A stretch of 64,000 nt of DNA from IMG/VR virus record IMGVR_UViG_3300032323_001487, positions 1 through 64,000 of that record. One strand, given 5' to 3'. Positions 1 through 64,000 of the stretch are shown here, piece after piece (position 1 is the stretch's first letter; each line of letters opens with the position of its first letter). Source of the stretch: a virus. The position numbers and the translations under genes were made by a program. Below the pieces are notes generated by a model, which saw only the letters and a program-made list of their open reading frames with translations, was not told the origin of the DNA and did not search any database.

Positions 1-195
1 ATTTGTCGCTTTGGCAACAGCCATCTCAGCGGCGATGGTTCTGGTGTTAGAAACTAGGTCGTGCTGTAGGGAGCCGTTCTTCTTGCCTTCGGCATAGTTG
101 GGGCGGTCTTCGCTACCGAACTTTTCGAGCCAGAGTTCAGTCGCCATATTCGCGCATCGTCTGATTTCATCTTTTGTCATTTGAACTATAAACAT
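1..195 (-). CDS. Partial hypothetical protein, cut by window edge
   Basis: Minus-strand reading frame open to the left edge; about 65 N-terminal residues are visible (begins MFIVQMTKDEIRRCANMATE). The start at 195 is chosen because a TAAGAT -10 hexamer (202-207, minus) ends 7 bases before it, the same leaderless spacing as the divergent gene at 240. An internal ATG at 180 is the alternative. The peptide looks helical and soluble. No family recognised. Confidence 0.6.
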   Translation of the reverse strand, partial: MFIVQMTKDEIRRCANMATELWLEKFGSEDRPNYAEGKKNGSLQHDLVSNTRTIAAEMAVAKATN

Positions 196-199
196 AGAG

Positions 200-235
200 C
201 CATCTTACAGCGTCGACGTCCCTAAGGTAAGATAG
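200..235. promoter_or_regulatory. Overlapping divergent leaderless promoters
   Basis: TAAGAT lies at 228-233 on the plus strand with 6 bases to the ATG at 240, and TAAGAT at 207-202 on the minus strand with 6 bases to the ATG at 195. Only 20 bp separate the two -10 boxes, so each -35 region overlaps the opposite -10, and RNA polymerase probably cannot occupy both at once. The gap holds one copy of the CGACGTCCCTA motif, a possible shared operator. Confidence 0.6.
211..227 (+). repeat. CGACGTCCCTA repeat motif, copy 1
   Basis: The 11-mer CGACGTCCCTA (214-224) recurs exactly at 3023-3033, 3262-3272, 44214-44224 and 46198-46208, always on the plus strand. Near matches are at about 3838 and 44042. 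This copy is intergenic, the others intragenic in two reading frames, so coding constraint does not explain the repetition. Confidence 0.55.
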
Positions 236-239
236 ATAA

Positions 240-800
240 ATGGAAAGCAAAGCAAAAGAGCCATTCAATTTCAGGGACCACGGGTCTTTCGACGTAAGTT
301 CTATAAAAGAACTGGTGCGTAATTTCCAAGAAGAGTGGCGCGTAAACACCGAGCGCCAAGAACTGTATCAAGCACACAAAGAAACTAACTCTTACTTCTT
401 ATATAAAACAAGTTTGGAGTGGCATCCAGACCAAGATTATGTAGTTGCTCAGATAAGCAATAACTCTGAGTTGTTGGGACTGGTTGAGCCAATCGTGTCT
501 CGTTTAGAAGAATTACATAACGGCAAACGTGGACAAGTCCTGCTAATCAAGTTGCCTGCCAATAAAACTATTCCTGAGCACACCGACAAGGGTGCTTACC
601 TAAACCTTTGTAGAAGACACCACATACCAATCATTACTTCTAGGGACACAGACTTCGGGGTGGGGGACGAAGAGTTCTCTATGGCTGAGGGTGAGTGCTG
701 GGAAATAAACAACTCTCGACCGCACTATGTAAACAACTTTTCTAACGTAGACAGAGTCCATTTGCTAGTGGACATAATGCCTAACGCACACATAAAGTAG
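240..800 (+). CDS. 2OG-Fe(II) oxygenase, aspartyl/asparaginyl beta-hydroxylase-like
   Basis: 186 aa. The double-stranded beta-helix residues of the Asp/Asn hydroxylase family are visible: H114-T-D116 (PEHTDKG) as the first two iron ligands, H162 (RPHYVNN) as the distal histidine and R172 (DRVHLLVDI) as the probable 2-oxoglutarate-binding arginine. RRHHIPI at 125-131 matches the family's R-x-H-x-P element. Such enzymes hydroxylate Asp/Asn or small substrates; the target here is unknown. It is translated from a leaderless promoter and followed 6 bp later by tRNA-Gln. It is one of three 2OG oxygenases in the window. Confidence 0.8.
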   Translation: MESKAKEPFNFRDHGSFDVSSIKELVRNFQEEWRVNTERQELYQAHKETNSYFLYKTSLEWHPDQDYVVAQISNNSELLGLVEPIVSRLEELHNGKRGQVLLIKLPANKTIPEHTDKGAYLNLCRRHHIPIITSRDTDFGVGDEEFSMAEGECWEINNSRPHYVNNFSNVDRVHLLVDIMPNAHIK

Positions 801-806
801 TAGCAA

Positions 807-877
807 TCCCTGATGGTGTAATGGCAGCACAGCGACCTTTGGAGTCGTTAGTCTTAGTTCGAATCTAGGTCGGGGAG
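807..877 (+). tRNA. tRNA-Gln (anticodon UUG)
   Basis: Acceptor TCCCTGA (807-813) pairs with TCGGGGA (870-876, one G-U pair). Anticodon stem GCGAC/GTCGT encloses loop CTTTGGA, giving anticodon TTG. A TTCGAAT T-loop is present. CCA is not encoded. Confidence 0.85.
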
Positions 878-889
878 CGAAAGGAAGAA

Positions 890-1090
890 ATGACAGAAAA
901 TAAACTAGCCATCTACAAGAGTTTTAGTTGGCACATAGTACATACCATTATCTTGACAGTGACCGCTTTTATGTTCACTGGTAGGCTAGACATTGTCGCT
1001 GGAATTGTGTCAGTCCACGTAATCTCTGAGACCGTGATTTACTATTTACACGAACGAGCGTGGCAAAGGAAAAGCCGAAAGAAGGACTAA
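890..1090 (+). CDS. DUF2061 membrane protein
   Basis: 66 aa. Matches the DUF2061 pattern: an early KSFSW, a hydrophobic helix (about 16-30), a GRLDIVAGIV turn, a second helix (about 36-52) and the signature YYLHERAWQR near the C-terminus. It is a small two-helix inner-membrane protein of unknown role, found in bacteria and aquatic phages. The ribosome-binding site GGAAG lies just before the ATG. Placed between tRNA-Gln and two tiny ORFs. Confidence 0.8.
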   Translation: MTENKLAIYKSFSWHIVHTIILTVTAFMFTGRLDIVAGIVSVHVISETVIYYLHERAWQRKSRKKD

Positions 1091-1093
1091 GAG

Positions 1094-1198
1094 TTGGCAA
1101 AAGTTGGCTATCCGTGTCGTAAGCATCGGATAAGGTTTAGGGGAAGTTATTGCCCTAAGTGCTACAAAGAACGCAGAGACAAGGAACGTGGTATCTAA
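1094..1198 (+). CDS. Very small basic Cys-containing protein
   Basis: TTG-started ORF of 34 aa (MAKVGYPCRKHRIRFRGSYC, then PKCYKERRDKERGI). C8, H11, C20 and C23 could form a minimal zinc ribbon; the tail is strongly basic. It starts 3 bp after the DUF2061 gene, and its stop overlaps the next start (TAATG), which supports translational coupling. Confidence 0.5.
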   Translation: MAKVGYPCRKHRIRFRGSYCPKCYKERRDKERGI

Positions 1199-1332
1199 TG
1201 TCAGAAGGATTCGAACGTCTAAGCCCTAGGAAAGCGTATGCCCTTCTTCGTAACATGAATGTCAGTCCGCTGAAATCGACTTGGCTCTCGGTCAGAGGAA
1301 TGAAGCAATACGTAATAAGAACAACCAAATAA
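1198..1332 (+). CDS. Small hypothetical protein
   Basis: 44 aa, begins MSEGFERLSPRKAYALLRNM and ends KQYVIRTTK. Start is coupled to the preceding stop (TAATG). Basic, with a predicted helix followed by a short strand. The stop abuts tRNA-Leu. No family recognised. Confidence 0.5.
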   Translation: MSEGFERLSPRKAYALLRNMNVSPLKSTWLSVRGMKQYVIRTTK

Positions 1333-1333
1333 C

Positions 1334-1406
1334 CCTCCAGTACCCCAATGGCAGAGGGACCCGACTTAAAATCGGCTCAGTGTCAGTTCGAGTCTGACTT
1401 GGAGGA
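1334..1406 (+). tRNA. tRNA-Leu (anticodon UAA), short variable loop
   Basis: Acceptor CCTCCAG pairs with TTGGAGG (1399-1405) with one G-U. Anticodon loop CTTAAAA gives UAA, reading TTA. T-arm GTCAG/TTCGAGT/CTGAC is perfect. Only about 5-6 bases lie between the anticodon and T arms, although bacterial tRNA-Leu normally has a long type II variable arm. The UAA assignment is clear; the class is atypical. Confidence 0.75.
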
Positions 1407-1436
1407 CCGATTACCTAAAGATAGAAAGGTCTAAGT

Positions 1437-2066
1437 ATGGGCAAGTATCCAGTGATAATTGATAACTTCATACCAGAAGACGAAGCGGTTAGATTTGAAA
1501 AGTTCTTATCTAGCATCGCCCAAGACTCTCCTTTTGTAGAAAACTATCGAATTGCGTTGGGCTACCCCAACTCTATCTATGCGTCTAAAGTTGGCTACTC
1601 TGAGCCTGTAATACAAGGCTACGAAAATACAGAGAACGAGCAGGTAGTAAAAGACTTAGGGGATGTGCTTTTGTCGGTAAAAGAAATGCTAGAGGCAGAT
1701 TTTCTAGAGGAAATGGGCACAGTCCAGTATTCTTACCATCAGATGCTGGAGGGCGCTAGAAATAGGTTGCACTCGGACAGCACAAAACTAGACGGCAGTC
1801 CGCTGAATGAAGACGGAACTCCCGAAGAAGTGGAGTGGTCTGCTTTACTATACCTAACTTCTTACGAAGAAGATTTTAGTGGTGGTGAAATAGAGTTTCC
1901 CAATCAGGGTCTAGTTCATAAACCAATGAAGGGCCAGTTAATGTTTTTCAAAGGAGACGTAAACTACCCTCACAAAGTTCATACTGTAACTGGGGGACTA
2001 AGAAGCGCTTTGGTCTTTTTCTTTGGACGTCGTGGTAATACGTCTGAGGCTAGGAATTTTGGCTAA
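1437..2066 (+). CDS. 2OG-Fe(II) oxygenase, prolyl 4-hydroxylase-like
   Basis: 209 aa. Catalytic core of the P4Hc family: H112-S-D114 (RLHSDS), then LLYLTSYEEDFSGGEIEFP, the typical strand-turn before the distal ligand, then H179-K-V-H-T-V-T-G-G-L-R189, matching the H-x-V-x-x-V-x-x-G-x-R signature with H179 as iron ligand and R189 binding 2-oxoglutarate. Probably hydroxylates a protein or peptide. Phages of aquatic bacteria often carry such genes, but the substrate cannot be told from sequence. GAAAGG before the ATG serves as RBS. Confidence 0.82.
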   Translation: MGKYPVIIDNFIPEDEAVRFEKFLSSIAQDSPFVENYRIALGYPNSIYASKVGYSEPVIQGYENTENEQVVKDLGDVLLSVKEMLEADFLEEMGTVQYSYHQMLEGARNRLHSDSTKLDGSPLNEDGTPEEVEWSALLYLTSYEEDFSGGEIEFPNQGLVHKPMKGQLMFFKGDVNYPHKVHTVTGGLRSALVFFFGRRGNTSEARNFG

Positions 2067-2077
2067 GTAATCAAATA

Positions 2078-2150
2078 CCCCGCGTAACTCAGTGGATAGA
2101 GTGAGACCCTTCTAATGTCTAAGTCGCAAGTTCGATTCTTGCCGCGGGGG
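2078..2150 (+). tRNA. tRNA-Arg (anticodon UCU)
   Basis: Acceptor CCCCGCG (2078-2084) pairs perfectly with CGCGGGG (2143-2149). T-arm GCAAG/TTCGATT/CTTGC is perfect. Anticodon loop CTTCTAA gives UCU; the base of the anticodon stem has one C-T mismatch. Reads AGA, a frequent codon in the giant genes of this window. Confidence 0.8.
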
Positions 2151-2165
2151 CTATAGAATAAAACA

Positions 2166-3464
2166 ATGAGCAAATACATGAAGACGGAGCAGGCGGTTGT
2201 GTATCACGGCAACTGCCTAGATGAACTAAAAAACATCCCAGACAATTACGTAGATGCCATCGTCACCGACCCTCCTTACGGACTTGGCGACTCCGACCCT
2301 GCCTACATCCTTGACGCTTTGAAGATGTGGATGGATGGCGACCGCTCGCACATTCCTGCTGGTAAGGGCTTTATGGGAAAGCAGTGGGACGCTTTTGTTC
2401 CACCGCCTGCTGTCTGGGACGAGTGCTTTCGCGTTCTAAAGCCTGGTGGATACATTCTGGTTTTTGCGGGAACTAGAACCGTGGACCTTATGGGTCTTTC
2501 AGTTCGTATGGCTGGCTTTGAAATTCGTGACTCGCTAACTTGGATTTATTCACAAGGCTTCCCTAAATCGCTCGACGTCCAGAAGGCGATAGAAAAAATA
2601 GACGCGCCTGAAGCCAGCAAGTGGGAAGGTTGGGGGACTGCGCTAAAGCCAGCATCTGAGCCAATCGTTATGGCGCGAAAGCCTTTGAGTGAAAAGACCG
2701 TAGCAAAAAACGTGTTGGAGTGGGGCACTGGTGGAATCAACATTGACGGTATTCGCATCGGTGTAGCAGAAGGTGACGAGCCTGTTGCTGGACATCGCAC
2801 CGCGACATTCGGCACGCAAGAAACTCTTTCTGGTGGAGACGGCTCTGGAGATTGGGCTTGGTCAGGTAAAGGTCGCTTTCCATCAAACGTAATGTTTAGC
2901 CACGACGAAGAGTGCGTCCAAGTGGGTGTGGCACAAGACTCTTACGTAATAAATAGAACTGAAGAGTGGACTGGCTTCGGTCAGAAAGAGCGCCCAGACT
3001 ACGAAAGCGAACCGCAAACTGTCGACGTCCCTATTTATGAGTGTGTAGAAGGATGCCCCGTAAAAGAACTTGGAGACGTTAGTCGATTTTTCTATGTTGC
3101 CAAGGCAAACAAGAAAGACCGAAACGAAGGTCTAGATGGGTTTGCTGAAAAGGGGAAAGTCTTCAACGGAAAATCTGGAACGAGTGCTGGTAATGCGCCG
3201 GGTTCTGTGGAGGACAAGTTCACCACTGCTCCGCAAAAGAACTTTCACCCGACCGTGAAGCCGACGTCCCTAATGAGACAGTTAGTAAAGATGGTCGCGC
3301 CTGAAAACGCTATTGTGCTAGACCCGTTTGCTGGGTCAGGCTCTACTGGTAAGGCTTCGATTCTTGAGGGTCGCAGATTCATTGGAATTGAGATGACAGA
3401 CGAGTATCTGCCAATCATTCAAGGTAGACTCGAACACGCAATCAGAGAAAGAAAAGAAAAATGA
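2166..3464 (+). CDS. DNA adenine/cytosine-N4 methyltransferase, beta class
   Basis: 432 aa. Motif IV DPPYGL at 35-40 precedes a long target-recognition region, and the SAM-binding motif LDPFAGSGSTG (about 385-395) is C-terminal: the circular order of beta-class N6-adenine or N4-cytosine methylases. HPTVKP just upstream of motif I is typical. No restriction endonuclease lies beside it, so it is probably an orphan enzyme that protects or marks phage DNA. Contains two copies of the CGACGTCCCTA motif. Its last 4 bases overlap dut. Confidence 0.88.
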   Translation: MSKYMKTEQAVVYHGNCLDELKNIPDNYVDAIVTDPPYGLGDSDPAYILDALKMWMDGDRSHIPAGKGFMGKQWDAFVPPPAVWDECFRVLKPGGYILVFAGTRTVDLMGLSVRMAGFEIRDSLTWIYSQGFPKSLDVQKAIEKIDAPEASKWEGWGTALKPASEPIVMARKPLSEKTVAKNVLEWGTGGINIDGIRIGVAEGDEPVAGHRTATFGTQETLSGGDGSGDWAWSGKGRFPSNVMFSHDEECVQVGVAQDSYVINRTEEWTGFGQKERPDYESEPQTVDVPIYECVEGCPVKELGDVSRFFYVAKANKKDRNEGLDGFAEKGKVFNGKSGTSAGNAPGSVEDKFTTAPQKNFHPTVKPTSLMRQLVKMVAPENAIVLDPFAGSGSTGKASILEGRRFIGIEMTDEYLPIIQGRLEHAIRERKEK

Positions 3465-3910
3465 TGATAGTTAGTTACTACGCTGACGACCAAAATCGGA
3501 TGCCTGCCTACGGCACTAACGAATCTGCTGGCGCTGATATCAAGGCGTCAGAAAGCGTGATGATTCGCGCAGGTGAACGTAAGTTAGTGAAGACTGGTCT
3601 GAAACTAGTTATGCCAAAAGGCGTAGTCGGACTAATTCATCCTCGCTCTGGACTGGCACTAAGGCACGGAATCACCGTGCTAAATACACCGGGAACTATT
3701 GACTCGGACTATCGCGGAGAAATTGGCGTAATTCTTTACAACTCTTCTACAGAAGATTACGTAGTTGAGCAAGGAGACCGCATCGCGCAAATCGTTTTCC
3801 AGAGATACATCAACATCCAATTCGAATACGGTGGCGTCGACATCCCTAAGGAAGACGAAACCGAACGAGGCGAAGGTGGATTTGGGTCCACAGGAGTTGG
3901 TGGAGAGTAG
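3461..3910 (+). CDS. dut: Deoxyuridine 5'-triphosphate nucleotidohydrolase (dUTPase)
   Basis: 149 aa, normal length for a trimeric dUTPase. All five motifs are present: AGADIKA (1), PRSGLALRHGI (2), NTPGTIDSDYRGEIGVIL (3, with the catalytic Asp and substrate Tyr), GDRIAQIVF (4) and RGEGGFGSTG (5, the mobile C-terminal arm). It hydrolyses dUTP to dUMP and PPi, supplying ThyX encoded immediately downstream. Start overlaps the methylase stop by 4 bp, and its stop overlaps the thyX GTG start. Confidence 0.95.
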   Translation: MMIVSYYADDQNRMPAYGTNESAGADIKASESVMIRAGERKLVKTGLKLVMPKGVVGLIHPRSGLALRHGITVLNTPGTIDSDYRGEIGVILYNSSTEDYVVEQGDRIAQIVFQRYINIQFEYGGVDIPKEDETERGEGGFGSTGVGGE

Positions 3911-4608
3911 TGACCGCTTTGTATTTTAGAAGCGACGTAACCGTAAAGTTGGTTCAGGCTATGGCGTCTGACGAGGCAGTAACTATGTCTGCTCGTGTGT
4001 CCACAGGTGCTACTCATACTTCCCCAGAAAAAGATGCTGGGCTAATCAATTACTTGATGCGCGACCGTCACGGTTCGCCATTCGAGCACAACGCTTTTAC
4101 GTTCTACATCGAAGCGCCTATCTTCGTGTTCCGCGAGTTTATGCGTCACAGGATTGCTTCCTATAATGAAGAGTCGGGTCGCTACAAGGAACTAGAGCCT
4201 GTGTTCTATGTTCCAGCGCCTGAACGTAAGTTGATTCAAGTTGGCAAAGTTGGTGCCTACGAATTTGTAGAAGGCAGTAACGAACAGTTTGTAGTGACTA
4301 GCGATTCTATAAAAGACTCTTGCGTATTCGCTTATGAAAAATACACGGATATGCTAAACGCTGGAGTTGCTCGAGAAGTCGCGCGAGCCGTCTTGCCAGT
4401 AAATACTTATAGCAGTATGTTTGTGACAATGAACGCACGCTCCCTGATGAACTTCTTATCCCTGAGAACCGCTAGGGAAGGCACCCAGTTTCCTTCATTT
4501 CCACAGCGGGAAATTGAGATGGTTGCCGAGAAGATGGAAGAGTTCTTCGCAGAGAAGATGCCAATAACTTATGCAACATTTAACAAGAACGGACGGGTAG
4601 CCCCATAA
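3910..4608 (+). CDS. thyX: Flavin-dependent thymidylate synthase ThyX
   Basis: 232 aa. The ThyX signature RHRxxSxNxxSxR is complete at 79-91 (RHRIASYNEESGR). The DRHGSPFEHNAFTFYIEAP segment (52-70) and the C-terminal ARSLMNFLSLRTAREGTQFP region are also typical. It converts dUMP to dTMP using FAD, NADPH and methylene-tetrahydrofolate. GTG start overlaps the dut stop and its stop overlaps the next ATG, so dut and thyX are translationally coupled. A thymidylate supply block is thus encoded here together with the dNMP kinase at 6105. Confidence 0.95.
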   Translation: MTALYFRSDVTVKLVQAMASDEAVTMSARVSTGATHTSPEKDAGLINYLMRDRHGSPFEHNAFTFYIEAPIFVFREFMRHRIASYNEESGRYKELEPVFYVPAPERKLIQVGKVGAYEFVEGSNEQFVVTSDSIKDSCVFAYEKYTDMLNAGVAREVARAVLPVNTYSSMFVTMNARSLMNFLSLRTAREGTQFPSFPQREIEMVAEKMEEFFAEKMPITYATFNKNGRVAP

Positions 4609-4922
4609 TGGCAATTCCAGATATTGATTTCACTTTGGCTGACGTAGAAATTGAGGCTGTTGCTTTTGACGAGAAAGACGAAGTAATCGTCGACAAGATT
4701 GGCAAGGCTGTTCGTCAGGCTGTGAAAGCCAGAGAAGACGTACAGAACGCTTTGGCTGAGGCAATTGATAGTTCGTCGACGTTCGGGTATGAACTAGGAG
4801 TGCTAGACGAGCGACACAGAGTGCTAGAACTTATGAGACCAGCGTTGTGTGACGAAGAAAATTGTGAAAAAGAAGTTTGTAAGCAATACTTATCCGTATA
4901 CAGAAAGGTAGAAAATGGCTAA
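4608..4922 (+). CDS. Hypothetical acidic protein
   Basis: 104 aa, begins MAIPDIDFTLADVEIEAVAF. Acidic and helical (VDKIGKAVRQAVKAREDVQ), with two Cys close together near the C-terminus (CDEENCEKEVC). Start coupled to thyX (TAATG). No family recognised; co-transcription with nucleotide genes is the only clue. Confidence 0.6.
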   Translation: MAIPDIDFTLADVEIEAVAFDEKDEVIVDKIGKAVRQAVKAREDVQNALAEAIDSSSTFGYELGVLDERHRVLELMRPALCDEENCEKEVCKQYLSVYRKVENG

Positions 4923-5049
4923 AGGTAAAGGTGGAGGCGGAGCGCCTGCTAAAAAGGGTGGTAATGACGACCGCAAGAACGGCAAGGCATCCAAGAAGCG
5001 CCCAAAGATTTTCGACGCAGTTAAGCGTCGTCTGGTAACTAACAAGTAA
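4915..5049 (+). CDS. Small Gly/Lys-rich basic protein
   Basis: 44 aa (begins MAKGKGGGGAPAKKGGNDDR). The N-terminal half is a Gly-Lys-Ala tail, followed by KKRPKIFDAVKRRLV, a possible amphipathic helix. It overlaps the previous gene's 3' end by 8 bp. The composition suggests a nucleic-acid-binding or flexible charge-neutralising peptide; this is inference only. Confidence 0.5.
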   Translation: MAKGKGGGGAPAKKGGNDDRKNGKASKKRPKIFDAVKRRLVTNK

Positions 5050-5090
5050 ATGAGCCACTCGCCTAGCCATTCAGACAAGGGAGAGAACAA

Positions 5091-5261
5091 ATGAGATTTA
5101 TCCGTTGGTGGAAAAAACTTTGGCGACCTATGACCTACGCCGAGATGACTATGAGGATTGGTACTGTAAGCCATAACCAGCAGGTCACTCAGGACGAATA
5201 CATTGGTCCAGACAGCAGCACAGAACGTTCTATTGACCGTATCAAGGAAGAGAACAAGTGA
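5091..5261 (+). CDS. Small hypothetical protein with basic aromatic N-terminus
   Basis: 56 aa, begins MRFIRWWKKLWRPMTYAEMT. GGGAGAG 8 bases upstream is a good RBS. The N-terminal RWWKKLWR patch could be membrane-interfacial; the rest is polar. Its TGA overlaps the GTG start of the next gene by 4 bp. No family recognised. Confidence 0.55.
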   Translation: MRFIRWWKKLWRPMTYAEMTMRIGTVSHNQQVTQDEYIGPDSSTERSIDRIKEENK

Positions 5262-5656
5262 GCGAGAGTCTAGAGCCACACGCTTCTGTAGAAGAACTCA
5301 AGGGAGCGGAACAGATTGGTGCCTATAGACAACAACAGCGCATTATCAAATTGCTAGAAAAGAAAGGGATGTTCGACGCTGTTGACCTGATAAAGCAGAA
5401 GCCTGTTATAGTAGACGACCCTGACCCTAACATCAAAAAGGCTACGGAACGTATGTCTTTTGACATAGATGAAGCCACCGAACTGGTCGTCAACCTATTC
5501 ATCCAAGAGGGAAAAATCCAAGAACGCGAACGTATCGCTGATTGGGTAAATGCTCATAGGACTGAAGTTGTTGAAGGTGTTTGGCGCGACCACTTCAATT
5601 CCGAGTATTTACTAAAAAATGTAATTTCTCTGCCAGCAGTAGAGAGTGAAGATTAG
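5258..5656 (+). CDS. Hypothetical protein
   Basis: 132 aa, GTG start. Predominantly helical and charged: QRIIKLLEKKGMFDAVDLI near residue 30, EATELVVNLFIQEGKIQERER near 75. No Cys clusters or nucleotide-binding motif. Coupled at both ends (4 bp and 1 bp overlaps). No family recognised. Confidence 0.6.
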   Translation: MSESLEPHASVEELKGAEQIGAYRQQQRIIKLLEKKGMFDAVDLIKQKPVIVDDPDPNIKKATERMSFDIDEATELVVNLFIQEGKIQERERIADWVNAHRTEVVEGVWRDHFNSEYLLKNVISLPAVESED

Positions 5657-6096
5657 TGCGCGAAAACAAAAGAAAACTATTTCACTTAGAGATAATCGAC
5701 ACCGACGGTGACCGATTCGTGGAGTGGGAGTGGGCAGACTCTAAGGAAGAAATCTTAGACCGCGACGAAATGGGATATGAGATTGCTCGCATTGAAGTAA
5801 GAGTCGCCACTGAAGACGAGACAGACGCTTGGCTAGAAGGACACAACGAAGCGTTGATGGTCAGTATGGCTGAAGAAAGATTGGCTAATTGGAACGGTGT
5901 CGCTTACAAGGTTGAGTCATTTATGCCAATGGTTTCTAAAGAAGTATTTACCTGTGGTGTCTGTGAGAAATCTTTGGACATCGAAACTAAGGCTGCTACC
6001 CTTGGCAACTTCTATCTAAGCGTCAGAACCCCAAGGGACAACCAAGCAAACAAAACCATCCTGTGGCACGTTTGTATTGACTGCTCTATCGAATAG
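5656..6096 (+). CDS. Hypothetical protein with C-terminal zinc ribbon
   Basis: 146 aa, GTG start overlapping the preceding stop. The first 90 residues are acidic and aromatic-rich (FVEWEWADSKEE). The last 50 contain CGVC (about 99-102) and C-x-x-C in HVCIDC near the C-terminus, spaced as a treble-clef or zinc ribbon. Role unknown. Confidence 0.6.
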   Translation: MRENKRKLFHLEIIDTDGDRFVEWEWADSKEEILDRDEMGYEIARIEVRVATEDETDAWLEGHNEALMVSMAEERLANWNGVAYKVESFMPMVSKEVFTCGVCEKSLDIETKAATLGNFYLSVRTPRDNQANKTILWHVCIDCSIE

Positions 6097-6104
6097 GAAA
6101 ACAA

Positions 6105-6998
6105 TTGAAGATTTACATCGCTGGACCTATGACTGGCTACGACCAGTGGAACTTTCCTGCTTTCTTTAAGTTAGAAGAGTCGTTACTTAAACTTGGCTAT
6201 CGAGTAGTAAATCCAGCACACAATGACGGACCAACTTTGGAGTTAGCACTCGAGTCCGCTGGCGAACCAGAAAGACCGAACAATAGTTGGAACTGGTATA
6301 TGAAGCGCGACTTGCCATACTTACTTGAGTGTGACGCTGTGTGTGTTCTACCTAACTGGCAAAAATCAAAAGGCGCTTCTTTGGAGGTCCAAGTTGCCAA
6401 CGCGATTGGTGTTCCAGTTTATGTATTAGAAGACAACAAACTAGTTCCTCGCGTAAGAGCATTAGGCATAAGTGGGTGGGCTAGGTCTGGCAAAGATTCG
6501 GTTGCTGAATACTTGATAGAGACCCAAGGCTATGAAAAAGCGTCTTTTGCCCAAGCCATAAAAGATGCTCTAATTATTCTGAACCCTGTAATCGACGTAC
6601 ACGAAACCCGCACCGCGCTAAGTTCGTCTCTTGGGCATCTCGGTTGGGACTACCTAAAAAGCGCCAGCACTGAAATTCGACCACTGCTACAACGCTTTGG
6701 AACCGAGGTTGGCAGGGAGATGTTTGGGGACGACTTCTGGGTTGACTACGCAATAAAGCACGTTCCAGACGGTTCTAAAGTCGTTTTCTCCGACGTCCGA
6801 TACCCGAACGAGGCTGATGCCATTAGGAAACTAGGCGGTCAAATCTGGCGTGTAGAGCGGGAGGGATACGGACCAGCAAATGACCACGCCTCTGAGCACG
6901 CTTTGAACGGATATGACTTTGACCAGAGAATCTATAATGATAAAGACCTAGAAAGTCTCTGGGACAAAGTTGGAGTGCTCTGCGGTGAACTGCCCTAA
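6105..6998 (+). CDS. DUF4406 domain fused to deoxynucleoside monophosphate kinase
   Basis: 297 aa, TTG start (MKIYIAGPMTG). Residues 1-110 form a DUF4406 / nucleoside 2-deoxyribosyltransferase-like domain: IYIAGPMTG, NFPAFF, VVNPA, YMKRDLPYLLECDAVCVLPNW, SKGASLEVQVA. From about 118 a phage dNMP kinase follows, with P-loop GWARSGKD (124-131), then RPLLQRFGTEVGREMFGDDFWV and VVFSDVRYPNEADAI. The kinase half should phosphorylate dNMPs to dNDPs, fitting the dut and thyX genes upstream. The N-terminal half may trim or sense nucleosides. The two domains are normally separate proteins. Confidence 0.82.
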   Translation: MKIYIAGPMTGYDQWNFPAFFKLEESLLKLGYRVVNPAHNDGPTLELALESAGEPERPNNSWNWYMKRDLPYLLECDAVCVLPNWQKSKGASLEVQVANAIGVPVYVLEDNKLVPRVRALGISGWARSGKDSVAEYLIETQGYEKASFAQAIKDALIILNPVIDVHETRTALSSSLGHLGWDYLKSASTEIRPLLQRFGTEVGREMFGDDFWVDYAIKHVPDGSKVVFSDVRYPNEADAIRKLGGQIWRVEREGYGPANDHASEHALNGYDFDQRIYNDKDLESLWDKVGVLCGELP

Positions 6999-7335
6999 AA
7001 GTGTGAAAATTGGCACCCACGTCTTTGACGTAGTCGAAAGGCTCAAGGAAGAAGACGGGATGCTAAATGACTCCACTTTGGGCTACACCCTTGAAGCAAA
7101 AACTCTTATAGTAATCGACAAAGGATTGTCGGACAGTAAAAAGCGCCAAACCTTACTTCACGAAATTATGCACGCCTGTGTCTACGTATTTGATACGAGC
7201 GTAAAGCCAAAAAAGACGGACGAGTTTGATGTTTGGGAACATTATTTCATTGGGATTTGGGAAGAGCCACTACTAATGGTGATGCAGGACAACCCAAAAT
7301 TAGTTGAATTTCTTTTAGGAAAAACTCCAAAATAG
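6985..7335 (+). CDS. Zinc metallopeptidase-like (HExxH) protein
   Basis: 116 aa from the GTG at 6985, chosen because GGAG lies 9 bases upstream; TTG at 6970 and GTG at 7003 are alternatives. LLHEIMHACVYVF carries an HExxH zinc-binding motif near the middle, with WEHYFIGIWEE downstream offering a possible third ligand, as in ImmA/IrrE-type small zincins of phages. It could cleave a host regulator or be a structural zincin. It overlaps the kinase gene by 14 bp. Confidence 0.6.
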   Translation: MNCPKSVKIGTHVFDVVERLKEEDGMLNDSTLGYTLEAKTLIVIDKGLSDSKKRQTLLHEIMHACVYVFDTSVKPKKTDEFDVWEHYFIGIWEEPLLMVMQDNPKLVEFLLGKTPK

Positions 7336-7451
7336 TTTGCGATTTTGTTGACTCGTGGTAATCTATACAAGCAGTCAAAGGTTCCTTGGGTTATCGTAGA
7401 TTGTGTTGTTGTACATAGTTATTCATCTCCTTTCAATCAATTGAGTAACGG

Positions 7452-7485
7452 AAAAGCCTCCACGAAAGTGGGGGCTTTTCTTTTA
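7452..7485 (+). terminator. Rho-independent terminator
   Basis: Stem AAAAGCCTCCAC / GTGGGGGCTTTT with a GAAA tetraloop, followed by CTTTT. Ends the 0.2-7.3 kb plus-strand operon. Confidence 0.85.
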
Positions 7486-7504
7486 TCAGTTTCTGGAGAT
7501 AATT

Positions 7505-7510
7505 TATAAT
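7505..7510 (+). promoter_or_regulatory. Leaderless promoter -10 (TATAAT)
   Basis: Perfect TATAAT with AGACGT between it and the ATG at 7517, so the predicted transcription start is the A of the start codon. No clear -35 box is visible because the terminator lies just upstream. Confidence 0.65.
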
Positions 7511-7516
7511 AGACGT

Positions 7517-7735
7517 ATGGGTGACGCTTTCGATTCTCAAGACATCAATATGGACTTGCTAGGCAAGCGCGTGACTTTACACTCCCCTTACTTTCCATCT
7601 AGTCAGCCACGCGTTTCTGGTGAAGTGAAGTATGTGGAGCAAGCAAAAGTTCCAGTAAAGATTGTTGTTCAAGAAGACAACAACAAAATGATTATGGTGA
7701 ACGTGGCTCAGTATCGAGTGAAAGAAATCGACTAA
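7517..7735 (+). CDS. Small beta-rich hypothetical protein
   Basis: 72 aa. Strand-turn pattern (GKRVTLHSPYF, RVSGEVKYVEQAKVPVKIVVQ, KMIMVNVAQYRVKEID) resembles a small SH3-like barrel. It is a single gene between the plus operon and the convergent minus operon (4 bp overlap with the opposite-strand gene end). No family recognised. Confidence 0.6.
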   Translation: MGDAFDSQDINMDLLGKRVTLHSPYFPSSQPRVSGEVKYVEQAKVPVKIVVQEDNNKMIMVNVAQYRVKEID

Positions 7736-9030
7736 ACGATTGGTCCGCCAGCAGCCCAAGCATTGCAAGTTCTTGATGCGGCGCACTTGAAGTCCAGTGC
7801 TTCACAGAAACCTAACTCTGCTTGGTCGATAGCATCCCAAGCGTTCTTCTCGCCTGAATCGCCTTGCTGAATTCCGCTAGAAATGCAGTCAAGCATTTCT
7901 GGAGTGCGAACAAAGAACACGCAGTTCCCACAGATGCTCTTGCTTGCCTCGACTGGGGTAGTGTCCCAACGGTCAGCCTTCTCTTGCCAAAACTCTGTGT
8001 TTGGTTCGTCAGGGTTTAGTGGACCGTAGCCAACATTGTCGATAGCGTTCTGTCTGTTTTCAATGTTTAGAACGATGTCTTGAGTTGCTGGTGGACAAGA
8101 GTTGTCGTCTAAAGCAAAAACCATCGACGCCAGTAGGGGAGACATAGTAGATGCCTCTGAGTGCCTAGGGTGCATCTTAGGGAGAAGGTCGTTGTCCTGA
8201 ACATACTTAGGGTTGTTAGGTTTACCTGAGCGCACCAACTTTAGAAAAGCATTGACGCGAGCCATTGCCCAAGAGTTGCGGTTCTGGTCTGGACGGTGTG
8301 AAGTTGAAAACGCACCTGCGCCACGGCGGTAGACAGCCTTTAGTTTTGCTAGCGTGACCTTGCGACCATTCTTTGCCTTCTCGTTGTGGTCAGCAACCTT
8401 CTTCTCCAAAGACTTAGTAATGGCTGCGGTAAAAGTAACACTCTTGCCATCCGAGGCAGAGCCTTTCTTGTTCTTGTCTGAGCCTTTAATTTGGTCTTTC
8501 TTAGGGGCAGGCTTAGAGCCAGCGGTGGCAGTTACAGACGCTTCATTGTCTGGTACGCAGTTGGGAACCATTTTTCCATTCTTTTCTTTCATACCAACTT
8601 GCTTGTAGCCGTCCCAGCAGGGACCGTCGGCTGAAAACTCCATGTCCTCTGAATTAATTGCTACTGGCTTGGGCATAAGTAGGTCTTGCTTGGGTGCTGG
8701 CTTTGAGCCAATTTTCAATAAAACTCTGTGCTCTCCAGCGCTCTTTCCTTCTGGTGACTTGCTTGGGTCAACAACACCTTCTGGTAGAACTGCAAAACGA
8801 CAATAGCCATCTGGGTGGACAGCATACGCAATAACCGCGCACTCTTGGCCTCCACGATATAGAACGCAGTTGCCACACTTCACGCCCATCTCGGCGTAGG
8901 GGTTGTCTTCTGGTTCGTGATAGTCAGCCCAGATGCCTGTCTGGTCTTCATTAAACTTGCCGTACTTGTCGGCAATAGTAATTAGCGCTTCGGCTAATTC
9001 TTTTTCTTCAGGAACCAGATTGTCAGCCAT
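7732..9030 (-). CDS. Phage virion-type protein with two Cys4 clusters
   Basis: 432 aa. Residues ~50-82 (KCGNCVLYRGG..C..HPDGYCRFAV) and ~358-430 (CGNCVFFVRTPEMLDC..LGFCEALDFKCAASRTC) are two Cys clusters resembling HiPIP-like iron-sulfur or zinc knuckles seen in phage head proteins. Between them lie a CWDGYKQVGMKEKNGKMVPNC segment and a basic domain (VYRRGAGAFSTSHRP..WAMARVNAFL..DNDLLP), both recurrent in phage structural ORFs, joined by Lys/Ser-rich linkers. It is the last gene of the minus operon, coupled to the endolysin. Probably structural; metal type unknown. Confidence 0.6.
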   Translation of the reverse strand: MADNLVPEEKELAEALITIADKYGKFNEDQTGIWADYHEPEDNPYAEMGVKCGNCVLYRGGQECAVIAYAVHPDGYCRFAVLPEGVVDPSKSPEGKSAGEHRVLLKIGSKPAPKQDLLMPKPVAINSEDMEFSADGPCWDGYKQVGMKEKNGKMVPNCVPDNEASVTATAGSKPAPKKDQIKGSDKNKKGSASDGKSVTFTAAITKSLEKKVADHNEKAKNGRKVTLAKLKAVYRRGAGAFSTSHRPDQNRNSWAMARVNAFLKLVRSGKPNNPKYVQDNDLLPKMHPRHSEASTMSPLLASMVFALDDNSCPPATQDIVLNIENRQNAIDNVGYGPLNPDEPNTEFWQEKADRWDTTPVEASKSICGNCVFFVRTPEMLDCISSGIQQGDSGEKNAWDAIDQAELGFCEALDFKCAASRTCNAWAAGGPIV

Positions 9031-9917
9031 TACTTAATTTTGCTCCAAGTTAGTGGACCAACGATTCCGTCGTCCAAGGTGATGTCAGCGTGCTTCTTCT
9101 GTAGACCGATAACGGCAACGTGAAGTGCTTGGTCGAATACGCCAGTAACCTCTAGACCAAGAGCCTTCTGAAGATACGCGACGTTTGGTCCCTTAGAACC
9201 CTTCTTGAGTTCGCCCTTTAGTGCTGGCTTAGTTGCTGGAACCGCAACTGCTGGCTTTGCTGGGGCAACAGCAACTGGTGCTGGAGTAGGGACGGGGTTA
9301 GTAGGGGCGACCTTAGCCTCAGCCTTTGCTGCTTCATACTTAGCCTGAACCTTGTTGGCAAACTCTTCGGTGTGCTCTGGCTCTTCGGTTGCTGGGGCAT
9401 CTTCTGGAGTAGCCTTTGGTGCCAACGCTAGTTCGGCTTCTTGAGCAATAAGCGCCTTGAAGAACTTGACTGCGTTTACGAAGCCCTTACCATCTGCTGA
9501 CCAACCGTGAGTCTTACCAGCCCACATCTCCCAGTGGAGGTGAACGCCAGTTGACATACCAGTGGTGCCCATAATTCCTAGGACAGTTCCAGCCTCAATC
9601 TTCTGACCTGGCTTTACCTTGATAGAGCCGTCCTTTAGGTGAGCATAAAGAGTGGTGTAGTTCTTGCCGTTAATCTTGTGAGCAAGAATTACAAAGTTAC
9701 CGAAACCTCCACCGGGTGCGGTTGACTTGGTAGCCTTCAGAACCTTACCTGCGTAAGGGGCTTCAATGTAGAACGGTCCCTTGCCAAGACCGATAATGTC
9801 AGCACCGTTGTGATGCTTCTTTTCCTTCTTGACTGGGTGGATGCGCCAGCCCATTTCGCTGGTAATCTTCCAGTCTTTGCCTAGTCTCCCATCTAGTGGG
9901 TATTGTGCCTTTGCCAT
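9030..9917 (-). CDS. Endolysin: M23 peptidase plus peptidoglycan-binding domain
   Basis: 295 aa. LytM/M23 core with H36-N-G-A-D40 (HxxxD), YAH at 91-93 and H126-L-H128: all zinc and catalytic positions intact. A Pro/Ala linker (about 170-232) leads to a PG_binding_1 repeat (LKKGSKGPNVAYLQKALGLEVTGVFDQAL...DGIVGPLTWSKIK). It should cut peptide cross-links of host peptidoglycan. There is no signal peptide, so it depends on the holin-like gene upstream at 10154. RBS AAGGA is present, and the stop overlaps the next start (TAATG). Confidence 0.88.
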   Translation of the reverse strand: MAKAQYPLDGRLGKDWKITSEMGWRIHPVKKEKKHHNGADIIGLGKGPFYIEAPYAGKVLKATKSTAPGGGFGNFVILAHKINGKNYTTLYAHLKDGSIKVKPGQKIEAGTVLGIMGTTGMSTGVHLHWEMWAGKTHGWSADGKGFVNAVKFFKALIAQEAELALAPKATPEDAPATEEPEHTEEFANKVQAKYEAAKAEAKVAPTNPVPTPAPVAVAPAKPAVAVPATKPALKGELKKGSKGPNVAYLQKALGLEVTGVFDQALHVAVIGLQKKHADITLDDGIVGPLTWSKIK

Positions 9918-9948
9918 AATTAATCCTTAGTGTTTGTTTACTTTAAGT

Positions 9949-10161
9949 TTATGGCAGATACAATTCGCTGATTTTGGACTTTGCGTGATTACGACGACGT
10001 GTAGAAACAAAAGCACGCTGGTAGGCAATGGTCTCTTGTAGGTTGTAAGTCTTTCTTGGCCCTCTGCCGTAGTATCTCTGGGCAGAAGCATAGGCTTCTT
10101 TTCTTAGAGTTTCGGCATCTAGTTCAAAATAAAACTTTAGATAGTCGATAAATTTACGCAT
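9949..10161 (-). CDS. Small basic hypothetical protein
   Basis: 70 aa, begins MRKFIDYLKFYFELDAETLR and ends SKISELYLP. Basic and aromatic with an amphipathic N-terminal helix. It overlaps the holin-like gene by 8 bp, inside a lysis cassette. No family recognised. Confidence 0.6.
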   Translation of the reverse strand: MRKFIDYLKFYFELDAETLRKEAYASAQRYYGRGPRKTYNLQETIAYQRAFVSTRRRNHAKSKISELYLP

Positions 10162-10435
10162 CTTTCTTTACCTTCTTTACTGGAGCCTTACGCTCTTTCT
10201 TGGTGCCGTCATAAATGAGACCGTCACCGTCGCCATCCTTTGGGGTATCCTTTTCTTCCTTTTCGTAGCGGAAGATGGGGAACGTGATAATCCAGAAACC
10301 GAGAGTAACCAGAATCATTGTTCCAATTAGTTCACGGGCTGAACCTTCTAGAAGAACCCAAGCGGTTCCAAGACCTAGCAAGGTCCACGCTTGGTCAACT
10401 ATGTCTTGTAGTTGCGCTTTGATGTAGTGCTTCAT
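10154..10435 (-). CDS. Putative holin (two-TM, charged tail)
   Basis: 93 aa. Two hydrophobic segments (about 16-33 AWTLLGLGTAWVLLEGSA and 37-54 LIGTMILVTLGFWIITFP) are followed by a highly charged tail (EKEEKDTPKDGDGDG...KKVKKDA): the topology of class II-like actinophage holins. Lies between a secreted-type nuclease gene and the endolysin. Identification is by topology and context only. Confidence 0.6.
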   Translation of the reverse strand: MKHYIKAQLQDIVDQAWTLLGLGTAWVLLEGSARELIGTMILVTLGFWIITFPIFRYEKEEKDTPKDGDGDGLIYDGTKKERKAPVKKVKKDA

Positions 10436-10851
10436 TATTTTTCCTTTTTCTCGTATGCCTGACGGCGCTGTTTTAGTAGTTCAAAGTCTTTGACCTTGGT
10501 CTCTCCCATGTAGTCCCACGCATAGCCACCTGCGATAAGCGCGGTGTTGACGGACTCGCTTGAGCCATCTAGGAAGAGCCAACCCAAGATGCGACCATAC
10601 TTTTCAGAAGAGTCTGGCTTCTCGGTGCGAATCACGATGTCTGTGGCGTTCTTGATTAGTTCGCCAAGTTTCTTTTTTACTTCTAGTCCTAGGGCCTTCT
10701 CATACTTATCAGTAGTGCGAGACTCTGGAGTATCGATACCTGCTAGACGAACGCGCTGGGTGTAAGAAATGCTGAAGCCCAAGTCGATGTCAACGTCGAT
10801 GGTGTCTCCGTCCACAACTTTTAGAACTTGCTTGACTCTGTATTCATACAT
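10435..10851 (-). CDS. Staphylococcal-nuclease-like (TNase) nuclease
   Basis: 138 aa. SNase fold with VVDGDTIDVDIDLGF (Asp ligands), RVRLAGIDTPESR giving R35 and E43, and EKYGRILGWLF giving R87: the same three catalytic residues as the S. aureus enzyme. SVNTALIAGGYAW completes the family pattern. It is a Ca-dependent nuclease; no signal peptide is visible, so an intracellular role such as host DNA breakdown is likely. Coupled to the holin-like gene (1 bp overlap) and 2 bp after the coiled-coil gene. Confidence 0.85.
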   Translation of the reverse strand: MYEYRVKQVLKVVDGDTIDVDIDLGFSISYTQRVRLAGIDTPESRTTDKYEKALGLEVKKKLGELIKNATDIVIRTEKPDSSEKYGRILGWLFLDGSSESVNTALIAGGYAWDYMGETKVKDFELLKQRRQAYEKKEK

Positions 10852-10853
10852 TT

Positions 10854-13337
10854 TTATTGCTTACCTGTTCTTCCTACTGCTGATGCGCTGGCAGTTGCTG
10901 CCATCGCTGCTTGTGCTACTTGACCAACGATGACGGCAGCAACGGTTGCTTCCTGCGCTGTCTCTCTTACTTCTGGCGAGATGTCAGCACCGACGTTAGA
11001 CAAAAGGTTTAGAACTTGAGCAACGGCAACGGCTGCTTGACCGATACCTGGTATAGAAGCGAGTGCTTCGTCAACAACGATGTCGTCTGCTTGAGCGGCA
11101 ACAAGAAGGGCTGTAAGGGCTGCTTCGTATTCTGGGCTACCTTGCTCTGCTGTTAGGAAAGTCTCGAGCGCTGCTTCTTTGATTTCTTCTGCCTGCGCTG
11201 CGGTCAAGTCAGTAGGTGTTATCTCTTCGAAGTTCACCTTGGTCAAGTCATCAAGCGGAGGAAGAACGACAATCTCTTTCTCTTCTTCAGGCTCTTCTGG
11301 CTTAGGCTCTGGTGATGCTGTTGGAGTTGGCTCTGGCTCTGGCTCCTCTGGAAGTGGAATGTTGTCTAGGGCTTCTTGAGCAGATTCGACTTCTTGCTCT
11401 GCTGTAGTAACGGCTTCGTTCATGTCATCAAGAGATGACTGCGCTGTTTCATAAGCGCTCTCTGAAATATTTTTAGCACTCTCCGCGTCAGACTGCTTAC
11501 TAGCCAAAGTTGACTGAGCAGAAACTTCTGAGTTATAGGTCGCGGTGGCTGTAGTTAAAGATGCTTGCGCTGAATCTTTAGTGGCACTGGCTGTGTTCTG
11601 TTCTGCGCTGGCTGACGCTTCTTCTTGTTGCGCTATTTCATAAGCACTCTGAGCAGCAACGACTGCTTGCTGGGAAGTGGACAACGAAGATTGAGCAGAA
11701 GTTACTTGAGACTGGGCGGTAGATACGTTCTGCTGAGCGGTCGCTAACTCACTGTTCGCTATGGTCAAGGCGGTCTGCGCCTGAGATACGGCTAAAGCAT
11801 AAGAAGCATCTGGCTCTGCTTGGGTTGTGTAAGTAAGAGTTCCAACGAGGCGCTTATATGAGCCACCACAAGGGTCTCCCCATATTGAATTGTCGGCAAC
11901 AAGGGTGATGGTGTTGGAGCCTAGATTTTGTGGAGTAGCGTTTGTCCCGCAAGTTGGGTCGTCAATAGCCTCATAGCGCAAGTTGCTTGAGGTAAAGATT
12001 CCGCCGTTAGGCGCTGTGTAAGTTGACTCTCCACCTTCATTTATGTTGACAGACATAGTTGCGGTGCTTGTTTGGACTTGGTTAGCAAACGCCCAACCTA
12101 ATTGGAGTCGAACGTTATTCATCGCTGGACCGTAGGTTCCTGCCCAGAATCCATTGTCTATTCCGTAGATTCCAATGCGGACCTTGGCAACTTCGGTAGT
12201 TGTGTTCGTGTTTCCTTGGAGGGTGACATCTTGCCAAGAGTGGACTGAGTTAGATGTGAAAGAGTTTTGGTGAAGCAAATTATTATTTGCGTCATAGAAA
12301 TAAATACGTAAGCCGTAAGTATCTGCGACTGCTCCTTGACCTATTGAGTTTTGGTCTTGATTCCAAACGCCGACGGTAAAGACGTAGTTAGCGATAATTC
12401 TTGGACTAATAAGAATGTCTTGATAAACCTCTGTTCCTACATATGAATAGTGGAGGTGTCCTGGATGAATTGCTGGCTGACCTGCTCCGTTTCCATCTCC
12501 AACCCAAGGTTGTCCTGTCATAAAGTTGTTGTCAGGAATTTGATAAGTAGTTGGCTGTATTGAATAGGTGGGCTGATTCACTAAAGCCTTTGCTTGGTTG
12601 TAAGCAGTGACGGCAGAGTTATAAAGAGCCTGAGCCTGTTGTTGGTTTGATTGCGCTGTTGATAAAGAAGACTGAGCAGATGCTAATGAAGTATTTGAGG
12701 TCGTCAAACTTGATGCGTCATTGGTGACGACACTTTGGGCATTGGTTAGGTTGGCTAAGGCGGTGGCGGTGGCGCTGGCTTTGGTCGTCAAGTTGTCGTC
12801 AGCCGTGACGAACGCCTCTAATGCTTGGTCATAGGCGTCTTGGGCTTGGTCTCTGGCTGTTTCTGCCTGCTCAACCCTGCCATCTTGTTCGCTCAGAGCA
12901 GAATTTGCCTGTTCTAAGGCTGTTTCGGCTGAATCTAAGGCTGTTTGGGCGGTTTCTAGGGCTTTCTGGGCACCAGACTGGGCAGAAATAGCCTTTTGTA
13001 GGGCTGTTTTAGCCTTGTTTAGTGTTACAGTTGCGTCAGCCACCTGTTTCTGATACTCTTCAGGTGTTGACGCCTTTATAAAGGCAGAAGGAGATACGTA
13101 TGGAAATCGTGCTGAAGATTGATTGGGGTTCATTCCTAGTAGGAGTGGGCTTTGGTTGGCTATTCCTGTTTGGTGTAGCCCTAGTGTTTGCTGCCCGTAA
13201 GGTCCTAAAAGACCGAAAGAAGTAGACTTTAGGCTCTGAGCCTGTGCTTGCTCCGCTAGCATCAGGGGGCAGGCGACTAAAAGCACCGTAGTAAATATCT
13301 GCGGTGCTTTGGTTTTTCTTCTAGAGTTTTTACTCAC
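10854..13337 (-). CDS. Large secreted coiled-coil protein with central beta-domain
   Basis: 827 aa, GTG start after AGGAAG. A basic N-terminus, hydrophobic segment IFTTVLLVACPLML and AEQAQAQS look like a Sec signal peptide with cleavage near residue 34. Then come Ala/Gln/Ser-rich heptads (about 90-260), a jelly-roll-like domain (about 270-430, with WQDVTLQGN and WNQDQNSIG) and a second coiled-coil block (about 510-660). A Pro/Glu-rich hinge (PLPEEPEPEPTPTASPEPKP) and an Ala-rich C-terminus follow. It resembles surface adhesins or fibres. Signal peptides are unusual for virion proteins, so it may be exported from the infected cell. Confidence 0.65.
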   Translation of the reverse strand: MSKNSRRKTKAPQIFTTVLLVACPLMLAEQAQAQSLKSTSFGLLGPYGQQTLGLHQTGIANQSPLLLGMNPNQSSARFPYVSPSAFIKASTPEEYQKQVADATVTLNKAKTALQKAISAQSGAQKALETAQTALDSAETALEQANSALSEQDGRVEQAETARDQAQDAYDQALEAFVTADDNLTTKASATATALANLTNAQSVVTNDASSLTTSNTSLASAQSSLSTAQSNQQQAQALYNSAVTAYNQAKALVNQPTYSIQPTTYQIPDNNFMTGQPWVGDGNGAGQPAIHPGHLHYSYVGTEVYQDILISPRIIANYVFTVGVWNQDQNSIGQGAVADTYGLRIYFYDANNNLLHQNSFTSNSVHSWQDVTLQGNTNTTTEVAKVRIGIYGIDNGFWAGTYGPAMNNVRLQLGWAFANQVQTSTATMSVNINEGGESTYTAPNGGIFTSSNLRYEAIDDPTCGTNATPQNLGSNTITLVADNSIWGDPCGGSYKRLVGTLTYTTQAEPDASYALAVSQAQTALTIANSELATAQQNVSTAQSQVTSAQSSLSTSQQAVVAAQSAYEIAQQEEASASAEQNTASATKDSAQASLTTATATYNSEVSAQSTLASKQSDAESAKNISESAYETAQSSLDDMNEAVTTAEQEVESAQEALDNIPLPEEPEPEPTPTASPEPKPEEPEEEKEIVVLPPLDDLTKVNFEEITPTDLTAAQAEEIKEAALETFLTAEQGSPEYEAALTALLVAAQADDIVVDEALASIPGIGQAAVAVAQVLNLLSNVGADISPEVRETAQEATVAAVIVGQVAQAAMAATASASAVGRTGKQ

Positions 13338-13369
13338 GAGACTTCCTATAAGTAGGTGGAGTCTCTCCC

Positions 13370-13398
13370 TCTATAATTTTACCTTATTTTGAGGTCAA
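13370..13398 (-). promoter_or_regulatory. Promoter of the minus-strand lysis operon
   Basis: Minus strand TTGACC (13398-13393), 17 bp spacer, TATAGA (13375-13370), followed by a ~30 nt leader with AGGAAG before the GTG at 13337. The -35 overlaps the stop codon of the upstream gene. Confidence 0.6.
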
Positions 13399-13631
13399 CT
13401 ATCTTCTGGCGCTGGCTTCAGGTCTTCGTGCCAAACCATTGCCCTAACTGATGCCAGTAACTCGAATGAGACGCTTGTGAGGTCCTCTGTGGCTAGTAAT
13501 AAGTCTGCTTGGCGCTCTGGATGGAATGGGTCTAAGAGGCTCTGTTGGACTTCCTCAAGAACGTGAGCACATAGTTTTATCTTGCGAATGTTGTCGCTAA
13601 CTTGCTTGTCATAGTCATCTAAGAACGCCAT
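13395..13631 (-). CDS. Hypothetical helical protein
   Basis: 78 aa, begins MAFLDDYDKQVSDNIRKIKL. Amphipathic helices throughout, acidic C-terminus. Expressed from a leaderless promoter divergent from the 14055 gene. No family recognised. Confidence 0.6.
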   Translation of the reverse strand: MAFLDDYDKQVSDNIRKIKLCAHVLEEVQQSLLDPFHPERQADLLLATEDLTSVSFELLASVRAMVWHEDLKPAPEDS

Positions 13632-13637
13632 GAATTT

Positions 13638-13643
13638 ATTATA
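13638..13643 (-). promoter_or_regulatory. Leaderless promoter -10 (TATAAT, minus strand)
   Basis: TATAAT on the minus strand is followed by six bases (AAATTC) and then ATG at 13631, an exact leaderless geometry. Confidence 0.65.
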
Positions 13644-13823
13644 CGGGGTGGGGTTTTGGGTGTATTTTAATGTATCACTTTTCTTTGCGACGGTGTTCTT
13701 TTGTGGGAGGAGGGGGGTTAAAAATGGTCGACGTCATTATGAAATAAAGGAAGTGTCGGGAAATGTCAGGAAATCGGGAAAAAGGATACTGATAGAAAAA
13801 GTGAAAAATAATTGATAAAAGTG

Positions 13824-13860
13824 GATAGTATCTCGGAAGGGTGAAAACTGAGATACTATC
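13824..13860. repeat. 11 bp inverted repeat, operator-like
   Basis: GATAGTATCTC at 13824-13834 and its exact complement GAGATACTATC at 13850-13860, with 15 bp between. GATAGTATCT occurs again at 13892-13901, so there are three half-sites. Confidence 0.7.
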
Positions 13861-13945
13861 GAGAAATAGTGAAAGATAATTATTGTTTTGCGATAGTATC
13901 TACAACCTAATACAACCTAAAAACCCAATCAATCGAAGTTCTATT

Positions 13946-13959
13946 ACGCGCATGCGCGT
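13946..13959. repeat. 14 bp perfect palindrome
   Basis: ACGCGCATGCGCGT is self-complementary, in an otherwise AT-rich stretch; a possible protein-binding site. Confidence 0.5.
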
Positions 13960-14042
13960 GCGTGTATAGGTGGCAGAAAACACGGTTGAATGGATAAATA
14001 GGTTTTTTACTTGATTGGATAGTAATGGGTTGTATTTGGGTG

Positions 14043-14048
14043 TAGGAT
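14043..14048 (+). promoter_or_regulatory. Leaderless promoter -10 (TAGGAT)
   Basis: TAGGAT, then TTAGTT, then ATG at 14055. Same geometry as the other leaderless sites; no convincing -35. Confidence 0.5.
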
Positions 14049-14054
14049 TTAGTT

Positions 14055-14516
14055 ATGACTAATCCATTCGAATTTTTGGACATTGACGAGAACGAAGCCA
14101 AAGAAACTCTGTCCGAAATCAATCGAGTAGGTAATCGAGATAAACGCATTTGTATCTGCGGACACTCAATCAATTACCACTCATTTATTTCGACAAGAGG
14201 ACACCACACTTGTAACGCACAGAAAAATGCTTGTAAGTGTCGAAACCCTAGACCAGTTCTAGAAACCACTAACGCACGAGTATTCAATCGAAAGACACAA
14301 GGTGCTGCTGGACTTCACGCATTGACGCAAGGAATTGCTGGTGCGATGGAAGTTGGGGCAACAATTGAGTGGCTGATTGAGATGAAGTGCGACAAGTGCG
14401 ATACCGCTGGACCAGTAGTCCCAGTTCCAGTAACACAACAAGGAGTGATTAGCAGTAGCGGTCACACTGGATTTGACAAAATGCTATGTAGAGGATGTCG
14501 CACAAATGGACAGTAA
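14055..14516 (+). CDS. Cys-rich hypothetical protein
   Basis: 153 aa, begins MTNPFEFLDIDENEAKETLS. Two Cys groups: CICGHSINYH..HHTC..C.CR (about 33-62) and CDKC (about 112-115) with CRGC near the C-terminus, giving two probable zinc-binding sites. It is the first gene of a plus operon that continues with a glycosyltransferase and a DNA-modification protein. No family recognised. Confidence 0.6.
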   Translation: MTNPFEFLDIDENEAKETLSEINRVGNRDKRICICGHSINYHSFISTRGHHTCNAQKNACKCRNPRPVLETTNARVFNRKTQGAAGLHALTQGIAGAMEVGATIEWLIEMKCDKCDTAGPVVPVPVTQQGVISSSGHTGFDKMLCRGCRTNGQ

Positions 14517-15174
14517 TGCTAAACCGCACTACAACGTAGTGATTGCTACACCTGGTAGACAGTTTCACGCTGACTATGTGATGTCGCTAATGGAAACAAC
14601 TAAGTGGCTGAATGAGAATGGGCTGACTTACACGATGCTCAATACCTATTCGTCATTCGTGCCAAGTGCCAGAGAAATGACAGCAACTGGAACCTACGTT
14701 CACAACTGGGAAACTAAAGAAGTTGGAAGTGGCAAATTCACTTACGACAAAATCTTCTGGATTGATTCAGACATCTCTTGGACCAACGAAGACTTTCGAA
14801 GAATCTACGAGAGCGAGTTAGATGTTGTTAGCGGACTCTATCAAACGGATGTCTATGGAACGGTTGCTTGTAACTATCCAGACAACGAAGGCAGACCAAC
14901 CAAAGTCAACAAAGTTGAGTTCCTATTGTTCGATGAACCTGTCGAAGTAGGTGGAGTAGGTTTCGGATTCGTCGCGATGAAGCAGGGCGTCTTCGAGAAC
15001 ATCCCAAGACCTTGGTTTGGTATCAAGAAAATCAAATGGCCTGAACACGACTTTTTGACTAATGTTGGAGAAGACTATTCGTGGTGCTACAACGCGACTG
15101 GCGCAGGATACAAAATTTGGATTGACCCATTGGTCAAAGTAAATCACCACAAGGAGACTGTCTATGTCGTTTAG
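14506..15174 (+). CDS. GT-A fold glycosyltransferase
   Basis: 222 aa from the ATG at 14506, which overlaps the upstream stop. NVVIATPGRQFHADYVMSL is a typical first strand and nucleotide-sugar loop. KIFWIDSDISW (about 85-95) supplies the DxD metal and sugar-nucleotide motif. VGFGFVAMKQGVFENI and EDYSWCYNATGAGYKIWID match the acceptor-side strands of phage GT2/GT-A enzymes. It may glycosylate modified DNA bases or a virion or host surface component. The Mom-like gene three ORFs downstream makes a DNA-modification role attractive but unproven. Confidence 0.75.
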   Translation: MDSNAKPHYNVVIATPGRQFHADYVMSLMETTKWLNENGLTYTMLNTYSSFVPSAREMTATGTYVHNWETKEVGSGKFTYDKIFWIDSDISWTNEDFRRIYESELDVVSGLYQTDVYGTVACNYPDNEGRPTKVNKVEFLLFDEPVEVGGVGFGFVAMKQGVFENIPRPWFGIKKIKWPEHDFLTNVGEDYSWCYNATGAGYKIWIDPLVKVNHHKETVYVV

Positions 15175-15463
15175 CGACAACATCAAAGTAATGACCATCA
15201 ACTACGCCAACATCAAAAACTGTGACATCTTGGCGTTCGACGAAATTCCAGAAGAGCAAACCAAAGTTCTTCGAGAACTTCCAGAGAGCGAAGAAGCGTT
15301 TCTTCAGAGATTCCAGAAGATTATCCAACTGGCGCTAATTGACCCTAAGCGTTGGAGCGAGTTCGAAGAATTATCTATGGATGATTTCTTTACGTTCTTT
15401 TGGAAATGGGTACAAGCCAGTAGTATAATAGACGACGAAGATGTAGAGCACGGAACGATTTAG
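15164..15463 (+). CDS. Hypothetical acidic protein
   Basis: 99 aa. Acidic, helical (EEQTKVLRELPESEEAFLQR) with FFTFFWKWVQ near the C-terminus. It overlaps the glycosyltransferase by 11 bp and couples to the next GTG. No family recognised. Confidence 0.6.
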   Translation: MSFSDNIKVMTINYANIKNCDILAFDEIPEEQTKVLRELPESEEAFLQRFQKIIQLALIDPKRWSEFEELSMDDFFTFFWKWVQASSIIDDEDVEHGTI

Positions 15464-15696
15464 TGGCAAACATCTGCGGATGGTGTATGACTGGGTATCA
15501 CGACACGTGTAACCCAAAAATTGTTTTCTACGACAAAGTTTGGTATTGTAACTGTGTCCAATGTAAAGACAAGCAAACTGAAGGAGTGACGAATGAGGAA
15601 CCTGTTTCGCAAACTGTTCTACCCGAACCGACCGCTGACACATCAGCACGGTCCGAGGCACCTACTACTAAAAAAGTAAAAAGAAAACTGAAATGA
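15463..15696 (+). CDS. Small zinc-binding protein
   Basis: 77 aa, GTG start. CGWCMTGYHDTC (about 5-16) and CNCVQC (about 29-34) form a likely zinc knuckle, followed by a disordered Thr/Pro/Glu linker and a basic tail (KKVKRKLK). Possibly nucleic-acid binding. Overlaps the Mom-like gene by 4 bp. Confidence 0.6.
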   Translation: MANICGWCMTGYHDTCNPKIVFYDKVWYCNCVQCKDKQTEGVTNEEPVSQTVLPEPTADTSARSEAPTTKKVKRKLK

Positions 15697-16319
15697 TTGA
15701 CTACACCATAAAGCAGGTGTCGTCCAAAGAATCCAACCAGATGGTCGTGGACAACCACTACCTTCATCGCAAGGCATCGAATATGTATGCCTATGGTCTG
15801 TTCGATGGCGACGAGATGATTGGCTGTGTGATTTACGGGAAACCAGCATCGCCCAGTTTGTGTGTAGGAGTTTGTGGTCCAGAGGAATCTAGCCAAGTGC
15901 TTGAACTAACCAGACTCTGGATTGCTGACAAAACTCCAAAGAACACAGAGTCATACCTGATTGGTCGTAGCCTAAGGATGTTGCCAAAAGACAGAGACAT
16001 CATCGTGTCCTATGCCGAAATCGGAGCAGGTCACGTCGGCACTGTCTACCAAGCGACCAACTGGATTTATACGGGAATGTCCGACCGACACGTTGAGTGG
16101 AGATTAGACGGAGAATCCAGCACACACTCACGCCACATCTTTGACGAGCACGGCGGAGTAAATGGAGCAAAGGCTTTCTTCGGCGACAGACTCGAAAGAC
16201 ACGAGCGCCCACGAAAGCATCGATACGTTTTCTTCAACACTTCATCGAAGCGCAGGAAACGAGAACTCTTAGACAAACTAAGATATAAAATCCAACCCTA
16301 TCCAAAGAAGGAAACCTAA
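15693..16319 (+). CDS. Mom-like DNA-modification protein (GNAT-like fold)
   Basis: 208 aa. The pattern matches phage Mom-family adenine-modification proteins: NHYLHR (21-26), YGLFDGDEMIGCVIYGKP, LELTRLWIADKTPKNTESYLIGRSLRML (about 70-97) and SYAEIGAGHVGTVYQATNWIYTG (about 106-128). In phage Mu, Mom converts adenine to a carbamoylmethyl-type adduct that blocks restriction. Here it probably protects phage DNA in the same way, in an operon with a glycosyltransferase. The C-terminal third is basic (RRKRELLDKLRYK). Assignment rests on motif recognition. Confidence 0.72.
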   Translation: MIDYTIKQVSSKESNQMVVDNHYLHRKASNMYAYGLFDGDEMIGCVIYGKPASPSLCVGVCGPEESSQVLELTRLWIADKTPKNTESYLIGRSLRMLPKDRDIIVSYAEIGAGHVGTVYQATNWIYTGMSDRHVEWRLDGESSTHSRHIFDEHGGVNGAKAFFGDRLERHERPRKHRYVFFNTSSKRRKRELLDKLRYKIQPYPKKET

Positions 16320-16727
16320 ATGAAGAAATGGTTCGGAGAGTTTTTCAACAAAATCCGATTTACTAAAACCACCAAGACCGAGGCTGACACCCTGAGAGAC
16401 AACGTAAGCAGAATCGCTCGAGACAACAGAGGCAGATGGGTAATCGACGATTTGGGAAAGCCAGTCCTAAAGACTGACGACCCAGCGCGAATCGCAAAGT
16501 TCAGTAAGCGCCAAGAAGACTACTACCTAGAAGTCGCCAAGAAAGCATCTTGCTGTGGTGGTGGCGGTTCAGGTTGCCAGTGCTCCCTAAAGCCGACGGA
16601 CAACAAAAAGGTCGAAGAAGTAAAGACCGAAGCCAAGCGTCAGCAAGAAAAGTATGGAACTCAAAAGCCAGTTGCTAAGAAAAAGCCAACTGGTGGAGGC
16701 ACCAAAAAAGAACAAGCAACAGAGTAA
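16320..16727 (+). CDS. Hypothetical basic protein with Cys cluster
   Basis: 135 aa. The N-terminal MKKWFGEFFNKIRFTKTTK helix leads to a middle region with CCGGGGSGCQC (about 77-88), then a Lys-rich tail (KKKPTGGGTKKEQ). Charged and probably partly disordered. It is the last gene before the terminator. No family recognised. Confidence 0.6.
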   Translation: MKKWFGEFFNKIRFTKTTKTEADTLRDNVSRIARDNRGRWVIDDLGKPVLKTDDPARIAKFSKRQEDYYLEVAKKASCCGGGGSGCQCSLKPTDNKKVEEVKTEAKRQQEKYGTQKPVAKKKPTGGGTKKEQATE

Positions 16728-16750
16728 TTTCAAAACAGTTTCAAACTAAG

Positions 16751-16790
16751 CCCCGAAAAAATCACTAACCCTGATTTTTCGGGGTTTTTT
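16751..16790 (+). terminator. Strong Rho-independent terminator
   Basis: CCCCGAAAAAATCA pairs with TGATTTTTCGGGG around loop CTAACCC and is followed by TTTTTT. Ends the 14.0-16.7 kb operon. Confidence 0.92.
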
Positions 16791-16885
16791 CTGCCTTTCT
16801 AAATGAAAAAGGTAGCGTTCACCCTCACCTCATCCAAAATTTCGTCCAAATCGAAAATAAAGATTGACTTTATAGTGATAACTGT

Positions 16886-16902
16886 CAGGTTGTATAAACC
16901 TG
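16886..16902. promoter_or_regulatory. Operator-like near-palindrome
   Basis: CAGGTT and AACCTG are separated by GTATA. A TTGACT element lies at 16864-16869, but its spacing to a -10 is not clear. This stretch probably holds the regulated promoter of the 17015 operon. Confidence 0.4.
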
Positions 16903-16945
16903 CGGGATGAGACACCCTTAGGTTGCCCAAAGCAAACGAACGGGT

Positions 16946-16982
16946 CGGGCGGCAGTCAGTCTCTCCCCCGAACTGCCGTCCG
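16946..16982 (+). promoter_or_regulatory. Leader RNA hairpin before the 17015 operon
   Basis: CGGGCGGCAGT and ACTGCCGTCCG form an 11 bp stem (one G-U) with a 15 nt pyrimidine-rich loop. It sits about 30 nt before the ATG and has no T-run, so it is more likely a structured leader or mRNA-stability element than a terminator. Confidence 0.5.
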
Positions 16983-17014
16983 ACTCTTATGAAATAACAA
17001 GGACGTAATTCAAA

Positions 17015-17944
17015 ATGTCAGACCCTCGTGCTATAGATTCGGCAGACCCTTTCTCTACTCCCATCGCGGAGAAGCCAGACGTTCAGGTCGACACTCCAAC
17101 CAACCTCCGCCCCGACCTTTCCCAATATGGAATCGAAGAAGTAGACAAGGGCATCTGCGAAGACACGTATGAGAACCGCGCTGCCTTACGTCGAGCAAAG
17201 ATGAACTGGATTCCTGTTTACGCAGTGAACGGCGTTCCTACTGGAACCATCCAAGCCATCTCCCCCGAGATGCAAACTCAGCAAAGAATGTTGAGCCTCG
17301 ATGAGAAGGTCGCAATTCTTTCAGACCCTAAAAATAAAAACTCGGATTACTTGACGGGCTTCGACCTTCTTGCTGAATCCGAGGGCGACTTGATTGCGCC
17401 ACCTTGGGTTCTCGGCGCGACGCGCGTTTGGGCAAAACTCTATAATGAAGCGAATGGCGATTTCGAATCGCTTGGAAAAAAGGTACCCCCTTTACCATCA
17501 CGTTGTAAGGCCATCAAGGACGACGGCATCCGCTGTCAGTTATGGACTGGAGGACGTCCACAAGATGACGGCTTCTGTCGCGTTCACCTTGGCGCGTTAC
17601 GCAATAAACCGACGGACTCAGTTGAACGTGCTCGCGCACGTCTGACTCAGGTTGCCCCTGTTGCTGTAGACACCCTTGAGCAGTTGATGGAGTCAGCCGA
17701 GTCTGAGCCAGTGAAACTAAAAGCAGCCACAGAAATTTTGGACCGCGCGGGTGTCAGAGCAGGCTTTGATATAAATACTGATGTTACTCTAGACGTCAGG
17801 CCCGCTGCTTCTATAATCGCCGAACGTCTACAACGGTTAGCCCAAAACACCATTGACGCTCAGAGACGTATCGAAGAATCACAGCCACCGACCATTGAAG
17901 TAGAAGTAGAAGAAGCAGAGGTAGTTCCAGATGACGCTAAGTGA
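17015..17944 (+). CDS. Zinc-knuckle/HTH protein, possible terminase-accessory
   Basis: 309 aa. The centre carries CKAIKDDGIRCQLWTGG..GFCRVH (about 163-191), a Cys3His zinc knuckle. The C-terminal third (LTQVAPVAVDTLEQLMESAESEPVKLKAATEILDRAGVRAG) resembles the helical DNA-binding segment seen in actinophage proteins annotated as small terminase or terminase-associated. The terminase large gene lies 23 kb away, so this remains tentative. ATG is preceded by an AAGGACG RBS and a structured leader. Confidence 0.5.
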   Translation: MSDPRAIDSADPFSTPIAEKPDVQVDTPTNLRPDLSQYGIEEVDKGICEDTYENRAALRRAKMNWIPVYAVNGVPTGTIQAISPEMQTQQRMLSLDEKVAILSDPKNKNSDYLTGFDLLAESEGDLIAPPWVLGATRVWAKLYNEANGDFESLGKKVPPLPSRCKAIKDDGIRCQLWTGGRPQDDGFCRVHLGALRNKPTDSVERARARLTQVAPVAVDTLEQLMESAESEPVKLKAATEILDRAGVRAGFDINTDVTLDVRPAASIIAERLQRLAQNTIDAQRRIEESQPPTIEVEVEEAEVVPDDAK

Positions 17945-18140
17945 ACTAATTGAGTTAGCGACGGAGCACACCTTACGGCTCGCGGAAGACGTCAAACTTG
18001 CGTCGACTAGAATGGAACACGTGCGGGTCACGGCTCGCGCTAATGAAGCATCGAACTTACTCCACGCCCTAATGCACTACACACCCGACGGATTGCCAGC
18101 AAACAATGTCTCTATTTCAGAAACCGAACCCGACGAGTAA
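17931..18140 (+). CDS. Small helical hypothetical protein
   Basis: 69 aa, begins MTLSELIELATEHTLRLAED. Two helices, acidic C-terminus. It overlaps both neighbours (14 bp and 35 bp). No family recognised. Confidence 0.55.
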   Translation: MTLSELIELATEHTLRLAEDVKLASTRMEHVRVTARANEASNLLHALMHYTPDGLPANNVSISETEPDE

Positions 18141-18882
18141 CGTCGAGCGTTTTGTTGCACAAGCCCTAAGTTATAACGGATACACCGCGAGCGCGGGCCG
18201 TATCAATATCTTCGGCGAGCGCCTTGGTATGAACGGCTTGCCTTGGGACGGTATCTTTATTGACGTCGTGGCCCGCGAAGTCGGCGTGTCCTTACCGTCT
18301 CACATTTATCCGCCCGTCGCGCTCGCGGAATACATGGGGTCGGGACTTTTCCGTGCGAAGCCTCGACGGGGAGACATTGTGTTCTTCGCGACGTCTGAGG
18401 TGATGGACTTCGGCTCGCCTCACGTTGGTATAGTAACGGATGCCTCACGGCACGCGATAGACGGAACGTTCACGACGGTGGAGGCTATGGTCGGAAACGG
18501 CAAGCCTAAGAGTCCGCAAAATGGAGACGGAGTGTATGTTCGCGTCCGTCACCAAACGGAGGTCATCGGATATGCCCGTCCACGTTTTATTTCTTTAGCA
18601 GAACGGATGACCAAAGCGGGAGATGTTCCAACGGTTGTTCCTGCTCAGTTGCGTAACGGCTTGCGTCATAAGAACGTCGAGGTGGTTCAACTCGCGCTCG
18701 CTGGATTGTTCACGGACGTTCGCGGTTTGCCACGGGGACACTTCGATACACGGACTCGACTTGCTTACGCCAGATTCCAACGGAGCATCGGATATCCGCC
18801 TTCGCGTGCCACAGGTGAGGTTGACCTCGCATCCCTGCAACGGCTTGCCGAGATGACGGGTTTGTTCACCGCGAGCGCGTAG
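18106..18882 (+). CDS. NlpC/CHAP-like protein lacking the catalytic Cys, plus PG-binding domain
   Basis: 258 aa. Residues 10-160 follow the CHAP/NlpC-P60 pattern: VERFVAQALSYNGYT, GMNGLPWDGIFIDVVAREVGV where WC is expected, GDIVFF (89-94) and SPHVGIVTD (H106). The nucleophile position carries D48 (W47-D48-G49) instead of Cys, so a normal thiol mechanism is impossible. A PG_binding_1-like repeat follows (LRHKNVEVVQLALAGL...FDTRTRLAYARFQRSIG). It may be a cell-wall-binding virion or lysis-accessory protein. Higher GC than its neighbours. Confidence 0.6.
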   Translation: MSLFQKPNPTSNVERFVAQALSYNGYTASAGRINIFGERLGMNGLPWDGIFIDVVAREVGVSLPSHIYPPVALAEYMGSGLFRAKPRRGDIVFFATSEVMDFGSPHVGIVTDASRHAIDGTFTTVEAMVGNGKPKSPQNGDGVYVRVRHQTEVIGYARPRFISLAERMTKAGDVPTVVPAQLRNGLRHKNVEVVQLALAGLFTDVRGLPRGHFDTRTRLAYARFQRSIGYPPSRATGEVDLASLQRLAEMTGLFTASA

Positions 18883-18914
18883 GTAACGAAATGATAACGG
18901 CTTACGATTTAATC

Positions 18915-18962
18915 TTGACAAACCGGGAAAAGTCACTTTAAAATGTCTCCGACATTTTAAAG
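18915..18962 (+). promoter_or_regulatory. Promoter overlapped by a 27 bp perfect palindrome
   Basis: TTGACA (18915-18920), 18 bp, TAAAAT (18939-18944). Arms CTTTAAAATGTC (18936-18947) and GACATTTTAAAG (18951-18962), separated by TCC, are exactly complementary and cover the -10 and the predicted start site. ATGTC-N3-GACAT recurs within the spacer of the 32369 promoter. Confidence 0.75.
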
Positions 18963-19025
18963 CAAATTTCGATACACTTCCCTCTACAGGCCAGTGTTTA
19001 GGCGGGGGTCGATTTTCCCCCTTTT
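18951..19025 (+). ncRNA. Candidate ~75 nt small RNA
   Basis: Runs from the predicted start of the palindromic promoter to a terminator-like GGGGG / CCCCC hairpin with TTTT at 19022. No start codon or ORF lies in it. It could be a free small RNA or an attenuated leader for the 19246 gene. Confidence 0.45.
19004..19025 (+). terminator. Short GC hairpin terminator
   Basis: GGGGG (19004-19008), loop TCGATTTT, CCCCC (19017-19021), TTTTATTT. Confidence 0.6.
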
Positions 19026-19031
19026 ATTTCA

Positions 19032-19236
19032 TACGGTAAGCAACTGCGAGGCCCGCCTTCGAAAAGGGGTCCCCATTTTTCCAAGCGGCGAGCCAGGTTT
19101 CCCCCCAGGGGGAAGCCGCGTTATTTCATAACGGCAAGCCATGACGCGAAGCGGGAACGTTGACGGCGAGCGTTTACACGCGCTATGTTTATTTACACAA
19201 CGGCAAGCCAATAACGGCAAGCCGATAACGGAAAGC
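19032..19236. repeat. ACGGCNNGCC-type repeat cluster
   Basis: About 200 bp gene-free stretch with ACGGCAAGCC at about 19131, 19200 and 19213, and degenerate copies (ACGGTAAGCA at 19034, ACGGAAAGCA at 19228). These belong to the motif family that is densest at 30.52-30.95 kb. One copy of the dispersed 27 bp repeat lies within it. Confidence 0.55.
19061..19087 (+). repeat. Dispersed intergenic repeat, copy 1
   Basis: Variant of the AAAAGGGGTAG..TTTTTCCAAGCG element (GAAAAGGGGTCCCCATTTTT then CCAAGCG). Intergenic, forward. Confidence 0.6.
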
Positions 19237-19245
19237 AGGAGACGG

Positions 19246-19473
19246 ATGGACTTTGACGCGTGGTTGAAGATGGGTTACGAGAACGGGTGGGTAGGACCCG
19301 ACGTGTGCTTTACGCACGACGGCGTGCCTATGACGGCAAGCGAAGAAGCGGAGTTCGAGACGGGTGACCCTTGCGTACACATAGTGCGCCTCTACGAGTC
19401 GACGGATGCCAAACGGAGCGTCGAGGAGAACCACTCACCGAGTGTATGGAGAGCCACCAACAAGGGGTGGTAG
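19246..19473 (+). CDS. Small actinophage-type hypothetical protein
   Basis: 75 aa from the ATG at 19246, chosen because AGGAGACGG lies just upstream; the frame is open further back to 19141. The sequence WLKMGYENGWVGPDVCFTHDGVPMTASEEAEF..DPCVHIVRLYE resembles a small protein family common in actinobacteriophages (GW.GP.VC.THDG.P...E....DPC.H..R), of unknown function. The stop lies inside copy 2 of the dispersed repeat. Confidence 0.75.
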   Translation: MDFDAWLKMGYENGWVGPDVCFTHDGVPMTASEEAEFETGDPCVHIVRLYESTDAKRSVEENHSPSVWRATNKGW

Positions 19474-19486
19474 TTTTTCCAAGCGG
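19461..19486 (+). repeat. Dispersed intergenic repeat, copy 2
   Basis: CAAGGGGTGGTAGTTTTTCC followed by AAGCG. Overlaps the last codons of the 19246 gene. Confidence 0.6.
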
Positions 19487-19538
19487 GAGTTGACGGTCGC
19501 TCGAATCACGTTTCCGGGTTTGTTTTATGATAAAACCC

Positions 19539-19751
19539 ATGAGACACATCGAGGTACATTTAGTCGAGAGTAACGACGACAGAGAGTCATTGAACAAGGC
19601 TGGCTTTGACCTGTTCGAAGTCGAGACCTGCGAGCAATGCTTTGAGGAAGTTGGCGCAGTCGAAGACGCTGAGTTCGTTTCATTTGTTGTTTGTCTAGAC
19701 GAGGAAGATGAGTGGATTGTCTGCGCTGAGTGCGCTGAACCCATCTTGTAA
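19539..19751 (+). CDS. Small acidic zinc-ribbon protein
   Basis: 70 aa from the ATG at 19539 (TATGAT at 19526-19531, near-leaderless); an in-frame ATG at 19527 would add 4 residues. CEQC (about 30-33) and CAEC (about 63-66) bracket an acidic insert (EVGAVEDAEF..CLDEEDEWIVCAECAE). The CAECAE ending resembles the second ribbon of the 26701 protein, so they may be distant paralogues. Confidence 0.6.
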   Translation: MRHIEVHLVESNDDRESLNKAGFDLFEVETCEQCFEEVGAVEDAEFVSFVVCLDEEDEWIVCAECAEPIL

Positions 19752-19775
19752 AGGGGTGCCTGTTTTTCCGTGCGA
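19750..19775 (+). repeat. Dispersed intergenic repeat, copy 3
   Basis: AAAGGGGTGCCTGTTTTTCC then GTGCGA. The GTG start codon of the next gene lies inside the 3' end of the repeat, tying the element to translation initiation in this copy. Confidence 0.6.
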
Positions 19776-20255
19776 AAACTTTCTGTCTACCAAGACGTCG
19801 AGATTGACCTCGACGCGATTCTGAAATTATCTGAAGACTCTGAGTGGTTTGATGCTCAGATTGGCGATGTTCGCGATTTCTCATTTCGCAGGCTGAAGCA
19901 GTTCCAAGAAATTATTTTTCCGCAAATTAAAAATTACGTCGAAGATTGCTCAGACGAGCCACTCGAGATGGAATCATTTACTTTGATTCGATACACAGAG
20001 GGGCAGTTCTTTATCGAGCACTCTGACGACGACATCGAGGAACTCGAGCGCAAACTCTCCATCGTTATTTATTTGAACGACGATTACGAAGGAGGGGAGA
20101 TTTACTTCAGGAAACAAAACCTGACCATCAAACCCAAAGCCAACTCTCTGGTCGCGTTTCCTTCGACTGACGAATTCGTTCACGAAGCGAAGCCAATCAC
20201 CTCTGGGACAAAATATATAATCACCAGTTTTTGGTATTCGCGCTTGGAAAACTAG
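19770..20255 (+). CDS. 2OG-Fe(II) oxygenase, prolyl 4-hydroxylase-like (Lys-type)
   Basis: 161 aa, GTG start. H84-S-D86 (FIEHSDDD) and H138 (VHEAKPITSGTKYIITSFW) give the iron triad. K148 occupies the 2-oxoglutarate-binding position, as in collagen-type prolyl 4-hydroxylases, whereas the 1437 enzyme has Arg. LSIVIYLNDDYEGGEIYFR is the characteristic strand pair. Substrate unknown. It stands alone between zinc-ribbon genes and is the third 2OG oxygenase of the window. Confidence 0.82.
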   Translation: MRKLSVYQDVEIDLDAILKLSEDSEWFDAQIGDVRDFSFRRLKQFQEIIFPQIKNYVEDCSDEPLEMESFTLIRYTEGQFFIEHSDDDIEELERKLSIVIYLNDDYEGGEIYFRKQNLTIKPKANSLVAFPSTDEFVHEAKPITSGTKYIITSFWYSRLEN

Positions 20256-20268
20256 CGACCCCTTTTTC
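20241..20268 (-). repeat. Dispersed intergenic repeat, copy 4 (reverse)
   Basis: CGCTTGGAAAACTAGCGACC followed by CCTTTTTC, the reverse orientation of the element. It covers the 3' end of the oxygenase gene. Confidence 0.6.
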
Positions 20269-20281
20269 TTTGCCAACCCAC

Positions 20282-20311
20282 TTTCAAAATGTCAGTGGCT
20301 GCTCATACACT
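20282..20311 (+). promoter_or_regulatory. Leaderless promoter with AATGTC box
   Basis: TTTCAA, 18 bp, TACACT (20306-20311), 6 bases, ATG at 20318. The spacer contains AAATGTCAGTGG, nearly the same as in the 32032 promoter (AAATGTCAGTGG). Confidence 0.55.
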
Positions 20312-20317
20312 CAGAGT

Positions 20318-20641
20318 ATGGATGAATTTACAAATTACACAGAAGACGACTGGATGAGTTGGTGGACAGAGGTTTTCTATGGCATCGAGAACGATGACAT
20401 AGTTCACATCTGCGACCCACACGAAACCAAGCAGTGCGTCGATTGCGCGAAGGTTGACAATTGCTGGAACGAGAATGGTCTCTACATTCTCTGTACAGAT
20501 TGCCTCACAGTCGAGAGCACGTTGGAGATGAACCAAGTTCTAGGAGACGAGGACAGCCCCTACGCACACCTGAGCGAAGAAGAGAAAAAAGAAAAGTTCT
20601 TGGAGATGTATCGCGAGAATCCAGATATGTTCGACTTCTAA
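20318..20641 (+). CDS. Small acidic zinc-ribbon protein
   Basis: 107 aa from the ATG at 20318, preferred over the upstream in-frame start at 20231 because of the leaderless promoter. A double Cys pair (CVDCAKVDNCW..LCTDC, about 40-62) gives one zinc ribbon, followed by an acidic helical tail (SEEEKKEKFLEMYRENPD). Function unknown; one of several such proteins in the 19-39 kb region. Confidence 0.65.
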   Translation: MDEFTNYTEDDWMSWWTEVFYGIENDDIVHICDPHETKQCVDCAKVDNCWNENGLYILCTDCLTVESTLEMNQVLGDEDSPYAHLSEEEKKEKFLEMYRENPDMFDF

Positions 20642-20659
20642 AAGTTTTTATAAATAAAC

Positions 20660-20690
20660 TTGACAAAAAGATTTTTATCACTCATACTGT
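20660..20690 (+). promoter_or_regulatory. Promoter for the 20716 gene
   Basis: TTGACA (20660-20665) and CATACTGT (20683-20690) with 17-19 bp spacing; GGAGAG RBS follows. Confidence 0.6.
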
Positions 20691-20715
20691 TACCAACAAC
20701 TCTTGAAGGAGAGAA

Positions 20716-21015
20716 ATGACACCAAGGATGAAAGACATCACCATCACCACAGCCACGATTGACTTTGGCGATTGGAAACTCACTGCGACTGGTCAACTCG
20801 GAACCCACAGCGAGTGGCGCGTCGAGCAAACCACTCCAGCGATTCACTACACGAACGACTGGAAGATGCGCGATTACATTTGCGACCAACAGGAACTCGA
20901 GAAGTTCCTCTGGGAAGAAGTTCAGCGCATCAACCAAAAGTATTCAGTCTGCGTATTCGAGGAAACTATCGAGCAGGTCGAAGACGAGGACTACTTCGAG
21001 GAAGAGGACAACTAA
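20716..21015 (+). CDS. Hypothetical protein with acidic tail
   Basis: 99 aa, begins MTPRMKDITITTATIDFGDW. Beta-rich N-terminal half, then a helix (QQELEKFLWEEVQRINQKY) and a very acidic tail (EEDN). Coupled to the next gene (TAATG). No family recognised. Confidence 0.6.
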   Translation: MTPRMKDITITTATIDFGDWKLTATGQLGTHSEWRVEQTTPAIHYTNDWKMRDYICDQQELEKFLWEEVQRINQKYSVCVFEETIEQVEDEDYFEEEDN

Positions 21016-21167
21016 TGTCAGAGCGCAACTGTTCCATCGCGACTTGCGACAAGCACGCAGATGTCTACGCAGGTGGACCCTACTCAGGAGACTGGGCTGA
21101 CTACTACTGCCACGACCACATCCCACAAAATTTTCAAGTCTGGGATAGACTTGACAAACAGAAATAA
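21015..21167 (+). CDS. Small CHCC-type zinc finger protein
   Basis: 50 aa, begins MSERNCSIATCDKHADVYAG. C6, C11, H14 and C32/H34/H36 (YYCHDH) fit a compact zinc finger with a GPYSGDWADY insert. Its stop lies in the spacer region of the next gene's promoter. Function unknown. Confidence 0.6.
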   Translation: MSERNCSIATCDKHADVYAGGPYSGDWADYYCHDHIPQNFQVWDRLDKQK

Positions 21168-21180
21168 ATCTGCTTTACTA
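21151..21180 (+). promoter_or_regulatory. Promoter for the 21212 gene
   Basis: TTGACA (21151-21156), 17 bp, TTTACT (21174-21179). The -10 TTTACT recurs in promoters at 21624, 25940 and 41018 (minus). Confidence 0.65.
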
Positions 21181-21211
21181 GCAGAGTCATAAAAAACAAG
21201 AAGGAGACAAA

Positions 21212-21604
21212 ATGACAGAACGAGTAACTTGGGTGGACTACCAGTGGAAAGACGAAGCAATGTCTGGAGACAAGATGGCAATGGTGGTAATTCTCAACGA
21301 CAAAGACCTTTACGAGAAGTTGTCTACAGACGACGAGTTCGACCAGCGCGTCTGGTTTTACTTTCAAGACGAGGCAGAGTTCAAGCGTGCGTTCAATAAG
21401 GACAACGACGAACACGAGTTCTACTTGGTCGCACAGTATGACGAAGAGGACAACCCAATCTGTCCATCGTGCGATGGATTCATCCCAAGCAATGAGAACC
21501 CGGGCGCATACCCAGGGGCTATCTCGCGCAAAGACAACAGCACAGAGATTTGCTCAGCGTGTGGAACTGCTGAGGCGCTCGCGGACTTTTTTGGAAATAA
21601 ATAA
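21212..21604 (+). CDS. Hypothetical protein with C-terminal zinc ribbon
   Basis: 130 aa. N-terminal alpha/beta region (MVVILNDKDLYEKLSTDDEF), then CPSC (about 84-87) and CSAC (about 114-117) around a Gly/Pro-rich loop, forming a ribbon. AAGGAG RBS. Single-gene transcription unit. Function unknown. Confidence 0.65.
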   Translation: MTERVTWVDYQWKDEAMSGDKMAMVVILNDKDLYEKLSTDDEFDQRVWFYFQDEAEFKRAFNKDNDEHEFYLVAQYDEEDNPICPSCDGFIPSNENPGAYPGAISRKDNSTEICSACGTAEALADFFGNK

Positions 21605-21632
21605 AAAATCTTTTACGACACGCTTGACAAAT
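21602..21632 (+). repeat. 31 bp direct repeat spanning a promoter, copy A
   Basis: The segment from the 21212 gene stop through the -35 box of the next promoter is identical to 36331-36361. It includes CTTTTACGACACGCTTGACA. Confidence 0.8.
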
Positions 21633-21654
21633 AAAAATAAATCTGTTTTACTAT
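21624..21654 (+). promoter_or_regulatory. Promoter for the 21694 operon
   Basis: TTGACA (21624-21629), 17 bp, TTTACT then TACTAT. ACGACACGC directly abuts the -35. Confidence 0.65.
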
Positions 21655-21693
21655 TCAGGTAAGCAAAACCACTCGTTAGGAAGGAAAAAACAA

Positions 21694-22188
21694 ATGAGTG
21701 TAAAAAACAAAAAGGACAGCGCAGGTAAGGCGCTGTATGTGGAGTTCCGCAAGGCAGGCTACACATACCAGTTCATCCTCACCCCTGAGGCTGTCTTCAA
21801 TGGTCAGTTCTATCCTGTCCACTTTATGCGTAGAAATATGAACAGTTTCCAGTCTCGCAAGAACTGGGCTATCGATGCGACTCGTCACATCCCAAGCCCA
21901 CCTATTGACGCGTCAGGCGACTTTGCTCAGGCATCAGACGCTGAGGCAAAGCAAATGGCAGAACTCAAGTTACAGTTTGTGAAAAGCACGCTGAGCGACT
22001 TGTTCTACAAAGAGTGGAAAGTCTTCAAGAATCCAATCGCTGTCGAAGTTACTTACGAGGACCTAGACCTGATTGCTCAGAAGAAAACCCCTCAGGCGCT
22101 GATTCGTCGAATCCAGCGTTCACGAGTTGAGTTCGGTTTTGGAGAAGACCTAGTGTCTACTGCTGAGCCAACGATTCCAGTAGCGTAA
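21694..22188 (+). CDS. Hypothetical protein upstream of AAA/VWA pair
   Basis: 164 aa. Beta-rich N-terminus (GKALYVEFRKAGYTYQFILT) followed by helices (AKQMAELKLQFVKSTLSDLF) and a C-terminal RIQRSRVEFGFGED. Lies 25 bp before the MoxR-type ATPase gene with a GGAAGGA RBS between, so it may be part of the same functional unit. No family recognised. Confidence 0.6.
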   Translation: MSVKNKKDSAGKALYVEFRKAGYTYQFILTPEAVFNGQFYPVHFMRRNMNSFQSRKNWAIDATRHIPSPPIDASGDFAQASDAEAKQMAELKLQFVKSTLSDLFYKEWKVFKNPIAVEVTYEDLDLIAQKKTPQALIRRIQRSRVEFGFGEDLVSTAEPTIPVA

Positions 22189-22213
22189 ATCTCAGATAGG
22201 AAGGAAATACAAA

Positions 22214-23212
22214 ATGACTGAGACTACTTTTATTGAGAAGGCAGAGCGCCTTCACGCAGATTTGCCAGCAGTTCTTTATGGACTTGCCGGGCAAGCGATA
22301 AACTCAGAGTTGGGAAAAACTCTCGACTCTTACTACGACGACAAAGTAGGTCGCGCTGTTATTCGCAATCGTGGATTAGTGAAAGGCAAAATCATTAGCG
22401 CAGATGCTCTTGTAGGAGAAGACTCTTACGCAAGACCTAATGGCGACAAATACTTTGCTCGCAACTGGGGTTCTAGCGCACATAAGGATGTCGAGGTTCT
22501 TCGCAAGAGTCGCGATGTCAATCAGTTCGTGTTGCTATATGGCGCACCTGGTTGTGGAAAAACCGCGCTCGCGGAAGCCGCGTTTGGTTCAGACCTTTAC
22601 ACAGTTCTAGGTTCTGGCGACACAGAAGTTTCCGACTTGGTTGGTGGCTATGTCCAGACTCCAAGTGGCTCGTTCGAGTGGGTCGATGGTCCTCTCCTTC
22701 GCGCAGCAGAAGAAGGCAAAGTTCTTCTGATTGACGAAGTGGGTCTTATCGACTCGAAGGTTCTGACTGTTGTCTATGGACTTATGGATGGTCGTCGCGA
22801 GTACACAGTTACTGCTAACCCAGAGCGCGGCACAGTCAAGGCGAAGGATGGATTCTTCGTTATCGCTGCGACTAACCCAAACGCACCGGGCGTAGTTCTC
22901 TCAGAGGCTTTGCTATCGCGATTCACTATTCAGGCAGAAATGACTACTGACTGGTCGCTCGCGAAGAAGTTGGGCGTTCCTATGCAAATGGTTACTGCGG
23001 CGCAGAACCTTGCTAAGAAGTTCACCAGCGACGAAGTTTCGTGGGTTCCTCAGATGCGCGAGTTGCTCGCGTTCCGAGACCTGTCGAAAGTATTTGGCAC
23101 CTCGTGGGCTATCGAGAATTTGATAGCCGCCTGCCCTGAGTTAGACAGACCTACTGTGGTCGATGTGCTGACTCGTGTGTATGGCGAGGAGTGCCGCGCA
23201 GCCAGAATCTAG
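22214..23212 (+). CDS. MoxR/CobS-type AAA+ ATPase
   Basis: 332 aa. Walker A GAPGCGKT (110-117), Walker B VLLIDEVG (about 171-178), sensor-1 FFVIAATNPN and a downstream arginine-finger region (LSEALLSRFTIQAEM). The order and the SGDTEVSDLVGGYVQ and DGPLLRAAEEGKVL segments match the MoxR/CobS family. Paired with the VWA protein at 23345, like CobS-CobT or RavA-ViaA. Such pairs act as chaperones in metal insertion or complex remodelling. The phage role is unknown; interference with host complexes or virion assembly are options. Confidence 0.85.
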   Translation: MTETTFIEKAERLHADLPAVLYGLAGQAINSELGKTLDSYYDDKVGRAVIRNRGLVKGKIISADALVGEDSYARPNGDKYFARNWGSSAHKDVEVLRKSRDVNQFVLLYGAPGCGKTALAEAAFGSDLYTVLGSGDTEVSDLVGGYVQTPSGSFEWVDGPLLRAAEEGKVLLIDEVGLIDSKVLTVVYGLMDGRREYTVTANPERGTVKAKDGFFVIAATNPNAPGVVLSEALLSRFTIQAEMTTDWSLAKKLGVPMQMVTAAQNLAKKFTSDEVSWVPQMRELLAFRDLSKVFGTSWAIENLIAACPELDRPTVVDVLTRVYGEECRAARI

Positions 23213-23236
23213 GCTCCTTCCCCTAGATTCTCTAGC

Positions 23237-23272
23237 GAGGGGGTGGGTTGGTTCTCCCCAACTCACCCTCTC
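23237..23272 (+). terminator. Large intergenic hairpin, terminator-like
   Basis: A 15 bp stem with two G-U pairs (GAGGGGGTGGGTTGG / CCAACTCACCCTCTC) and loop TTCTCC. Only a weak T-tract follows, so it may act as an mRNA 3'-end stabiliser. Confidence 0.55.
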
Positions 23273-23278
23273 TTCAAC

Positions 23279-23307
23279 TTGACAATCAATAAAAAATCCT
23301 TTACCAT
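23279..23307 (+). promoter_or_regulatory. Promoter for the VWA gene
   Basis: TTGACA (23279-23284), 17 bp, TACCAT (23302-23307). The VWA gene can be transcribed separately from its ATPase partner. Confidence 0.65.
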
Positions 23308-23344
23308 TACAGAGTAGCAATTAGATGAAAGGACACAAAGACTA

Positions 23345-25207
23345 ATGGCTCATTACTCACCTAGTATCGAAACTAGAAAATCCACTCCAACTGAGTGGCT
23401 ACGAATTGGCGCACAGATTGGTCAAATCGTAAACAACTGGTCTTACAGAGACGACCTCGTGGTCTATCTAGGAGAAGAGATGTCTGCGCCTTACGCAGCG
23501 CTCTTCAATCCTGCGAGCGCCGAGGTCGAGGTCAACGTGGTTCGAGCATTTGGCTCGTTCGCAAATCCTGCTTTGATTGGCGACCTCACCAAGCGCAAGA
23601 ATCAACTCGAGCACGCATCAGGTTGTGGCTCTGTCTATCACGAGGCTTGCCACGCGCGGTTCACTCGCTGGTCTCTCGCAGACGCTGCTCGTATTTTGAC
23701 TAAGCGCGAGCACGATGCTCTGATGCTTTTGGAAGAAGGTCGCATCGAATCTTTTGGAGTCGCCTCAATCCCGGGCAACAAAATTCTTCTTCGCTCTTCT
23801 GGTATGGAAATCGCGATTGGCGACTTCGACAAAGTTAAGGAGAACCTCACCAGCATCGATAGCGTCGTTCAGTTGTGTGGGCTAATGCTTGCTCGCGTTG
23901 ATGCTGGCGTTTTCACAGAAGAAGATGTCGAGCCTTTGGCAGAAGTTGTTGACTTAGCGATTGGCGCAGACAACGTTGCCAAGTTGCGTTCTATCTGGAT
24001 TGCGTTCCAAGCGCACGACCAGCACACCAACGCTCTACCTCTTTACGACCTTGCTCGCGAGTGGGTCAGGATTGTAGACGAGATTAAGTCAGAGAAGGGC
24101 GAAGAGCCTAGCGATGATGGTTGCTCTTACCCTGGAGCATCAGGTGAGCCGGGCGCATCAAGCGAGCCGGGCGAGCCAAGCGAATCAGGTGAGCCAAGCG
24201 AGAACCCAATTTGGAAAGCAGTCAACAAGGCTCTTGAAGATGCTATCGAAGAAATAAAAGACAACATCCAGATTGACAACCAGACTGCGATTGACAACGC
24301 AATCGAAGACGAAGAGATGCGCGAAGAAGTTCAGGCTCGCAACTCTGAGGCAGAACGTCGTCAAGAAGAGAAGAAGGTTTCTGATGAAGTCTTTGGTCGT
24401 GGCACTGGTCCTAGCGCAGACACTAAGACTCGCTCGAGACTAATCGAGAGTCGCAAGCCAACTAGTTCAGAGCGAGCCTCTGCTGTTCGCGTTGCTCGAC
24501 TACTCGACAAAGCGAAATACCGCGAGCGCGAACAAACTCGTATCAAGAGCGTAGTTCCACCGGGTCGTCTTCGCACGCGAGCAATCGTTCAGGGTCAGGC
24601 TCTCAAGTCGAAGGGTATCAACCAAGAGACAGAGGCGTGGCGTAGAACCCAGCGCAAGCACACAGAAGACCCAACTCTTCACGTGGGCGTGCTGGTAGAC
24701 ATCTCAGGCTCGATGCGTAGCGCGATGAACCCAATGGCGACAACTGCTTGGGTTCTGTCAGAGGCTGGTCGTAGGATTCAGGCTCAGACTTCGATGGTCT
24801 ACTTCGGCAATGGCGTGTTCCCGACTCTCAAGCCGGGACAGCACCTAGACGAAGTGAAGGTCTACTCGGCGACTGACAACACCGAGCGATTCGAGAAGGC
24901 GTTCAAGGCGCTGAACGGTCAGATGAATCTGACTCGCAGTTCGGGCGCTCGTCTGCTCGTGATTGTGTCTGACGGATACTACGACTACGACCAGCGCGAG
25001 GCTGCTAGCAAAGCGGTAGCGGAGTGCGAGAAGGCAGGCGTGGCAGTTATCTGGCTCACCTACGACGAAGGCTCGACGGCTAAGGCGATTCTGCGGAACA
25101 GCAAGAACGCCCGACTGATTCTCGCTCACGGCAAGACATCGGAAGAGGTCGCGCAACTAATCGGTAGCGAGTCTGCCGATGCGCTGACCAAGGTCGGTAG
25201 GAGATAA
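23345..25207 (+). CDS. CobT/ViaA-like VWA-domain protein with HExxH motif
   Basis: 620 aa. The N-terminal part holds YHEACHARF (H99-E-x-x-H), a zincin-like motif found in phage CobT-type proteins. The middle has a disordered Gly/Glu/Pro/Ser repeat (GEPSESGEPSE, about 258-285) and acidic helices. The C-terminal VWA domain starts at about 445 with the MIDAS motif D452-I-S-G-S, followed by a conserved Thr/Asp strand (LLVIVSDGYYDYD). The MIDAS binds Mg and a partner. Works with the MoxR-type ATPase upstream. GC bias is higher than in neighbours. Confidence 0.82.
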   Translation: MAHYSPSIETRKSTPTEWLRIGAQIGQIVNNWSYRDDLVVYLGEEMSAPYAALFNPASAEVEVNVVRAFGSFANPALIGDLTKRKNQLEHASGCGSVYHEACHARFTRWSLADAARILTKREHDALMLLEEGRIESFGVASIPGNKILLRSSGMEIAIGDFDKVKENLTSIDSVVQLCGLMLARVDAGVFTEEDVEPLAEVVDLAIGADNVAKLRSIWIAFQAHDQHTNALPLYDLAREWVRIVDEIKSEKGEEPSDDGCSYPGASGEPGASSEPGEPSESGEPSENPIWKAVNKALEDAIEEIKDNIQIDNQTAIDNAIEDEEMREEVQARNSEAERRQEEKKVSDEVFGRGTGPSADTKTRSRLIESRKPTSSERASAVRVARLLDKAKYREREQTRIKSVVPPGRLRTRAIVQGQALKSKGINQETEAWRRTQRKHTEDPTLHVGVLVDISGSMRSAMNPMATTAWVLSEAGRRIQAQTSMVYFGNGVFPTLKPGQHLDEVKVYSATDNTERFEKAFKALNGQMNLTRSSGARLLVIVSDGYYDYDQREAASKAVAECEKAGVAVIWLTYDEGSTAKAILRNSKNARLILAHGKTSEEVAQLIGSESADALTKVGRR

Positions 25208-25262
25208 CGGCTTGGGGGTAGGGATTGTGTCCCCTACCCCCGACACGCCGATACAATAAAAC

Positions 25263-25291
25263 TTGACACGGCAAGCGATTAGCGCAATAAT
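25263..25291 (+). promoter_or_regulatory. Promoter for the 25333 gene
   Basis: TTGACA (25263-25268), 17 bp, AATAAT. A CGACACGCC box lies 20 bp upstream. The spacer contains CGGCAAGCG. Confidence 0.6.
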
Positions 25292-25332
25292 TAGATACAC
25301 GAGCCAACGGCTCGCCTAACGGAAGGACAAAA

Positions 25333-25758
25333 ATGGGACAGTATCACATCCTCGTAAACCTAGACAAGCGTGAGTGGGTAGACCCTCACGGCTTGGGATT
25401 GGGTGACAAGCAACACGAGCACACGGGAGCGTTCAACGGGTCGCTCTCTGACGCAATGTATCTACTCGTAATGAGTAGCCCGAGACGCGGTGGCGGAGAT
25501 TGGGCAGAGACCGAGGTCTCTGGGCGCTGGGTTGGAGATAGGGTCGTTCTGCTGGGCGACTACACAGAAGACGCAGACATTCCAAATGTCGAGAACGCCA
25601 GCAAACTTTATGTTCAGGTTCAGGAAGAGTTTTTGGACATCACGCCTCAAGTGCGAGACGCGTTCAAAATCGTATTCGAATTGGACTACGAACTCAAGGT
25701 CAGCGATTGGGACTCTGAGTATTCGTATTGGATAGTCAAGGACCCTGAGCGAGTCTAA
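25333..25758 (+). CDS. Conserved phage/bacterial hypothetical (MGQYHIxVNLDKRE family)
   Basis: 141 aa. The opening MGQYHILVNLDKREWVDPHG is characteristic of a small family of unknown function found in bacteria, plasmids and phages. Later WVGDRVVLLGDYTEDAD resembles the same family. GGAAGG RBS; single-gene unit with its own terminator. Confidence 0.7.
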   Translation: MGQYHILVNLDKREWVDPHGLGLGDKQHEHTGAFNGSLSDAMYLLVMSSPRRGGGDWAETEVSGRWVGDRVVLLGDYTEDADIPNVENASKLYVQVQEEFLDITPQVRDAFKIVFELDYELKVSDWDSEYSYWIVKDPERV

Positions 25759-25771
25759 AAACTAACGAAAG

Positions 25772-25804
25772 CCACGAGCCTTGAAAAGGGGTTCGTGGTT
25801 TTTT
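25772..25804 (+). terminator. Rho-independent terminator
   Basis: CCACGAGCC pairs with GGTTCGTGG (one G-U) and TTTTTT follows. The loop and 3' arm (GAAAAGGGGTTCGTGGTTTT) look like a dispersed-repeat copy built into a terminator. Confidence 0.85.
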
Positions 25805-25812
25805 CGTATCTT

Positions 25813-25841
25813 GAAAAAGGGGTAGCCCTTTTTCCAAGCGA
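25813..25841 (+). repeat. Dispersed intergenic repeat, copy 5
   Basis: GAAAAAGGGGTAGCCCTTTTTCC then AAGCGA. It lies right after the terminator. Confidence 0.65.
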
Positions 25842-25848
25842 GGTTTTG

Positions 25849-25876
25849 ACTCGCTCGCTCACTCGCTCACTCGCTG
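25849..25876 (+). repeat. CTCGCTCA short tandem repeat
   Basis: Three to four tandem copies of an 8 bp CTCGCTCA unit with small variation. No coding potential. Confidence 0.6.
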
Positions 25877-25939
25877 TGAAATAAAAATCTGCGTCGTGCT
25901 TCTCCTGAACGACACGCCAAAAAAAGTTCTATAAATAAC

Positions 25940-25970
25940 TTGACTTAATGTCAGGGGTGTGTTTTACTCT
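25940..25970 (+). promoter_or_regulatory. Promoter for the 26010 gene
   Basis: TTGACT (25940-25945), 17 bp, TTTACT. An AATGTCAG box follows the -35, and ACGACACGCC lies about 30 bp upstream. Confidence 0.6.
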
Positions 25971-26009
25971 ATTTACATCAAAGTTCTTTGGAAGGAGAAC
26001 AAACAAAAA

Positions 26010-26417
26010 ATGGCAAATTACTACGAGACAGCAAGAAGCAACTATTTCTTCGTAAAAGATGTAGACGCTTTCAAAGCAGAACTAGATGGGTCTGGTCTTA
26101 ATGTCGAGACTCGCAACATTGGAGAACTAACTCAGGTTGGTCTATTCGCAGACGACTCTCAATCAGCGTCTTTCTTCGAGAAGTATGACCAAGAGACCTT
26201 CGAGTCAGAAGAGTTGGATTGGACAGGTATCTTCAAGCGACACCTAGTTGACAACCAAGTCGCAATCATTATGGGCGCTGGCGCTGAGAAACTTCGCTAC
26301 ATAAATGGTTGGGCTGAGGCTTACAACAACAAAGGTGAGAAGAGGGTAATTGGCTTGAGCGACATCTACAAACTAGCAGAGGAACTTGGCTCTGAAATTA
26401 CCAGAGCCGAATACTAA
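26010..26417 (+). CDS. Hypothetical protein (MANYYExxRSNYF family)
   Basis: 135 aa from the ATG at 26010 (GGAAGGAG 8 bases upstream; the frame is open to 25959). The opening MANYYETARSNYFFVKDVDA resembles proteins encoded by plasmids and phages that begin with a YY..TR.NYF strand. The C-terminal part has GLSDIYKLAEELGS. Function unknown. Confidence 0.6.
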   Translation: MANYYETARSNYFFVKDVDAFKAELDGSGLNVETRNIGELTQVGLFADDSQSASFFEKYDQETFESEELDWTGIFKRHLVDNQVAIIMGAGAEKLRYINGWAEAYNNKGEKRVIGLSDIYKLAEELGSEITRAEY

Positions 26418-26437
26418 AAAATAATTTGGGAAAGGGC

Positions 26438-26467
26438 TTGACAAATGTCAGCCCTGACCCTTATTAT
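26438..26467 (+). promoter_or_regulatory. Promoter for the 26501 operon
   Basis: TTGACA (26438-26443), about 18 bp, TATTAT. TGACAAATGTCA overlaps the -35 as an imperfect dyad. Confidence 0.65.
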
Positions 26468-26500
26468 AGAAACATAAAGTTCTGGAAGGAGAACAAACAA

Positions 26501-26701
26501 ATGCCAAGATTTCGAATTGGATACAGCGAAGAGTCGTATGGCTGGTATTACTTCGACGCTGACAGCGCTGAAAAAGCACAGGAACTAATCGAGTTGGTCG
26601 AAGAGGGCGAACTTGACGCAGACGACCTACCTGCTTTCTACAAGAAAGAAAATGGTGGTCAGCACGAGTGGATTAACGACCTAGAGGAGTTGGACAACTA
26701 A
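26501..26701 (+). CDS. Small acidic hypothetical protein
   Basis: 66 aa from the ATG at 26501 (GGAAGGAG RBS). YGWYYFDADSAEKAQELIELVEEGELDADDLP indicates a strand plus acidic helix. Coupled to the following gene (TAATG). No family recognised. Confidence 0.6.
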   Translation: MPRFRIGYSEESYGWYYFDADSAEKAQELIELVEEGELDADDLPAFYKKENGGQHEWINDLEELDN

Positions 26702-26955
26702 TGGCTGAGTGCGCTTGCGAATACTGCGAGTCTCCAGACAAGCACAACATTTACGCTGAAGGACTCTGCCAAGAGTGCTACGAAGAGTGTCGAGAGGAAA
26801 AACAACTAATGACAGAAATCAACAAGTGCGACTTGTGCCTAGAGGTCTCAACTGAGGCTCTAGTCAAGTTCGTGAAACTAGACATCTGCGCTGAGTGCGC
26901 CGAGAAAATTGACGAACAGCACGAGCGTCGTATGCGCTATCTAGACCAACTCTAA
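26701..26955 (+). CDS. Double zinc-ribbon small protein
   Basis: 84 aa. Two Cys4 units: CACEYC..CQECYEEC (about 4-31) and CDLCLEVSTEALVKFVKLDICAEC (about 43-66), followed by an acidic/basic helix. The second unit resembles the C-terminal ribbon of the 19539 protein. Possibly a protein-protein or nucleic-acid adaptor. Confidence 0.65.
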   Translation: MAECACEYCESPDKHNIYAEGLCQECYEECREEKQLMTEINKCDLCLEVSTEALVKFVKLDICAECAEKIDEQHERRMRYLDQL

Positions 26956-26972
26956 AAAAGGAAAATAAGCAA

Positions 26973-27242
26973 ATGGAAAAAATCACAGTAAATCTAAAAA
27001 GCGAGGCGTTCGCCTCAATAGACCAACTCATTTCGACTTGGGACAACACCTTCTTGTATCGCCTAACTTGGACAGACAATGTGGCGAACACTTGGGAAGA
27101 GTATTACCCAACTTTGCCTATCGCTCTTGTTCGACTTTCGGCGCTCGCAGAGTGCGTGGATTTCCCAGACAAGTCGTTCAGGGCAGAGCCAGCGAAGTTC
27201 ATTACTTCTGCTCAGGAGTTCCTAGACGAGCAGGTGGCGTAA
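26973..27242 (+). CDS. Hypothetical protein
   Basis: 89 aa, begins MEKITVNLKSEAFASIDQLI. Mixed alpha/beta with TWEEYYPTLPIALVRLSALAECVDFPD. AAAGGAAA RBS. Couples to the next ATG (TAATG). No family recognised. Confidence 0.6.
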   Translation: MEKITVNLKSEAFASIDQLISTWDNTFLYRLTWTDNVANTWEEYYPTLPIALVRLSALAECVDFPDKSFRAEPAKFITSAQEFLDEQVA

Positions 27243-27472
27243 TGACAGTTCAAAAACTAATTGACCTGCTGAAACTCTCAGACCCAAACGAGCCAATCGT
27301 GTTTCAGTTTTTGCTACACGAACATGTAGAACTCGACTACTCAGCAGAGGAGTTTGAAGCAATCGCTGACCACCTAGAAGACAGCGACTCATTTGGCGAC
27401 GACACAGCACGAGTGCTAAAAGATTGGCTGGCTCGTGCGAACGAAGTTCTCGAAGAAGAGGGGTTGATGTAA
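27242..27472 (+). CDS. Small acidic hypothetical protein
   Basis: 76 aa from the ATG at 27242. The frame is open upstream, but that would run through the previous gene. FLLHEHVELDYSAEEFEAIADHLEDSDSFGDD is a strongly acidic helical segment. It is the last gene of this small operon. No family recognised. Confidence 0.6.
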   Translation: MTVQKLIDLLKLSDPNEPIVFQFLLHEHVELDYSAEEFEAIADHLEDSDSFGDDTARVLKDWLARANEVLEEEGLM

Positions 27473-27505
27473 AATAAAAACACACAAAAGAAAGTTGAGG
27501 CTCTT

Positions 27506-27724
27506 ATGACTCAGTATCAGGTAGTCGTTCCTGTTTCGTTTCTCGTCGAAGCAAACAGCGACGCTGAGGCAAAGCGAATTGCCACAGGACTAATTCACGA
27601 ACACATTAATGGAAACAAGTTAGAGGCAGAGTTTATTGAGGAAACTTTTGGCAAGCAAGAAAAGCCAAACTTCTCTGTTCAGGACTTGGAAGCCATTGAG
27701 TGTTCCGCACTTGACAACGAATAA
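27506..27724 (+). CDS. Small hypothetical protein
   Basis: 72 aa, begins MTQYQVVVPVSFLVEANSDA. A beta-alpha-beta start (VVVPVSFLVEANSDAEAKRIATGLI) resembles the small A-subunit-like domain common in phage proteins. Its 3' end contains the -35 of the next promoter. No family recognised. Confidence 0.6.
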   Translation: MTQYQVVVPVSFLVEANSDAEAKRIATGLIHEHINGNKLEAEFIEETFGKQEKPNFSVQDLEAIECSALDNE

Positions 27725-27739
27725 ATAAATCATTACCAT
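27711..27739 (+). promoter_or_regulatory. Promoter for the 27771 operon
   Basis: TTGACA (27711-27716), 17 bp, TACCAT (27734-27739), the same -10 as the VWA-gene promoter. Confidence 0.65.
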
Positions 27740-27770
27740 TGAGGTAATGTCAAAAACAAAAAAGGACAAA

Positions 27771-28157
27771 ATGACAACTATGACAAAAGTTCTACAAGAC
27801 TCAGCGTTCTACACGAACGAAGCAGGCACAGAGGTTGTATGGGACAACGACCCTAACAAGCGTTTCTATGTCGTGCGTGCTGGCGAAATGCGTATCCACG
27901 CAACCAAAGATGGACACACAGAGGTTATTCGCTACACAGACCAACTACGAGACTTTGGCATTACAGATGATGACGCGCTCGCGGTTTGGTCTGCTAAAGA
28001 CGAAGAAGTATTTTCTTGGGTGAACAACTCTTGGTTCGAGGTCTACGACGCAAATGACTCATACTATTTCTCAGACCCACTCCACTCTTTAGACGAGGCA
28101 GTAGAGTTCGCTCTAGCATTGTCAAAGACTTTTGGCAAAGATGGAGAGGTGGCGTAA
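27771..28157 (+). CDS. Hypothetical protein
   Basis: 128 aa from the ATG at 27771 (AAAAGGAC upstream; ATG at 27747 is an alternative). Beta-rich start (RFYVVRAGEMRIHATKDGHTEVIRY) and an aromatic, acidic C-terminal half (WVNNSWFEVYDANDSYYFSD). Directly coupled to the regulator gene at 28157. No family recognised. Confidence 0.6.
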   Translation: MTTMTKVLQDSAFYTNEAGTEVVWDNDPNKRFYVVRAGEMRIHATKDGHTEVIRYTDQLRDFGITDDDALAVWSAKDEEVFSWVNNSWFEVYDANDSYYFSDPLHSLDEAVEFALALSKTFGKDGEVA

Positions 28158-28432
28158 TGAAAGTTCGACAAGCAGTTGGCGAGGTAATCCGTGAGGCACG
28201 CCTCGAGCGCAAGATGACTCTTCGAGACCTGTCGTCAGTTTCTAGCGTCGCCCTTGGATACCTGAGCGAACTCGAGCGTGGACAGAAAGAGGCTTCATCA
28301 GAAATCCTCGACAGCGTGGCACTCGGCTTGGGTATCTCACTTTCCGAATTAGTGGTTCAGACGGGTTATAGAATAATGTTGAACGAACCCGCCAACGAGC
28401 CTGAGAGACTCTTAGAGTTCGCACGGGTCTAA
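28157..28432 (+). CDS. XRE-family regulator resembling ClgR/PspR
   Basis: 91 aa. HTH_3 domain: IREARLERKMTLRDLSSVSSVALGYLSELERGQKEASSEILDSVALGLGISLSELV. The GYLSELERGQKEASSE recognition-helix region is strikingly like actinobacterial ClgR, which activates clp protease and related genes. A phage copy may rewire host proteostasis or act as the early-gene repressor binding the AATGTC sites of nearby promoters; neither is shown. Start overlaps the upstream stop (TAATG). Confidence 0.8.
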   Translation: MKVRQAVGEVIREARLERKMTLRDLSSVSSVALGYLSELERGQKEASSEILDSVALGLGISLSELVVQTGYRIMLNEPANEPERLLEFARV

Positions 28433-28447
28433 CTAGTTAGGAACACA

Positions 28448-28627
28448 ATGGGTGCTTTAGAGACGCTCTGGAAACTTGCTGACGATTTTGAAATCAAACC
28501 CGAACGGCTCGCCGAGAGTGCGGAACTGTCCGCTATGATTTCGAAGAACACCGCCTACGCCGAGTTATCGGCTTGGGTAAAGAAGAACCTTGGTAGTTTC
28601 AAGACCGCCAAGAAATCTTCTAAATAA
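28448..28627 (+). CDS. Small helical hypothetical protein
   Basis: 59 aa, begins MGALETLWKLADDFEIKPER. Helical with a Lys-rich end (KTAKKSSK). AGGAAC sits 8 bases before the ATG, 15 bp after the regulator. It contains the GAACGGCTCGCCGAG motif in frame. No family recognised. Confidence 0.55.
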   Translation: MGALETLWKLADDFEIKPERLAESAELSAMISKNTAYAELSAWVKKNLGSFKTAKKSSK

Positions 28628-28629
28628 AC

Positions 28630-28658
28630 TTGACACGGCTAGGCTTATCGGCTAGCCT
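28630..28658 (+). promoter_or_regulatory. Promoter of candidate ncRNA
   Basis: TTGACA (28630-28635), 17 bp, TAGCCT (28653-28658). The spacer holds CGGCTAGGC and CGGCTAGCC, two half copies of the ACGGCNNGCC motif. Confidence 0.5.
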
Positions 28659-28664
28659 TGGAGA

Positions 28665-28777
28665 ACAACGGGCGTAGGTTCACCCCCCTCGAACCTACGG
28701 CTCGTGCCTGATGGGTTTATTGCTTTTCCCATCACGGCTCGCCCCCTAACTGCTTCCCCCAGCGGTTAGGGGGTTTT
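28665..28777 (+). ncRNA. Candidate structured ~113 nt small RNA
   Basis: Delimited by a promoter and a strong terminator, without an ORF. Three hairpins in order: CGTAGGTTC / GAACCTACG (28673-28699, 9 bp, C-rich loop), TGATGGG / CCCATCA (28709-28734) and the terminator stem. The C-rich loop (ACCCCCCTC) is a plausible antisense seed for the GGGGTAG-type repeats or ribosome-binding sites. Confidence 0.55.
28742..28777 (+). terminator. Strong Rho-independent terminator
   Basis: CCCCCTAACTGC pairs with GCGGTTAGGGGG (one G-U) around TTCCCCCA, then TTTT. Confidence 0.9.
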
Positions 28778-28823
28778 CCTTTGACGGCTCGCCCTTACAC
28801 GCTATGCGTGTCGCCCGTAGCGC

Positions 28824-28851
28824 TTGACGGATAGCCCTGAGCGTGTATAAT
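28824..28851 (+). promoter_or_regulatory. Promoter for the 28891 gene
   Basis: TTGACG (28824-28829), 16 bp, TATAAT (28846-28851) with a TG just before it. TTGACGGATAGCCC also belongs to the ACGGCNNGCC motif family, showing that the motif can supply a -35 box. Confidence 0.7.
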
Positions 28852-28890
28852 GGTAGGACAGCCAACGGAGACGCAACGGAAGGAGTTGTA

Positions 28891-29118
28891 ATGGCAAGGA
28901 AGAAGAAGCCAGCACTCGACCAAGCGAACGAAGCACGACGCAAGGCTGAGGCGAAAGCCTTGGCAGAGATACTGCGAGAGCGAGCGAGGTCGAACGCAAG
29001 TGGCGTTCACGAGGACAAGCGAACAAAGCGTTTGCGAACTCGTGAGGCGAAGACGAGGGAAGCCCTGAGAGATTTTGACTCAGGGCTTTTTTCGTATCGA
29101 GCGAAGCGAGGGGTCTAG
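28891..29118 (+). CDS. Small highly basic protein with terminator inside its 3' end
   Basis: 75 aa from the ATG at 28891 (GGAAGGAG RBS; the frame is open to 28843). Lys/Arg/Ala-rich helix (ARRKAEAKALAEILRERARS, KRLRTREAKTREALR) suggests nucleic-acid binding or a coiled coil. A convincing terminator (29061-29092) lies before the stop at 29116, so most transcripts would lack a stop codon. The ORF is probably real to about residue 55; the C-terminal end is uncertain. Confidence 0.55.
   Translation: MARKKKPALDQANEARRKAEAKALAEILRERARSNASGVHEDKRTKRLRTREAKTREALRDFDSGLFSYRAKRGV
29061..29092 (+). terminator. Terminator embedded in the 28891 ORF
   Basis: AGCCCTGAG / CTCAGGGCT, 9 bp perfect, loop AGATTTTGA, followed by TTTTTT. 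Confidence 0.85.
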
Positions 29119-29150
29119 GTTTTCGCTTGGAAAAAGAGAGACCCCTTTAC
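29106..29150 (-). repeat. Dispersed intergenic repeat, copy 6 (reverse)
   Basis: TTTTCGCTTGGAAAAAGAGA then GACCCCTTTAC is the reverse copy; a GAGGGGTCTAGG stretch just before it resembles the start of a forward copy, so two may overlap. Confidence 0.6.
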
Positions 29151-29161
29151 GCTCGACCGGG

Positions 29162-29191
29162 AAAAGAAAAATCCCCAACTTTCGTTGGGGA
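29162..29191 (-). terminator. Terminator for the minus-strand 29212 gene
   Basis: TCCCCAAC / GTTGGGGA hairpin. On the minus strand TTTTTCTTTT follows. Confidence 0.85.
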
Positions 29192-29211
29192 CTTTCCTGA
29201 TTGGGTTTTGA

Positions 29212-29394
29212 CTACTCGACGATTGAAGTCGTGTTCAGCCAAACGCTCGCTGAACCAGAGTTGTCGTTCGAGTTGAAAGTCGAGACGAACTCAACTGCTT
29301 TGTCCCAAGCACCAACACCAAAGTTGATGTAGAACTTTGAGCCATTGTCCAACTGAACTAGGACACGAACCCCCTGCGATACTGCTTTTTCCAT
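29212..29394 (-). CDS. Small hypothetical protein
   Basis: 60 aa, begins MEKAVSQGVRVLVQLDNGSK. The ATG at 29394 is chosen because CAGGAG lies just upstream and a promoter is placed correctly; the frame is open to a TTG at 29514. Beta-rich with FYINFGVGAWDKAVEFV and SASVWLN. It is the only minus-strand gene in the small-gene region apart from 40627. No family recognised. Confidence 0.6.
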   Translation of the reverse strand: MEKAVSQGVRVLVQLDNGSKFYINFGVGAWDKAVEFVSTFNSNDNSGSASVWLNTTSIVE

Positions 29395-29445
29395 TTTCCA
29401 CTCCTGAGAGATAGAACCAACGCCAAACGATTGTTTGACCTTTTC

Positions 29446-29474
29446 AGGATAGGGTCTCATAAATCTTTTGTCAA
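29446..29474 (-). promoter_or_regulatory. Promoter for the minus-strand 29212 gene
   Basis: Minus strand TTGACA (29474-29469), 17 bp, TATCCT (29451-29446). Divergent from the 29508 promoter, which has the same -10. Confidence 0.7.
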
Positions 29475-29507
29475 GCGACACGCCAAAAAACTTTTTTGAA
29501 AATGTGC

Positions 29508-29537
29508 TTGACAAATGTCGCAGGTGTCCCCTATCCT
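29508..29537 (+). promoter_or_regulatory. Promoter for the 29588 gene
   Basis: TTGACA (29508-29513), 18 bp, TATCCT (29532-29537). AATGTC follows the -35 and GCGACACGCC lies about 30 bp upstream. Confidence 0.65.
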
Positions 29538-29587
29538 GACAGAGTGAAGTTCGATTGGCTTCACGAAAAAAGCAAAAGGAGTTTCAA

Positions 29588-30034
29588 ATGACCAACCCAG
29601 CAAGCGAGCGACAGGTCGCATACATCAACACGCTAATCGCAGAGCGTGGCTACCCAGAGCCTATTGACCTAGCAACCTTGACATCAAGAACTGCCAGCGA
29701 ACTAATCTCGAAGTTGATGGCTATGCCAAAAATTAGTCGTGGGGCTGACAAGGCTTTGTCTCAGGGTATGTATCACCTAGCAGGCGACATCTATCGCTTG
29801 AAGGAGAGTCGCCAGACAGGTCGCCTTTACGCCACTCGCCTGACCATTGACCACAAGTTCGAGTATGCTCCGGGGATTGCCTATCGCCTAACCAGCGAAG
29901 ACAAGATGACCTTAGAGCAGGCAAAGGCTTATGGGGTCGAGACAGGGTTCTGCTGTGTCTGTGGGGCGTTCCTAACTGACGAGCGTTCTGTTCGTGATGG
30001 CATTGGCCCGGTCTGCGCCAAAAAGTATTTTTAG
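29588..30034 (+). CDS. DUF6011-like zinc-knuckle protein
   Basis: 148 aa from the ATG at 29588 (AAAAGGAG RBS; open to 29555). N-terminal ASERQVAYINTLIAERGYPE helix and TSRTASELISKLMAM resemble the helical domain often found in front of DUF6011. The C-terminal FCCVCGAFLTDERSVRDGIGPVCAKKYF matches the DUF6011 zinc-binding signature (CxxCGxxLTD..S...GIGPVC). Such proteins are common in actinophages; role unknown. Confidence 0.75.
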   Translation: MTNPASERQVAYINTLIAERGYPEPIDLATLTSRTASELISKLMAMPKISRGADKALSQGMYHLAGDIYRLKESRQTGRLYATRLTIDHKFEYAPGIAYRLTSEDKMTLEQAKAYGVETGFCCVCGAFLTDERSVRDGIGPVCAKKYF

Positions 30035-30072
30035 GCGTTATAAATCTGTTATAAAAAAGTTTATAAATGAAC

Positions 30073-30101
30073 TTGACAAGACAGACCATAGCGACAATAC
30101 T
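30073..30101 (+). promoter_or_regulatory. Promoter for the 30167 gene
   Basis: TTGACA (30073-30078), 17 bp, AATACT (30096-30101). Two AACTGAATA(C) direct repeats occupy the leader. Confidence 0.6.
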
Positions 30102-30166
30102 TAGACCATAACTGAATAACAACTGAATACAAAAAACTCAATCATCAAAAATCCAAGAAGGACATA

Positions 30167-30466
30167 ATGAAAGAAATCAAGAAAGTTGAACTCGGTTTCA
30201 ACGCAGACGCACGACAGGCACTCGCAGAGTTGCTTGAAGCCAAGGCAGTTATCGCTCAGGCTACCGCCAAGAAGGAAGCCGCCCAGAAGGTTCTGTTTGA
30301 CCTAGTAGGCGACCACAACCAAGCGACCTTCGGTGGCGTTCTATCGTTCAAGATTATTGACGGCAAGAACCGCCACGCTGACCTGACAATTCTCGAAGAG
30401 AAGTATCCCGAGATTTTCGCCGAAGTAATCCGCACAACTGAATACAAGCAAATCCGAACCGCCTAA
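30167..30466 (+). CDS. Hypothetical coiled-coil protein
   Basis: 99 aa, begins MKEIKKVELGFNADARQALA. An Ala/Glu/Lys coiled coil (LLEAKAVIAQATAKKEAAQK) is followed by a small beta/alpha unit (ATFGGVLSFKIIDGKNRHADLTILEEKYPEI..VIRTTEYKQIR). The latter looks like the short domain at the ends of phage recombination or nuclease accessory proteins, but the match is weak. AAGGACA RBS. Confidence 0.55.
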   Translation: MKEIKKVELGFNADARQALAELLEAKAVIAQATAKKEAAQKVLFDLVGDHNQATFGGVLSFKIIDGKNRHADLTILEEKYPEIFAEVIRTTEYKQIRTA

Positions 30467-30492
30467 TCCCCCAACGGCGTTCGGTCGGCAAG

Positions 30493-30516
30493 CCCCCAGA
30501 GCAATCTGGGGGTTTT
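30493..30516 (+). terminator. Rho-independent terminator
   Basis: CCCCCAGA / TCTGGGGG with loop GCAA, then TTTTG. The ACGG repeat array begins immediately after. Confidence 0.85.
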
Positions 30517-30519
30517 GTC

Positions 30520-30960
30520 TTTAACGGCTAGCCCTTGACGGCTCGCCCTATGACCGCCAACGGATAAGACCAACGGCTAGCCCTTGACGGCTCGCCTGAT
30601 ACGGATTGACGGCTCGCCCTATGCCAACGGCTCGCCCTTGACGGACAGCACGCCAGCGGGTCGCTGACGGCTTGCCCTTGACGGCTCGCCCTTGACGGAC
30701 AGACGGACACAGACGGCTCGCCCTATGACCGCTGACGGCTTGCCCGTAGGAAGTCCAACGGCTTGCCCTAAGAGACCCTGACGGGTCGCTAACGGCTTGC
30801 CTATGACGGCTTGCCCTAAACGCCCAACGGGTGAGCGTGTAGAGCCTGACGGGTCGTGTTTTGACGGGTGGGGGAGTGGGAGTCGGGAGAGCCTGACGGA
30901 TAGGTAAAAGGGGGGTGAAGCGATTGACGGGTGGGAAGGGGGAGACGCCGGGGATTGACG
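30520..30960. repeat. ACGGCNNGCC repeat array, candidate origin iterons
   Basis: About 440 bp without a credible gene. At least a dozen copies of ACGGCT(A/C/T)GCC, many as TTGACGGCTCGCCC, occur at irregular 13-25 bp steps (for example near 30524, 30537, 30573, 30586, 30605, 30624, 30680, 30714, 30734, 30758, 30802). Degenerate ACGGGT and ACGGAC copies extend to about 30960. All are in the same orientation. The GGCTNGCC core is a near-palindrome. Such clusters resemble iterons or multi-site operator arrays. Confidence 0.7.
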
Positions 30961-30966
30961 GGTGGG

Positions 30967-30990
30967 TAAAGGGGTAGTGGATTTTCCAGA
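30967..30990 (+). repeat. Dispersed intergenic repeat, copy 7
   Basis: TAAAGGGGTAGTGGATTTTCC, then AGACTTGACA, so a TTGACA abuts it. Confidence 0.6.
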
Positions 30991-31145
30991 CTTGACAAAG
31001 TGGCTGAGTCATGTAGACGCACTCGAAGAAGGGACTCATGAAGGGGGTCGAAGATGGGGGACTCATGAAGGGGGGTTGGGAGTCATGGGGGCGAAGGGGA
31101 AGAAGGGGGGAAGTTCAGGGGGAAGGGGGAAGCCGGGAAAGGTTT

Positions 31146-31175
31146 TGGAAAAGGGGTAGGGGATTTTCCAAGCGA
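31146..31175 (+). repeat. Dispersed intergenic repeat, copy 8
   Basis: TGGAAAAGGGGTAGGGGATT then TTCCAAGCGAG. GGAAAA and TTTTCC arms could pair in this copy. Confidence 0.65.
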
Positions 31176-31187
31176 GTTTTTAGGTCT

Positions 31188-31216
31188 AAAAAACACAAGA
31201 TACAAAAAAAGTCAAG
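31188..31216 (+). repeat. A-rich direct repeat, copy 1
   Basis: 29 bp A-rich segment (core ACACAAGATAC) that matches 31394-31422 at 27 of 29 positions. Each follows a dispersed-repeat copy, so a ~70-90 bp module is duplicated. Confidence 0.7.
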
Positions 31217-31332
31217 TCGTGATGAGTCGAAGTTCAGCAAGAAGCACGCAAGATGAGCAAGAAGCACCCAAGATAAGCAAGATAAGCAATAAAACAGGAG
31301 AAGTTCGAGAAAGTTGCCTCGAAAACGAGGCA

Positions 31333-31363
31333 GGAAAAAGGGGTATAGGTTTTTCCAAGCGAT
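31333..31363 (+). repeat. Dispersed intergenic repeat, copy 9
   Basis: GGAAAAAGGGGTATAGGTTT then TTCCAAGCGA, close to consensus. Confidence 0.65.
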
Positions 31364-31393
31364 TTTCTCGACCCAAGAAGCGTCGAGTCCATC

Positions 31394-31422
31394 AAAAAAC
31401 ATAAGATACGAAAAAAGTCAAG
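31394..31422 (+). repeat. A-rich direct repeat, copy 2
   Basis: Partner of 31188-31216 with two substitutions (core ACATAAGATAC). Confidence 0.7.
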
Positions 31423-31590
31423 TTTTATCGACTCATCAAACGCAAAAAATAACAAAGAAAACAAAGAACGAACCAAAAAACAGAGAACGAGCAAAGCGAA
31501 GGAGAAGAAGCGAAGGAGAAGTTCAGGAAGTTCAGCAAAGAAATAAAAATCCCCAGGCCCTGGACCTGGAACCACCTGGGTGGTATTTCC

Positions 31591-31619
31591 GCGTGGAAAA
31601 CCAAAGACCCCTTTTTTTA
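31591..31619 (-). repeat. Dispersed intergenic repeat, copy 10 (reverse)
   Basis: GCGTGGAAAACCAAAGACCC then CTTTTTTT, reverse orientation. Confidence 0.6.
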
Positions 31620-31670
31620 TTTTCTATCCCTGGCAGGAAACTTTCTGGGACTCAGCAAAAGAGATAGCAA

Positions 31671-31793
31671 ATGCTAGTAGGCGAGAACTACTACAACGCA
31701 GACGCTGGTCTCTTTGCTCAGGAAGATGTGTTTGGCGAACACAATTCGTGCGAGCACGACCACACTTGCGTATGTGGAAAGGAATTAGGCTAA
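31671..31793 (+). CDS. Very small Cys/His-rich protein
   Basis: 40 aa, begins MLVGENYYNADAGLFAQEDV. C27, H29, H31, C33 and C35 (CEHDHTCVC) form a tight potential zinc site at the end. No clear RBS, but a terminator follows 18 bp after the stop. Tentative. Confidence 0.45.
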   Translation: MLVGENYYNADAGLFAQEDVFGEHNSCEHDHTCVCGKELG

Positions 31794-31810
31794 AAACCTA
31801 AAACCAAGGA

Positions 31811-31841
31811 ACGCTCCACCAGAAATGGTGGGGCGTTTTTT
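31811..31841 (+). terminator. Rho-independent terminator
   Basis: CGCTCCACC / GGTGGGGCG (one T-G pair), loop AGAAAT, TTTTTT. Confidence 0.88.
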
Positions 31842-31877
31842 GTATCTTGAATCAAATCCCGCCGTGCGCCAGAGTCA

Positions 31878-31906
31878 GAAAAAGGGGTAGTGGTTTTTCC
31901 GAGCGC
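31878..31906 (+). repeat. Dispersed intergenic repeat, copy 11
   Basis: AAAAAGGGGTAGTGGTTTTT then CCGAGCG, taken as the closest to consensus. Confidence 0.7.
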
Positions 31907-32031
31907 GTCGTCATGGCTTCGCTTCGCTCGCGATTGGTTCGGCGCTCGCTGGTCTTGGGGGTGGGCTTCGCGCTCGCGGAGTTCGACAAGAAATAGGTGC
32001 GCGACACGCCAAAAATAGTTTGCGCGAAAAC

Positions 32032-32061
32032 TTGACAAATGTCAGTGGTCAGTATCATACT
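32032..32061 (+). promoter_or_regulatory. Promoter for the 32086 gene
   Basis: TTGACA (32032-32037) and CATACT (32056-32061), 18 bp. TGACAAATGTCA dyad over the -35; GCGACACGCC box about 30 bp upstream. Confidence 0.6.
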
Positions 32062-32085
32062 TGACTTGTCTAAGAAAGGACAAAG

Positions 32086-32367
32086 ATGAAACTCGAAAGA
32101 CGAATTACTTATTTTCTAGATGGAAAGCAACTCTGGTCATACAAAGACTTAGCCAAGAAGTATGACATTAGCGACGCCGTTGTGCGCCGTTTCTTGAATC
32201 ACCCAGACGCCGTATTCACGCGACCACGCGAAGTAGCGCGAACAGCAGACCACGCGCAAGCAGTGGTTCTATTCGACGCCGATGAATTAGACGCTTGGTT
32301 CGCGCCACAAGCGCGAATTACTCGCGACCACATCGAGCGCGGTCGCGGAAGACCACGCAAGAAATAA
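32086..32367 (+). CDS. HTH protein with AT-hook-like C-terminus
   Basis: 93 aa. YKDLAKKYDISDAVVRRFLNHPDAVF (about 19-45) has the spacing of a helix-turn-helix. FDADELDAWFAPQARIT resembles the tail of excisionase/AlpA-type regulators. The final ERGRGRPRKK is an AT-hook (GRP core). Together they suggest a small DNA-binding regulator or nucleoid protein, possibly for the early promoters. AAAGGACA RBS. Confidence 0.65.
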   Translation: MKLERRITYFLDGKQLWSYKDLAKKYDISDAVVRRFLNHPDAVFTRPREVARTADHAQAVVLFDADELDAWFAPQARITRDHIERGRGRPRKK

Positions 32368-32368
32368 C

Positions 32369-32397
32369 TTGCGCGATGTCGCAGACATCTGTATAAT
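32369..32397 (+). promoter_or_regulatory. Promoter with operator dyad for the 32448 operon
   Basis: TTGCGC (32369-32374), 17 bp, TATAAT (32392-32397). GATGTC-GCA-GACATC (32375-32389) fills the spacer, the same ATGTC-N3-GACAT dyad as at 18936. Confidence 0.7.
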
Positions 32398-32447
32398 AAA
32401 AATGTGCTGATAGCACGAAAAGACAAAAAGAAAGCAGGACATAAAAA

Positions 32448-32663
32448 ATGGCAAAGCAAGTTTATTTCGTAGTCGCAGTCGAGTTCGACGAAGACAACGA
32501 CAACAAGCCAGAGTTCTTTATTGACGAAGGTCGCGCCGATGTTGTATTCGGCGACGAGTCAGTCTGGGACACCGAAGACAGCGAGTGGCAGTCAATTAGA
32601 GACGACAACGAAAAAGTCTTCGAGCAAGCAACCAAGTTTCTCAACGAAAAGTTCGGAGCGTAA
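32448..32663 (+). CDS. Small acidic hypothetical protein
   Basis: 71 aa, begins MAKQVYFVVAVEFDEDNDNK. Acidic; a strand, then a helix (NEKVFEQATKFLNEKFG). GCAGGACA RBS. First of three coupled small genes. No family recognised. Confidence 0.6.
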   Translation: MAKQVYFVVAVEFDEDNDNKPEFFIDEGRADVVFGDESVWDTEDSEWQSIRDDNEKVFEQATKFLNEKFGA

Positions 32664-32803
32664 TGAGCAAGCGTAAGTATCGTTTCGGCAGAGAGTTCGT
32701 TTACCGACAGAAACTTTCAGCGTTGCGGAAGTTTCCATCTAGGTTCAGCACTCAGGAAAGAATTGCTATTCTCAATGGGTATCTTATCTGGGAGCGCAAC
32801 TAA
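32663..32803 (+). CDS. Small basic hypothetical protein
   Basis: 46 aa, begins MSKRKYRFGREFVYRQKLSA. Basic and helical (STQERIAILNGYLIWERN). Both ends coupled (TAATG at start and stop). No family recognised. Confidence 0.55.
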   Translation: MSKRKYRFGREFVYRQKLSALRKFPSRFSTQERIAILNGYLIWERN

Positions 32804-33021
32804 TGGCAGTAAAAGTTGGAGACCAATACTTTACCGAAAACCTTGCCGACCATTTTGGACACAAGGTCGAGATTGCTCAATACACCGACTTGTATTCAGG
32901 AGAAGTTAGCGACTACCGCCTTCACTGCGCCGAGCCAGATTGCGAATCGCCTGTTGGCATCGCCGTAGAAGTGGTTAGTCTTTCTGGCGAAATCGCCTAT
33001 GTAGTATCAAAGCAAATCTAA
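32803..33021 (+). CDS. Small hypothetical protein with His/Cys pair
   Basis: 72 aa, begins MAVKVGDQYFTENLADHFGH. Beta-rich, with HCAEPDC in the middle as a possible metal site. No family recognised. Confidence 0.55.
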   Translation: MAVKVGDQYFTENLADHFGHKVEIAQYTDLYSGEVSDYRLHCAEPDCESPVGIAVEVVSLSGEIAYVVSKQI

Positions 33022-33041
33022 GTAGAAAAGGAAAAAGCAAA

Positions 33042-33299
33042 ATGACTGAACAACAAAAAGTAGTGGGCGGAGTTCCGCAAGACCAGATGACCCCTGGGGA
33101 CATCGTGGATTACTGGGGAGCGATTGTTGGAAGTAATTCCGATGGAGACCTAATCGCTTGGCAACAAGGGTCGAACGAGTTGAACATTTTTGGTGCGGAC
33201 TACAAGAGTGGTCTTTACCGATACGAGAGCAGTGTCGAAGAAGATTTCACAGAGCGGGATTTAGATTTCGTGATGGAATACTGCGACTTTAATTTCTAA
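33042..33299 (+). CDS. Small acidic hypothetical protein
   Basis: 85 aa, begins MTEQQKVVGGVPQDQMTPGD. Acidic and aromatic, without recognisable motifs. AAAGGAAA RBS; followed by a terminator. Confidence 0.6.
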   Translation: MTEQQKVVGGVPQDQMTPGDIVDYWGAIVGSNSDGDLIAWQQGSNELNIFGADYKSGLYRYESSVEEDFTERDLDFVMEYCDFNF

Positions 33300-33317
33300 A
33301 CTCAGAAGTAAAGAAGC

Positions 33318-33354
33318 GCGGGGCTGAGCGAAAGTTCAGTCCCGCTTTTCTTTT
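33318..33354 (+). terminator. Rho-independent terminator
   Basis: GCGGGGCTGA / TCAGTCCCGC (one G-T pair), loop GCGAAAGT, then TTTTCTTTT. Confidence 0.85.
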
Positions 33355-33646
33355 AACACGCAAATAATTAGATAATAAAACTCAAATCCCGATACAAAAA
33401 GTATTTTTTAGCAATTTTTATTCAAGCGCCGTGATTTTCTAGTGTTCCGCGTCATCGCAGGTGGTGCGGGGCTGCCGATTTGAAGGGGTAGTTGGTTTTC
33501 CGAGCGTCGTTGATGCCGAACTTGACTTTTTCCATCGCTTGTGGGCTAAAATAGTCGAACAACTGAATACCGATTTGGGAGAACCAAGACAAAACACGAC
33601 CAAGAAAAGATAAGAGCCGAAAGGTTCTGGAAAGGTAGGTCGCCTT
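33355..33646 (+). promoter_or_regulatory. Intergenic region with promoter of the NlpC/P60 gene
   Basis: An AT-rich stretch (33361-33425), then dispersed-repeat copy 12 (33482-33507), then TTGACT (33522-33527), 19 bp and TAAAAT (33547-33552). An untranslated leader of about 90 nt follows. Confidence 0.55.
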
Positions 33647-34303
33647 ATGAAATGGTTGCTAGCAATAGGACTCGTCATTATCTTGACTACTACGGGAAGT
33701 TTTCCGTACGGAGAAAATGCGAGCGCAAGCGACAGGACATCAATGATTGCCGACAAGCAGGTTGTTGTTGTTGTTCCACAGCAAAAATCAAAAACACACG
33801 TTCTTGACTTTTTGAAACCAGACCCAAACAGGGAAACTGGAATTATGGAAGAAATGTTTCTAGCAGAGCAAGATAGATTACTTGCGAAAGCAGAGATAGA
33901 ACGTGAACTACAACTAAATACCGCAAAAATCCAATCAGTAGTGGGGCAACTGAAAAGCCGAGTTGGAAAGACTTGGTATGTATTTTCAGGACACACACCG
34001 CGTGGTTGGGATTGTTCGGGTCTGGTCTACTGGGCTTATGAACAATTAGGAGTGTCAGTAGAGCACTCCGCTAACAAGCAAGGTAATTCGGGAACAAAGG
34101 TGAGAACCCCGAAGATTGGCGACATAGTGGTATTCGGCTACAAAGGGTCGAAGTCTTACTACCACTCGTCTATCTACATTGGCGATGGAAAGGTTATTCA
34201 CGCGGGATTCAGAAAAGGAACTAGCACATCCATAATCGCGCTTGATGACCCTTCATTCAAAGACAGCACCATCACATTCGTTCGGCTTATTGAATCGAAC
34301 TAA
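33647..34303 (+). CDS. Secreted NlpC/P60 endopeptidase
   Basis: 218 aa. Signal peptide MKWLLAIGLVIILTTTGSFP (cleavage near 28) and a short coiled coil (EEMFLAEQDRLLAKAEIERE). The NlpC/P60 domain has C123 (WDCSGLVYWAYEQLGV), the IGDIVVFGYKG strand, H173 (YYHSSIYIGDGKVIHAG) and H185, so the Cys-His core is intact. It should cut peptidoglycan stem peptides outside the membrane. Encoded far from the lysis cassette, it may instead modify the wall early, for superinfection exclusion or controlled lysis. Confidence 0.82.
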   Translation: MKWLLAIGLVIILTTTGSFPYGENASASDRTSMIADKQVVVVVPQQKSKTHVLDFLKPDPNRETGIMEEMFLAEQDRLLAKAEIERELQLNTAKIQSVVGQLKSRVGKTWYVFSGHTPRGWDCSGLVYWAYEQLGVSVEHSANKQGNSGTKVRTPKIGDIVVFGYKGSKSYYHSSIYIGDGKVIHAGFRKGTSTSIIALDDPSFKDSTITFVRLIESN

Positions 34304-34320
34304 AACTAATAAGCAAGAGA

Positions 34321-34356
34321 GAACCCTTCGCGCTCGCGGGGGGTTTTCTTTTTTCT
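34321..34356 (+). terminator. Terminator containing the CGCGCTCGCGG dyad
   Basis: GAACCC..CGCG-CT-CGCG..GGGTTTTC, then TTTTTT. The dyad CGCGCTCGCGG forms the apex of the hairpin. Confidence 0.8.
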
Positions 34357-34365
34357 CAAATGGAC

Positions 34366-34393
34366 TTGACAACGAGTGCCTATGCTATATTAT
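34366..34393 (+). promoter_or_regulatory. Promoter for the 34431 gene
   Basis: TTGACA (34366-34371), 16 bp, TATTAT (34388-34393). Confidence 0.6.
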
Positions 34394-34430
34394 TTACTTA
34401 TCACCCGAAATAAAAAAGGAGAACAGGGAG

Positions 34431-34679
34431 ATGAGCAAACTAAATTACTCGCCAAACAAAGCAGATGCCGTGCTGATTGCTAGCGCATTAGAGCACTACG
34501 CAAAGGTAGCGCGTGAGAAGAGCGCCGAGAGTTATTCAGGAGTAGACAAACTAATCTACGACTCAATGGCAATCAATGCCGAGACCATTCACGCCGAGAT
34601 TCAGAAGGAACTCGACGAGATTGAGCGTCAGGCTTACGAAGACTACAAGGCGCTAGTTGGTTCATCACCAGAAGCCTAA
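34431..34679 (+). CDS. Small helical hypothetical protein
   Basis: 82 aa from the ATG at 34431 (GGGAG RBS; the frame is open upstream to 34242). All-helical: ADAVLIASALEHYAKVAREKSAE and ETIHAEIQKELDEIERQAYEDYK, probably a helical hairpin. No family recognised. Confidence 0.6.
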   Translation: MSKLNYSPNKADAVLIASALEHYAKVAREKSAESYSGVDKLIYDSMAINAETIHAEIQKELDEIERQAYEDYKALVGSSPEA

Positions 34680-34694
34680 GCAATAGTCAGGAAG

Positions 34695-34726
34695 ACCCCC
34701 GTAGAAATGCGGGGGTTTTCTTTTTT
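34695..34726 (+). terminator. Rho-independent terminator
   Basis: CCCCCG / CGGGGG with loop TAGAAATG, then TTTTCTTTTTT. Confidence 0.88.
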
Positions 34727-34745
34727 CGACACGATAAAAAAGGAC

Positions 34746-34774
34746 TTGACTTTATGATTCAGTTTCCATAGACT
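34746..34774 (+). promoter_or_regulatory. Promoter for the 34824 operon
   Basis: TTGACT (34746-34751), 17 bp, TAGACT (34769-34774). CGACACGA lies about 15 bp upstream. Confidence 0.6.
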
Positions 34775-34823
34775 TTTGTCTATCAAGTCAGAAAGACTTG
34801 TGGAAACTAACTAAGGAGCAGTT

Positions 34824-35087
34824 ATGGAAACTACCGAAATCAAACAGCGCATCATTGAGATTAGCGAACGACTAGTCGAAATAAACAGAGAGCAGTCTGC
34901 TTCTGGATTCGAACTTGCTCGCGCACAGGGCACAGATGCCGAACTAGGTATTCACATAGACCCACTCACCAAATGGGCTAGGCGTATGCGCGAACTCAAT
35001 ACCGAGTCTCAGGAACTTGTGGCAGAGCGTCGCCGACTAAGAGACATCAAGCGCGAACAGCGCGTATGCGATTGCGCGTGCCACTAA
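34824..35087 (+). CDS. Small coiled-coil protein with Cys/His end
   Basis: 87 aa, begins METTEIKQRIIEISERLVEI. Coiled-coil heptads at both ends (RELNTESQELVAERRRLRDIKRE) and a C-terminal CDCACH metal-binding-like motif. Couples to the next gene (TAATG). Confidence 0.6.
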   Translation: METTEIKQRIIEISERLVEINREQSASGFELARAQGTDAELGIHIDPLTKWARRMRELNTESQELVAERRRLRDIKREQRVCDCACH

Positions 35088-35875
35088 TGAAACTCACAAC
35101 CCCGATTGAGATTGACACCGCGCTCGCGGAACTCTACGACAAGAAGTATGAATTGAGATTGTCAGTGGAGCGTGCCGAGCAGGAAGTGCTTTTTGTCGAG
35201 AAGTATTACCCAAGCAACCAAGTTCGCAAGGAGCAAGCCGAGATTCGTGTAATCGTAGCCAAGAATAAACTTGCCGAACTGAGCACCGAGATTGCCGAAG
35301 TCGAGAAACTCTACACAGGTTGGACTCGCGCTTTTCTAGTTAGCAACGCTAATGGACACATTCACTCTTCGATGGAATGTAGCACTTGTTTCGATACCAC
35401 TCGATTCATTTGGCTACCGAACTTGTCTGGCGAAGACAGATTGAAGATTGCCGAGTTAGCAGGTGAAGGTGCTTGTACTATTTGCTACCCAGATGCGCCG
35501 AGCGAATACTTTTTGCGTAAGTGTCAGTTGGAAGACCCAAAGAAGGTTCAAGCACGCGAAGAGCGCGACGCAAAGAAGAAAGAGCGCGACGCGAAGAAGT
35601 TGCTAACTGGAATTACTAACCCAGATGGAACAGACCTAGTGATACGCGAGCGCCGATACAACAACACCATCAAGACAGAGCGCACAGCGCAGATTTGGGC
35701 AGTAGACAACCTTTACTGGATTGGTCAGTATGCCGACAAGGATTGGTTGGTTGAGCAGGTCGAAGAGCGTAAGCAGAACCACGAAATCGTCTTGGTGGCG
35801 CTCGCGCACAAGCGCGGGACATCAGTTGAAGAGCAACGCGAGTTGATTGCTAAGAAATTGAAGGCAAAGTTCTAA
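35087..35875 (+). CDS. Conserved actinophage protein with Cys motifs
   Basis: 262 aa from the ATG at 35087, coupled to the upstream stop. A coiled-coil N-terminal third is followed by AFLVSNANGHIHSSMECSTCFDTTRFIWLPNLSG..EGACTICYPDAP, a His-Cys2 / Cys2 zinc module seen in many actinobacteriophage proteins of unknown function. The C-terminal part is Lys/Arg/Glu-rich, then RTAQIWAVDNLYWIGQYADKDW. Confidence 0.72.
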   Translation: MKLTTPIEIDTALAELYDKKYELRLSVERAEQEVLFVEKYYPSNQVRKEQAEIRVIVAKNKLAELSTEIAEVEKLYTGWTRAFLVSNANGHIHSSMECSTCFDTTRFIWLPNLSGEDRLKIAELAGEGACTICYPDAPSEYFLRKCQLEDPKKVQAREERDAKKKERDAKKLLTGITNPDGTDLVIRERRYNNTIKTERTAQIWAVDNLYWIGQYADKDWLVEQVEERKQNHEIVLVALAHKRGTSVEEQRELIAKKLKAKF

Positions 35876-35910
35876 AAACAACGAAAAAGTTGATGCGGGA
35901 AGCCATGTAT

Positions 35911-35937
35911 TCGCTCGGAAAACCAAAACCCCCTTTC
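35911..35937 (-). repeat. Dispersed intergenic repeat, copy 13 (reverse)
   Basis: TCGCTCGGAAAACCAAAACC then CCCTTT. Located between the 35087 gene end and the next promoter. Confidence 0.6.
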
Positions 35938-36030
35938 TACGCCAGGCCCCGCCCGACTCAGTGGCCCCGCCTCACAAAAAATGGGACTCAGGAGCCGAAG
36001 ACACGCCGACACAAATAAAAAGACAAATAC

Positions 36031-36059
36031 TTGACAGATTGTAAATAAACCTATAATCT
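36031..36059 (+). promoter_or_regulatory. Promoter for the 36100 gene
   Basis: TTGACA (36031-36036); TATAAT begins 15 bp later and TAATCT 17 bp later. ACACGCCGACAC precedes it by about 20 bp. Confidence 0.6.
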
Positions 36060-36099
36060 TGATACATAGGAAAGTTCCCTAAGGAAAAAAGGAGTTGAA

Positions 36100-36333
36100 A
36101 TGCCTGAGAACAAATCAAAGTGCTACTACTGCGATGCCGAAGACTTTAACGACAAAGAGTTGTGTGCCGATACTTACAAGGGCGAGTTAAATCACGCCGA
36201 GCAGAAGTGGTGCGAGTATTGCGAAGAGCAACCTGTCGACAATCAAGATGGAGACAACGACCACTGCGCTCAGTGCTACTACGAGTGGAAAGCCGAAGAG
36301 CGTGGTCGCAACTGGGATTACTACCACGCCTAA
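36100..36333 (+). CDS. Small zinc-ribbon protein
   Basis: 77 aa. CYYC (about 8-11), CEYC (about 38-41) and CAQC (about 56-59) give two possible metal sites in an acidic, aromatic protein ending GRNWDYYHA. AAGGAG RBS. Similar in style to the 20318 and 26701 proteins. Confidence 0.65.
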   Translation: MPENKSKCYYCDAEDFNDKELCADTYKGELNHAEQKWCEYCEEQPVDNQDGDNDHCAQCYYEWKAEERGRNWDYYHA

Positions 36334-36361
36334 AAAATCTTTTACGACACGCTTGACAAAT
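36331..36361 (+). repeat. 31 bp direct repeat spanning a promoter, copy B
   Basis: Identical to 21602-21632, again from a stop codon through CGACACGCTTGACA. Both copies follow a zinc-ribbon gene. Confidence 0.8.
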
Positions 36362-36381
36362 GTCTAAAAGTTCATAATAAT
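36353..36381 (+). promoter_or_regulatory. Promoter for the 36417 operon
   Basis: TTGACA (36353-36358), 17 bp, AATAAT. AATGTC directly follows the -35. Confidence 0.65.
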
Positions 36382-36416
36382 AGTTATGTAGTCAAACAAA
36401 CTACAAAGGAGAAGAA

Positions 36417-36635
36417 ATGAAGTATGTAATCCGCCGAGCAATCGCGTCAGTAGTTCTATCACCTGTGGTGGTAATCGCTTATGTAATTTTCTATGCCGTT
36501 CTAGTTGGGCTTGGCGCTCAGCCGGGAAACAATGTCGAAGGCGTTATTGCCAATGGCTGGCTTCTAGCCTTCGGAGTTGGAGTGGCTTTCACTTTCTGGA
36601 CTCAGATACAGAGACTAGTCAGTGGGGTGAAGTAA
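36417..36635 (+). CDS. Two-TM small membrane protein
   Basis: 72 aa. Basic N-terminus (KYVIRRA), TM1 about 9-31 (ASVVLSPVVVIAYVIFYAVLVG), a polar loop and TM2 about 45-62 (NGWLLAFGVGVAFTFWTQI). Function unknown. Couples to the next tiny gene. Confidence 0.6.
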   Translation: MKYVIRRAIASVVLSPVVVIAYVIFYAVLVGLGAQPGNNVEGVIANGWLLAFGVGVAFTFWTQIQRLVSGVK

Positions 36636-36724
36636 TGCGGGAGATTATTCTCGCGCTCGCGGTCTTTAACATAATCGCTGGTGCCTACCTATTCGCTTGG
36701 TCAATCAAGCAAATCAAGAAATAG
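36635..36724 (+). CDS. Tiny single-TM protein
   Basis: 29 aa (begins MREIILALAVFNIIAGAYLF, ends KQIKK). One hydrophobic helix with a basic end, translationally coupled (TAATG). Contains one CGCGCTCGCGG dyad in frame. Confidence 0.5.
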   Translation: MREIILALAVFNIIAGAYLFAWSIKQIKK

Positions 36725-36726
36725 GA

Positions 36727-36732
36727 TAGAAT
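36727..36732 (+). promoter_or_regulatory. Leaderless promoter -10 (TAGAAT)
   Basis: TAGAAT, AAAACT, ATG at 36739. Nearly the same 15 bp precede the leaderless gene at 39040 (TAGAAT, AGAACT, ATG). Confidence 0.6.
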
Positions 36733-36738
36733 AAAACT

Positions 36739-36993
36739 ATGACAAAGCCAATTTTTGAAATGGAATCTGACGAAGAAGTCGTTCAGTATATTACCGAATC
36801 TCAGACCGACTGGGACAATGGTCTTACCGACCTACAAAATCTCAACGAGTATCCAGACGATGAATTGCTAAACATCTATTCAGCAATGGAGTACGCGCGA
36901 GAAGCAAAACTTGGGGTTGAAATTAATGGAGATTTTGAAAAGTCAGTTCTTGGTGAAGCAAGTCGCCGACTTGGGTTTATCCCGTTTAGATAA
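36739..36993 (+). CDS. Acidic hypothetical protein
   Basis: 84 aa, begins MTKPIFEMESDEEVVQYITE. Acidic helical protein with SVLGEASRRLGFIPFR at the end. No family recognised. Confidence 0.6.
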   Translation: MTKPIFEMESDEEVVQYITESQTDWDNGLTDLQNLNEYPDDELLNIYSAMEYAREAKLGVEINGDFEKSVLGEASRRLGFIPFR

Positions 36994-37021
36994 AAACAAA
37001 AAGAAAAGGACAAAAGACAAA

Positions 37022-37240
37022 ATGAATCTTACAAAATCAGACTGGTCTGCCATTAGTGCCACGCTTTATGGCTTCGTTGGAATGTTCGCAATGCTCGCGC
37101 TGGGCAACATCATTATCGTTCTCAACACGCTCAATGTGCTTCTGTGCTTCGTGGCAATCTATATCTGTCTAGCGCTCGGCAGTATGGCAAAAGAAAAGTC
37201 GCTGGTTGAAGCCGAGTGGGAGTCAGAAGATGAAGGCTAA
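37022..37240 (+). CDS. Two-TM small membrane protein
   Basis: 72 aa from the ATG at 37022 (AAAGGACA upstream). TM1 about 12-33 (TLYGFVGMFAMLALGNIIIVLN) and TM2 about 35-52 (LNVLLCFVAIYICLALGS), then an acidic tail. Overlaps the next gene by 11 bp. Confidence 0.6.
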   Translation: MNLTKSDWSAISATLYGFVGMFAMLALGNIIIVLNTLNVLLCFVAIYICLALGSMAKEKSLVEAEWESEDEG

Positions 37241-37433
37241 GTGGTTCAAGTTCTGGTATAGAACTTTCAAAACTTGGAGCAACTATCACTACCGAATGTT
37301 CCACGCTTTCTCTTGGCTGTCATATAATGCTTATGATAAAGTCAAGCAAGATTTGCGGAGACACGAACGAGTTCGCGATGGGTTGCTCACAATCTTCGCG
37401 CGAAGAGTGCGGAAACTAGTCAGGAGAAGGTAA
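37230..37433 (+). CDS. Small very basic aromatic protein
   Basis: 67 aa from the ATG at 37230. WFKFWYRTFKTWSNYHYRMFHAFSWL is strikingly aromatic; the C-terminus is basic (ARRVRKLVRRR). It may be peripheral to membrane or nucleic acid. No family recognised. Confidence 0.55.
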   Translation: MKAKWFKFWYRTFKTWSNYHYRMFHAFSWLSYNAYDKVKQDLRRHERVRDGLLTIFARRVRKLVRRR

Positions 37434-37434
37434 G

Positions 37435-37575
37435 TTGGAAATCTTTTTTATAGTTTTGGGAGCCATAGCGCTTACGCTGGGTATTTTTGTTGTTGCCGTG
37501 GTTGCGCTTGGTCTATCAATCATTAGAAATGCGCCGAAATGGTTCGCAGAAGCAGAATATGGCGACGAAGACTAA
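37435..37575 (+). CDS. Small single-TM membrane protein
   Basis: 46 aa, TTG start after CAGGAGAAGG. Hydrophobic helix FFIVLGAIALTLGIFVVAVV (about 4-28), then an acidic tail (AEAEYGDED). Last gene of this membrane-protein cluster. Confidence 0.55.
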   Translation: MEIFFIVLGAIALTLGIFVVAVVALGLSIIRNAPKWFAEAEYGDED

Positions 37576-37599
37576 AAATTAGGTGCCGATGGCTCCAGG

Positions 37600-37626
37600 G
37601 TAAAGGGGTAGGCGGTTATCCGAGCG
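37600..37626 (+). repeat. Dispersed intergenic repeat, copy 14
   Basis: TAAAGGGGTAGGCGGTTATC then CGAGCG. Confidence 0.6.
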
Positions 37627-37657
37627 AAATCGTCGCTTCGCGCTCGCAAAACTCGAC

Positions 37658-37686
37658 TTGACAACACAATGGCTATTTGCTACAGT
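37658..37686 (+). promoter_or_regulatory. Promoter for the HDAC-like gene
   Basis: TTGACA (37658-37663), 17 bp, TACAGT (37681-37686). Confidence 0.65.
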
Positions 37687-37721
37687 TATCAGGTAATCAA
37701 AAGACGAAAGGACAAAAACTT

Positions 37722-38690
37722 ATGACTACTCACAAACTAAAGGTCGCATATAGCCCTGACTACCTGAACTGGCAACTTGGCTCAGGCGATGGCAACCACC
37801 CTACTCAGCCGATTCGTGCGCGTATCGCGCTGGAGTGGCTAAAGGAAGACCTAGGCTCAGAAGTTGATGTTATCGACCCTGATATCAAGCGAGCAGACAG
37901 ACGCGAGTTGGAGACTATTCACCACCCCGCTTTTGTTAGTGAAGTTCTAGACCTTGGAGAGTGTGCCGATTGGACAGACTCAAGGCCACAGATGGGACAG
38001 ACTGCGCTAAAGATGTTTTCTGGAACTGCGCGACTAGTCGAGATGATTATTCGTAATCAGACAAAGATTGGCTTCAACCCACAGGGAGCAAAGCATCACG
38101 CGCAATACCGAACTTCAGAAGGTTTCTGCGTGTTCAATGACTTCGCTTGGGCTGCCAAAGCCTTCAAGCGTGCTGGACTCAAGGTTGTCTACATCGACTG
38201 GGATGTAAATGCTGGTGATGGTGTTCAGAACTTGCTTGCCGATACAGACATTCCAACCTTCAGTATTCACGGGCACGGGATTTACCCAACCCACTCAGAT
38301 ACTTGGAATGGTGACTACGAGAGCAAGAACACCACTGGAAACTACACTTGGCACAACGAAGCGAAGCACTGGTATAACTGGTGCCTAGTTCGTGGCGAAG
38401 GCGATGCTGGATTCAAGTGGGCTATCGACGAGATTGCTAAGAAGGTTGCCGAGTATAAGCCTGATGTAATCCTGCTTGCTACTGGAGCAGATGGTCACGA
38501 AGGCGAACACTGGGGACTGAAATACACCTTCGATGGTTATGCCTATGCGTCAAAGGTTGTTGCTGAACTGGCTAACAAGTATGCCGATGGTCGCGTGTTG
38601 ATTGGTGGTGCTGGTGGTTATCAGCCGTACACCCACACCCCGCGCATCTGGGCAAATGTCGTAAGAGACATCTACGAGCAAACTAACTAG
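37722..38690 (+). CDS. HDAC/AcuC-fold deacetylase-like protein with altered zinc site
   Basis: 322 aa. Arginase/HDAC-fold landmarks: RPxxMGQTALKMFSGTARL, G-A-K-H125-H126 (catalytic His pair), FCVFNDFAWAAKAFKR, VVYIDWDVNAGDGVQNLL (159-172), FSIHGHGIYPTHSDT and LLATGADGHEGE (D257). The usual D-x-D-x-H-H-G motif reads D-W-D161-V-N163-A-G, so the zinc-ligand His is replaced by Asn; D161 and D257 remain. It may use another metal geometry, or bind acetylated ligands or polyamines without fast turnover. GGACA before the ATG; the operon continues with the 38698 gene. Confidence 0.8.
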   Translation: MTTHKLKVAYSPDYLNWQLGSGDGNHPTQPIRARIALEWLKEDLGSEVDVIDPDIKRADRRELETIHHPAFVSEVLDLGECADWTDSRPQMGQTALKMFSGTARLVEMIIRNQTKIGFNPQGAKHHAQYRTSEGFCVFNDFAWAAKAFKRAGLKVVYIDWDVNAGDGVQNLLADTDIPTFSIHGHGIYPTHSDTWNGDYESKNTTGNYTWHNEAKHWYNWCLVRGEGDAGFKWAIDEIAKKVAEYKPDVILLATGADGHEGEHWGLKYTFDGYAYASKVVAELANKYADGRVLIGGAGGYQPYTHTPRIWANVVRDIYEQTN

Positions 38691-38697
38691 GAGAAAA

Positions 38698-39030
38698 ATG
38701 ACAGACATTCAAGAGATTCGCGAACAAGGTATTGGGAGTAACTTCTCAGTGCTGAACCCCGAAGATGGATTCCGTAAGGATGACACCTTGTGGTTTGGTA
38801 ATTGTAGCGAGTGCGGTGAACGCGTAACTCAATCTCGACACTACGACTACTGGCAACACACCAAATTCTTAGAGAAGGGCTATGGCTCTAAGCAACAGTG
38901 GGAAGAGAACAGGTGGCACTCACAGGCTACTTCCACTGGCTTGGACTATTGCCCTACTGCTAAGGGAGAGCCTGATACCTGCGTAGTCTGGTACTATGAC
39001 GAAAACAATGAAAAGGTTTTTGTATCATAG
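38698..39030 (+). CDS. Hypothetical zinc-binding protein
   Basis: 110 aa. CSECGERVTQSRHYDYWQHTKF (about 36-57) supplies a C-x-x-C plus His, and C84 and C95 (YCPTAKGEPDTC) may complete a site. Rich in aromatic residues. AGGAGAAAA RBS, 8 bp after the HDAC-like gene, so the two are co-expressed. Confidence 0.6.
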   Translation: MTDIQEIREQGIGSNFSVLNPEDGFRKDDTLWFGNCSECGERVTQSRHYDYWQHTKFLEKGYGSKQQWEENRWHSQATSTGLDYCPTAKGEPDTCVVWYYDENNEKVFVS

Positions 39031-39033
39031 AAT
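39028..39033 (+). promoter_or_regulatory. Leaderless promoter -10 (TAGAAT)
   Basis: TAGAAT overlapping the upstream stop codon, AGAACT, ATG at 39040. Confidence 0.6.
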
Positions 39034-39039
39034 AGAACT

Positions 39040-39183
39040 ATGACTACAGATTTACTGCCGATTCTCATATCAGTCTTAGTGCTGATATCAGCCTGGGCAG
39101 TTTTCTTTTTCAGCACTATGTATCTAATCAAAGTCATATTCGACAAAATTGAAGAGCATAGAAATAAATCTAAGGAGCGATGA
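39040..39183 (+). CDS. Small single-TM membrane protein
   Basis: 47 aa. A long hydrophobic segment (LLPILISVLVLISAWAVFFF, about 5-31) and a basic tail (KIEEHRNKSKER). Leaderless. First of three small membrane proteins in a row. Confidence 0.55.
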   Translation: MTTDLLPILISVLVLISAWAVFFFSTMYLIKVIFDKIEEHRNKSKER

Positions 39184-39184
39184 A

Positions 39185-39352
39185 ATGGGCGAATTACTTT
39201 TTGTTCTAGTTATCGGACTAGCAGTTGTTGCCTCGGTTACTTGGCTAGTCGATGGCTACAAGAAAGAACTAAGAGACCGACAAAATCAGAGAGATGTATC
39301 CCCAATGCTGGGAGTCGTCTTACCGAACAAGAAGGACAAGAAAGATGAATAG
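39185..39352 (+). CDS. Small single-TM membrane protein
   Basis: 55 aa from the ATG at 39185 (AAGGAG RBS). TM about 3-22 (ELLFVLVIGLAVVASVTWLV), then a charged tail ending NKKDKKDE. Overlaps the next gene by 8 bp. Confidence 0.6.
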   Translation: MGELLFVLVIGLAVVASVTWLVDGYKKELRDRQNQRDVSPMLGVVLPNKKDKKDE

Positions 39353-39521
39353 TTGGATTGTTAGATTGAAGGATGTAGTTTGGACTGCTGTGTTTGCTGT
39401 CGCGCTCGCGGTAGTGGCTATTCTCGTAGCACTGATTGTGCCGAGTGCTATCTCGCTGGTGCTCGCGCTTGGGCTGGCCTCAGTTTCACTCGCTCTACTA
39501 TCTTGGAGAGTTGCTAGATAG
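39345..39521 (+). CDS. Two-TM small membrane protein
   Basis: 58 aa from the ATG at 39345. Mostly hydrophobic (VVWTAVFAVALAVVAILVAL, then SAISLVLALGLASVSLALLS). With its two neighbours and the PG-binding gene downstream it could be part of an accessory lysis or envelope-modifying unit. Confidence 0.6.
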   Translation: MNSWIVRLKDVVWTAVFAVALAVVAILVALIVPSAISLVLALGLASVSLALLSWRVAR

Positions 39522-39523
39522 TT

Positions 39524-39898
39524 ATGAGTGAGAAGAGATACAAGGTCCCGATTCCCGTAAAGCCTGAAGACCTTTATGCCGTAAGGGAGAAGGTCAAGCC
39601 TGCTGGAGCGTTCGTCGTGGGCGGGGGAGTGGTTGATGAAGTCAGACTATCTGCTGTCGTGTATCGCAATCTGGTTTCGCGCAAGTCTCTAACTATCCAC
39701 CACCTACAACGCCGATTGAATGAACTTGGTTTCACTTCTGCCTATCTAGACAAAGATGGCTGGTTCGATGAAGGAACTAGGTCAGCAATCAGGCTATTTC
39801 AAGAAGCAAATGAACTACCACCCACTGGGATGGTAGATGCCGATACTATGACCAAAATCTTTGATGGAGACCCGAACGTAGCGGTCATTTTGGACTAA
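39524..39898 (+). CDS. Peptidoglycan-binding domain protein
   Basis: 124 aa. The C-terminal half is a PG_binding_1 domain: LTIHHLQRRLNELGFTSAYLDKDGWFDEGTRSAIRLFQEANELPPTGMVDADTMTKI. The N-terminal 50 residues (PIPVKPEDLYAVREKVKPAGAFV) are unassigned. No catalytic domain and no signal peptide. Follows three membrane proteins; may anchor a complex to the cell wall. Confidence 0.78.
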   Translation: MSEKRYKVPIPVKPEDLYAVREKVKPAGAFVVGGGVVDEVRLSAVVYRNLVSRKSLTIHHLQRRLNELGFTSAYLDKDGWFDEGTRSAIRLFQEANELPPTGMVDADTMTKIFDGDPNVAVILD

Positions 39899-39902
39899 AA
39901 AT

Positions 39903-39930
39903 AAAAGGGGTGCCAGATTCTCTGTGCGAT
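39903..39930 (+). repeat. Dispersed intergenic repeat, copy 15
   Basis: AAAAGGGGTGCCAGATTCTC then TGTGCGA, a diverged copy. Confidence 0.5.
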
Positions 39931-40018
39931 GTTTCCCACTCGCGAACACCTATTGCTTTTACCCCACGACTGAGTTATCTTTATTGACAGAAAGACTTAC
40001 CAACAGAAAGAAGAAGAA

Positions 40019-40564
40019 ATGACAGAATTTCTCAAAAGAAATCAAAAATTACCACCAAACCTAGTTGAACTAGTAGCAACCATCTCAGATATGGAACTTC
40101 GCGATACCTACGTTCGTGCGCTTAGAAGCAAGGGCTGGACTCTACAAAGTATTGCCGAAGCCTGCGATGTATCCCGCGAGCGCGTTCGCCAAATCTGCGA
40201 GATGCCTGAGTCCAAGTTATTTGACTCAGTGGTAGTTCCTAGTCCGCCAGTGAAACAGGCGCGGGAGAAGGTTGTCTACGCGCAACCGACAAAGGAAACC
40301 TTAGACAGGTTGCTGGAACTAAAACCACTTGCTCAACAGGTTCGCTCTCACGCAACTCGTTATCGTGCCGAAGCAGAAGAATACACTCGCCTGCTGAACC
40401 ACGCTCATAAGGTAGAAGGAGTATCGCTATACAACCTAGCCAGACACCTAGGAGTTACCTATCCCGCTATTCGATTCCGACTGACTCGATACGGATATCT
40501 AGACGCTGGTAATGGAACTAGCAAGGTATACAACCCAATCCTTACTAAAAACCGTGCTCTCTAA
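40019..40564 (+). CDS. Two-HTH DNA-binding protein, paralogue of 43844
   Basis: 181 aa. HTH 1 WTLQSIAEACDVSRERVRQIC (about 41-61) resembles sigma region 4.2. A Pro/Val linker and helical RYRAEAEEYTRLLNHAHKVE precede HTH 2 VSLYNLARHLGVTYPAIRFRL (about 140-160). The layout matches the 43844 protein, and the two genes flank the terminase. It could be a packaging-site recogniser (small-terminase-like) or a transcription regulator. Confidence 0.7.
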   Translation: MTEFLKRNQKLPPNLVELVATISDMELRDTYVRALRSKGWTLQSIAEACDVSRERVRQICEMPESKLFDSVVVPSPPVKQAREKVVYAQPTKETLDRLLELKPLAQQVRSHATRYRAEAEEYTRLLNHAHKVEGVSLYNLARHLGVTYPAIRFRLTRYGYLDAGNGTSKVYNPILTKNRAL

Positions 40565-40574
40565 ATCAGAGCAA

Positions 40575-40612
40575 AAAGAAAACCCCTAGACCAACATCTA
40601 GGGGTTTCTTTT
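40575..40612. terminator. Bidirectional terminator
   Basis: AAACCCCTAGA / TCTAGGGGTTT, loop CCAACA, with A-run before and T-run after; serves the convergent 40019 (+) and 40627 (-) genes. Confidence 0.9.
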
Positions 40613-40626
40613 TAGTTTGCGGATAC

Positions 40627-40977
40627 TTACTTCAGAACCGAGAGCAGTTTCTCTTCCTGCTCTTTAGTCAGACCTAGAGTCTCGCCTTCGTCGTCTGCTC
40701 CACCAGTGATTACTATGTCGCCCATTATTAGGTCAGTCTTGCCGTAAGACAACTCCCAAAGGTATGTGGCAACAAAGTTGAATGGCAGACCATCGAGTTT
40801 GCCTTCTTCGTTACACCACATAGTTAGGTCATCCACTGGCTTCTCCAGTGGGACAGCCTGAATGTAGCCACCAACCGATGACTTCAGGTATTGGTATTCT
40901 GCTTTGTCAGAACCTTCTGGTATCGTCTCGATAATTATTTCGCTATTAGTTGTAATGCGGATAGCCGTCTTTGACAT
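40627..40977 (-). CDS. DUF3846 protein
   Basis: 116 aa. YLKSSVGGYIQAVPLEKPVDDLTMWCNEEGKLDGLPFNFVATYLWE..IMGDIVITGGADDEGETLGL is the DUF3846 pattern (GG.I..V......L...NEEG.L.GLP.N..AT.L......D.I.GD.....D..G). The family occurs in phages and plasmids of Gram-positive hosts; function unknown. It has its own promoter, divergent from the terminase. Confidence 0.82.
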   Translation of the reverse strand: MSKTAIRITTNSEIIIETIPEGSDKAEYQYLKSSVGGYIQAVPLEKPVDDLTMWCNEEGKLDGLPFNFVATYLWELSYGKTDLIMGDIVITGGADDEGETLGLTKEQEEKLLSVLK

Positions 40978-41017
40978 CTTGTCTCCTTGTTCAATAAGCG
41001 ATGATGCTTATGGAATA

Positions 41018-41046
41018 AGTAAACCACAATCTATGGCTCTTGTCAA
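41018..41046 (-). promoter_or_regulatory. Promoter for the DUF3846 gene
   Basis: Minus strand TTGACA (41046-41041), 17 bp, TTTACT (41023-41018), the same architecture as the small-gene promoters. Confidence 0.65.
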
Positions 41047-41071
41047 GCGTGTCCTATGTAATAATAGACCT

Positions 41072-42469
41072 ATGGCTAAATCTATTATGGAACAAATTGC
41101 GATGCTCCCCGATGATGAGCGAGCAGTCGTTCTTGCTGGAATGGATGCGGACACACTTATGTGGGACTGGTCAGTTTGGGGAAGACCAGAGCAACAGGCT
41201 CCACAGGGAGACTGGAACATCTGGATGTATATGGCTGGTCGTGGTGCTGGTAAGACTAGGACTGCTGCTGAGTGGGTTCGCGAAGAAGCCAAATACACCA
41301 ATACGGGTCAGAGAAGATTCGGACTCGTTGCTAGAACTGCTGCCGATGTTCGTGACGTTATCGTCGAAGGTGAGTCAGGGATTATGAATGTGTCTGCTCC
41401 AAGTGAGAAGCCTTTGTATGAACCATCTAAGCGTCGTCTTACTTGGCCTAATGGCAACACTGCCACTCTCTTCACAGCCGATGAACCAGACTCACTTCGT
41501 GGACCCCAGTTCACTCACGCTTGGGGAGATGAGATTGCGTCTTGGAGACAGACCCCAGATGGCGCTGGTATGACAGCCTTCGACAACCTTCGTGTTGGAA
41601 CTCGTCTAGGCTCACACCCAAAGATTATGATTACCACTACGCCTAAGCGAGTGCCGATTCTTTATCAGTTGCTGGCTGAGAATACCAAAGACCCTAGCCG
41701 TGTAGTTATAACTCGTGGTTCAACACTCGACAACTCAGGTAACTTGTCTAACGCATACCTTGACGCAATCACTGGAGTGTATGCGGGCACCCGTCTTGCT
41801 CAACAGGAACTCTATGGTGAGATGTTGGACAATGTTGAAGGCGCACTATGGAACGATGAGTTACTGAGTAGGTATCGCGAAAACGTAATGCCACTTAGTG
41901 CTCCACTTCGCATCATAGGTGTAGACCCTTCAGTAGCAGAGAACCCGCGAGATGAGTGTGGAATTGTTGTGTGTGCTGCCACTGCCGAGCGTGACTTGTA
42001 TAAGCGCAATGCTTGGGTGTTAGAAGACGCAACCATTCACGGCTCACCTGAAGTGTGGGCGAACAAAGTAGTTCAGATGGCACGCAAGTGGGGTTGCCCA
42101 GTCGTAGCCGAAATCAACCAAGGTGGTGCCTTAGTTCGCAATGCCATCAATGCGATTGACCCGAACATCAAGGTGCTAGAAGTTCACTCTAAATATGGCA
42201 AGGCTCTACGTGCCGAGCCAGTAGTTCTTGGATATGAGCAAGGTCGCGTTCATCACTTGGGATACCACGCAGACCTAGAGAGTCAGATGCTTGCTTGGAT
42301 TCCAGGAGAAGGCAAATCACCAGACCGTGTAGACGCGTTAGTTCACGCGCTAACAGCACTGATGATTAAGCCACCTGCTGGATTCGTTGGGGGAAAACTT
42401 ACTGCTAGGTCATTCGCATCTCGTAGAATTCCAGAAGCGAAGAGCACCTTCTTCAGACTTAGTAAGTAA
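41072..42469 (+). CDS. terL: Terminase large subunit
   Basis: 465 aa from the ATG at 41072; the upstream frame (to 40904) covers a promoter region and is rejected. AATAAT ends 7 bases before this ATG. ATPase: Walker A GRGAGKT, Walker B THAWGDEIA, and TTTPKRVP as coupling motif. RNase H-like nuclease: GVDPSV, AEINQGG and SPDRVDALVHAL supply acidic metal ligands. Length fits Terminase_6-type motors. It cuts and packages DNA into the prohead; the portal gene is 2.5 kb downstream. Confidence 0.93.
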   Translation: MAKSIMEQIAMLPDDERAVVLAGMDADTLMWDWSVWGRPEQQAPQGDWNIWMYMAGRGAGKTRTAAEWVREEAKYTNTGQRRFGLVARTAADVRDVIVEGESGIMNVSAPSEKPLYEPSKRRLTWPNGNTATLFTADEPDSLRGPQFTHAWGDEIASWRQTPDGAGMTAFDNLRVGTRLGSHPKIMITTTPKRVPILYQLLAENTKDPSRVVITRGSTLDNSGNLSNAYLDAITGVYAGTRLAQQELYGEMLDNVEGALWNDELLSRYRENVMPLSAPLRIIGVDPSVAENPRDECGIVVCAATAERDLYKRNAWVLEDATIHGSPEVWANKVVQMARKWGCPVVAEINQGGALVRNAINAIDPNIKVLEVHSKYGKALRAEPVVLGYEQGRVHHLGYHADLESQMLAWIPGEGKSPDRVDALVHALTALMIKPPAGFVGGKLTARSFASRRIPEAKSTFFRLSK

Positions 42470-43030
42470 TTACTTACGCCAGTCCTGCGGGTCAATAGAC
42501 AGCAACCACTCGTTGAAGTGTTCGTTAGTTAGGGCTGCGCTTCCGCGATTGTCCTTCACCAACTGGATTGCTTCTTCTGCCGAGTAGCCTTCGCGAATTA
42601 GAACCAATGCGGTTACTATGCCTGAGCGGTTCAATCCTGCCTGACATCTAATTAGAACTCGCTTACCACGCTTCCAATTGGAGTGCGCTACTAGAACTAG
42701 GTCCCTTAGGTCTTCGATATCGAAGTCAGTCATATCGCCGTCATAGATGCCGAACCTAATCTCTTTCACCCACCAGTCCACAGGTTGTGCCGATGAATAC
42801 ATCGTCACCACTACGTCAAAGTCTTCAGGGCTAATGAAAGCCCCAGAGCCGAACCTTTGTGTGCGGACAGTGTCAGTTGAGTCAGTTCCACCTTGCCACA
42901 GACCTGGAGCAATCTCATCCCAGAGTCTCATAGGCATACGGTGACCCTTGTAGGTCTCGTTAGTCAATGCCGATAGGCTTGTGTTAGTTAGGTTAGTTGT
43001 CAATTCAGACTTCCTTTCGTAATTTGTCAT
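42470..43030 (-). CDS. Dual-specificity protein phosphatase-like
   Basis: 186 aa. The P-loop VLIRCQAGLNRSG has C129-x5-R135 (HCxAGxxRS-type, with His replaced by Arg). IYDGDMTDFDIEDL supplies acidic residues at the general-acid loop, and the start LWDEIAPGLWQGG matches DSP folds. It should dephosphorylate proteins or RNA 5' ends. It may counter host or phage HipA-like kinases, such as those in the giant ORFs (inference). Minus strand, convergent to terminase, from a TTGACA leaderless promoter. Confidence 0.8.
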   Translation of the reverse strand: MTNYERKSELTTNLTNTSLSALTNETYKGHRMPMRLWDEIAPGLWQGGTDSTDTVRTQRFGSGAFISPEDFDVVVTMYSSAQPVDWWVKEIRFGIYDGDMTDFDIEDLRDLVLVAHSNWKRGKRVLIRCQAGLNRSGIVTALVLIREGYSAEEAIQLVKDNRGSAALTNEHFNEWLLSIDPQDWRK

Positions 43031-43036
43031 AACCCA

Positions 43037-43065
43037 ATGTTATCGAGTCATATCTCGTCTGTCAA
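43037..43065 (-). promoter_or_regulatory. Complete leaderless promoter of the phosphatase gene
   Basis: Minus strand TTGACA (43065-43060), 17 bp, TAACAT (43042-43037), 6 bases (TGGGTT), ATG at 43030. It is the clearest leaderless example, with both boxes at ideal spacing. Confidence 0.75.
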
Positions 43066-43379
43066 GTCAATGCCGATACTTATTTTGACATCGGCACGTC
43101 TTATGCCGATAGCCCCTTCTTATGCCGTTGATGATTTTCAATACTTGCCCCCTAACCAATTCGCAAGCAGAGTTGATGGCTGACGCGATGACCCTGCTAT
43201 TTCATAAGCAATCAACAGCCAGTTGGAAGCCCTTGCTTCTCCCCCAAAACTTGTAGACAACCTAGGAACCAGTTATCTACTAGCAATCACATAGCAATAA
43301 GACCAGTCATCTCCTAGATTTACCCCAGAACCAGAGAACCAGAAGCCAAAAAGAAAGGTCGAGCGCGAACGACAGGTAT

Positions 43380-43406
43380 TACTGGAAAACCATAGACCCC
43401 TTTTTA
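43380..43406 (-). repeat. Dispersed intergenic repeat, copy 16 (reverse)
   Basis: TACTGGAAAACCATAGACCC then CTTTTT. Confidence 0.6.
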
Positions 43407-43414
43407 TCTCCCCT

Positions 43415-43475
43415 GAGGCAGCCAGGGAGGCAGCCAGGGAGGCAGCCAGGAGGCTATTTTTAGGCTATTTTTAGG
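43415..43475 (+). repeat. 12 bp and 11 bp tandem repeats
   Basis: GAGGCAGCCAGG three times, then AGGCTATTTTT twice and a diverged third unit. Confidence 0.75.
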
Positions 43476-43521
43476 CTTGTTTTGGGCCTCTTCTAGACTT
43501 CTTAGGCTAGTCAAGGGCTAC

Positions 43522-43550
43522 TTGACTTGTTTTTTGACTACTTTTATGAT
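43522..43550 (+). promoter_or_regulatory. Strong promoter upstream of the head operon
   Basis: TTGACT (43522-43527), 17 bp, TATGAT (43545-43550). Followed by about 290 nt of untranslated sequence before the ATG at 43844: either a long leader or an unrecognised RNA. Confidence 0.7.
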
Positions 43551-43745
43551 AGATTAGACATCTCAACAGGCCCATTCGAAGCCCAAACCAGCCAAAACCC
43601 AAAGAAATAGGCCAAAAAGGTCATTTTTGGAGTCAAAATCGGCACTCAAAACGGCATTTTGACGGCATTTTTAAGGCATTAGGAAACAATTTCGGTTTGG
43701 CTTAAACCCCACGATACCCAACTCGCACGCCAAAGCCAAAATACG

Positions 43746-43845
43746 ATAATGTATCATTTTTCTAATCAGTCCCATTATGAAAAACGCCCCTCCCGGATTT
43801 TTAGAAAAATTCGTCCCAATACAGATGCTAAAATAGATACATTAT
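43746..43845. repeat. Spaced inverted repeat around the 43844 start
   Basis: ATAATGTATCATTTT (43746-43760) and AAAATAGATACATTAT (43830-43845) are inverted copies with one inserted base, about 70 bp apart. The second arm covers a TAAAAT box and the start codon of the HTH gene, suggesting autoregulation by looping. Confidence 0.6.
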
Positions 43846-44353
43846 GGACCGCCAATACGCACGTGAGCAAAAACTACCTCCCGAAGAGGCAAAAACCCTT
43901 GAAGAGATGACTAAGAAGCAACGCGCAGAGCGTGCCAAGCAGTTGTTCGAGCGTGGATGGACCCTCCAAGCGATTGGGGATGCCTTCACTCCACCAATTC
44001 GACGTTCGACCATCCAGTATTGGGTCAAAAATGCGAAATCGTCGACGCCCCTATTGCCAGTGCCATCACCTTGGGGAGATTCGCCAGATTCTGAGGCTAG
44101 ACCTCGTGGTTATTTACGTAAAACCGCTATTTCGCCGGGCATCTCGCCTGAAAACCAAGAACGTCTAGCATATTTGGCTCCGCTCGCACGTTTGTATCGA
44201 AGTGGGATGTCGTCGACGTCCCTATCGGCTCAAGCAAACGAGGAATTCAACCAATTGATACAGGACCTATACAATGAGGATGTAAAGATTGCTGAAATTG
44301 CCAAAGCATCGAACGTTACGAACCGAGCGATTGCTCGCAGATTGGGAAAATAG
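43844..44353 (+). CDS. Two-HTH DNA-binding protein, paralogue of 40019
   Basis: 169 aa. HTH 1 KQLFERGWTLQAIGDAFTPPIRRSTIQYWV (about 31-60), a Pro/Ser linker, a conserved helical segment LAYLAPLARLYRSGM..SAQANEEFNQLIQDLYNE, and HTH 2 VKIAEIAKASNVTNRAIARRL (about 147-167). Same order as the 40019 protein, on the other side of the terminase. It may recognise the packaging start or regulate the head operon. Contains one CGACGTCCCTA motif and one near copy. Confidence 0.7.
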   Translation: MDRQYAREQKLPPEEAKTLEEMTKKQRAERAKQLFERGWTLQAIGDAFTPPIRRSTIQYWVKNAKSSTPLLPVPSPWGDSPDSEARPRGYLRKTAISPGISPENQERLAYLAPLARLYRSGMSSTSLSAQANEEFNQLIQDLYNEDVKIAEIAKASNVTNRAIARRLGK

Positions 44354-44356
44354 CAA

Positions 44357-44719
44357 ATGAAGATAGAACACGACATATTTCCTGCCCACGCCTCGGTTGC
44401 TTCAGCCTCTTACGTCGGTGAACTCAAAGCGCATCCGCCAGTTGATGGAACTGCCTACATTCAGACGTCCAGAGTTATAGTTTTCGCGACAGAGGGCGCT
44501 CAGGTTCTGATGATTGCCCAAGACACGCCCGATGGTGCTCAGGTTGTCTTCCAAGAACGTATTGCCGAGTTTGATATCGACGACGTCCAGTATTTTGGAA
44601 CTACCGCTTCTGGCAAACGCTTTGCTTTCAAGAAAGACACGAATTGTGGTTGTGGCTCACGTCTACGCTCTTGGAATCCTTACAAAACTCTTTCATCTAT
44701 AAAGGACCCGTCTTTCTAA
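44357..44719 (+). CDS. Hypothetical head-operon protein
   Basis: 120 aa, begins MKIEHDIFPAHASVASASYV. Beta-rich (TSRVIVFATEGAQVLMIAQD, VVFQERIAEFDIDDVQYFG), with CGCGSRLRSWNPYKTL at the C-terminus, a motif also seen in small actinophage proteins next to DUF1360 and portal genes. Couples to the next ATG. Confidence 0.6.
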   Translation: MKIEHDIFPAHASVASASYVGELKAHPPVDGTAYIQTSRVIVFATEGAQVLMIAQDTPDGAQVVFQERIAEFDIDDVQYFGTTASGKRFAFKKDTNCGCGSRLRSWNPYKTLSSIKDPSF

Positions 44720-45009
44720 TGCCTATTGACTTATTTACGTTTACGATTCTTGCTTTAGCGACGTTTAGAATCTCTCGCCTATTCACTACCGACGTCATTT
44801 TTGAGGGATTGCGTGAGTGGGTGTGGAAGAAGTATCCGCCAAGCACAAAACTTGGCTACCTGTTTACTTGTAACTGGTGTATGAGCATTTGGGTGGCATC
44901 ACTGCTTACTATTTGCTATACAATAATAACTACAGCAACTGTGGTCGTTGCCATACCTTTCGCATTATCCGCGGTTGCTGGCCTCATAGCCGCACGTTTA
45001 GACCACTAA
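44719..45009 (+). CDS. DUF1360 membrane protein
   Basis: 96 aa from the ATG at 44719 (TAATG overlap; open further upstream). LATFRISRLFTTDVIFEGLREWVWKKYPPSTKLGYLFTCNWCMSIWVASLL is the DUF1360 pattern (TFR.sRL...D......R........GYL..C.WC...W). Two to three hydrophobic segments. Common beside the portal gene in actinophages; function unknown. Confidence 0.8.
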   Translation: MPIDLFTFTILALATFRISRLFTTDVIFEGLREWVWKKYPPSTKLGYLFTCNWCMSIWVASLLTICYTIITTATVVVAIPFALSAVAGLIAARLDH

Positions 45010-45037
45010 CGTTCCGTTAGACGACAGGAGACCCACG

Positions 45038-46801
45038 TTGGGCATCTTTAGGCGAGAAGACCAATCTTCTTCAAATCCGAAGCCTTCTCAAGGTATTCGC
45101 GCATCTGCCCCGAAGTCTTCGAGCGCACCTGCTTCTTCTACTCCAGTTTTTCTTCCTGCTAACGTCAACGCTGCGTCGCCTGTTGCGTATAACGCTCCAC
45201 GACCCATCACTGCTGCTGCTACTCAGGTAAAGATGGGCGACCGCGCTGAAGCGGATATGTTCAAGCAACGTCGCAACGCTGGCTCTTCTATGTGGCAGAG
45301 CGAAGCGTGGGAGTATTACGACGCAATCGGTGAAATCAAATACGCTTTCAACCTTGTTGCGTCTGTTGTTTCTCGTATTCGTCTTTATCCAGCGGTTGTC
45401 TCTGACCCTTCCGAGGCTCCTAGCCCTATTCGCAACGTCGAAGAGTATGACCAGCGTTTAGTTGCCGCAGCCGAGCGTGCGATTGCTCGTTTGGACAGCG
45501 CGTATGGCGGTCAGGCAGGTCTGCTCAAGGACGCTGCTCTAAATCTTCAGGTTACTGGCGAGTGCTATTTGACTCAGGTCCCAGAGCGCGTTGGTTCTGG
45601 ACTTCCAGAATCTTGGGACATCCGCTCGGTTGATGAAATCAATACTGACGCTAAGGGTAACTACATCATCACTCCACGTCGCGAGTTGAAGATTGGTTCT
45701 GCTACTTCGGCTAAGCCCGGAGTTATCGGTTTGCCTAAGGGCGCTTTCATTGGTCGTATTTGGCGTGCCCACCCACGTTTCTCTGAAGAGGCGGATTCGT
45801 CACTACGTGGTGTTCTAGACCTCTGCTCCGAGTTGCTACTTCTAAACCGCACCTTCCGTGCTACAGCCCGTTCACGCCTCAACGCTGGTGCTCTTTACTT
45901 GCCAGATGGTTTGTCTGTTGCTGCGACGCCTGACCCAGACTATCCGTATGATGACGCCGATGGCATCTATTCGGAACCTACTCCAGAGGAAGTAGAAGAC
46001 GAGTTTGAGGACCAACTAATCGACGCGATGACTACTCCTATCAAGGATGAGGATTCTGCGAGCGCCGTTGTTCCACTTATCATTCGCGGTCCTGCCGAAC
46101 TTGGTGACAAGATTAAGCAGTTCAAGTTTGAGCGTTCATTCGACCCTGCCCTTGCCGCGCGTTCTGACCGCGTGCTTGAGCGCATTATGCAGGGCATCGA
46201 CGTCCCTAAGGACATCGTTACTGGTTTGGCTAACGTCAAGTATTCGAACGCACTTCAAATTGACGAGTCGCTTTACAAGGCTCACATTGAGCCGATGATG
46301 CTTTTGATTGCTGACGCTCTTACCGTTGTTTACTTGCGTCCTTACCTTTTGGCTAATGGCTTCACCGAGGCAGACGTCGACCGCATTGTTGTTTGGTATG
46401 ACCCATCTCTAGTTGCTACTCGTAACGACCGCGCAGCAGATGCTGACTCTGGTTTCGAGAAGATGGCTATTTCGTTTGAGACTTGGAGACGTGCTCACGG
46501 TTTTGCCGAGGCAGAGGCTCCTAGCCCGACCGAGGTTGCTCTACGTCTGCTCGTAGAAAAGGGAATGATTACCCCAGAACTAACTGAGGCAATGCTTGGC
46601 GTTGTTGCCCCAGATGTTATGGAGAAGATTCGTGGCGCTGCTCAGGCTGCGAATCCCGCTCCGCTTCCTGAAGGTCTAGACCAGATGCTTCAGGGTGCTC
46701 CAGTAGGTGGCGAGGCTCCAGCCCCAGCACCAGAAGCGCCAGTTGAAGAGGCTCCTCCAGTATTGGCAGAGCCAACCCCGCCAACCGAGACTGAAATCTA
46801 A
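45038..46801 (+). CDS. Portal protein
   Basis: 587 aa, TTG start after CAGGAGA. Conserved portal stretches: SMWQSEAWEYYDAIGEIKYAFNLVASVVSRIRLYP (about 85-120), LNLQVTGECYL, FERSFDPALAARSDRVLERIMQGIDVPKDIVTGLANVKYSNALQIDESLYKAHIEPMM (clip and stem). The N-terminus is Ser/Pro-rich and the C-terminus Pro/Glu/Ala-rich. Dodecameric head vertex and DNA channel, partner of the terminase. Contains one CGACGTCCCTA motif. AGA/CGT codons are common. Confidence 0.88.
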   Translation: MGIFRREDQSSSNPKPSQGIRASAPKSSSAPASSTPVFLPANVNAASPVAYNAPRPITAAATQVKMGDRAEADMFKQRRNAGSSMWQSEAWEYYDAIGEIKYAFNLVASVVSRIRLYPAVVSDPSEAPSPIRNVEEYDQRLVAAAERAIARLDSAYGGQAGLLKDAALNLQVTGECYLTQVPERVGSGLPESWDIRSVDEINTDAKGNYIITPRRELKIGSATSAKPGVIGLPKGAFIGRIWRAHPRFSEEADSSLRGVLDLCSELLLLNRTFRATARSRLNAGALYLPDGLSVAATPDPDYPYDDADGIYSEPTPEEVEDEFEDQLIDAMTTPIKDEDSASAVVPLIIRGPAELGDKIKQFKFERSFDPALAARSDRVLERIMQGIDVPKDIVTGLANVKYSNALQIDESLYKAHIEPMMLLIADALTVVYLRPYLLANGFTEADVDRIVVWYDPSLVATRNDRAADADSGFEKMAISFETWRRAHGFAEAEAPSPTEVALRLLVEKGMITPELTEAMLGVVAPDVMEKIRGAAQAANPAPLPEGLDQMLQGAPVGGEAPAPAPEAPVEEAPPVLAEPTPPTETEI

Positions 46802-46809
46802 GGAAGAAA

Positions 46810-47307
46810 ATGTACAATCACTCACACGGCACCTCTGGAAAGCAGGAACTGGCAATGAAGTTGTCAGTTATTTTGGCTGACGTTGTTGCTTATCGCGCAC
46901 TGGCTCACGGATTCCATTGGAACGTCAAGGGACCAGAGTTTATTCAGTTCCACGAGTTCTTCGCGACTCTTTATGAAGACGCTGACTCGAGCATTGACCC
47001 GCTAGCGGAGAACGTCCGCAAGTTGGGCTATGACGCTCCAGTTACTCTCGAAGACTTTGTAAGCCTGTCTTGCGTTCAGGGCAGGACTTCTACTGGTAGC
47101 CCTATCGAGATGTCTACCATTCTTTACGAAGTCAACCAGCACATTCGTGGTTGCTTGGTAGACGGCTTCCGCTTGGCAGATGAGTGTGACCAGCAGGGTA
47201 TCGCTGATTTCCTAGCAGGTCGTATCGACATGCACGACAAGTGGATTTGGCAGTTGGGCACCACCGTTGGCGCAGACGCTACCACTATTCAAACTTTGAT
47301 TCAGTAG
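46810..47307 (+). CDS. Dps/ferritin-like protein
   Basis: 165 aa. Dps signature: ALAHGFHWNVKGPEFIQFHEFFATLYEDADSSIDPLAENVRKLGYDAP, with the HWN-x-KGP-x-F-x-x-x-H...D...E arrangement of the inter-subunit ferroxidase centre. Later helices (DECDQQGIADFLAGRIDMHDKWIWQLGTTVG) fit the four-helix bundle. Dps proteins oxidise and store iron and protect DNA. Encoded between the portal and giant ORFs, it may be a virion or head-assembly component, or protect DNA during infection. GGAAG RBS. Confidence 0.85.
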   Translation: MYNHSHGTSGKQELAMKLSVILADVVAYRALAHGFHWNVKGPEFIQFHEFFATLYEDADSSIDPLAENVRKLGYDAPVTLEDFVSLSCVQGRTSTGSPIEMSTILYEVNQHIRGCLVDGFRLADECDQQGIADFLAGRIDMHDKWIWQLGTTVGADATTIQTLIQ

Positions 47308-47314
47308 GAGCATC

Positions 47315-47899
47315 ATGGAACACCAAGAGCCTAGGGAGTTCATTAACGAGATGATTGAGTCTGGTAATGAACCAGCCATTCCATCTATTTATACTGACAA
47401 GCCTACTTTCTCTATTGGTGACGAGATTCAGTCGCTAGTTGCTTCTGTCAACAGAACTATTCCTATTCGACGTCAGGTCCCTATCTACGATGCTCTAGCC
47501 GTTGCTGGACGCTCGCTGGCTAGGACCGTTAGGGAATTCACTAACCCCAGCAAGCGTGCTTTCGCTGCTCTGCGCGAGGTATCGGACTTTGTGAACACCG
47601 CTGTTAGTGGCAAACCTACTCGCATCGGCATCGAGCACTATGACTTGTTGCCTATCGGTCACCCACTCTCTACTAAAGAGGTAGAGATTTCTGCTCAGGA
47701 TAGGCGAGAGTTTGAGGCAGATTGGTTTGCTGCTGACCCTAGAATTTCTGAAGAATACAGACCTGTTGTTGCTTCGGCTTATTTATCCGCACCAGATAGC
47801 GTAGAAAGAAAATACGCATTGGCTCACTTAGAGGCTTTAGGCTATGAAGACATTCCTATGGAAGTAGTTGTGGCATTACTCGACGACAATGAAATCTAA
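47315..47899 (+). CDS. Hypothetical head-operon protein
   Basis: 194 aa, begins MEHQEPREFINEMIESGNEP. Mostly helical; RTVREFTNPSKRAFAALREVSDFV and QDRREFEADWFAADPRISEEYRPVVASAYL are the clearest segments. Placed between the Dps-like gene and giant ORF 1, 3 bp before the latter. No family recognised. Confidence 0.6.
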   Translation: MEHQEPREFINEMIESGNEPAIPSIYTDKPTFSIGDEIQSLVASVNRTIPIRRQVPIYDALAVAGRSLARTVREFTNPSKRAFAALREVSDFVNTAVSGKPTRIGIEHYDLLPIGHPLSTKEVEISAQDRREFEADWFAADPRISEEYRPVVASAYLSAPDSVERKYALAHLEALGYEDIPMEVVVALLDDNEI

Positions 47900-47902
47900 T
47901 AT

Positions 47903-50900
47903 ATGGCAACCAATCCGTACGCAGGAGAGAACTCGTTTCTTGCTCGTTCTGCAAGAGCGAAACGTCAGCGACGCGACCGCAAGGGTCGCTTTGCTTGGAT
48001 GGGTGGCGCTGCCCGCTTCTTTCTAGCGGTCGAGGGCATCGGCAAGGGTTTGTCTATCCCTAGTCGCTTTGCTGGCTACGACAAAAAATCTGACTCTTTT
48101 GATTTGGAACTTCAGGATGCTGGAGACATTGCCAAGTATGGAAAACTTGTTCGCGTGCCTGCTTCTAAAGTCGAGGGCATCAAGGCTTATATAAATCTTC
48201 CCAGCCTTGGCAAGCGAACCCCCACTAACGTTGAGAGCGACGTTCTTGTTAGCCCAGATGAAATAAAAAAGATTGATGCCCCTTCTGGTTGGAACCTTAC
48301 TAAGACCGAAAATGGCGTCGAGTTTTATGAGTCTGAAGATGGTTGGATAGCAGAAAAGTATTCGAATTTAGATGCATACAAAAAGTCTGGAAAGTCCCCC
48401 AACAAGTTCAAGGGTTCTGGAGTAAACGGCGTTCAGCAGTCTAGCCAGCCTGTTTATCACGTGTATCGCAATCCTAAAGCAGATGCTTTGATGTATGACG
48501 ATTCTGTAAGGTTCGGGGACGTTTCTGTCGCTGCCCAGACTTGGGGAGACACTCAGGCTATGGTCGAAAAGTTGGCTAGAAGAAAGTACGACTCTTTCAA
48601 GTCTAATTTGTCTTCTCTGCGTGCCTTGCCTTCGGCTTGGACTGACTATGACCCCTCTAGCCGTGGCTTGTTTAGTGACACTAAGTGGACGCTTTACAAG
48701 TATGAGTCTGGTAAGACCCCAACCCCCGCAAGAATTATGAAGATGTCTTCAATTCAGCGTAATAATTTATATAAGAAACTTAGCGAAAACCTTCGCAATC
48801 CTGAAGCGACCGCTAATTGGTATAAAGATGACCGAACCCTGAGAACCTCTTTCCAAGTTCGTCAGATGCCTGCGAATAGCGCAGATGCTAGGACGGCTCT
48901 AAATAAGGCTCGCGTTGACGGCAAGAAAATACAGACTTTTGATGGCACCAGTAAGTTGGACCCGAAGGAAGACGTTCTAGAACTTAGTTACTACAAGACA
49001 GATGGCAGTGAACCGATTGCTTACTTCCAAGACTGGGAAGATTTAGAGGATTGGATTGAGGAAGAACGCTTTTCCGCTAAGGAAAAACTTAAAAAAGAGC
49101 GCGAAGCCGCTAAAAATTTAGAGCCTATGGCTCGAAGGGCTGTGGAACTCCCTGATAGAAGCGATAGCGACATAATTCAGGACTTGGAGCCTGTTTCTAC
49201 GCCTGCTATCTCTAAATCTTCCTTCTTCAAGACTGAAAATTCAGACTTTGAGGGTGTTGCTAGTGAAAAAGCAAGCAGTCCTCGCTCTAGTAAATACATC
49301 GATGGTCCAGATGTTGTAAACGAGATAATGAATGAGGCTGCCAAGGTTGCTTTTGAGCAGGGCAGGTTCCCGATTCCTAGAAAAGGAGGTCTCTCCACCT
49401 CCGCAGACGGCAAGTTTTTGGCTCCCGACGTCAAGATTGCGCTACAACGCCAATACAAGCGTGTTTTTGACTCTTTGAAGGAGTCAAATCCAGACTTTAT
49501 GGCGAACTATGACACTTTTGATAAGTTTTGGGCTGATGTAGATAAAAATAGCGTGAGCACTTCTACTCCTTTTGGTGATGGACCAGAAAGTGAGTTCCGT
49601 CAGACTGTAAATAAGGCATACGCTAAAGAAATACTTGGGCTAGATGAAGACGGATTCATTGAAGTTTATCGAAACTCGATTCGTGGTGGTAGTAGAGAAG
49701 GTCAGTCTGAAGTAGACGCGGCCGCAGGATACTCGTCGCTCGACAAAAATATGGCTTGGGACTATCAAAGCCAAGCCACTGGAGATGGACCGTTCTCTGG
49801 ACGATACTCAATCAAGGTAAAGCCTGAAGAGTATGGCGGAATGATTGGTCATAGCGGTGGTTTGGATGAATTTGGTGTAGTTCTGGGTAAGAACGTGACC
49901 AGCATTGATGGGCGTATAGAAAAGCACGGCAAATTAGAGACTTTACCGATTTTAGATGGTGTGACTTTCGGTGCTAGAGGCACTGGCGGTGGACCATACA
50001 GATTTTTCAATGAAGGTTTTAGGTTTATCAAGCCAGCGGGCGAGTTTGATTACACAAATTTTGATGACCTAATTGCTCGCGCTGGTGGGAAAGACAAAGT
50101 TAGAGCCAAGATTTCTGAATTCTGGCCTAATACCACTTTCGACAGAGTAGAAAAAGATTCTTTTGGTTTGAATGGCAGTTCTTTTGAGAAATACATAACA
50201 AAACTTCCTAATGGCAAGGCTATTTTCAATCCAGCGTCCCTGACTTTGACCGAGTCTGGTTTCGGCGCTGAAGGTATTGACCAGAAGGGTGACCGAATTG
50301 ACAATCTTCTAAAGGGAGCATTGGCTTTCCAAGAACTAACTGGTCAAAAAATTATTGAGTGGCGTCGCGGTGGAAATCCAATTACCGATAAGAAGGCTTC
50401 TACAGCCCCAGAGACGACTGCAACCACCGAGAGGGCAGGAATTAGAGACCTATCTGGTTTCAAGCCCACAGGAGGTCCTCTAGGGTCTAATGAAGGTGGC
50501 ACCTACGAAGATGCTAACGGCAACAAAATTTATGTCAAGAAGCCTAGAACAAAACTCCACGGAGAGAATGAAGTCCTCGCTTCGATGCTCTACGAACGTC
50601 TAGGTGTCAACACAGCGAAAATTCGTTTTGGACGTTTAAAAGATGGCACTGAAGTAACTTACTCAGACTGGATTGACTCTAAGAAAGATTTGCGACAAAG
50701 GCTGAGCGACCCAGAGTATGTCCAGAAGATTCAAGAAGGTTTCGGTGTAGATGCTTGGCTTGCCAACTGGGACGTCGCTGGTGGCGCGTTAGACAACATC
50801 GTCACTGACAATAACGGTGACCCTGTTCGCGTTGACCCAGGTGGTGCTCTTTGGTTCCGCGCTCGCGGTGAAGCGAAGGGTGATGCTTTCGGCGAAAAGG

Positions 50901-53900
50901 TTGGAGAACTAGACACTCTTACTGACGGAAGCAATCCTCAGTCGAAGTTAGTTTTTGGAAGTATGACTAACGACGAGAAGCGCGACGCTGTCTCGGACCT
51001 TATAAATATTTCTCCTGACGAAATCGAAATGTTAGTAAATCAAAACATTTCTGACCGTGGCGTTGCTCAGAAAATGTCAGAGACTCTTATTGCTAGAAGA
51101 AAAAACGCTTTAGACAGATTCGGGTTGTCTGACGCAGTTCCTTTTGATTTTTCTAGACAGGCACCGTTATTTGGTCCAAGAAGGGAGCCTAGACATCGCA
51201 AGCGTAGAATCAGCGGATACAAATACTTAGTTGACCGTCGTGGCGTTCACTACCCAAGCAAGCCTCTAAGCGTCCAAGACTACTCTGACCTTAGGGCAGG
51301 TAGAGCAATGCCTAAGCACCTGCCTTTTGCTTTTGCTCCTACTAAGAATGGAAACGTTCACTACTTAGATAGCAACGGCAAACTCCACTGGGGTCAGTAT
51401 GGCGCTGCTGGTGCTTTGCTACGTCGCAAGAATCCAGAAGGCGACTACGAGTATCTGATGATTCAGAGAGGTAGAACTTCGACTGGACCCGGCAGGTGGT
51501 CATCGCCCGGTGGGGCACACGACAGTTTTGAAGATTCTCAGAACCCAGAGATTACTGCTAAGCGAGAGTTGCTAGAAGAACTGGGACTAGACCTCGAAGA
51601 CAGAATTCCTTCTTTCGTTCTAAGAAAAGAAGATGCTCCAGACTGGGCTTACAACATGATTGTTTATGACGTTGAGTTTGGAGAGTTTGACAAAATTGCG
51701 TTGGAGCGCGACAAAAAAGGCAAATTAATTGGAGATGCCATCGACGCTACTTGGCTAGACATTGATGAAATTAGATACATGAAAGACCGTCGACTACTGC
51801 ACGACGGCTTCTCTTCTGAATTGATAGAGCAAATTAACGAAGACAACGTCGGAGAAGGCACGATTGAGTTAATTTCTCCTACTCGTTATGCAAGAAGTAG
51901 AGTTCCTCAGGATTTGGGCGTTGAGTTAGTTCCAGCAACTATGGACAACAACCGAGTGAAGGCACCTTCTAAGCCTTTTACTGGCTCTGTAGAGCGTGAA
52001 CTAGATGGACTAACTAAGCAGGAAGCCATCGAAAAACTTAGAGGTATGGAAATATCTTTTATTGACTTCGAGACCAACGGCATCGACGAATTCGATGGTG
52101 ATTTGAATGGAAACAGGCCAGTTCAGGTAGGTATAGTAAAAGTCAAGGACGGCAAAGTCATAGACAGACTAAACGTTTATATGAACCCCGGTGCTCCGCT
52201 TGGCGAGTGGTCAAGCAAGAACCTGAAGAGAGACATAATGGTCCCTGACGGTAGCAGAATTCCTACTTTAGTTACTGACGATTGGCTAAAGCAACAGATT
52301 AGTCAAAATGATGCTCTAAAGCAGATAACTGATTTTATGGGCGAGAACCCTATCGTTGGTGGTCAAAACGTCTTGTTTGACTTAGAGATTCTTGACCGAA
52401 TGGCTGGTAACGCTGGCTCGGACTACAAGGTCTCTGGGACTGTCGACTCTATGACTTTGGCTGAATATTTATTGCCTAGATACGACTCGACTAAGGGAGT
52501 GGACGGACCTAAAAAGAAGAACGCTGACGGCACTTTTACTCCAAGTTATAGTTTGGGCACAATCACTCAGTTCCTAGGATTTGAGCCAACTAAGTGGCAC
52601 AGTGCGGACGGCGACGCCGAGGACTCGGCTTCTATGCTTTCTAAGATGCTCGAGCGAGCCGAGAACGATGATTCGATTGGCAATGATGCTTTCAACTCGG
52701 ATTTGAATACAGAACGTTATCGCGATGGACTAGAGAAATATAAAGCCGCCACTGACCCTGCTAGCCCTGCTACTAACAAGCAGGTCGAAGGTCTAGAAAA
52801 GATTTTGACTAAGTACCCAACCACCCCCGAAAAAGCCGATGCGCTCAGGGCGGATGTAGCACGCTCCACTAGAGGTGGCGCTACTGAACTTATGAATGAG
52901 TACGTAGAGGCTGAAGAAGCAAAGATAAGGCGCTACGATAGCGACCCAGAACTGGCTCAGATTAAGAGTGAACTGGCTGGCTTGGCTGGAGGGTTGCCTA
53001 CTGACCTTGAGGACAGTTCGAACCCATATCTGTCAGAGCCAAGGACAGACTTGGGTCCTAAAGTCTTTCCCCACCTAACAACAGAGGCGGAGAGACCGCA
53101 ACTAATTCAAGCAACACCTAGGTGGCAAGAACTTAATAAAAAAATTACTGCTGCTGGCGCTGTAGTTGGCAAAAAGGTTAGGGATGCTGTAACTGCCGAG
53201 CACAAAGCAAACTACGGAACTGACCCCTACCAACAACTTGAAGCGTTAAATAAAAAAGTTTTAGATTCTCAAGATTTTTATAGAAAAAAACTAAAGGATT
53301 CTAAATCAATCTTCAATAAATTCCGCCGCGATTGGCTGTCCAGAAACGAGGTTGCCACTAAGGCAGCAGCCGTTAAACTGCTCGAAGCCATTAATAGAAA
53401 CGAGACTCCGTCCTCTACAAATGACCTAGGAAGAGTAAGTTCACTTTATGACGAACTACTAAATATTAAAGTTAGTTCTGCTAATGACCAAGAAGCATTA
53501 GCCAAATTTTTTGAAGTTCTTGTTCAGAGCAAAGTCTCTGATGAACAAATATTCTTTTCATTGAGGGAATTAGCCCGAAAGGGAGACATCAGACCCGGTA
53601 CCCCAAGCCACAACGATTGGGTCGCTCTTTCGGATGTCTCTAGGGCCGAAGCAAGACTCGCTGAGGCGCAGGATAAACAGTCCGAGTTGGCGCTTAGAGT
53701 TGCAACCTTGCAGACTATAGAGTCTAGAAGAGTTTTGAAGGCTCTAGGGGTCGAGTTTAATCACGGTGTTCAGATAGAGTCCGAGTTTGTGGGAAGCGGG
53801 GAGATGCGTATTAATCACAATGTCTCTGCTAACAGGTGGGAAGGCGTTTTCATGCCAACAGCGCCAGACAGAGAAGCCAGACTGCTTAGAAACTACGGTT

Positions 53901-54679
53901 CTCAACTTTTAGAAGAGAAGACGGTCAGAGAAGGATTAAATTTCGGAACAGATTCTTTCCCTAAATCTTTTATTTCTTTGGTTAATAAGAGAATCACTAA
54001 AAATGGAAACAAACTTAAGTTGGGTGTGACCGCAAGAGGCTCGACTACCGTTGTTAGGAATGACGGTTCCACTGGCGGCCAACGCTCTTCAAATCCGTCT
54101 TTGCAGGAAATAAGTTCTGACTCAATTGTTTCAATGTCACTAAGTCCATCCCCCGAAGGCTTACCTGGGTCAAAAGACCTTGGCACAACTGCCGTGCACG
54201 AACTCACTCACTTGGTAGCAGAGACTATGAAAATGTCATCTTTCTTGGAATGGGCAAAAGTAAGCGAGTTAGGATTGGAAAAAACAAAGCCAGACGGCTC
54301 TCCAGATGTCTCACTTATTAGGACAGACGCGGTTAACAAGACAGAGGATGGCTCTGCCATCCCAGCCTCGCTACTAGACAGAGCAAAAATTTATGCACTA
54401 GAAGCGGGCATACCGCTCAGTACAATTTTGAGATACGCTGGAAAGTTCAATTCCGACTCCACTGGCAATAGATATGGGGTCGGTCCCAACAGCAATGGAG
54501 AACTTTTGTCGACAGTTTTAGAGAGTCTATTAGGTGGCACCCCTGCGAACTTAGTCAGGGACTATCATAGAAATGCATTTGAAAGAGACTCCGCATCTCC
54601 AGTAGTAGATGCTTCTCTAATGGACTGGGGGCTAGGCTCTCTACTAGTGTTAGATGAATACGCTAAGAGACAACTTTAA
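47903..54679 (+). CDS. Giant multi-enzyme protein 1 (ART-like, HipA-like, Nudix, DnaQ, zincin)
   Basis: 2258 aa. Order: basic tag with RRDRKGR (23-29) and MGG (33-35); ART-like segment about 580-680 (VYRNSIRGG, GYSSLDKNMAWD, EFGVVLG); HipA/PI3K-like part about 885-1060 (HGENEVLASMLYERLGVNTA, AWLANWDVAGGALDNIV, VDPGGALWF); Nudix about 1160-1260 with a complete box (GGAHDSFEDSQ..REL..EELG); DEDDh exonuclease about 1385-1590 (FIDFETNG, NVLFDLEIL, HSADGDAEDS); charged coiled-coil region; zincin-like VHELTHLVAE near 2100. Probably virion-associated and delivered with DNA (inference from position). The enzyme calls rest on motifs; the ART part is least certain. Confidence 0.7.
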   Translation: MATNPYAGENSFLARSARAKRQRRDRKGRFAWMGGAARFFLAVEGIGKGLSIPSRFAGYDKKSDSFDLELQDAGDIAKYGKLVRVPASKVEGIKAYINLPSLGKRTPTNVESDVLVSPDEIKKIDAPSGWNLTKTENGVEFYESEDGWIAEKYSNLDAYKKSGKSPNKFKGSGVNGVQQSSQPVYHVYRNPKADALMYDDSVRFGDVSVAAQTWGDTQAMVEKLARRKYDSFKSNLSSLRALPSAWTDYDPSSRGLFSDTKWTLYKYESGKTPTPARIMKMSSIQRNNLYKKLSENLRNPEATANWYKDDRTLRTSFQVRQMPANSADARTALNKARVDGKKIQTFDGTSKLDPKEDVLELSYYKTDGSEPIAYFQDWEDLEDWIEEERFSAKEKLKKEREAAKNLEPMARRAVELPDRSDSDIIQDLEPVSTPAISKSSFFKTENSDFEGVASEKASSPRSSKYIDGPDVVNEIMNEAAKVAFEQGRFPIPRKGGLSTSADGKFLAPDVKIALQRQYKRVFDSLKESNPDFMANYDTFDKFWADVDKNSVSTSTPFGDGPESEFRQTVNKAYAKEILGLDEDGFIEVYRNSIRGGSREGQSEVDAAAGYSSLDKNMAWDYQSQATGDGPFSGRYSIKVKPEEYGGMIGHSGGLDEFGVVLGKNVTSIDGRIEKHGKLETLPILDGVTFGARGTGGGPYRFFNEGFRFIKPAGEFDYTNFDDLIARAGGKDKVRAKISEFWPNTTFDRVEKDSFGLNGSSFEKYITKLPNGKAIFNPASLTLTESGFGAEGIDQKGDRIDNLLKGALAFQELTGQKIIEWRRGGNPITDKKASTAPETTATTERAGIRDLSGFKPTGGPLGSNEGGTYEDANGNKIYVKKPRTKLHGENEVLASMLYERLGVNTAKIRFGRLKDGTEVTYSDWIDSKKDLRQRLSDPEYVQKIQEGFGVDAWLANWDVAGGALDNIVTDNNGDPVRVDPGGALWFRARGEAKGDAFGEKVGELDTLTDGSNPQSKLVFGSMTNDEKRDAVSDLINISPDEIEMLVNQNISDRGVAQKMSETLIARRKNALDRFGLSDAVPFDFSRQAPLFGPRREPRHRKRRISGYKYLVDRRGVHYPSKPLSVQDYSDLRAGRAMPKHLPFAFAPTKNGNVHYLDSNGKLHWGQYGAAGALLRRKNPEGDYEYLMIQRGRTSTGPGRWSSPGGAHDSFEDSQNPEITAKRELLEELGLDLEDRIPSFVLRKEDAPDWAYNMIVYDVEFGEFDKIALERDKKGKLIGDAIDATWLDIDEIRYMKDRRLLHDGFSSELIEQINEDNVGEGTIELISPTRYARSRVPQDLGVELVPATMDNNRVKAPSKPFTGSVERELDGLTKQEAIEKLRGMEISFIDFETNGIDEFDGDLNGNRPVQVGIVKVKDGKVIDRLNVYMNPGAPLGEWSSKNLKRDIMVPDGSRIPTLVTDDWLKQQISQNDALKQITDFMGENPIVGGQNVLFDLEILDRMAGNAGSDYKVSGTVDSMTLAEYLLPRYDSTKGVDGPKKKNADGTFTPSYSLGTITQFLGFEPTKWHSADGDAEDSASMLSKMLERAENDDSIGNDAFNSDLNTERYRDGLEKYKAATDPASPATNKQVEGLEKILTKYPTTPEKADALRADVARSTRGGATELMNEYVEAEEAKIRRYDSDPELAQIKSELAGLAGGLPTDLEDSSNPYLSEPRTDLGPKVFPHLTTEAERPQLIQATPRWQELNKKITAAGAVVGKKVRDAVTAEHKANYGTDPYQQLEALNKKVLDSQDFYRKKLKDSKSIFNKFRRDWLSRNEVATKAAAVKLLEAINRNETPSSTNDLGRVSSLYDELLNIKVSSANDQEALAKFFEVLVQSKVSDEQIFFSLRELARKGDIRPGTPSHNDWVALSDVSRAEARLAEAQDKQSELALRVATLQTIESRRVLKALGVEFNHGVQIESEFVGSGEMRINHNVSANRWEGVFMPTAPDREARLLRNYGSQLLEEKTVREGLNFGTDSFPKSFISLVNKRITKNGNKLKLGVTARGSTTVVRNDGSTGGQRSSNPSLQEISSDSIVSMSLSPSPEGLPGSKDLGTTAVHELTHLVAETMKMSSFLEWAKVSELGLEKTKPDGSPDVSLIRTDAVNKTEDGSAIPASLLDRAKIYALEAGIPLSTILRYAGKFNSDSTGNRYGVGPNSNGELLSTVLESLLGGTPANLVRDYHRNAFERDSASPVVDASLMDWGLGSLLVLDEYAKRQL

Positions 54680-54687
54680 GGAAAACA

Positions 54688-55026
54688 ATGGATAGCATCG
54701 CTTATTACGACATCACCTTGAAAGATGGTAGTCAACTCTACTGGACTAAATCATTTGGGCTAAATATTTTTGTCAACTACTTTGAAAATAAGGAGTTAGA
54801 TGAGACTAGCGATGCTTTTCAGTTATCAGTTGATTTTGAGTTATTTATGACTTCTGGCGGGGACTCTTTTTCATTCAAGTATCTTGACGCTGATATCAAG
54901 AAAGATATAAAAGACCCAGTGGCAGTAAAACTAGCAATCCTCAAGTTATACCCAGAGGCAGTGTTCTCTAGCACAGCGCCTAACACAGACAGTTACACTA
55001 AAAGAGCAAAAAACGTAGTCAACTAA
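54688..55026 (+). CDS. Hypothetical protein between giant ORFs
   Basis: 112 aa, begins MDSIAYYDITLKDGSQLYWT. Beta-rich N-terminus, acidic; ends KRAKNVVN. AAGGAAAA RBS 8 bp after giant ORF 1. No family recognised. Confidence 0.6.
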   Translation: MDSIAYYDITLKDGSQLYWTKSFGLNIFVNYFENKELDETSDAFQLSVDFELFMTSGGDSFSFKYLDADIKKDIKDPVAVKLAILKLYPEAVFSSTAPNTDSYTKRAKNVVN

Positions 55027-55039
55027 AGGCGAGCAGTCA

Positions 55040-55080
55040 ATAGCAATACAATAAAGTTGCTATACTGTTTTTTATACAGA
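55040..55080 (+). other. Small hairpin and AT-rich spacer before giant ORF 2
   Basis: ATAGCAA / TTGCTAT (7 bp, 9 nt loop) followed by ACTGTTTTTT is a weak terminator-like element. TATACT and TATACA words in the same 20 bp could serve as a -10 for giant ORF 2. Confidence 0.4.
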
Positions 55081-55118
55081 TTGACGCTGACTGTAGTCGT
55101 TTTAGGAGAAATTTTCAT

Positions 55119-58100
55119 ATGACTGACGCTTTCGGGCTGTCCCACCCTGACGACTCGCCAATTGTCGCAGCAAGCAATGCTTACTCTGGTAAGAACTCGG
55201 CAGCAGCGAGACGTCTTCGCGTAAAACTTCAGCGCCGTGACCGCTATGGGCGCTGGGTCGAGATGGGTGGCGTACTCAGTTTCAAGGTGCGCGTCAATGG
55301 GGAAGTTCAGACCAAGATTGGTCGAGCAGTTGGTGGCTCCGAGCGTGACGGATACATTCGCGTTGTAATTCCAGAGGGCCAAGGCATTAGACCTGGCACT
55401 TATCACATCTCTGAAAAGGTATCCCGCACTGCTAAGGCGATGCTTGGCGAAGACTACCTAGAGGAAAAGGGCGTCAGAGTTGACTCTAACGGAAACAGTA
55501 TTGGCGAAGTACTGGACCGTGATATTGAAGATGTTAAGGACCTGTTTAGGGAAGATACTTCAGACCTAGACCGCGCCATGCTCGACGGTGTTCTAAGCGA
55601 TGACGAAAAGTCTGCCCTAGAGAAGTCACGACAGGCTTCCCCCACCCACAAGTCTTACAACGTTGTAGATGAGTCTGGTAAGCGCGTCGACGAGGATGAG
55701 GTCGGTGGATTGGACTTCACTGACATCGCAGACTCTAGGAACTGGCGTCTACGTAAGAACAGGGACGGCTCAATCAAGTCTGGTAAGTATCTGTCTCCAG
55801 ACAAGAAACTAAGAGCAGAAATCTACCAAACCGAGTCTGGCAAGACTTACATGAAGGTCTCTTACCCTACTGACAAGAACCTAATTGAGAACGAAGAGGT
55901 TGGCGCTCTTACTGAGGACGACCTACTTGGCGACTCGCGCAACCTAAGCACTGGCTACGGACGTGCGCTAGACAGCGTTGACAAGACCGTGAAGGGCGCT
56001 AAGGCGGTTCTACCTGCCCCAGATAAAGAAGAGCAGAAGAAGATTGACGCAGAGCGCAAGGCTATGGAGGACTTGGTAAAGGCTTCGCCAGTGCGCGAGT
56101 CTTACGCTATGCCAGAACTTTACATGGCTGAAGCAACTGACGACGAACTCTTTGCTCGCCTAAAGTCCTTGGAAGAACGAGACACCAACAATGACTCGCT
56201 ATTTCTTAAGGATGGAGAAATCCGCAACCTTCGGGCTGAACGCGAAAGCGTAATTATTGACGACATTCGTCGTGAACTAAAGTCCCGTGGTTTGGCTATC
56301 CCTAAGTCGGTAAAGCCTGCTAAGCGTCCACTAAAGAAGCCAGCAAAGCCTTCGGAGCAACCAGACAACTGGCTAAGCGCACCTAGCCTTCGCGTTGGAG
56401 ACCAGATTGTTGATGCTGACGGCAAGCGCAAGAAAATTGCTTCTATCACCCCTGAGCCAGACGGCACCCGCGCACTAATCAAGTTCGCTGATGGTAGCGA
56501 AAGAATGTACGAGGGTGAAGAACTTGTACAGATTGCTGGCAAGAACGTAATCAAGGAAGACGTTCCAGTAGAGCCAGTCGCCCCTAAGTTCCCTGACGCT
56601 AACCGCTCTAACGTCTACGACAACGCTGCCAAGGCTCTTGGCATTACGCCAGAGGAACTCAAGGCTGACAGAAGAATCTTTGATGCCGTAGAGCACACTT
56701 CTGACCTTATCGACAAGCGCGAAGCCGATGCTTTAGACGATTTTATGGGCGAGGACGGAACCACCAGACTTTACAGTTCCCTAACCGACGCTATTGCTAA
56801 GCACTACGCACTAACTAAAAACGGCGAACTTTATCAGCCAGAGCCTTTGGGCAGAGATAACAAGGATTTGCTGGAAAAGGCTCGCGCTGGCGGGGCAACC
56901 ATCAACCCGCTGAGCCGACGCAACAGGCTTCAAGGCTGGGCCGTTGCCGTTAGGGGCAACAACGACGAGATTATTGACACAGTGGCGCTCGAGGACGGCA
57001 TCGGCGACCTACTTATGAACGACTATGTCAATAGAAACATTGACAAGTTTGGTGGCAACAAGTATCTTGGTCTTTGGCACGATAAAAAGAGCCACGAATT
57101 GGTATATGACGTCAGCGAAGTTTTCAAGGAAGACAATGTTGAGGAAGCAACCAAGGCTGGAAAAGATAGAAACCAAAAGGCCATCTTCAACCTAAAAACT
57201 TGGGATGAGATTGAAACAGGAGGAACTGGAGACAATGGAAGAGCAAGAAAAGAGCGTGAATCAGCGCGTCTGGGCGGAGATAAGTCCAGAGGAGTGGAAG
57301 AACCTGAGCCAGAGAGAGCAGATTCTGCGCCTGAAGAGCGCACGCCTGTCAGTGATTCAGGAGTCGACGCAGCAAGAGCCGAAGACGAAGAAGGACTAAG
57401 AGAACATCTTCGCGAACTTCCTTCGTTTCTTCGAGACAACCTATTAGAACTTCTACCTACTGGCATTTATGAGTCAGATAAGAAATCTATTGCGGAGAAC
57501 ATTGACAGGCTAGAGAACTCCCTTGATAAGGGCAGTTCTGCGATTACTCAGGCTTTGAAGGCGCTAAGCCGTTCTTTGGCTAAAGCAGAGAAAAAGCAAG
57601 ACGAAAAAGACGCCGACAACCGAGAGGTCGCTGACCTACTCGATGAAACCATTATGCAAGTATCTCTTGCACACAACTTTGCTAAGTCAATTACCGTAGC
57701 ACCTTCAGCACCGGGTCAGCCAGAAGGCAAACTAACTCAGCCTGGTAGCGCAAGTAGCAGAAGAATTAGCCCATCTAGCGACGGTAGTGAATTTGCACCA
57801 ACTCCTAGGATGGCTAGGGATTCTGGCGGAGGCACTGAAGACCCGATTTCTGATTTGTCAGACATCGTTGACGACACTGACCCAGAAATTGTTCGCCAAC
57901 TTAGAGCAATGGATTTGGCTGTTGACTACGACAGTCTTAGTGATTCTCAAAAAAATACTTACAACAACCTAAAGACTTTCCAAGAGAACGCGGTCAGGGC
58001 TTTGACTATCGCCGCTGTCTCAGACAATATGGAAAAGTACAAGCGCCAGCGCACGATTGCCCTGAGTGTCACTAGAGCATATAACGGATTTATTACTGCC

Positions 58101-61100
58101 ATTAACACTGGCAACCCGAGGGAAGATTACATTTCTACTGGTTCTATGGAGAACAGAACCAGAAACCTGACTTTCATCGAAGACTCTATAACCACTAAAA
58201 CTGGCAGAGACACTAGAACCAAAATCATTGACAAAGCAAAAGCAATTTTTGTTGCTCGTGATGGCTCGGTCTATGAACTTAGCATGGACAGATACAACTC
58301 GGACATTGAGGCAAGAAAACTTGACGCTAGTGGAAATTATGTAAGGCTCCCTAGCGGTACGGAGCGAGCAGCAACCTTGAATCATCTTGGTGGTGGCGAC
58401 GACGGTTTCCACACCGAGAGCGAGGCATATTTAGACCCGTATAGCCCTAATTCAGACAAAATTAGACCAGTTTCTCCCGGAATGATTAGAACAGAGGACT
58501 CTCTTCAATCTAGCGGATTGGCTGGAGCGCTCTATGCTTTCCTAGGATACGTACACAACCAAAATGGTCGTGGATTTATGCACAGTGCTTACTTGCTAAG
58601 AATGGGAAACTTAGCAAGCAAACTTGTAAATAAAAATCTTAAATATCACCACCCTGCCCAAAAAGAAAAAGCCCTTACAGTAATCAATCCAAATTCGGAC
58701 ATTATTCAGTCAATGAGTGACGCTGGCTGGTTTGACCGCAGTTACAGGGCTTTTACCACTTTGACTTATTACCCTAGTGACCACAGTTCGCTAGATATTC
58801 CTGGAAAGATGACGTTCCAAAACTTCCTAAAGCCCTTGGACGGCAGTCTCGCTGGTGGAGACAACATCGGTCCGCTTTGGAATATGGATAAATCTATCCA
58901 CGAACTTGCCGACGAACTCGGTGTCGCTGCTATGGAATTACCTGACGTGGCTAACTACTTTAAAGATTATCTTGATGGTGGCAAAAAAGACTGGGAACTA
59001 ATAAACATCCAAGGCACGCTTCTTGATACCGCTTTCTTGGGCGGAGCAACAAAGGAAGATGCTCTTTCTAAGTTGCGTAATCTAAAGAAAGCAGTAGATG
59101 TTATTAGCGCTGACGTCTCTCTTGGTTCTAGCATTAGAAGAATTTCTGGAGGATTGTCCGAATCTCTAGACGACCTAATTCCCGCTATCGATGCTAGAAG
59201 TTTTGATGACAGCACTAGGGTAGAGCGCCCTAAGGACATGGACTTTAATGCTTTCAGCAAGGTCAACTCTGACCCTTACACGGCTAAGAATGGCTATGAG
59301 CCGTTTAGAACCGACTTTATTATGCCAGAGGGTGTTCCCCCTATTGATTCTTCTGATTCATATATGCCAAAGAGAGTGTATCCAGCAGAGTGGATAAACT
59401 CAGACACCCCTGCTCCTAGTTCATGGAGCGACGAGGGCGGAACTCTAGAACTACAGACAGAAGAGCGACTGGTGGATGCTCTAAGACAGAGCATTAGAAA
59501 CAAGTCTGACCTAGCAGTTATGTCGTTCGATGGTGTAGACCGAAACATACAAGCACGCTCTATTTATGACGCCATTAGACGTAAGAGCCTAGACCACAAT
59601 ATGATTCTCGCCAAACTTTACGACGAGGTTTTGGGTGGAGACGAAAACCAAAGAAGACTAGAAGAGTTTAGAAGAACTGCCCCTTCTATTAAGAGCGAGG
59701 CTGCCGAACTAATCGAGTCCGTGGGAATCGTGATTCCGCCAGCAGACTTTGAATTTGGCGGTATGTACGACGAGGATGCTCACAGACTTTCCGCTGGCTC
59801 TGCAATCTTTGACGATGAAGTTACTGGAGAGGGTTTTGGTCTCCAACTAAGCAAACTTTCCGAAAACGAGAACCTACAAACACCTAGTTACATGTCCTTG
59901 GACCGCAACCCATACGTTAGCGTAGATGAAGCGGACGACTGGTCCCGCTTAGGAACGAGTGACAATCCTAGGATTATTGCTAGAAACTTCTCTCGCTCTG
60001 GACTGTCTCAGGGGCTTGTTAGTGCTGTAAAGAGAAACAGTAGTTATGTGAACCTACAGTTTGCTAATGGCACCGAGAGAAGTATCTCAATTCTTGCAAT
60101 TAGAGATGCGCTTCAGCACCAAGGTGTAGACACTAACGCGCTTCTAAAGTCCGCTGGGGCGAAGAGGGTCCGCGAGTACATCAGGTCTCTCAACGTGGCA
60201 GATAACGGCGAAAGAGTAACTAATACTTTCCAGGTCGGAGCAAATCCCGGCTTCTTGAGAACCAACACTTACGCTAACCCAGAGACTGAATCTAACGGTA
60301 GAGCGACTGTAATTATTGATGACCCTAATGGCACTTCTTTTGATTCTTTGGGTTCTGGCTCTAAGGTTATCGGTCTCACTCGTTTAGACACTACAACCGA
60401 CCCGTTGCGACCTTACGCTGTAGTTTGGTTTGGCAAAAAAGATGCTGTCGCATTGAGCAGATTCAACGTTGAGGACCACGAAAGTAAAGTTGTAGAGCGC
60501 TATGAGACAAGAGCAGAGGCAGACGCCGTGCTTGGCGATTTGGCTAGAGACGACATGTTCTTTGTCGACCAGATTATGCCTGGCTCGGGAGCCTTACCTC
60601 CACTAAAAATTACAAAGCAAATTCCTTCTACTTTGCCTATGGTAGAAAGACGGCTAGGTTCCAAGACAACTAGTTACCAAATTGGAATTATTGACCCTAA
60701 GGTTGTCCACTTTTCTGACAACAGAGGGGTGCTCGGGGAAGGTGGCAAGGACGACCTGTTCCGCGATGACAATGGCAACATACTTGCAACCGTAACTGCT
60801 AGCGAAGACGGACAGTTCCAAGCCAAAGTAGACTCGCTCACCGAAACTTTCACTAACAGAGACATGGCTTTGTGGTGGGCTGGCGACGAGTTGGCAAGAA
60901 AATTAGAAGCAAATGTAAACTTTTTTGATAACAGTCGGGTTCCTGCGGAACGACCTAAAAACTTTTTGTCTGGCTACGAAGAGTCAGAGACTCTAACGAC
61001 TGACCTGACTCTTTCTACTTATGGAGTTCTTTCCTACAACGAAGGCGCTATATTAAGAAAGATTAAGGTTACTGGTCAGCGGGCTAGGGCATCTGCCTAC

Positions 61101-64000
61101 AGAAGGGCCGCGCCTGATTACAAACTTGTGTCTATTAGCGTTACTGACCCAAACAACGAGGCTGTTAACAAGTTTGACTTACAAATTAATAGAACTGGCA
61201 GAAGCGAATGGTACTTAACTGCTAGTGGCGGTGAGATAGCACCTGGCGAGCCTAAGCGTGTCTATAAAATCTTTAGTACGCCTGAAGTAGCACTAGAAGA
61301 GGCAAGAAAACTTTCCAAGGACCGCCTAGGAAAGGATATGATTCCTGACTTTAGCGATATTGGCTACAAGTCTTCGCCGAGCACTAGAACAATAGACGAC
61401 ATACTCGCACACTCTTCTACTGTTATTGACTCTACTGGCGCAACGGAAGTTTCTGCGCTTGGTGGAGTAAACGGCGCTAAAAAAGTTAAACTTTCAGATG
61501 GAAGAATATTTAAGCGCAAGGGTGGAGGCATTACCTCTGGTCCTGACGCTACTAGAGAAGCAGAGAACAAGAGACGAGTAGATGCCGAAGTATTTGCTCA
61601 CGCTGTTTATAACTTTGCTGGAATCCAAGCAACTAACGCACAAAAGGGCAAAAACGGCTCAGAGTCTGTGATTATGGACCCTTGGGTGAATTCCGACAGT
61701 CGTAGAAATTGGATGCAGACCACCGAGCGTTCTGGGTCTGGCACCCAAATTGGTGAAGACGTTCAGCGCGGTTTTGTGATTGATGCTTTATTTGACAACC
61801 GCGATATTGCCACTAACTCTGGCAACATTATTGTCGGAACCGACGGTAGAGCATACCGTTGCGACATGGGTGGCGCTGGTCTGTTCAAGGCTGGTGGAGA
61901 CCGTGCAGTTCGAGCAACTACCTTCCAGCCTGATAGAGGCGAATCTTCTGTAGATTATTTTATGGGCAACTATATGGACTGGAGAAGTTCTACTATCTAC
62001 AAAGGTCTGAGCGAAGAAAAGCGCAAGCAATTCGCTATTGACCACTTGGTCCCTCTTACTGACGAGGCGCTAGACAAACTTGGTGTTCTTATCGAAAACG
62101 AAGAAGACAGGAAGAAAACTCTTGACATTCTAAAGGCTCGCAGAGACGGTATTCTCCGCAAGTTGGGAATTGACATCGAGGAAGAGCGCAGAAAGCGTGC
62201 TGGTTCTTCTGCCGCTGAGCCTGAGCCTGAGTCTGAAGATGTTGTAGAAGTTCCAGACACTTCAGAAGAAACCATCGATGAGCCAATATTGTTGGAAGAA
62301 CCCGTACCTTCTGGTCCTAAGAGGGTAAAGATGTCTGACCGTCTGCCTTTGAAGAGAACTCCTGATGGCGTTTATTACCCAGAACGTCACTCAGACCTGT
62401 TCCCTTACACTCAGAAGATAAGAAACGGCGAGATTGTTCCTGAAGAACTTCCTTTCGCTTTCAAGCAACCTATACCTGTTATAGACGCTGGTGGATTCTA
62501 TATGAGTACCCCACCAAGTTACGTTGACGCTAACGGAATCTACAGGACTTCTGCTTTCGGAACTTTCAATACTTTTATTAGAAGAAAGAACGCTGACGGA
62601 AGTTACTCAATTCTTGGATTTGGTAGAGGCATAGGCGACAGAGAAGTTCTCGGTGGATTGATTGAAGATAGAGGTGCTTACAGCCACGACGCTGACGCTG
62701 AACACCTACGTCAAGTTTTGGATTCTAAAACTCACGGACTTGAGAGCAAAACTCCTGTAACGCACGAAGTCGAGTTGGCTCCTGGCTACAAGTCACGAGT
62801 TTCTATCTACGACTTGTCAGAAGATGAGGCTAGAGACTTGAACTTAGCCAATGAACGACTCCTTTCTGACGACGATGGTGGAAAATACAGAAACAGGGAG
62901 TGGATGAGTCAGAGCGATTTCCTAGACCGAATCTCTGACCCTGAGTGGTCCGCTAACCCTGACAACCTTCAAGGACTTAGAGCCATCTTCTCTCTTCCTA
63001 CGGGACCAACTCCTATATCAAAGCCTCTAGGCGTGCCTCGTTCTGACGATGAAGACATCGAAGTTGGAACTATTGAGTGGTCTAGAACCTCCGAGGTGCT
63101 AGGCAAGTCTTATACGGTTTCTAAACTGACCAACGGAACTTACTCGATTAATGATTCGTCTGGTAAGACAATTGCTGAAGTAAGACCTGCTAAGGGGCTT
63201 TACAAGTTTGAAGCGTATATTCTTCCAAACAACATCGGCACTCCAGGCAACCCTGGAGCAAGACTCGCTTTCTTTGACAATGACAGGCAAGCCACCGCTT
63301 GGGCTGGAGACTTAGCCACAGAAATCATCGGCGGAGACAAAAACCTATTCAACGAATTGGGTGTTGGCGAAGTTGACTTAGGTCCTATTAGCCCAGTGGT
63401 CCACAAGGGCGGACACCTAGACAAGGCAACCGAAGACCAAATCGCTACGCTAACTAGATTGGTCAACACTAAAGAAATGGTCGGTGCTACTCGCGCCCAG
63501 TACAGAGAGCACCTAAGAAAGCCAAACCTTGTAAAGGGTGAGGTTGGTTCTTTGATTAGGCAACTATCTAGAACTCCAGACCGTAGCGATGATGTTACTG
63601 CTTCGGAGCGAGATGGCGAATCAGTAACTCCTAGCAAGCCAACCGATGGTGGCATCGTTCCGCCTAAGGGTCCTTCGGGCGACGAAGATATGACCACTAG
63701 TCCTTTCATTAGAAAGAAGGCTTCCGAACTCGCACCTGGTGACAAGATTGTCAATGCTAAGGGTGAATACATCGGCAAGGTAGCAATTACCTACGTCGAC
63801 AAGGAAAACGGCAAAGTCACCGTCGCGATGATTGATAAGACTGGTGCTTCTGTAAACCTAGAAGAAGCCCTAATGGACGACTCTTACCTAGTCGACCCTA
63901 GAGTTCCAGCCGCTGTTGCCGTGCCTGAAGGTAAGGACAAGGAAGAGGGCGCTGGAGGCGCTGGTGGCGGAGACACCACCGCTCTACCTGGCGGACTAAG
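55119..64000 (+). CDS. Giant protein 2, open at right edge (HipA-like, degenerate Nudix)
   Basis: At least 2960 aa without stop; ATG after TTTAGGAGAAA. Residues 20-51 form the same basic tag as giant ORF 1 (QRRDRYGRWVEMGG here). A long low-similarity region follows, with coiled-coil and Glu/Lys-rich stretches (about 270-420, 690-760). A HipA-like part lies at about 2110-2290 (KVKLSDGRIFKRKGGG, DVQRGFVIDALFDNRDIATNSGNIIV, YRCDMGGAGLF). Then come GVYYPERHSDLFPY..VPEELPFAFK and a Nudix-like fold whose box reads GGLIEDRGAYSHDADAEHL, lacking the REx2EE core. It parallels giant ORF 1 and is probably a second virion-associated effector. Confidence 0.7.
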   Translation, partial: MTDAFGLSHPDDSPIVAASNAYSGKNSAAARRLRVKLQRRDRYGRWVEMGGVLSFKVRVNGEVQTKIGRAVGGSERDGYIRVVIPEGQGIRPGTYHISEKVSRTAKAMLGEDYLEEKGVRVDSNGNSIGEVLDRDIEDVKDLFREDTSDLDRAMLDGVLSDDEKSALEKSRQASPTHKSYNVVDESGKRVDEDEVGGLDFTDIADSRNWRLRKNRDGSIKSGKYLSPDKKLRAEIYQTESGKTYMKVSYPTDKNLIENEEVGALTEDDLLGDSRNLSTGYGRALDSVDKTVKGAKAVLPAPDKEEQKKIDAERKAMEDLVKASPVRESYAMPELYMAEATDDELFARLKSLEERDTNNDSLFLKDGEIRNLRAERESVIIDDIRRELKSRGLAIPKSVKPAKRPLKKPAKPSEQPDNWLSAPSLRVGDQIVDADGKRKKIASITPEPDGTRALIKFADGSERMYEGEELVQIAGKNVIKEDVPVEPVAPKFPDANRSNVYDNAAKALGITPEELKADRRIFDAVEHTSDLIDKREADALDDFMGEDGTTRLYSSLTDAIAKHYALTKNGELYQPEPLGRDNKDLLEKARAGGATINPLSRRNRLQGWAVAVRGNNDEIIDTVALEDGIGDLLMNDYVNRNIDKFGGNKYLGLWHDKKSHELVYDVSEVFKEDNVEEATKAGKDRNQKAIFNLKTWDEIETGGTGDNGRARKERESARLGGDKSRGVEEPEPERADSAPEERTPVSDSGVDAARAEDEEGLREHLRELPSFLRDNLLELLPTGIYESDKKSIAENIDRLENSLDKGSSAITQALKALSRSLAKAEKKQDEKDADNREVADLLDETIMQVSLAHNFAKSITVAPSAPGQPEGKLTQPGSASSRRISPSSDGSEFAPTPRMARDSGGGTEDPISDLSDIVDDTDPEIVRQLRAMDLAVDYDSLSDSQKNTYNNLKTFQENAVRALTIAAVSDNMEKYKRQRTIALSVTRAYNGFITAINTGNPREDYISTGSMENRTRNLTFIEDSITTKTGRDTRTKIIDKAKAIFVARDGSVYELSMDRYNSDIEARKLDASGNYVRLPSGTERAATLNHLGGGDDGFHTESEAYLDPYSPNSDKIRPVSPGMIRTEDSLQSSGLAGALYAFLGYVHNQNGRGFMHSAYLLRMGNLASKLVNKNLKYHHPAQKEKALTVINPNSDIIQSMSDAGWFDRSYRAFTTLTYYPSDHSSLDIPGKMTFQNFLKPLDGSLAGGDNIGPLWNMDKSIHELADELGVAAMELPDVANYFKDYLDGGKKDWELINIQGTLLDTAFLGGATKEDALSKLRNLKKAVDVISADVSLGSSIRRISGGLSESLDDLIPAIDARSFDDSTRVERPKDMDFNAFSKVNSDPYTAKNGYEPFRTDFIMPEGVPPIDSSDSYMPKRVYPAEWINSDTPAPSSWSDEGGTLELQTEERLVDALRQSIRNKSDLAVMSFDGVDRNIQARSIYDAIRRKSLDHNMILAKLYDEVLGGDENQRRLEEFRRTAPSIKSEAAELIESVGIVIPPADFEFGGMYDEDAHRLSAGSAIFDDEVTGEGFGLQLSKLSENENLQTPSYMSLDRNPYVSVDEADDWSRLGTSDNPRIIARNFSRSGLSQGLVSAVKRNSSYVNLQFANGTERSISILAIRDALQHQGVDTNALLKSAGAKRVREYIRSLNVADNGERVTNTFQVGANPGFLRTNTYANPETESNGRATVIIDDPNGTSFDSLGSGSKVIGLTRLDTTTDPLRPYAVVWFGKKDAVALSRFNVEDHESKVVERYETRAEADAVLGDLARDDMFFVDQIMPGSGALPPLKITKQIPSTLPMVERRLGSKTTSYQIGIIDPKVVHFSDNRGVLGEGGKDDLFRDDNGNILATVTASEDGQFQAKVDSLTETFTNRDMALWWAGDELARKLEANVNFFDNSRVPAERPKNFLSGYEESETLTTDLTLSTYGVLSYNEGAILRKIKVTGQRARASAYRRAAPDYKLVSISVTDPNNEAVNKFDLQINRTGRSEWYLTASGGEIAPGEPKRVYKIFSTPEVALEEARKLSKDRLGKDMIPDFSDIGYKSSPSTRTIDDILAHSSTVIDSTGATEVSALGGVNGAKKVKLSDGRIFKRKGGGITSGPDATREAENKRRVDAEVFAHAVYNFAGIQATNAQKGKNGSESVIMDPWVNSDSRRNWMQTTERSGSGTQIGEDVQRGFVIDALFDNRDIATNSGNIIVGTDGRAYRCDMGGAGLFKAGGDRAVRATTFQPDRGESSVDYFMGNYMDWRSSTIYKGLSEEKRKQFAIDHLVPLTDEALDKLGVLIENEEDRKKTLDILKARRDGILRKLGIDIEEERRKRAGSSAAEPEPESEDVVEVPDTSEETIDEPILLEEPVPSGPKRVKMSDRLPLKRTPDGVYYPERHSDLFPYTQKIRNGEIVPEELPFAFKQPIPVIDAGGFYMSTPPSYVDANGIYRTSAFGTFNTFIRRKNADGSYSILGFGRGIGDREVLGGLIEDRGAYSHDADAEHLRQVLDSKTHGLESKTPVTHEVELAPGYKSRVSIYDLSEDEARDLNLANERLLSDDDGGKYRNREWMSQSDFLDRISDPEWSANPDNLQGLRAIFSLPTGPTPISKPLGVPRSDDEDIEVGTIEWSRTSEVLGKSYTVSKLTNGTYSINDSSGKTIAEVRPAKGLYKFEAYILPNNIGTPGNPGARLAFFDNDRQATAWAGDLATEIIGGDKNLFNELGVGEVDLGPISPVVHKGGHLDKATEDQIATLTRLVNTKEMVGATRAQYREHLRKPNLVKGEVGSLIRQLSRTPDRSDDVTASERDGESVTPSKPTDGGIVPPKGPSGDEDMTTSPFIRKKASELAPGDKIVNAKGEYIGKVAITYVDKENGKVTVAMIDKTGASVNLEEALMDDSYLVDPRVPAAVAVPEGKDKEEGAGGAGGGDTTALPGGL

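Follow-up and report, generated by a model that had tools for sequence, protein, structure and literature searches.

Genes and features of the locus

The whole stretch of DNA that was analysed (64 kb, hereafter the window) comes from a virus record of 77,230 bases and belongs to a lake phage. Its relevant features are sorted according to their position. C1 to C4 are clusters of a short word, ACGG.

17015-17944, + strand: candidate terminase small subunit (TerS) gene, 309 aa
17961-19493, + strand: C1; 39 ACGG on the + strand and 6 on the - strand, mostly within the endolysin-like gene and downstream of it
18106-18882, + strand: endolysin-like gene (CHAP and PG-binding matches below the cut-off); carries much of C1
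25207-25436, + strand: C2; 7 ACGG in the stretch where the VWA gene ends and gene 25333 starts, around a promoter (25263-25291)
28157-28432, + strand: gene of a ClgR-like helix-turn-helix protein, an alternative candidate binder; adjoins C3
28504-28876, + strand: C3; 9 ACGG, 3 of them strict, surrounding a terminator (28741-28774) and a promoter
29555-30034, + strand: DUF6011 protein gene, 5' of C4; syntenic marker
30167-30466, + strand: 99-aa gene matching the C-terminal part of phrog_434 (RecE-like), directly 5' of C4; syntenic marker
30490-30515, + strand: intrinsic terminator between gene 30167-30466 and C4
30474-30966, + strand: C4, the array; 13 strict ACGGCNNGCC (30524-30815), then looser ACGGGTCG / TTGACGGGTGGG units
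30967-31660, no strand assigned: gene-free purine-rich strip with direct repeats, 3' of C4; predicted right edge of a candidate long terminal repeat
40904-42469, + strand: terminase large subunit gene

The 17015-17944 gene is a candidate TerS gene, assigned through weak matches. A profile built from this phage family only was compared with 177,635 PDB sequences. It gave two matches, weak but specific, both of them small terminases (7joq, E=7.6e-4; 6w7t, 0.075), over a segment with the signature 'kaAteiLDRaG'. The gene also matches phrog_2538 (E=0.0023). More than 60 of the examined relatives have a TerS-like homolog at the corresponding position. In Microbacterium phages, the homolog is gene 1, and it is named terminase small subunit in Cece. 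The AlphaFold model of the candidate is poor (pTM 0.29), and a fold search with this model returned no match at E <= 0.001. The homolog of the 18106-18882 gene is annotated as an endolysin in DSL-LC01, the closest named phage.

Two other features of the window are recorded here. A MoxR/CbbQ-like AAA ATPase and a CoxE-like VWA protein are encoded as a pair (22214-25207) that is conserved throughout the family. A histone-deacetylase-like protein, encoded by a phage, is found at 37677-38690 (Pfam, E=4e-47).

The array and the adjoining gene-free strip

Exact copies of the word ACGGCNNGCC number 24 in the window, and every one is on the + strand (dinucleotide shuffles: 1.2 +/- 1.2, largest value 5). 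Thirteen of them lie inside about 300 bp (30524-30815); when the array stretch was shuffled 1,000 times with dinucleotides preserved, 0.03 were obtained on average and never more than 1. ACGG cores between 30470 and 30970 number 26 on the + strand and 1 on the - strand. The site consensus is about TTRACGGCTNGCCYTTT; it is asymmetric, with a core RACGG. The consensus of C4 itself is TTRACGGCTNGCCYTTT, with G at position +7 in 90% of the sites. No gene is found around C4: gene 30167-30466 stops upstream and the next gene begins at about 31671. The strip that follows is strand-asymmetric (66% purine, AT skew 0.37, GC skew 0.26). An earlier note on this DNA had described at least a dozen same-orientation copies in a gene-free region, beside strand-asymmetric DNA with direct repeats; each of these points holds. 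Its underlying view, that of a functional-looking array of a protein-binding type next to unusual gene-free DNA, is right, and the array is conserved.

A second repeated intergenic element, AAAAGGGGTAGNGGNTTTTCCAAGCG, is present at 30968, 31149, 31335 and 31879 and, reversed, near 31590. Its TTTTCCATGC versions are found in the post-array strip of relatives.

Site spacings in the C4 of the window and of the relatives L040, L056, L073, L080 and L082 favour 14, 22 and 30, that is 8-nt steps. Helical phasing at 10-10.5 bp was rejected, being weak. No promoter-like site was found inside C4, and a promoter array was rejected accordingly. A coding array was rejected because the spacings and the small indels among near relatives disrupt the reading frames. 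A structured RNA was also rejected: the array of the window folds no better than shuffles (z=+1.4). The folding excess of the L080 array was obtained with a stretch that contained the terminator hairpin. A scan against Rfam gave tRNAs only. Similar DNA was not found in phage and plasmid collections.

Four clusters in one block

The strict sites of the window are limited to C1-C4, with none elsewhere and none on the - strand. All four clusters lie within one block of about 13 kb that starts at the candidate TerS gene; C4 is the densest. C1 starts 17 bp past the end of this gene. The earlier placing of looser copies at about 18.6-31 kb only is right and is sharpened here to C1-C4, from 17961 onwards. 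Between the clusters, ACGG and CCGT are found 0.4 and 0.3 times per kb, versus about 3 elsewhere, which partly reflects a general shortage of CGG. CCGG between the clusters of array phages is five-fold over expectation; elsewhere in the same genomes, it is five-fold under.

Since the word-rich region is coding, a test with synonymous codons was run. The endolysin-like gene of the window carries 20 ACGG, versus 6.3 +/- 1.5 expected, an excess that exceeds codon choice. No comparable excess of ACGG was found in other genes of at least 450 bp.

Promoter elements of other types were also observed. The element TTGACAAATGTC(A) recurs at 26438, 29508, 32032 and 36353, 5' of small early genes. In it, a -35 box and an inverted repeat (TGACAAATGTCA) overlap, and the element looks like a shared operator-promoter. 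In DSL-LC01 (L118 30200-36200), another promoter element, TTCTAAAGNTGTTATAATNGAATCA, precedes nearly every small gene.

Conservation in relatives

Eighty relatives were collected via the AAA ATPase gene. The comparison with related phages proposed in the earlier note shows the array to be conserved. It is kept in G001 and G002 (132,624 bases, circular assembly), two relatives that are nearly identical. Among the eighty, seven divergent relatives (L040, L056, L073, L076, L080, L081 and L082; AAA ATPase 64-68% identity) have an array of the same orientation in the equivalent position, in a conserved order: gene, terminator, array, long gene-free DNA. The four clusters are also found in near-complete relatives of 132-135 kb. 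A weight matrix (threshold 12) applied to G000, G002, G004 and G005 gave 29-31 sites on the + strand, versus 2-5 on the - strand, in four clusters. In these records (77-135 kb), sites outside the post-TerS block are at background. DSL-LC01, a lake metagenome phage (PMC10611076), has no array. Other IMG/VR matches to one exact pattern (L010-L014, L018-L025) are isolated, come from higher-GC phages and were treated as chance.

Genes specific to array phages were considered as source of the binder and rejected: they encode a Mom-like protein, a GNAT/ABC-like protein and unknowns, with no clear DNA binder.

The array phages have other sequence peculiarities. AGCT and GATC are absent (0 in 64 kb; 0 in each of the four array relatives G000, G002, G004 and G005, 77-135 kb). 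They are common in relatives without an array (DSL-LC01, G008); G009 has 714 AGCT and 10 GATC. GGCC, TGCA, GTAC and CATG are also rare in the window and the array relatives. This pattern looks like near-total avoidance of restriction sites. A Mom-like DNA-modification gene is found at 15693-16319 (Pfam, E=5e-46). In the comparison of complete relatives, it was restricted to phages with the array, those without AGCT and GATC.

A strand-specific word beside TerS across the family

Enrichment of the word beside TerS extends outside the array clade. In 29 nonredundant relatives of this kind, ACGG reaches about 15 per kb on the + strand in the kilobase after TerS, versus 2-5 elsewhere and 2-3 on the - strand. 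It is the most enriched of the 256 tetramers after TerS (393 vs 106). CGG words in general are also more frequent in this DNA. Of 1,024 5-mers scored at 68 nonredundant freshwater loci, AACGG ranks first by mean score. Single lineages favour GACGG, AGCGG or AACCG. Four Microbacterium phages have AACCG instead (87 vs 8 expected), limited to the + strand and to the ~3 kb next to the genome end. It is above synonymous expectation in their TerS and endolysin genes; it is not in the portal gene and another large gene. No description of such a word was found in the part of the literature that was searched.

The post-TerS DNA of some relatives (e.g. L045, L065, L085) is rich in GGCCTG (74 vs 4.9) and AGCGGC (70 vs 6.5), perhaps a second or a diverged word.

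Terminal repeats of Microbacterium phages

Direct terminal repeats are found in Pumpernickel (19,963 bp), Cece (18,079 bp), Zooman (17,079 bp) and A3Wally (15,503 bp). They were taken from deposited genomes. Ends of actinophages, e.g. Streptomyces cluster BE1, have been identified by read pile-ups and doubled coverage (PMC5764925). The Microbacterium repeats begin 62-63 bp before the TerS homolog, which places the deposited genome end there. At the other end, they close with a terminator followed by about 600 bp without genes.

The block of the window resembles these repeats in several respects. Its order of TerS, endolysin and small genes is the one found at the Microbacterium genome end, a cluster of an oriented word is found near TerS, and a post-terminator gene-free strip is found at the right repeat end, here a predicted one. 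The terminator at 30490-30515 resembles the one that precedes the right end of the terminal repeat in Pumpernickel. The setting of C4, post-terminator and gene-free, was likened to the right ends of the four Microbacterium repeats, which makes the 30967-31660 strip a candidate right edge. By analogy with the Microbacterium relatives, the block may thus be a long direct terminal repeat, of the kind also known in Streptomyces cluster BE1 (PMC5764925), T5 and SPO1. The Microbacterium phages differ in their word, AACCG instead of RACGG, and lack arrays equivalent to C2-C4; the repeat of the window phage is a predicted one. The relatives are collapsed circular assemblies, with overlaps of 108-119 bp. 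Nothing convincing was found in a comparison of the two predicted repeat boundaries for shared sequence. In the Microbacterium repeats, AACCG does not peak at the right end; the role proposed for C4 is therefore not copied from a known case.

Packaging as the preferred reading

The preferred reading is that the sites lie in a predicted long terminal repeat and serve as targets of a packaging protein, probably TerS. A probability of roughly 0.45, somewhat short of even odds, is given to this reading. It is favoured because the block starts at a TerS-like gene, because the homologs of this gene lie at genome ends and because the word is enriched beside TerS. The figure is held at this value because C4 has no counterpart in Microbacterium phages, because the assemblies are collapsed and because C2 and C3 are located at promoters and terminators. 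The distance of C4 from TerS (12.5 kb) also counts against packaging, and the overlap of C2 and C3 with promoters and terminators fits regulation. The weak matches behind the TerS assignment and the general wealth of CGG words in the post-TerS DNA weigh on the same side.

C1 would lie near the TerS-side end of the predicted repeat and C4 near its far end. On concatemers made by replication, the many oriented sites could load terminase in a single polarity. The concatemers would then be recognised, cut and packaged, so as to leave the repeat at both ends.

In its mode of action, the array would be most like pac recognition DNA, with many sites and a remote array. The pac sites of the headful phages P22, SPP1 and P1 (reviewed in PMC9611059) are recognition DNA in or near the small-terminase gene; they are found in coding sequence, are asymmetric and set the start of packaging. 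The pac of P1 contains hexamer repeats. Both C1 and the family-wide peak are in or beside the small-terminase gene; C4 is not. The pac of P22 is a single 22-bp sequence inside the small-terminase gene (PMC9611059), whereas dozens of short sites are spread here over kilobases, with an intergenic array 12.5 kb away. The array is tentatively regarded as a variant of a packaging signal.

Alternative readings

Two alternatives, a replication origin and an operator or roadblock array, are kept as rivals because C2 and C3 overlap promoters and terminators.

The first alternative, raised in the earlier note, is an iteron-type origin: a phage initiator would bind the oriented repeats and open the AT- and purine-rich strip. 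This is unlikely, and a signal for DNA packaging is the likelier role of the array. As in the iteron origins of plasmids and phages, tandem same-orientation repeats are found next to AT-rich, strand-asymmetric or easily melted DNA. The direct repeats are ordered, and their spacing at the 3' edge is partly conserved (16-22-30-49 in L056, L076, L080 and L081). They are followed by long gene-free DNA that carries a second repeated element in the relatives, AAAAGCATAAG, and that ranks among the largest gene-free gaps of each genome. However, third-position coding-strand skews track the strand of the genes, with no shift at the array, in three relatives that are complete or nearly so (weak evidence in phages), so that the skew analysis proposed earlier brings the origin no positive support. 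No initiator-like match was found among the scanned genes beside the array. Many sites run through the endolysin coding sequence beside TerS, and it is this cluster, not C4, that is common family-wide; an origin would not account for such a placement.

The second alternative is that of an array of operators or roadblocks. An early repressor or activator, e.g. the ClgR-like protein (28157-28432), would insulate transcription units and control promoters in the manner of the stoperators of mycobacteriophages. Such a role is quite unlikely. C2, C3 and C4 come after gene ends and terminators, and every site points along transcription. Sites of C2 and C3 overlap in places promoters, terminators and one ribosome-binding site: TTGACACGGC is found at 25263 and 28630, and the -35 box at 28824 that the earlier note had pointed out is real (TTGACG, 16 nt, TATAAT at 28846-28851). 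The former "master operator" keeps some ground only as a rival reading, through these two clusters; C4 itself holds no promoter-like site. Moreover, the site of L040 that corresponds to the -35 overlap sits at a different, non-promoter spacing, the ClgR-like gene is also present in several relatives without intergenic arrays, and dozens of sites are found in and after the endolysin gene. Stoperators are likewise asymmetric, in one orientation relative to transcription and partly at gene ends. Unlike them, the sites considered here form a dense array in one place and occur in coding DNA, and the repressor is only a candidate.

An injection-stop or first-step-transfer signal is improbable. The repeat with the early genes would enter first and entry would pause at the far-end strip, in parallel with the first-step transfer and entry pause of phage T5. 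The location of the array, at the far end of the predicted repeat block and in repeat-rich gene-free DNA, suits this role, which leaves C1-C3 and the word beside TerS unexplained. Two-step injection is not known from these phages.

Chi-like protective or recombination sites, read near genome ends by a host nuclease of the AddAB/AdnAB type, are very improbable: a short oriented word is indeed found near the deposited Microbacterium genome ends and some lineages are rich in AGCGG, but the word is on the same strand near the left end and, by the rule of E. coli Chi, would serve an enzyme coming from the far end, Chi sites are scattered whereas C4 is dense and ordered, and the word is not the same from phage to phage.

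Implications for long terminal repeats

The recognition of very long terminal repeats and their duplication during packaging are poorly understood. DNA recognition by small terminases has been described as unresolved (PMC9611059). Under the packaging reading, a wider proposal can be made, which is possible although doubtful at this stage. Large long-repeat actinophages would mark their repeat with a strand-specific word that changes together with TerS (RACGG in freshwater lineages, AACCG in Microbacterium phages), and one clade would have added an ordered intergenic array at its far end. Such a signal, bipartite and kilobase-scale where pac and cos sites are compact, would let terminase recognise and duplicate a repeat of 13-20 kb. 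The question becomes testable with a conserved strand-specific word that varies with TerS across many phages, culturable Microbacterium phages included. Genome ends could also be predicted from sequence alone by means of this word.
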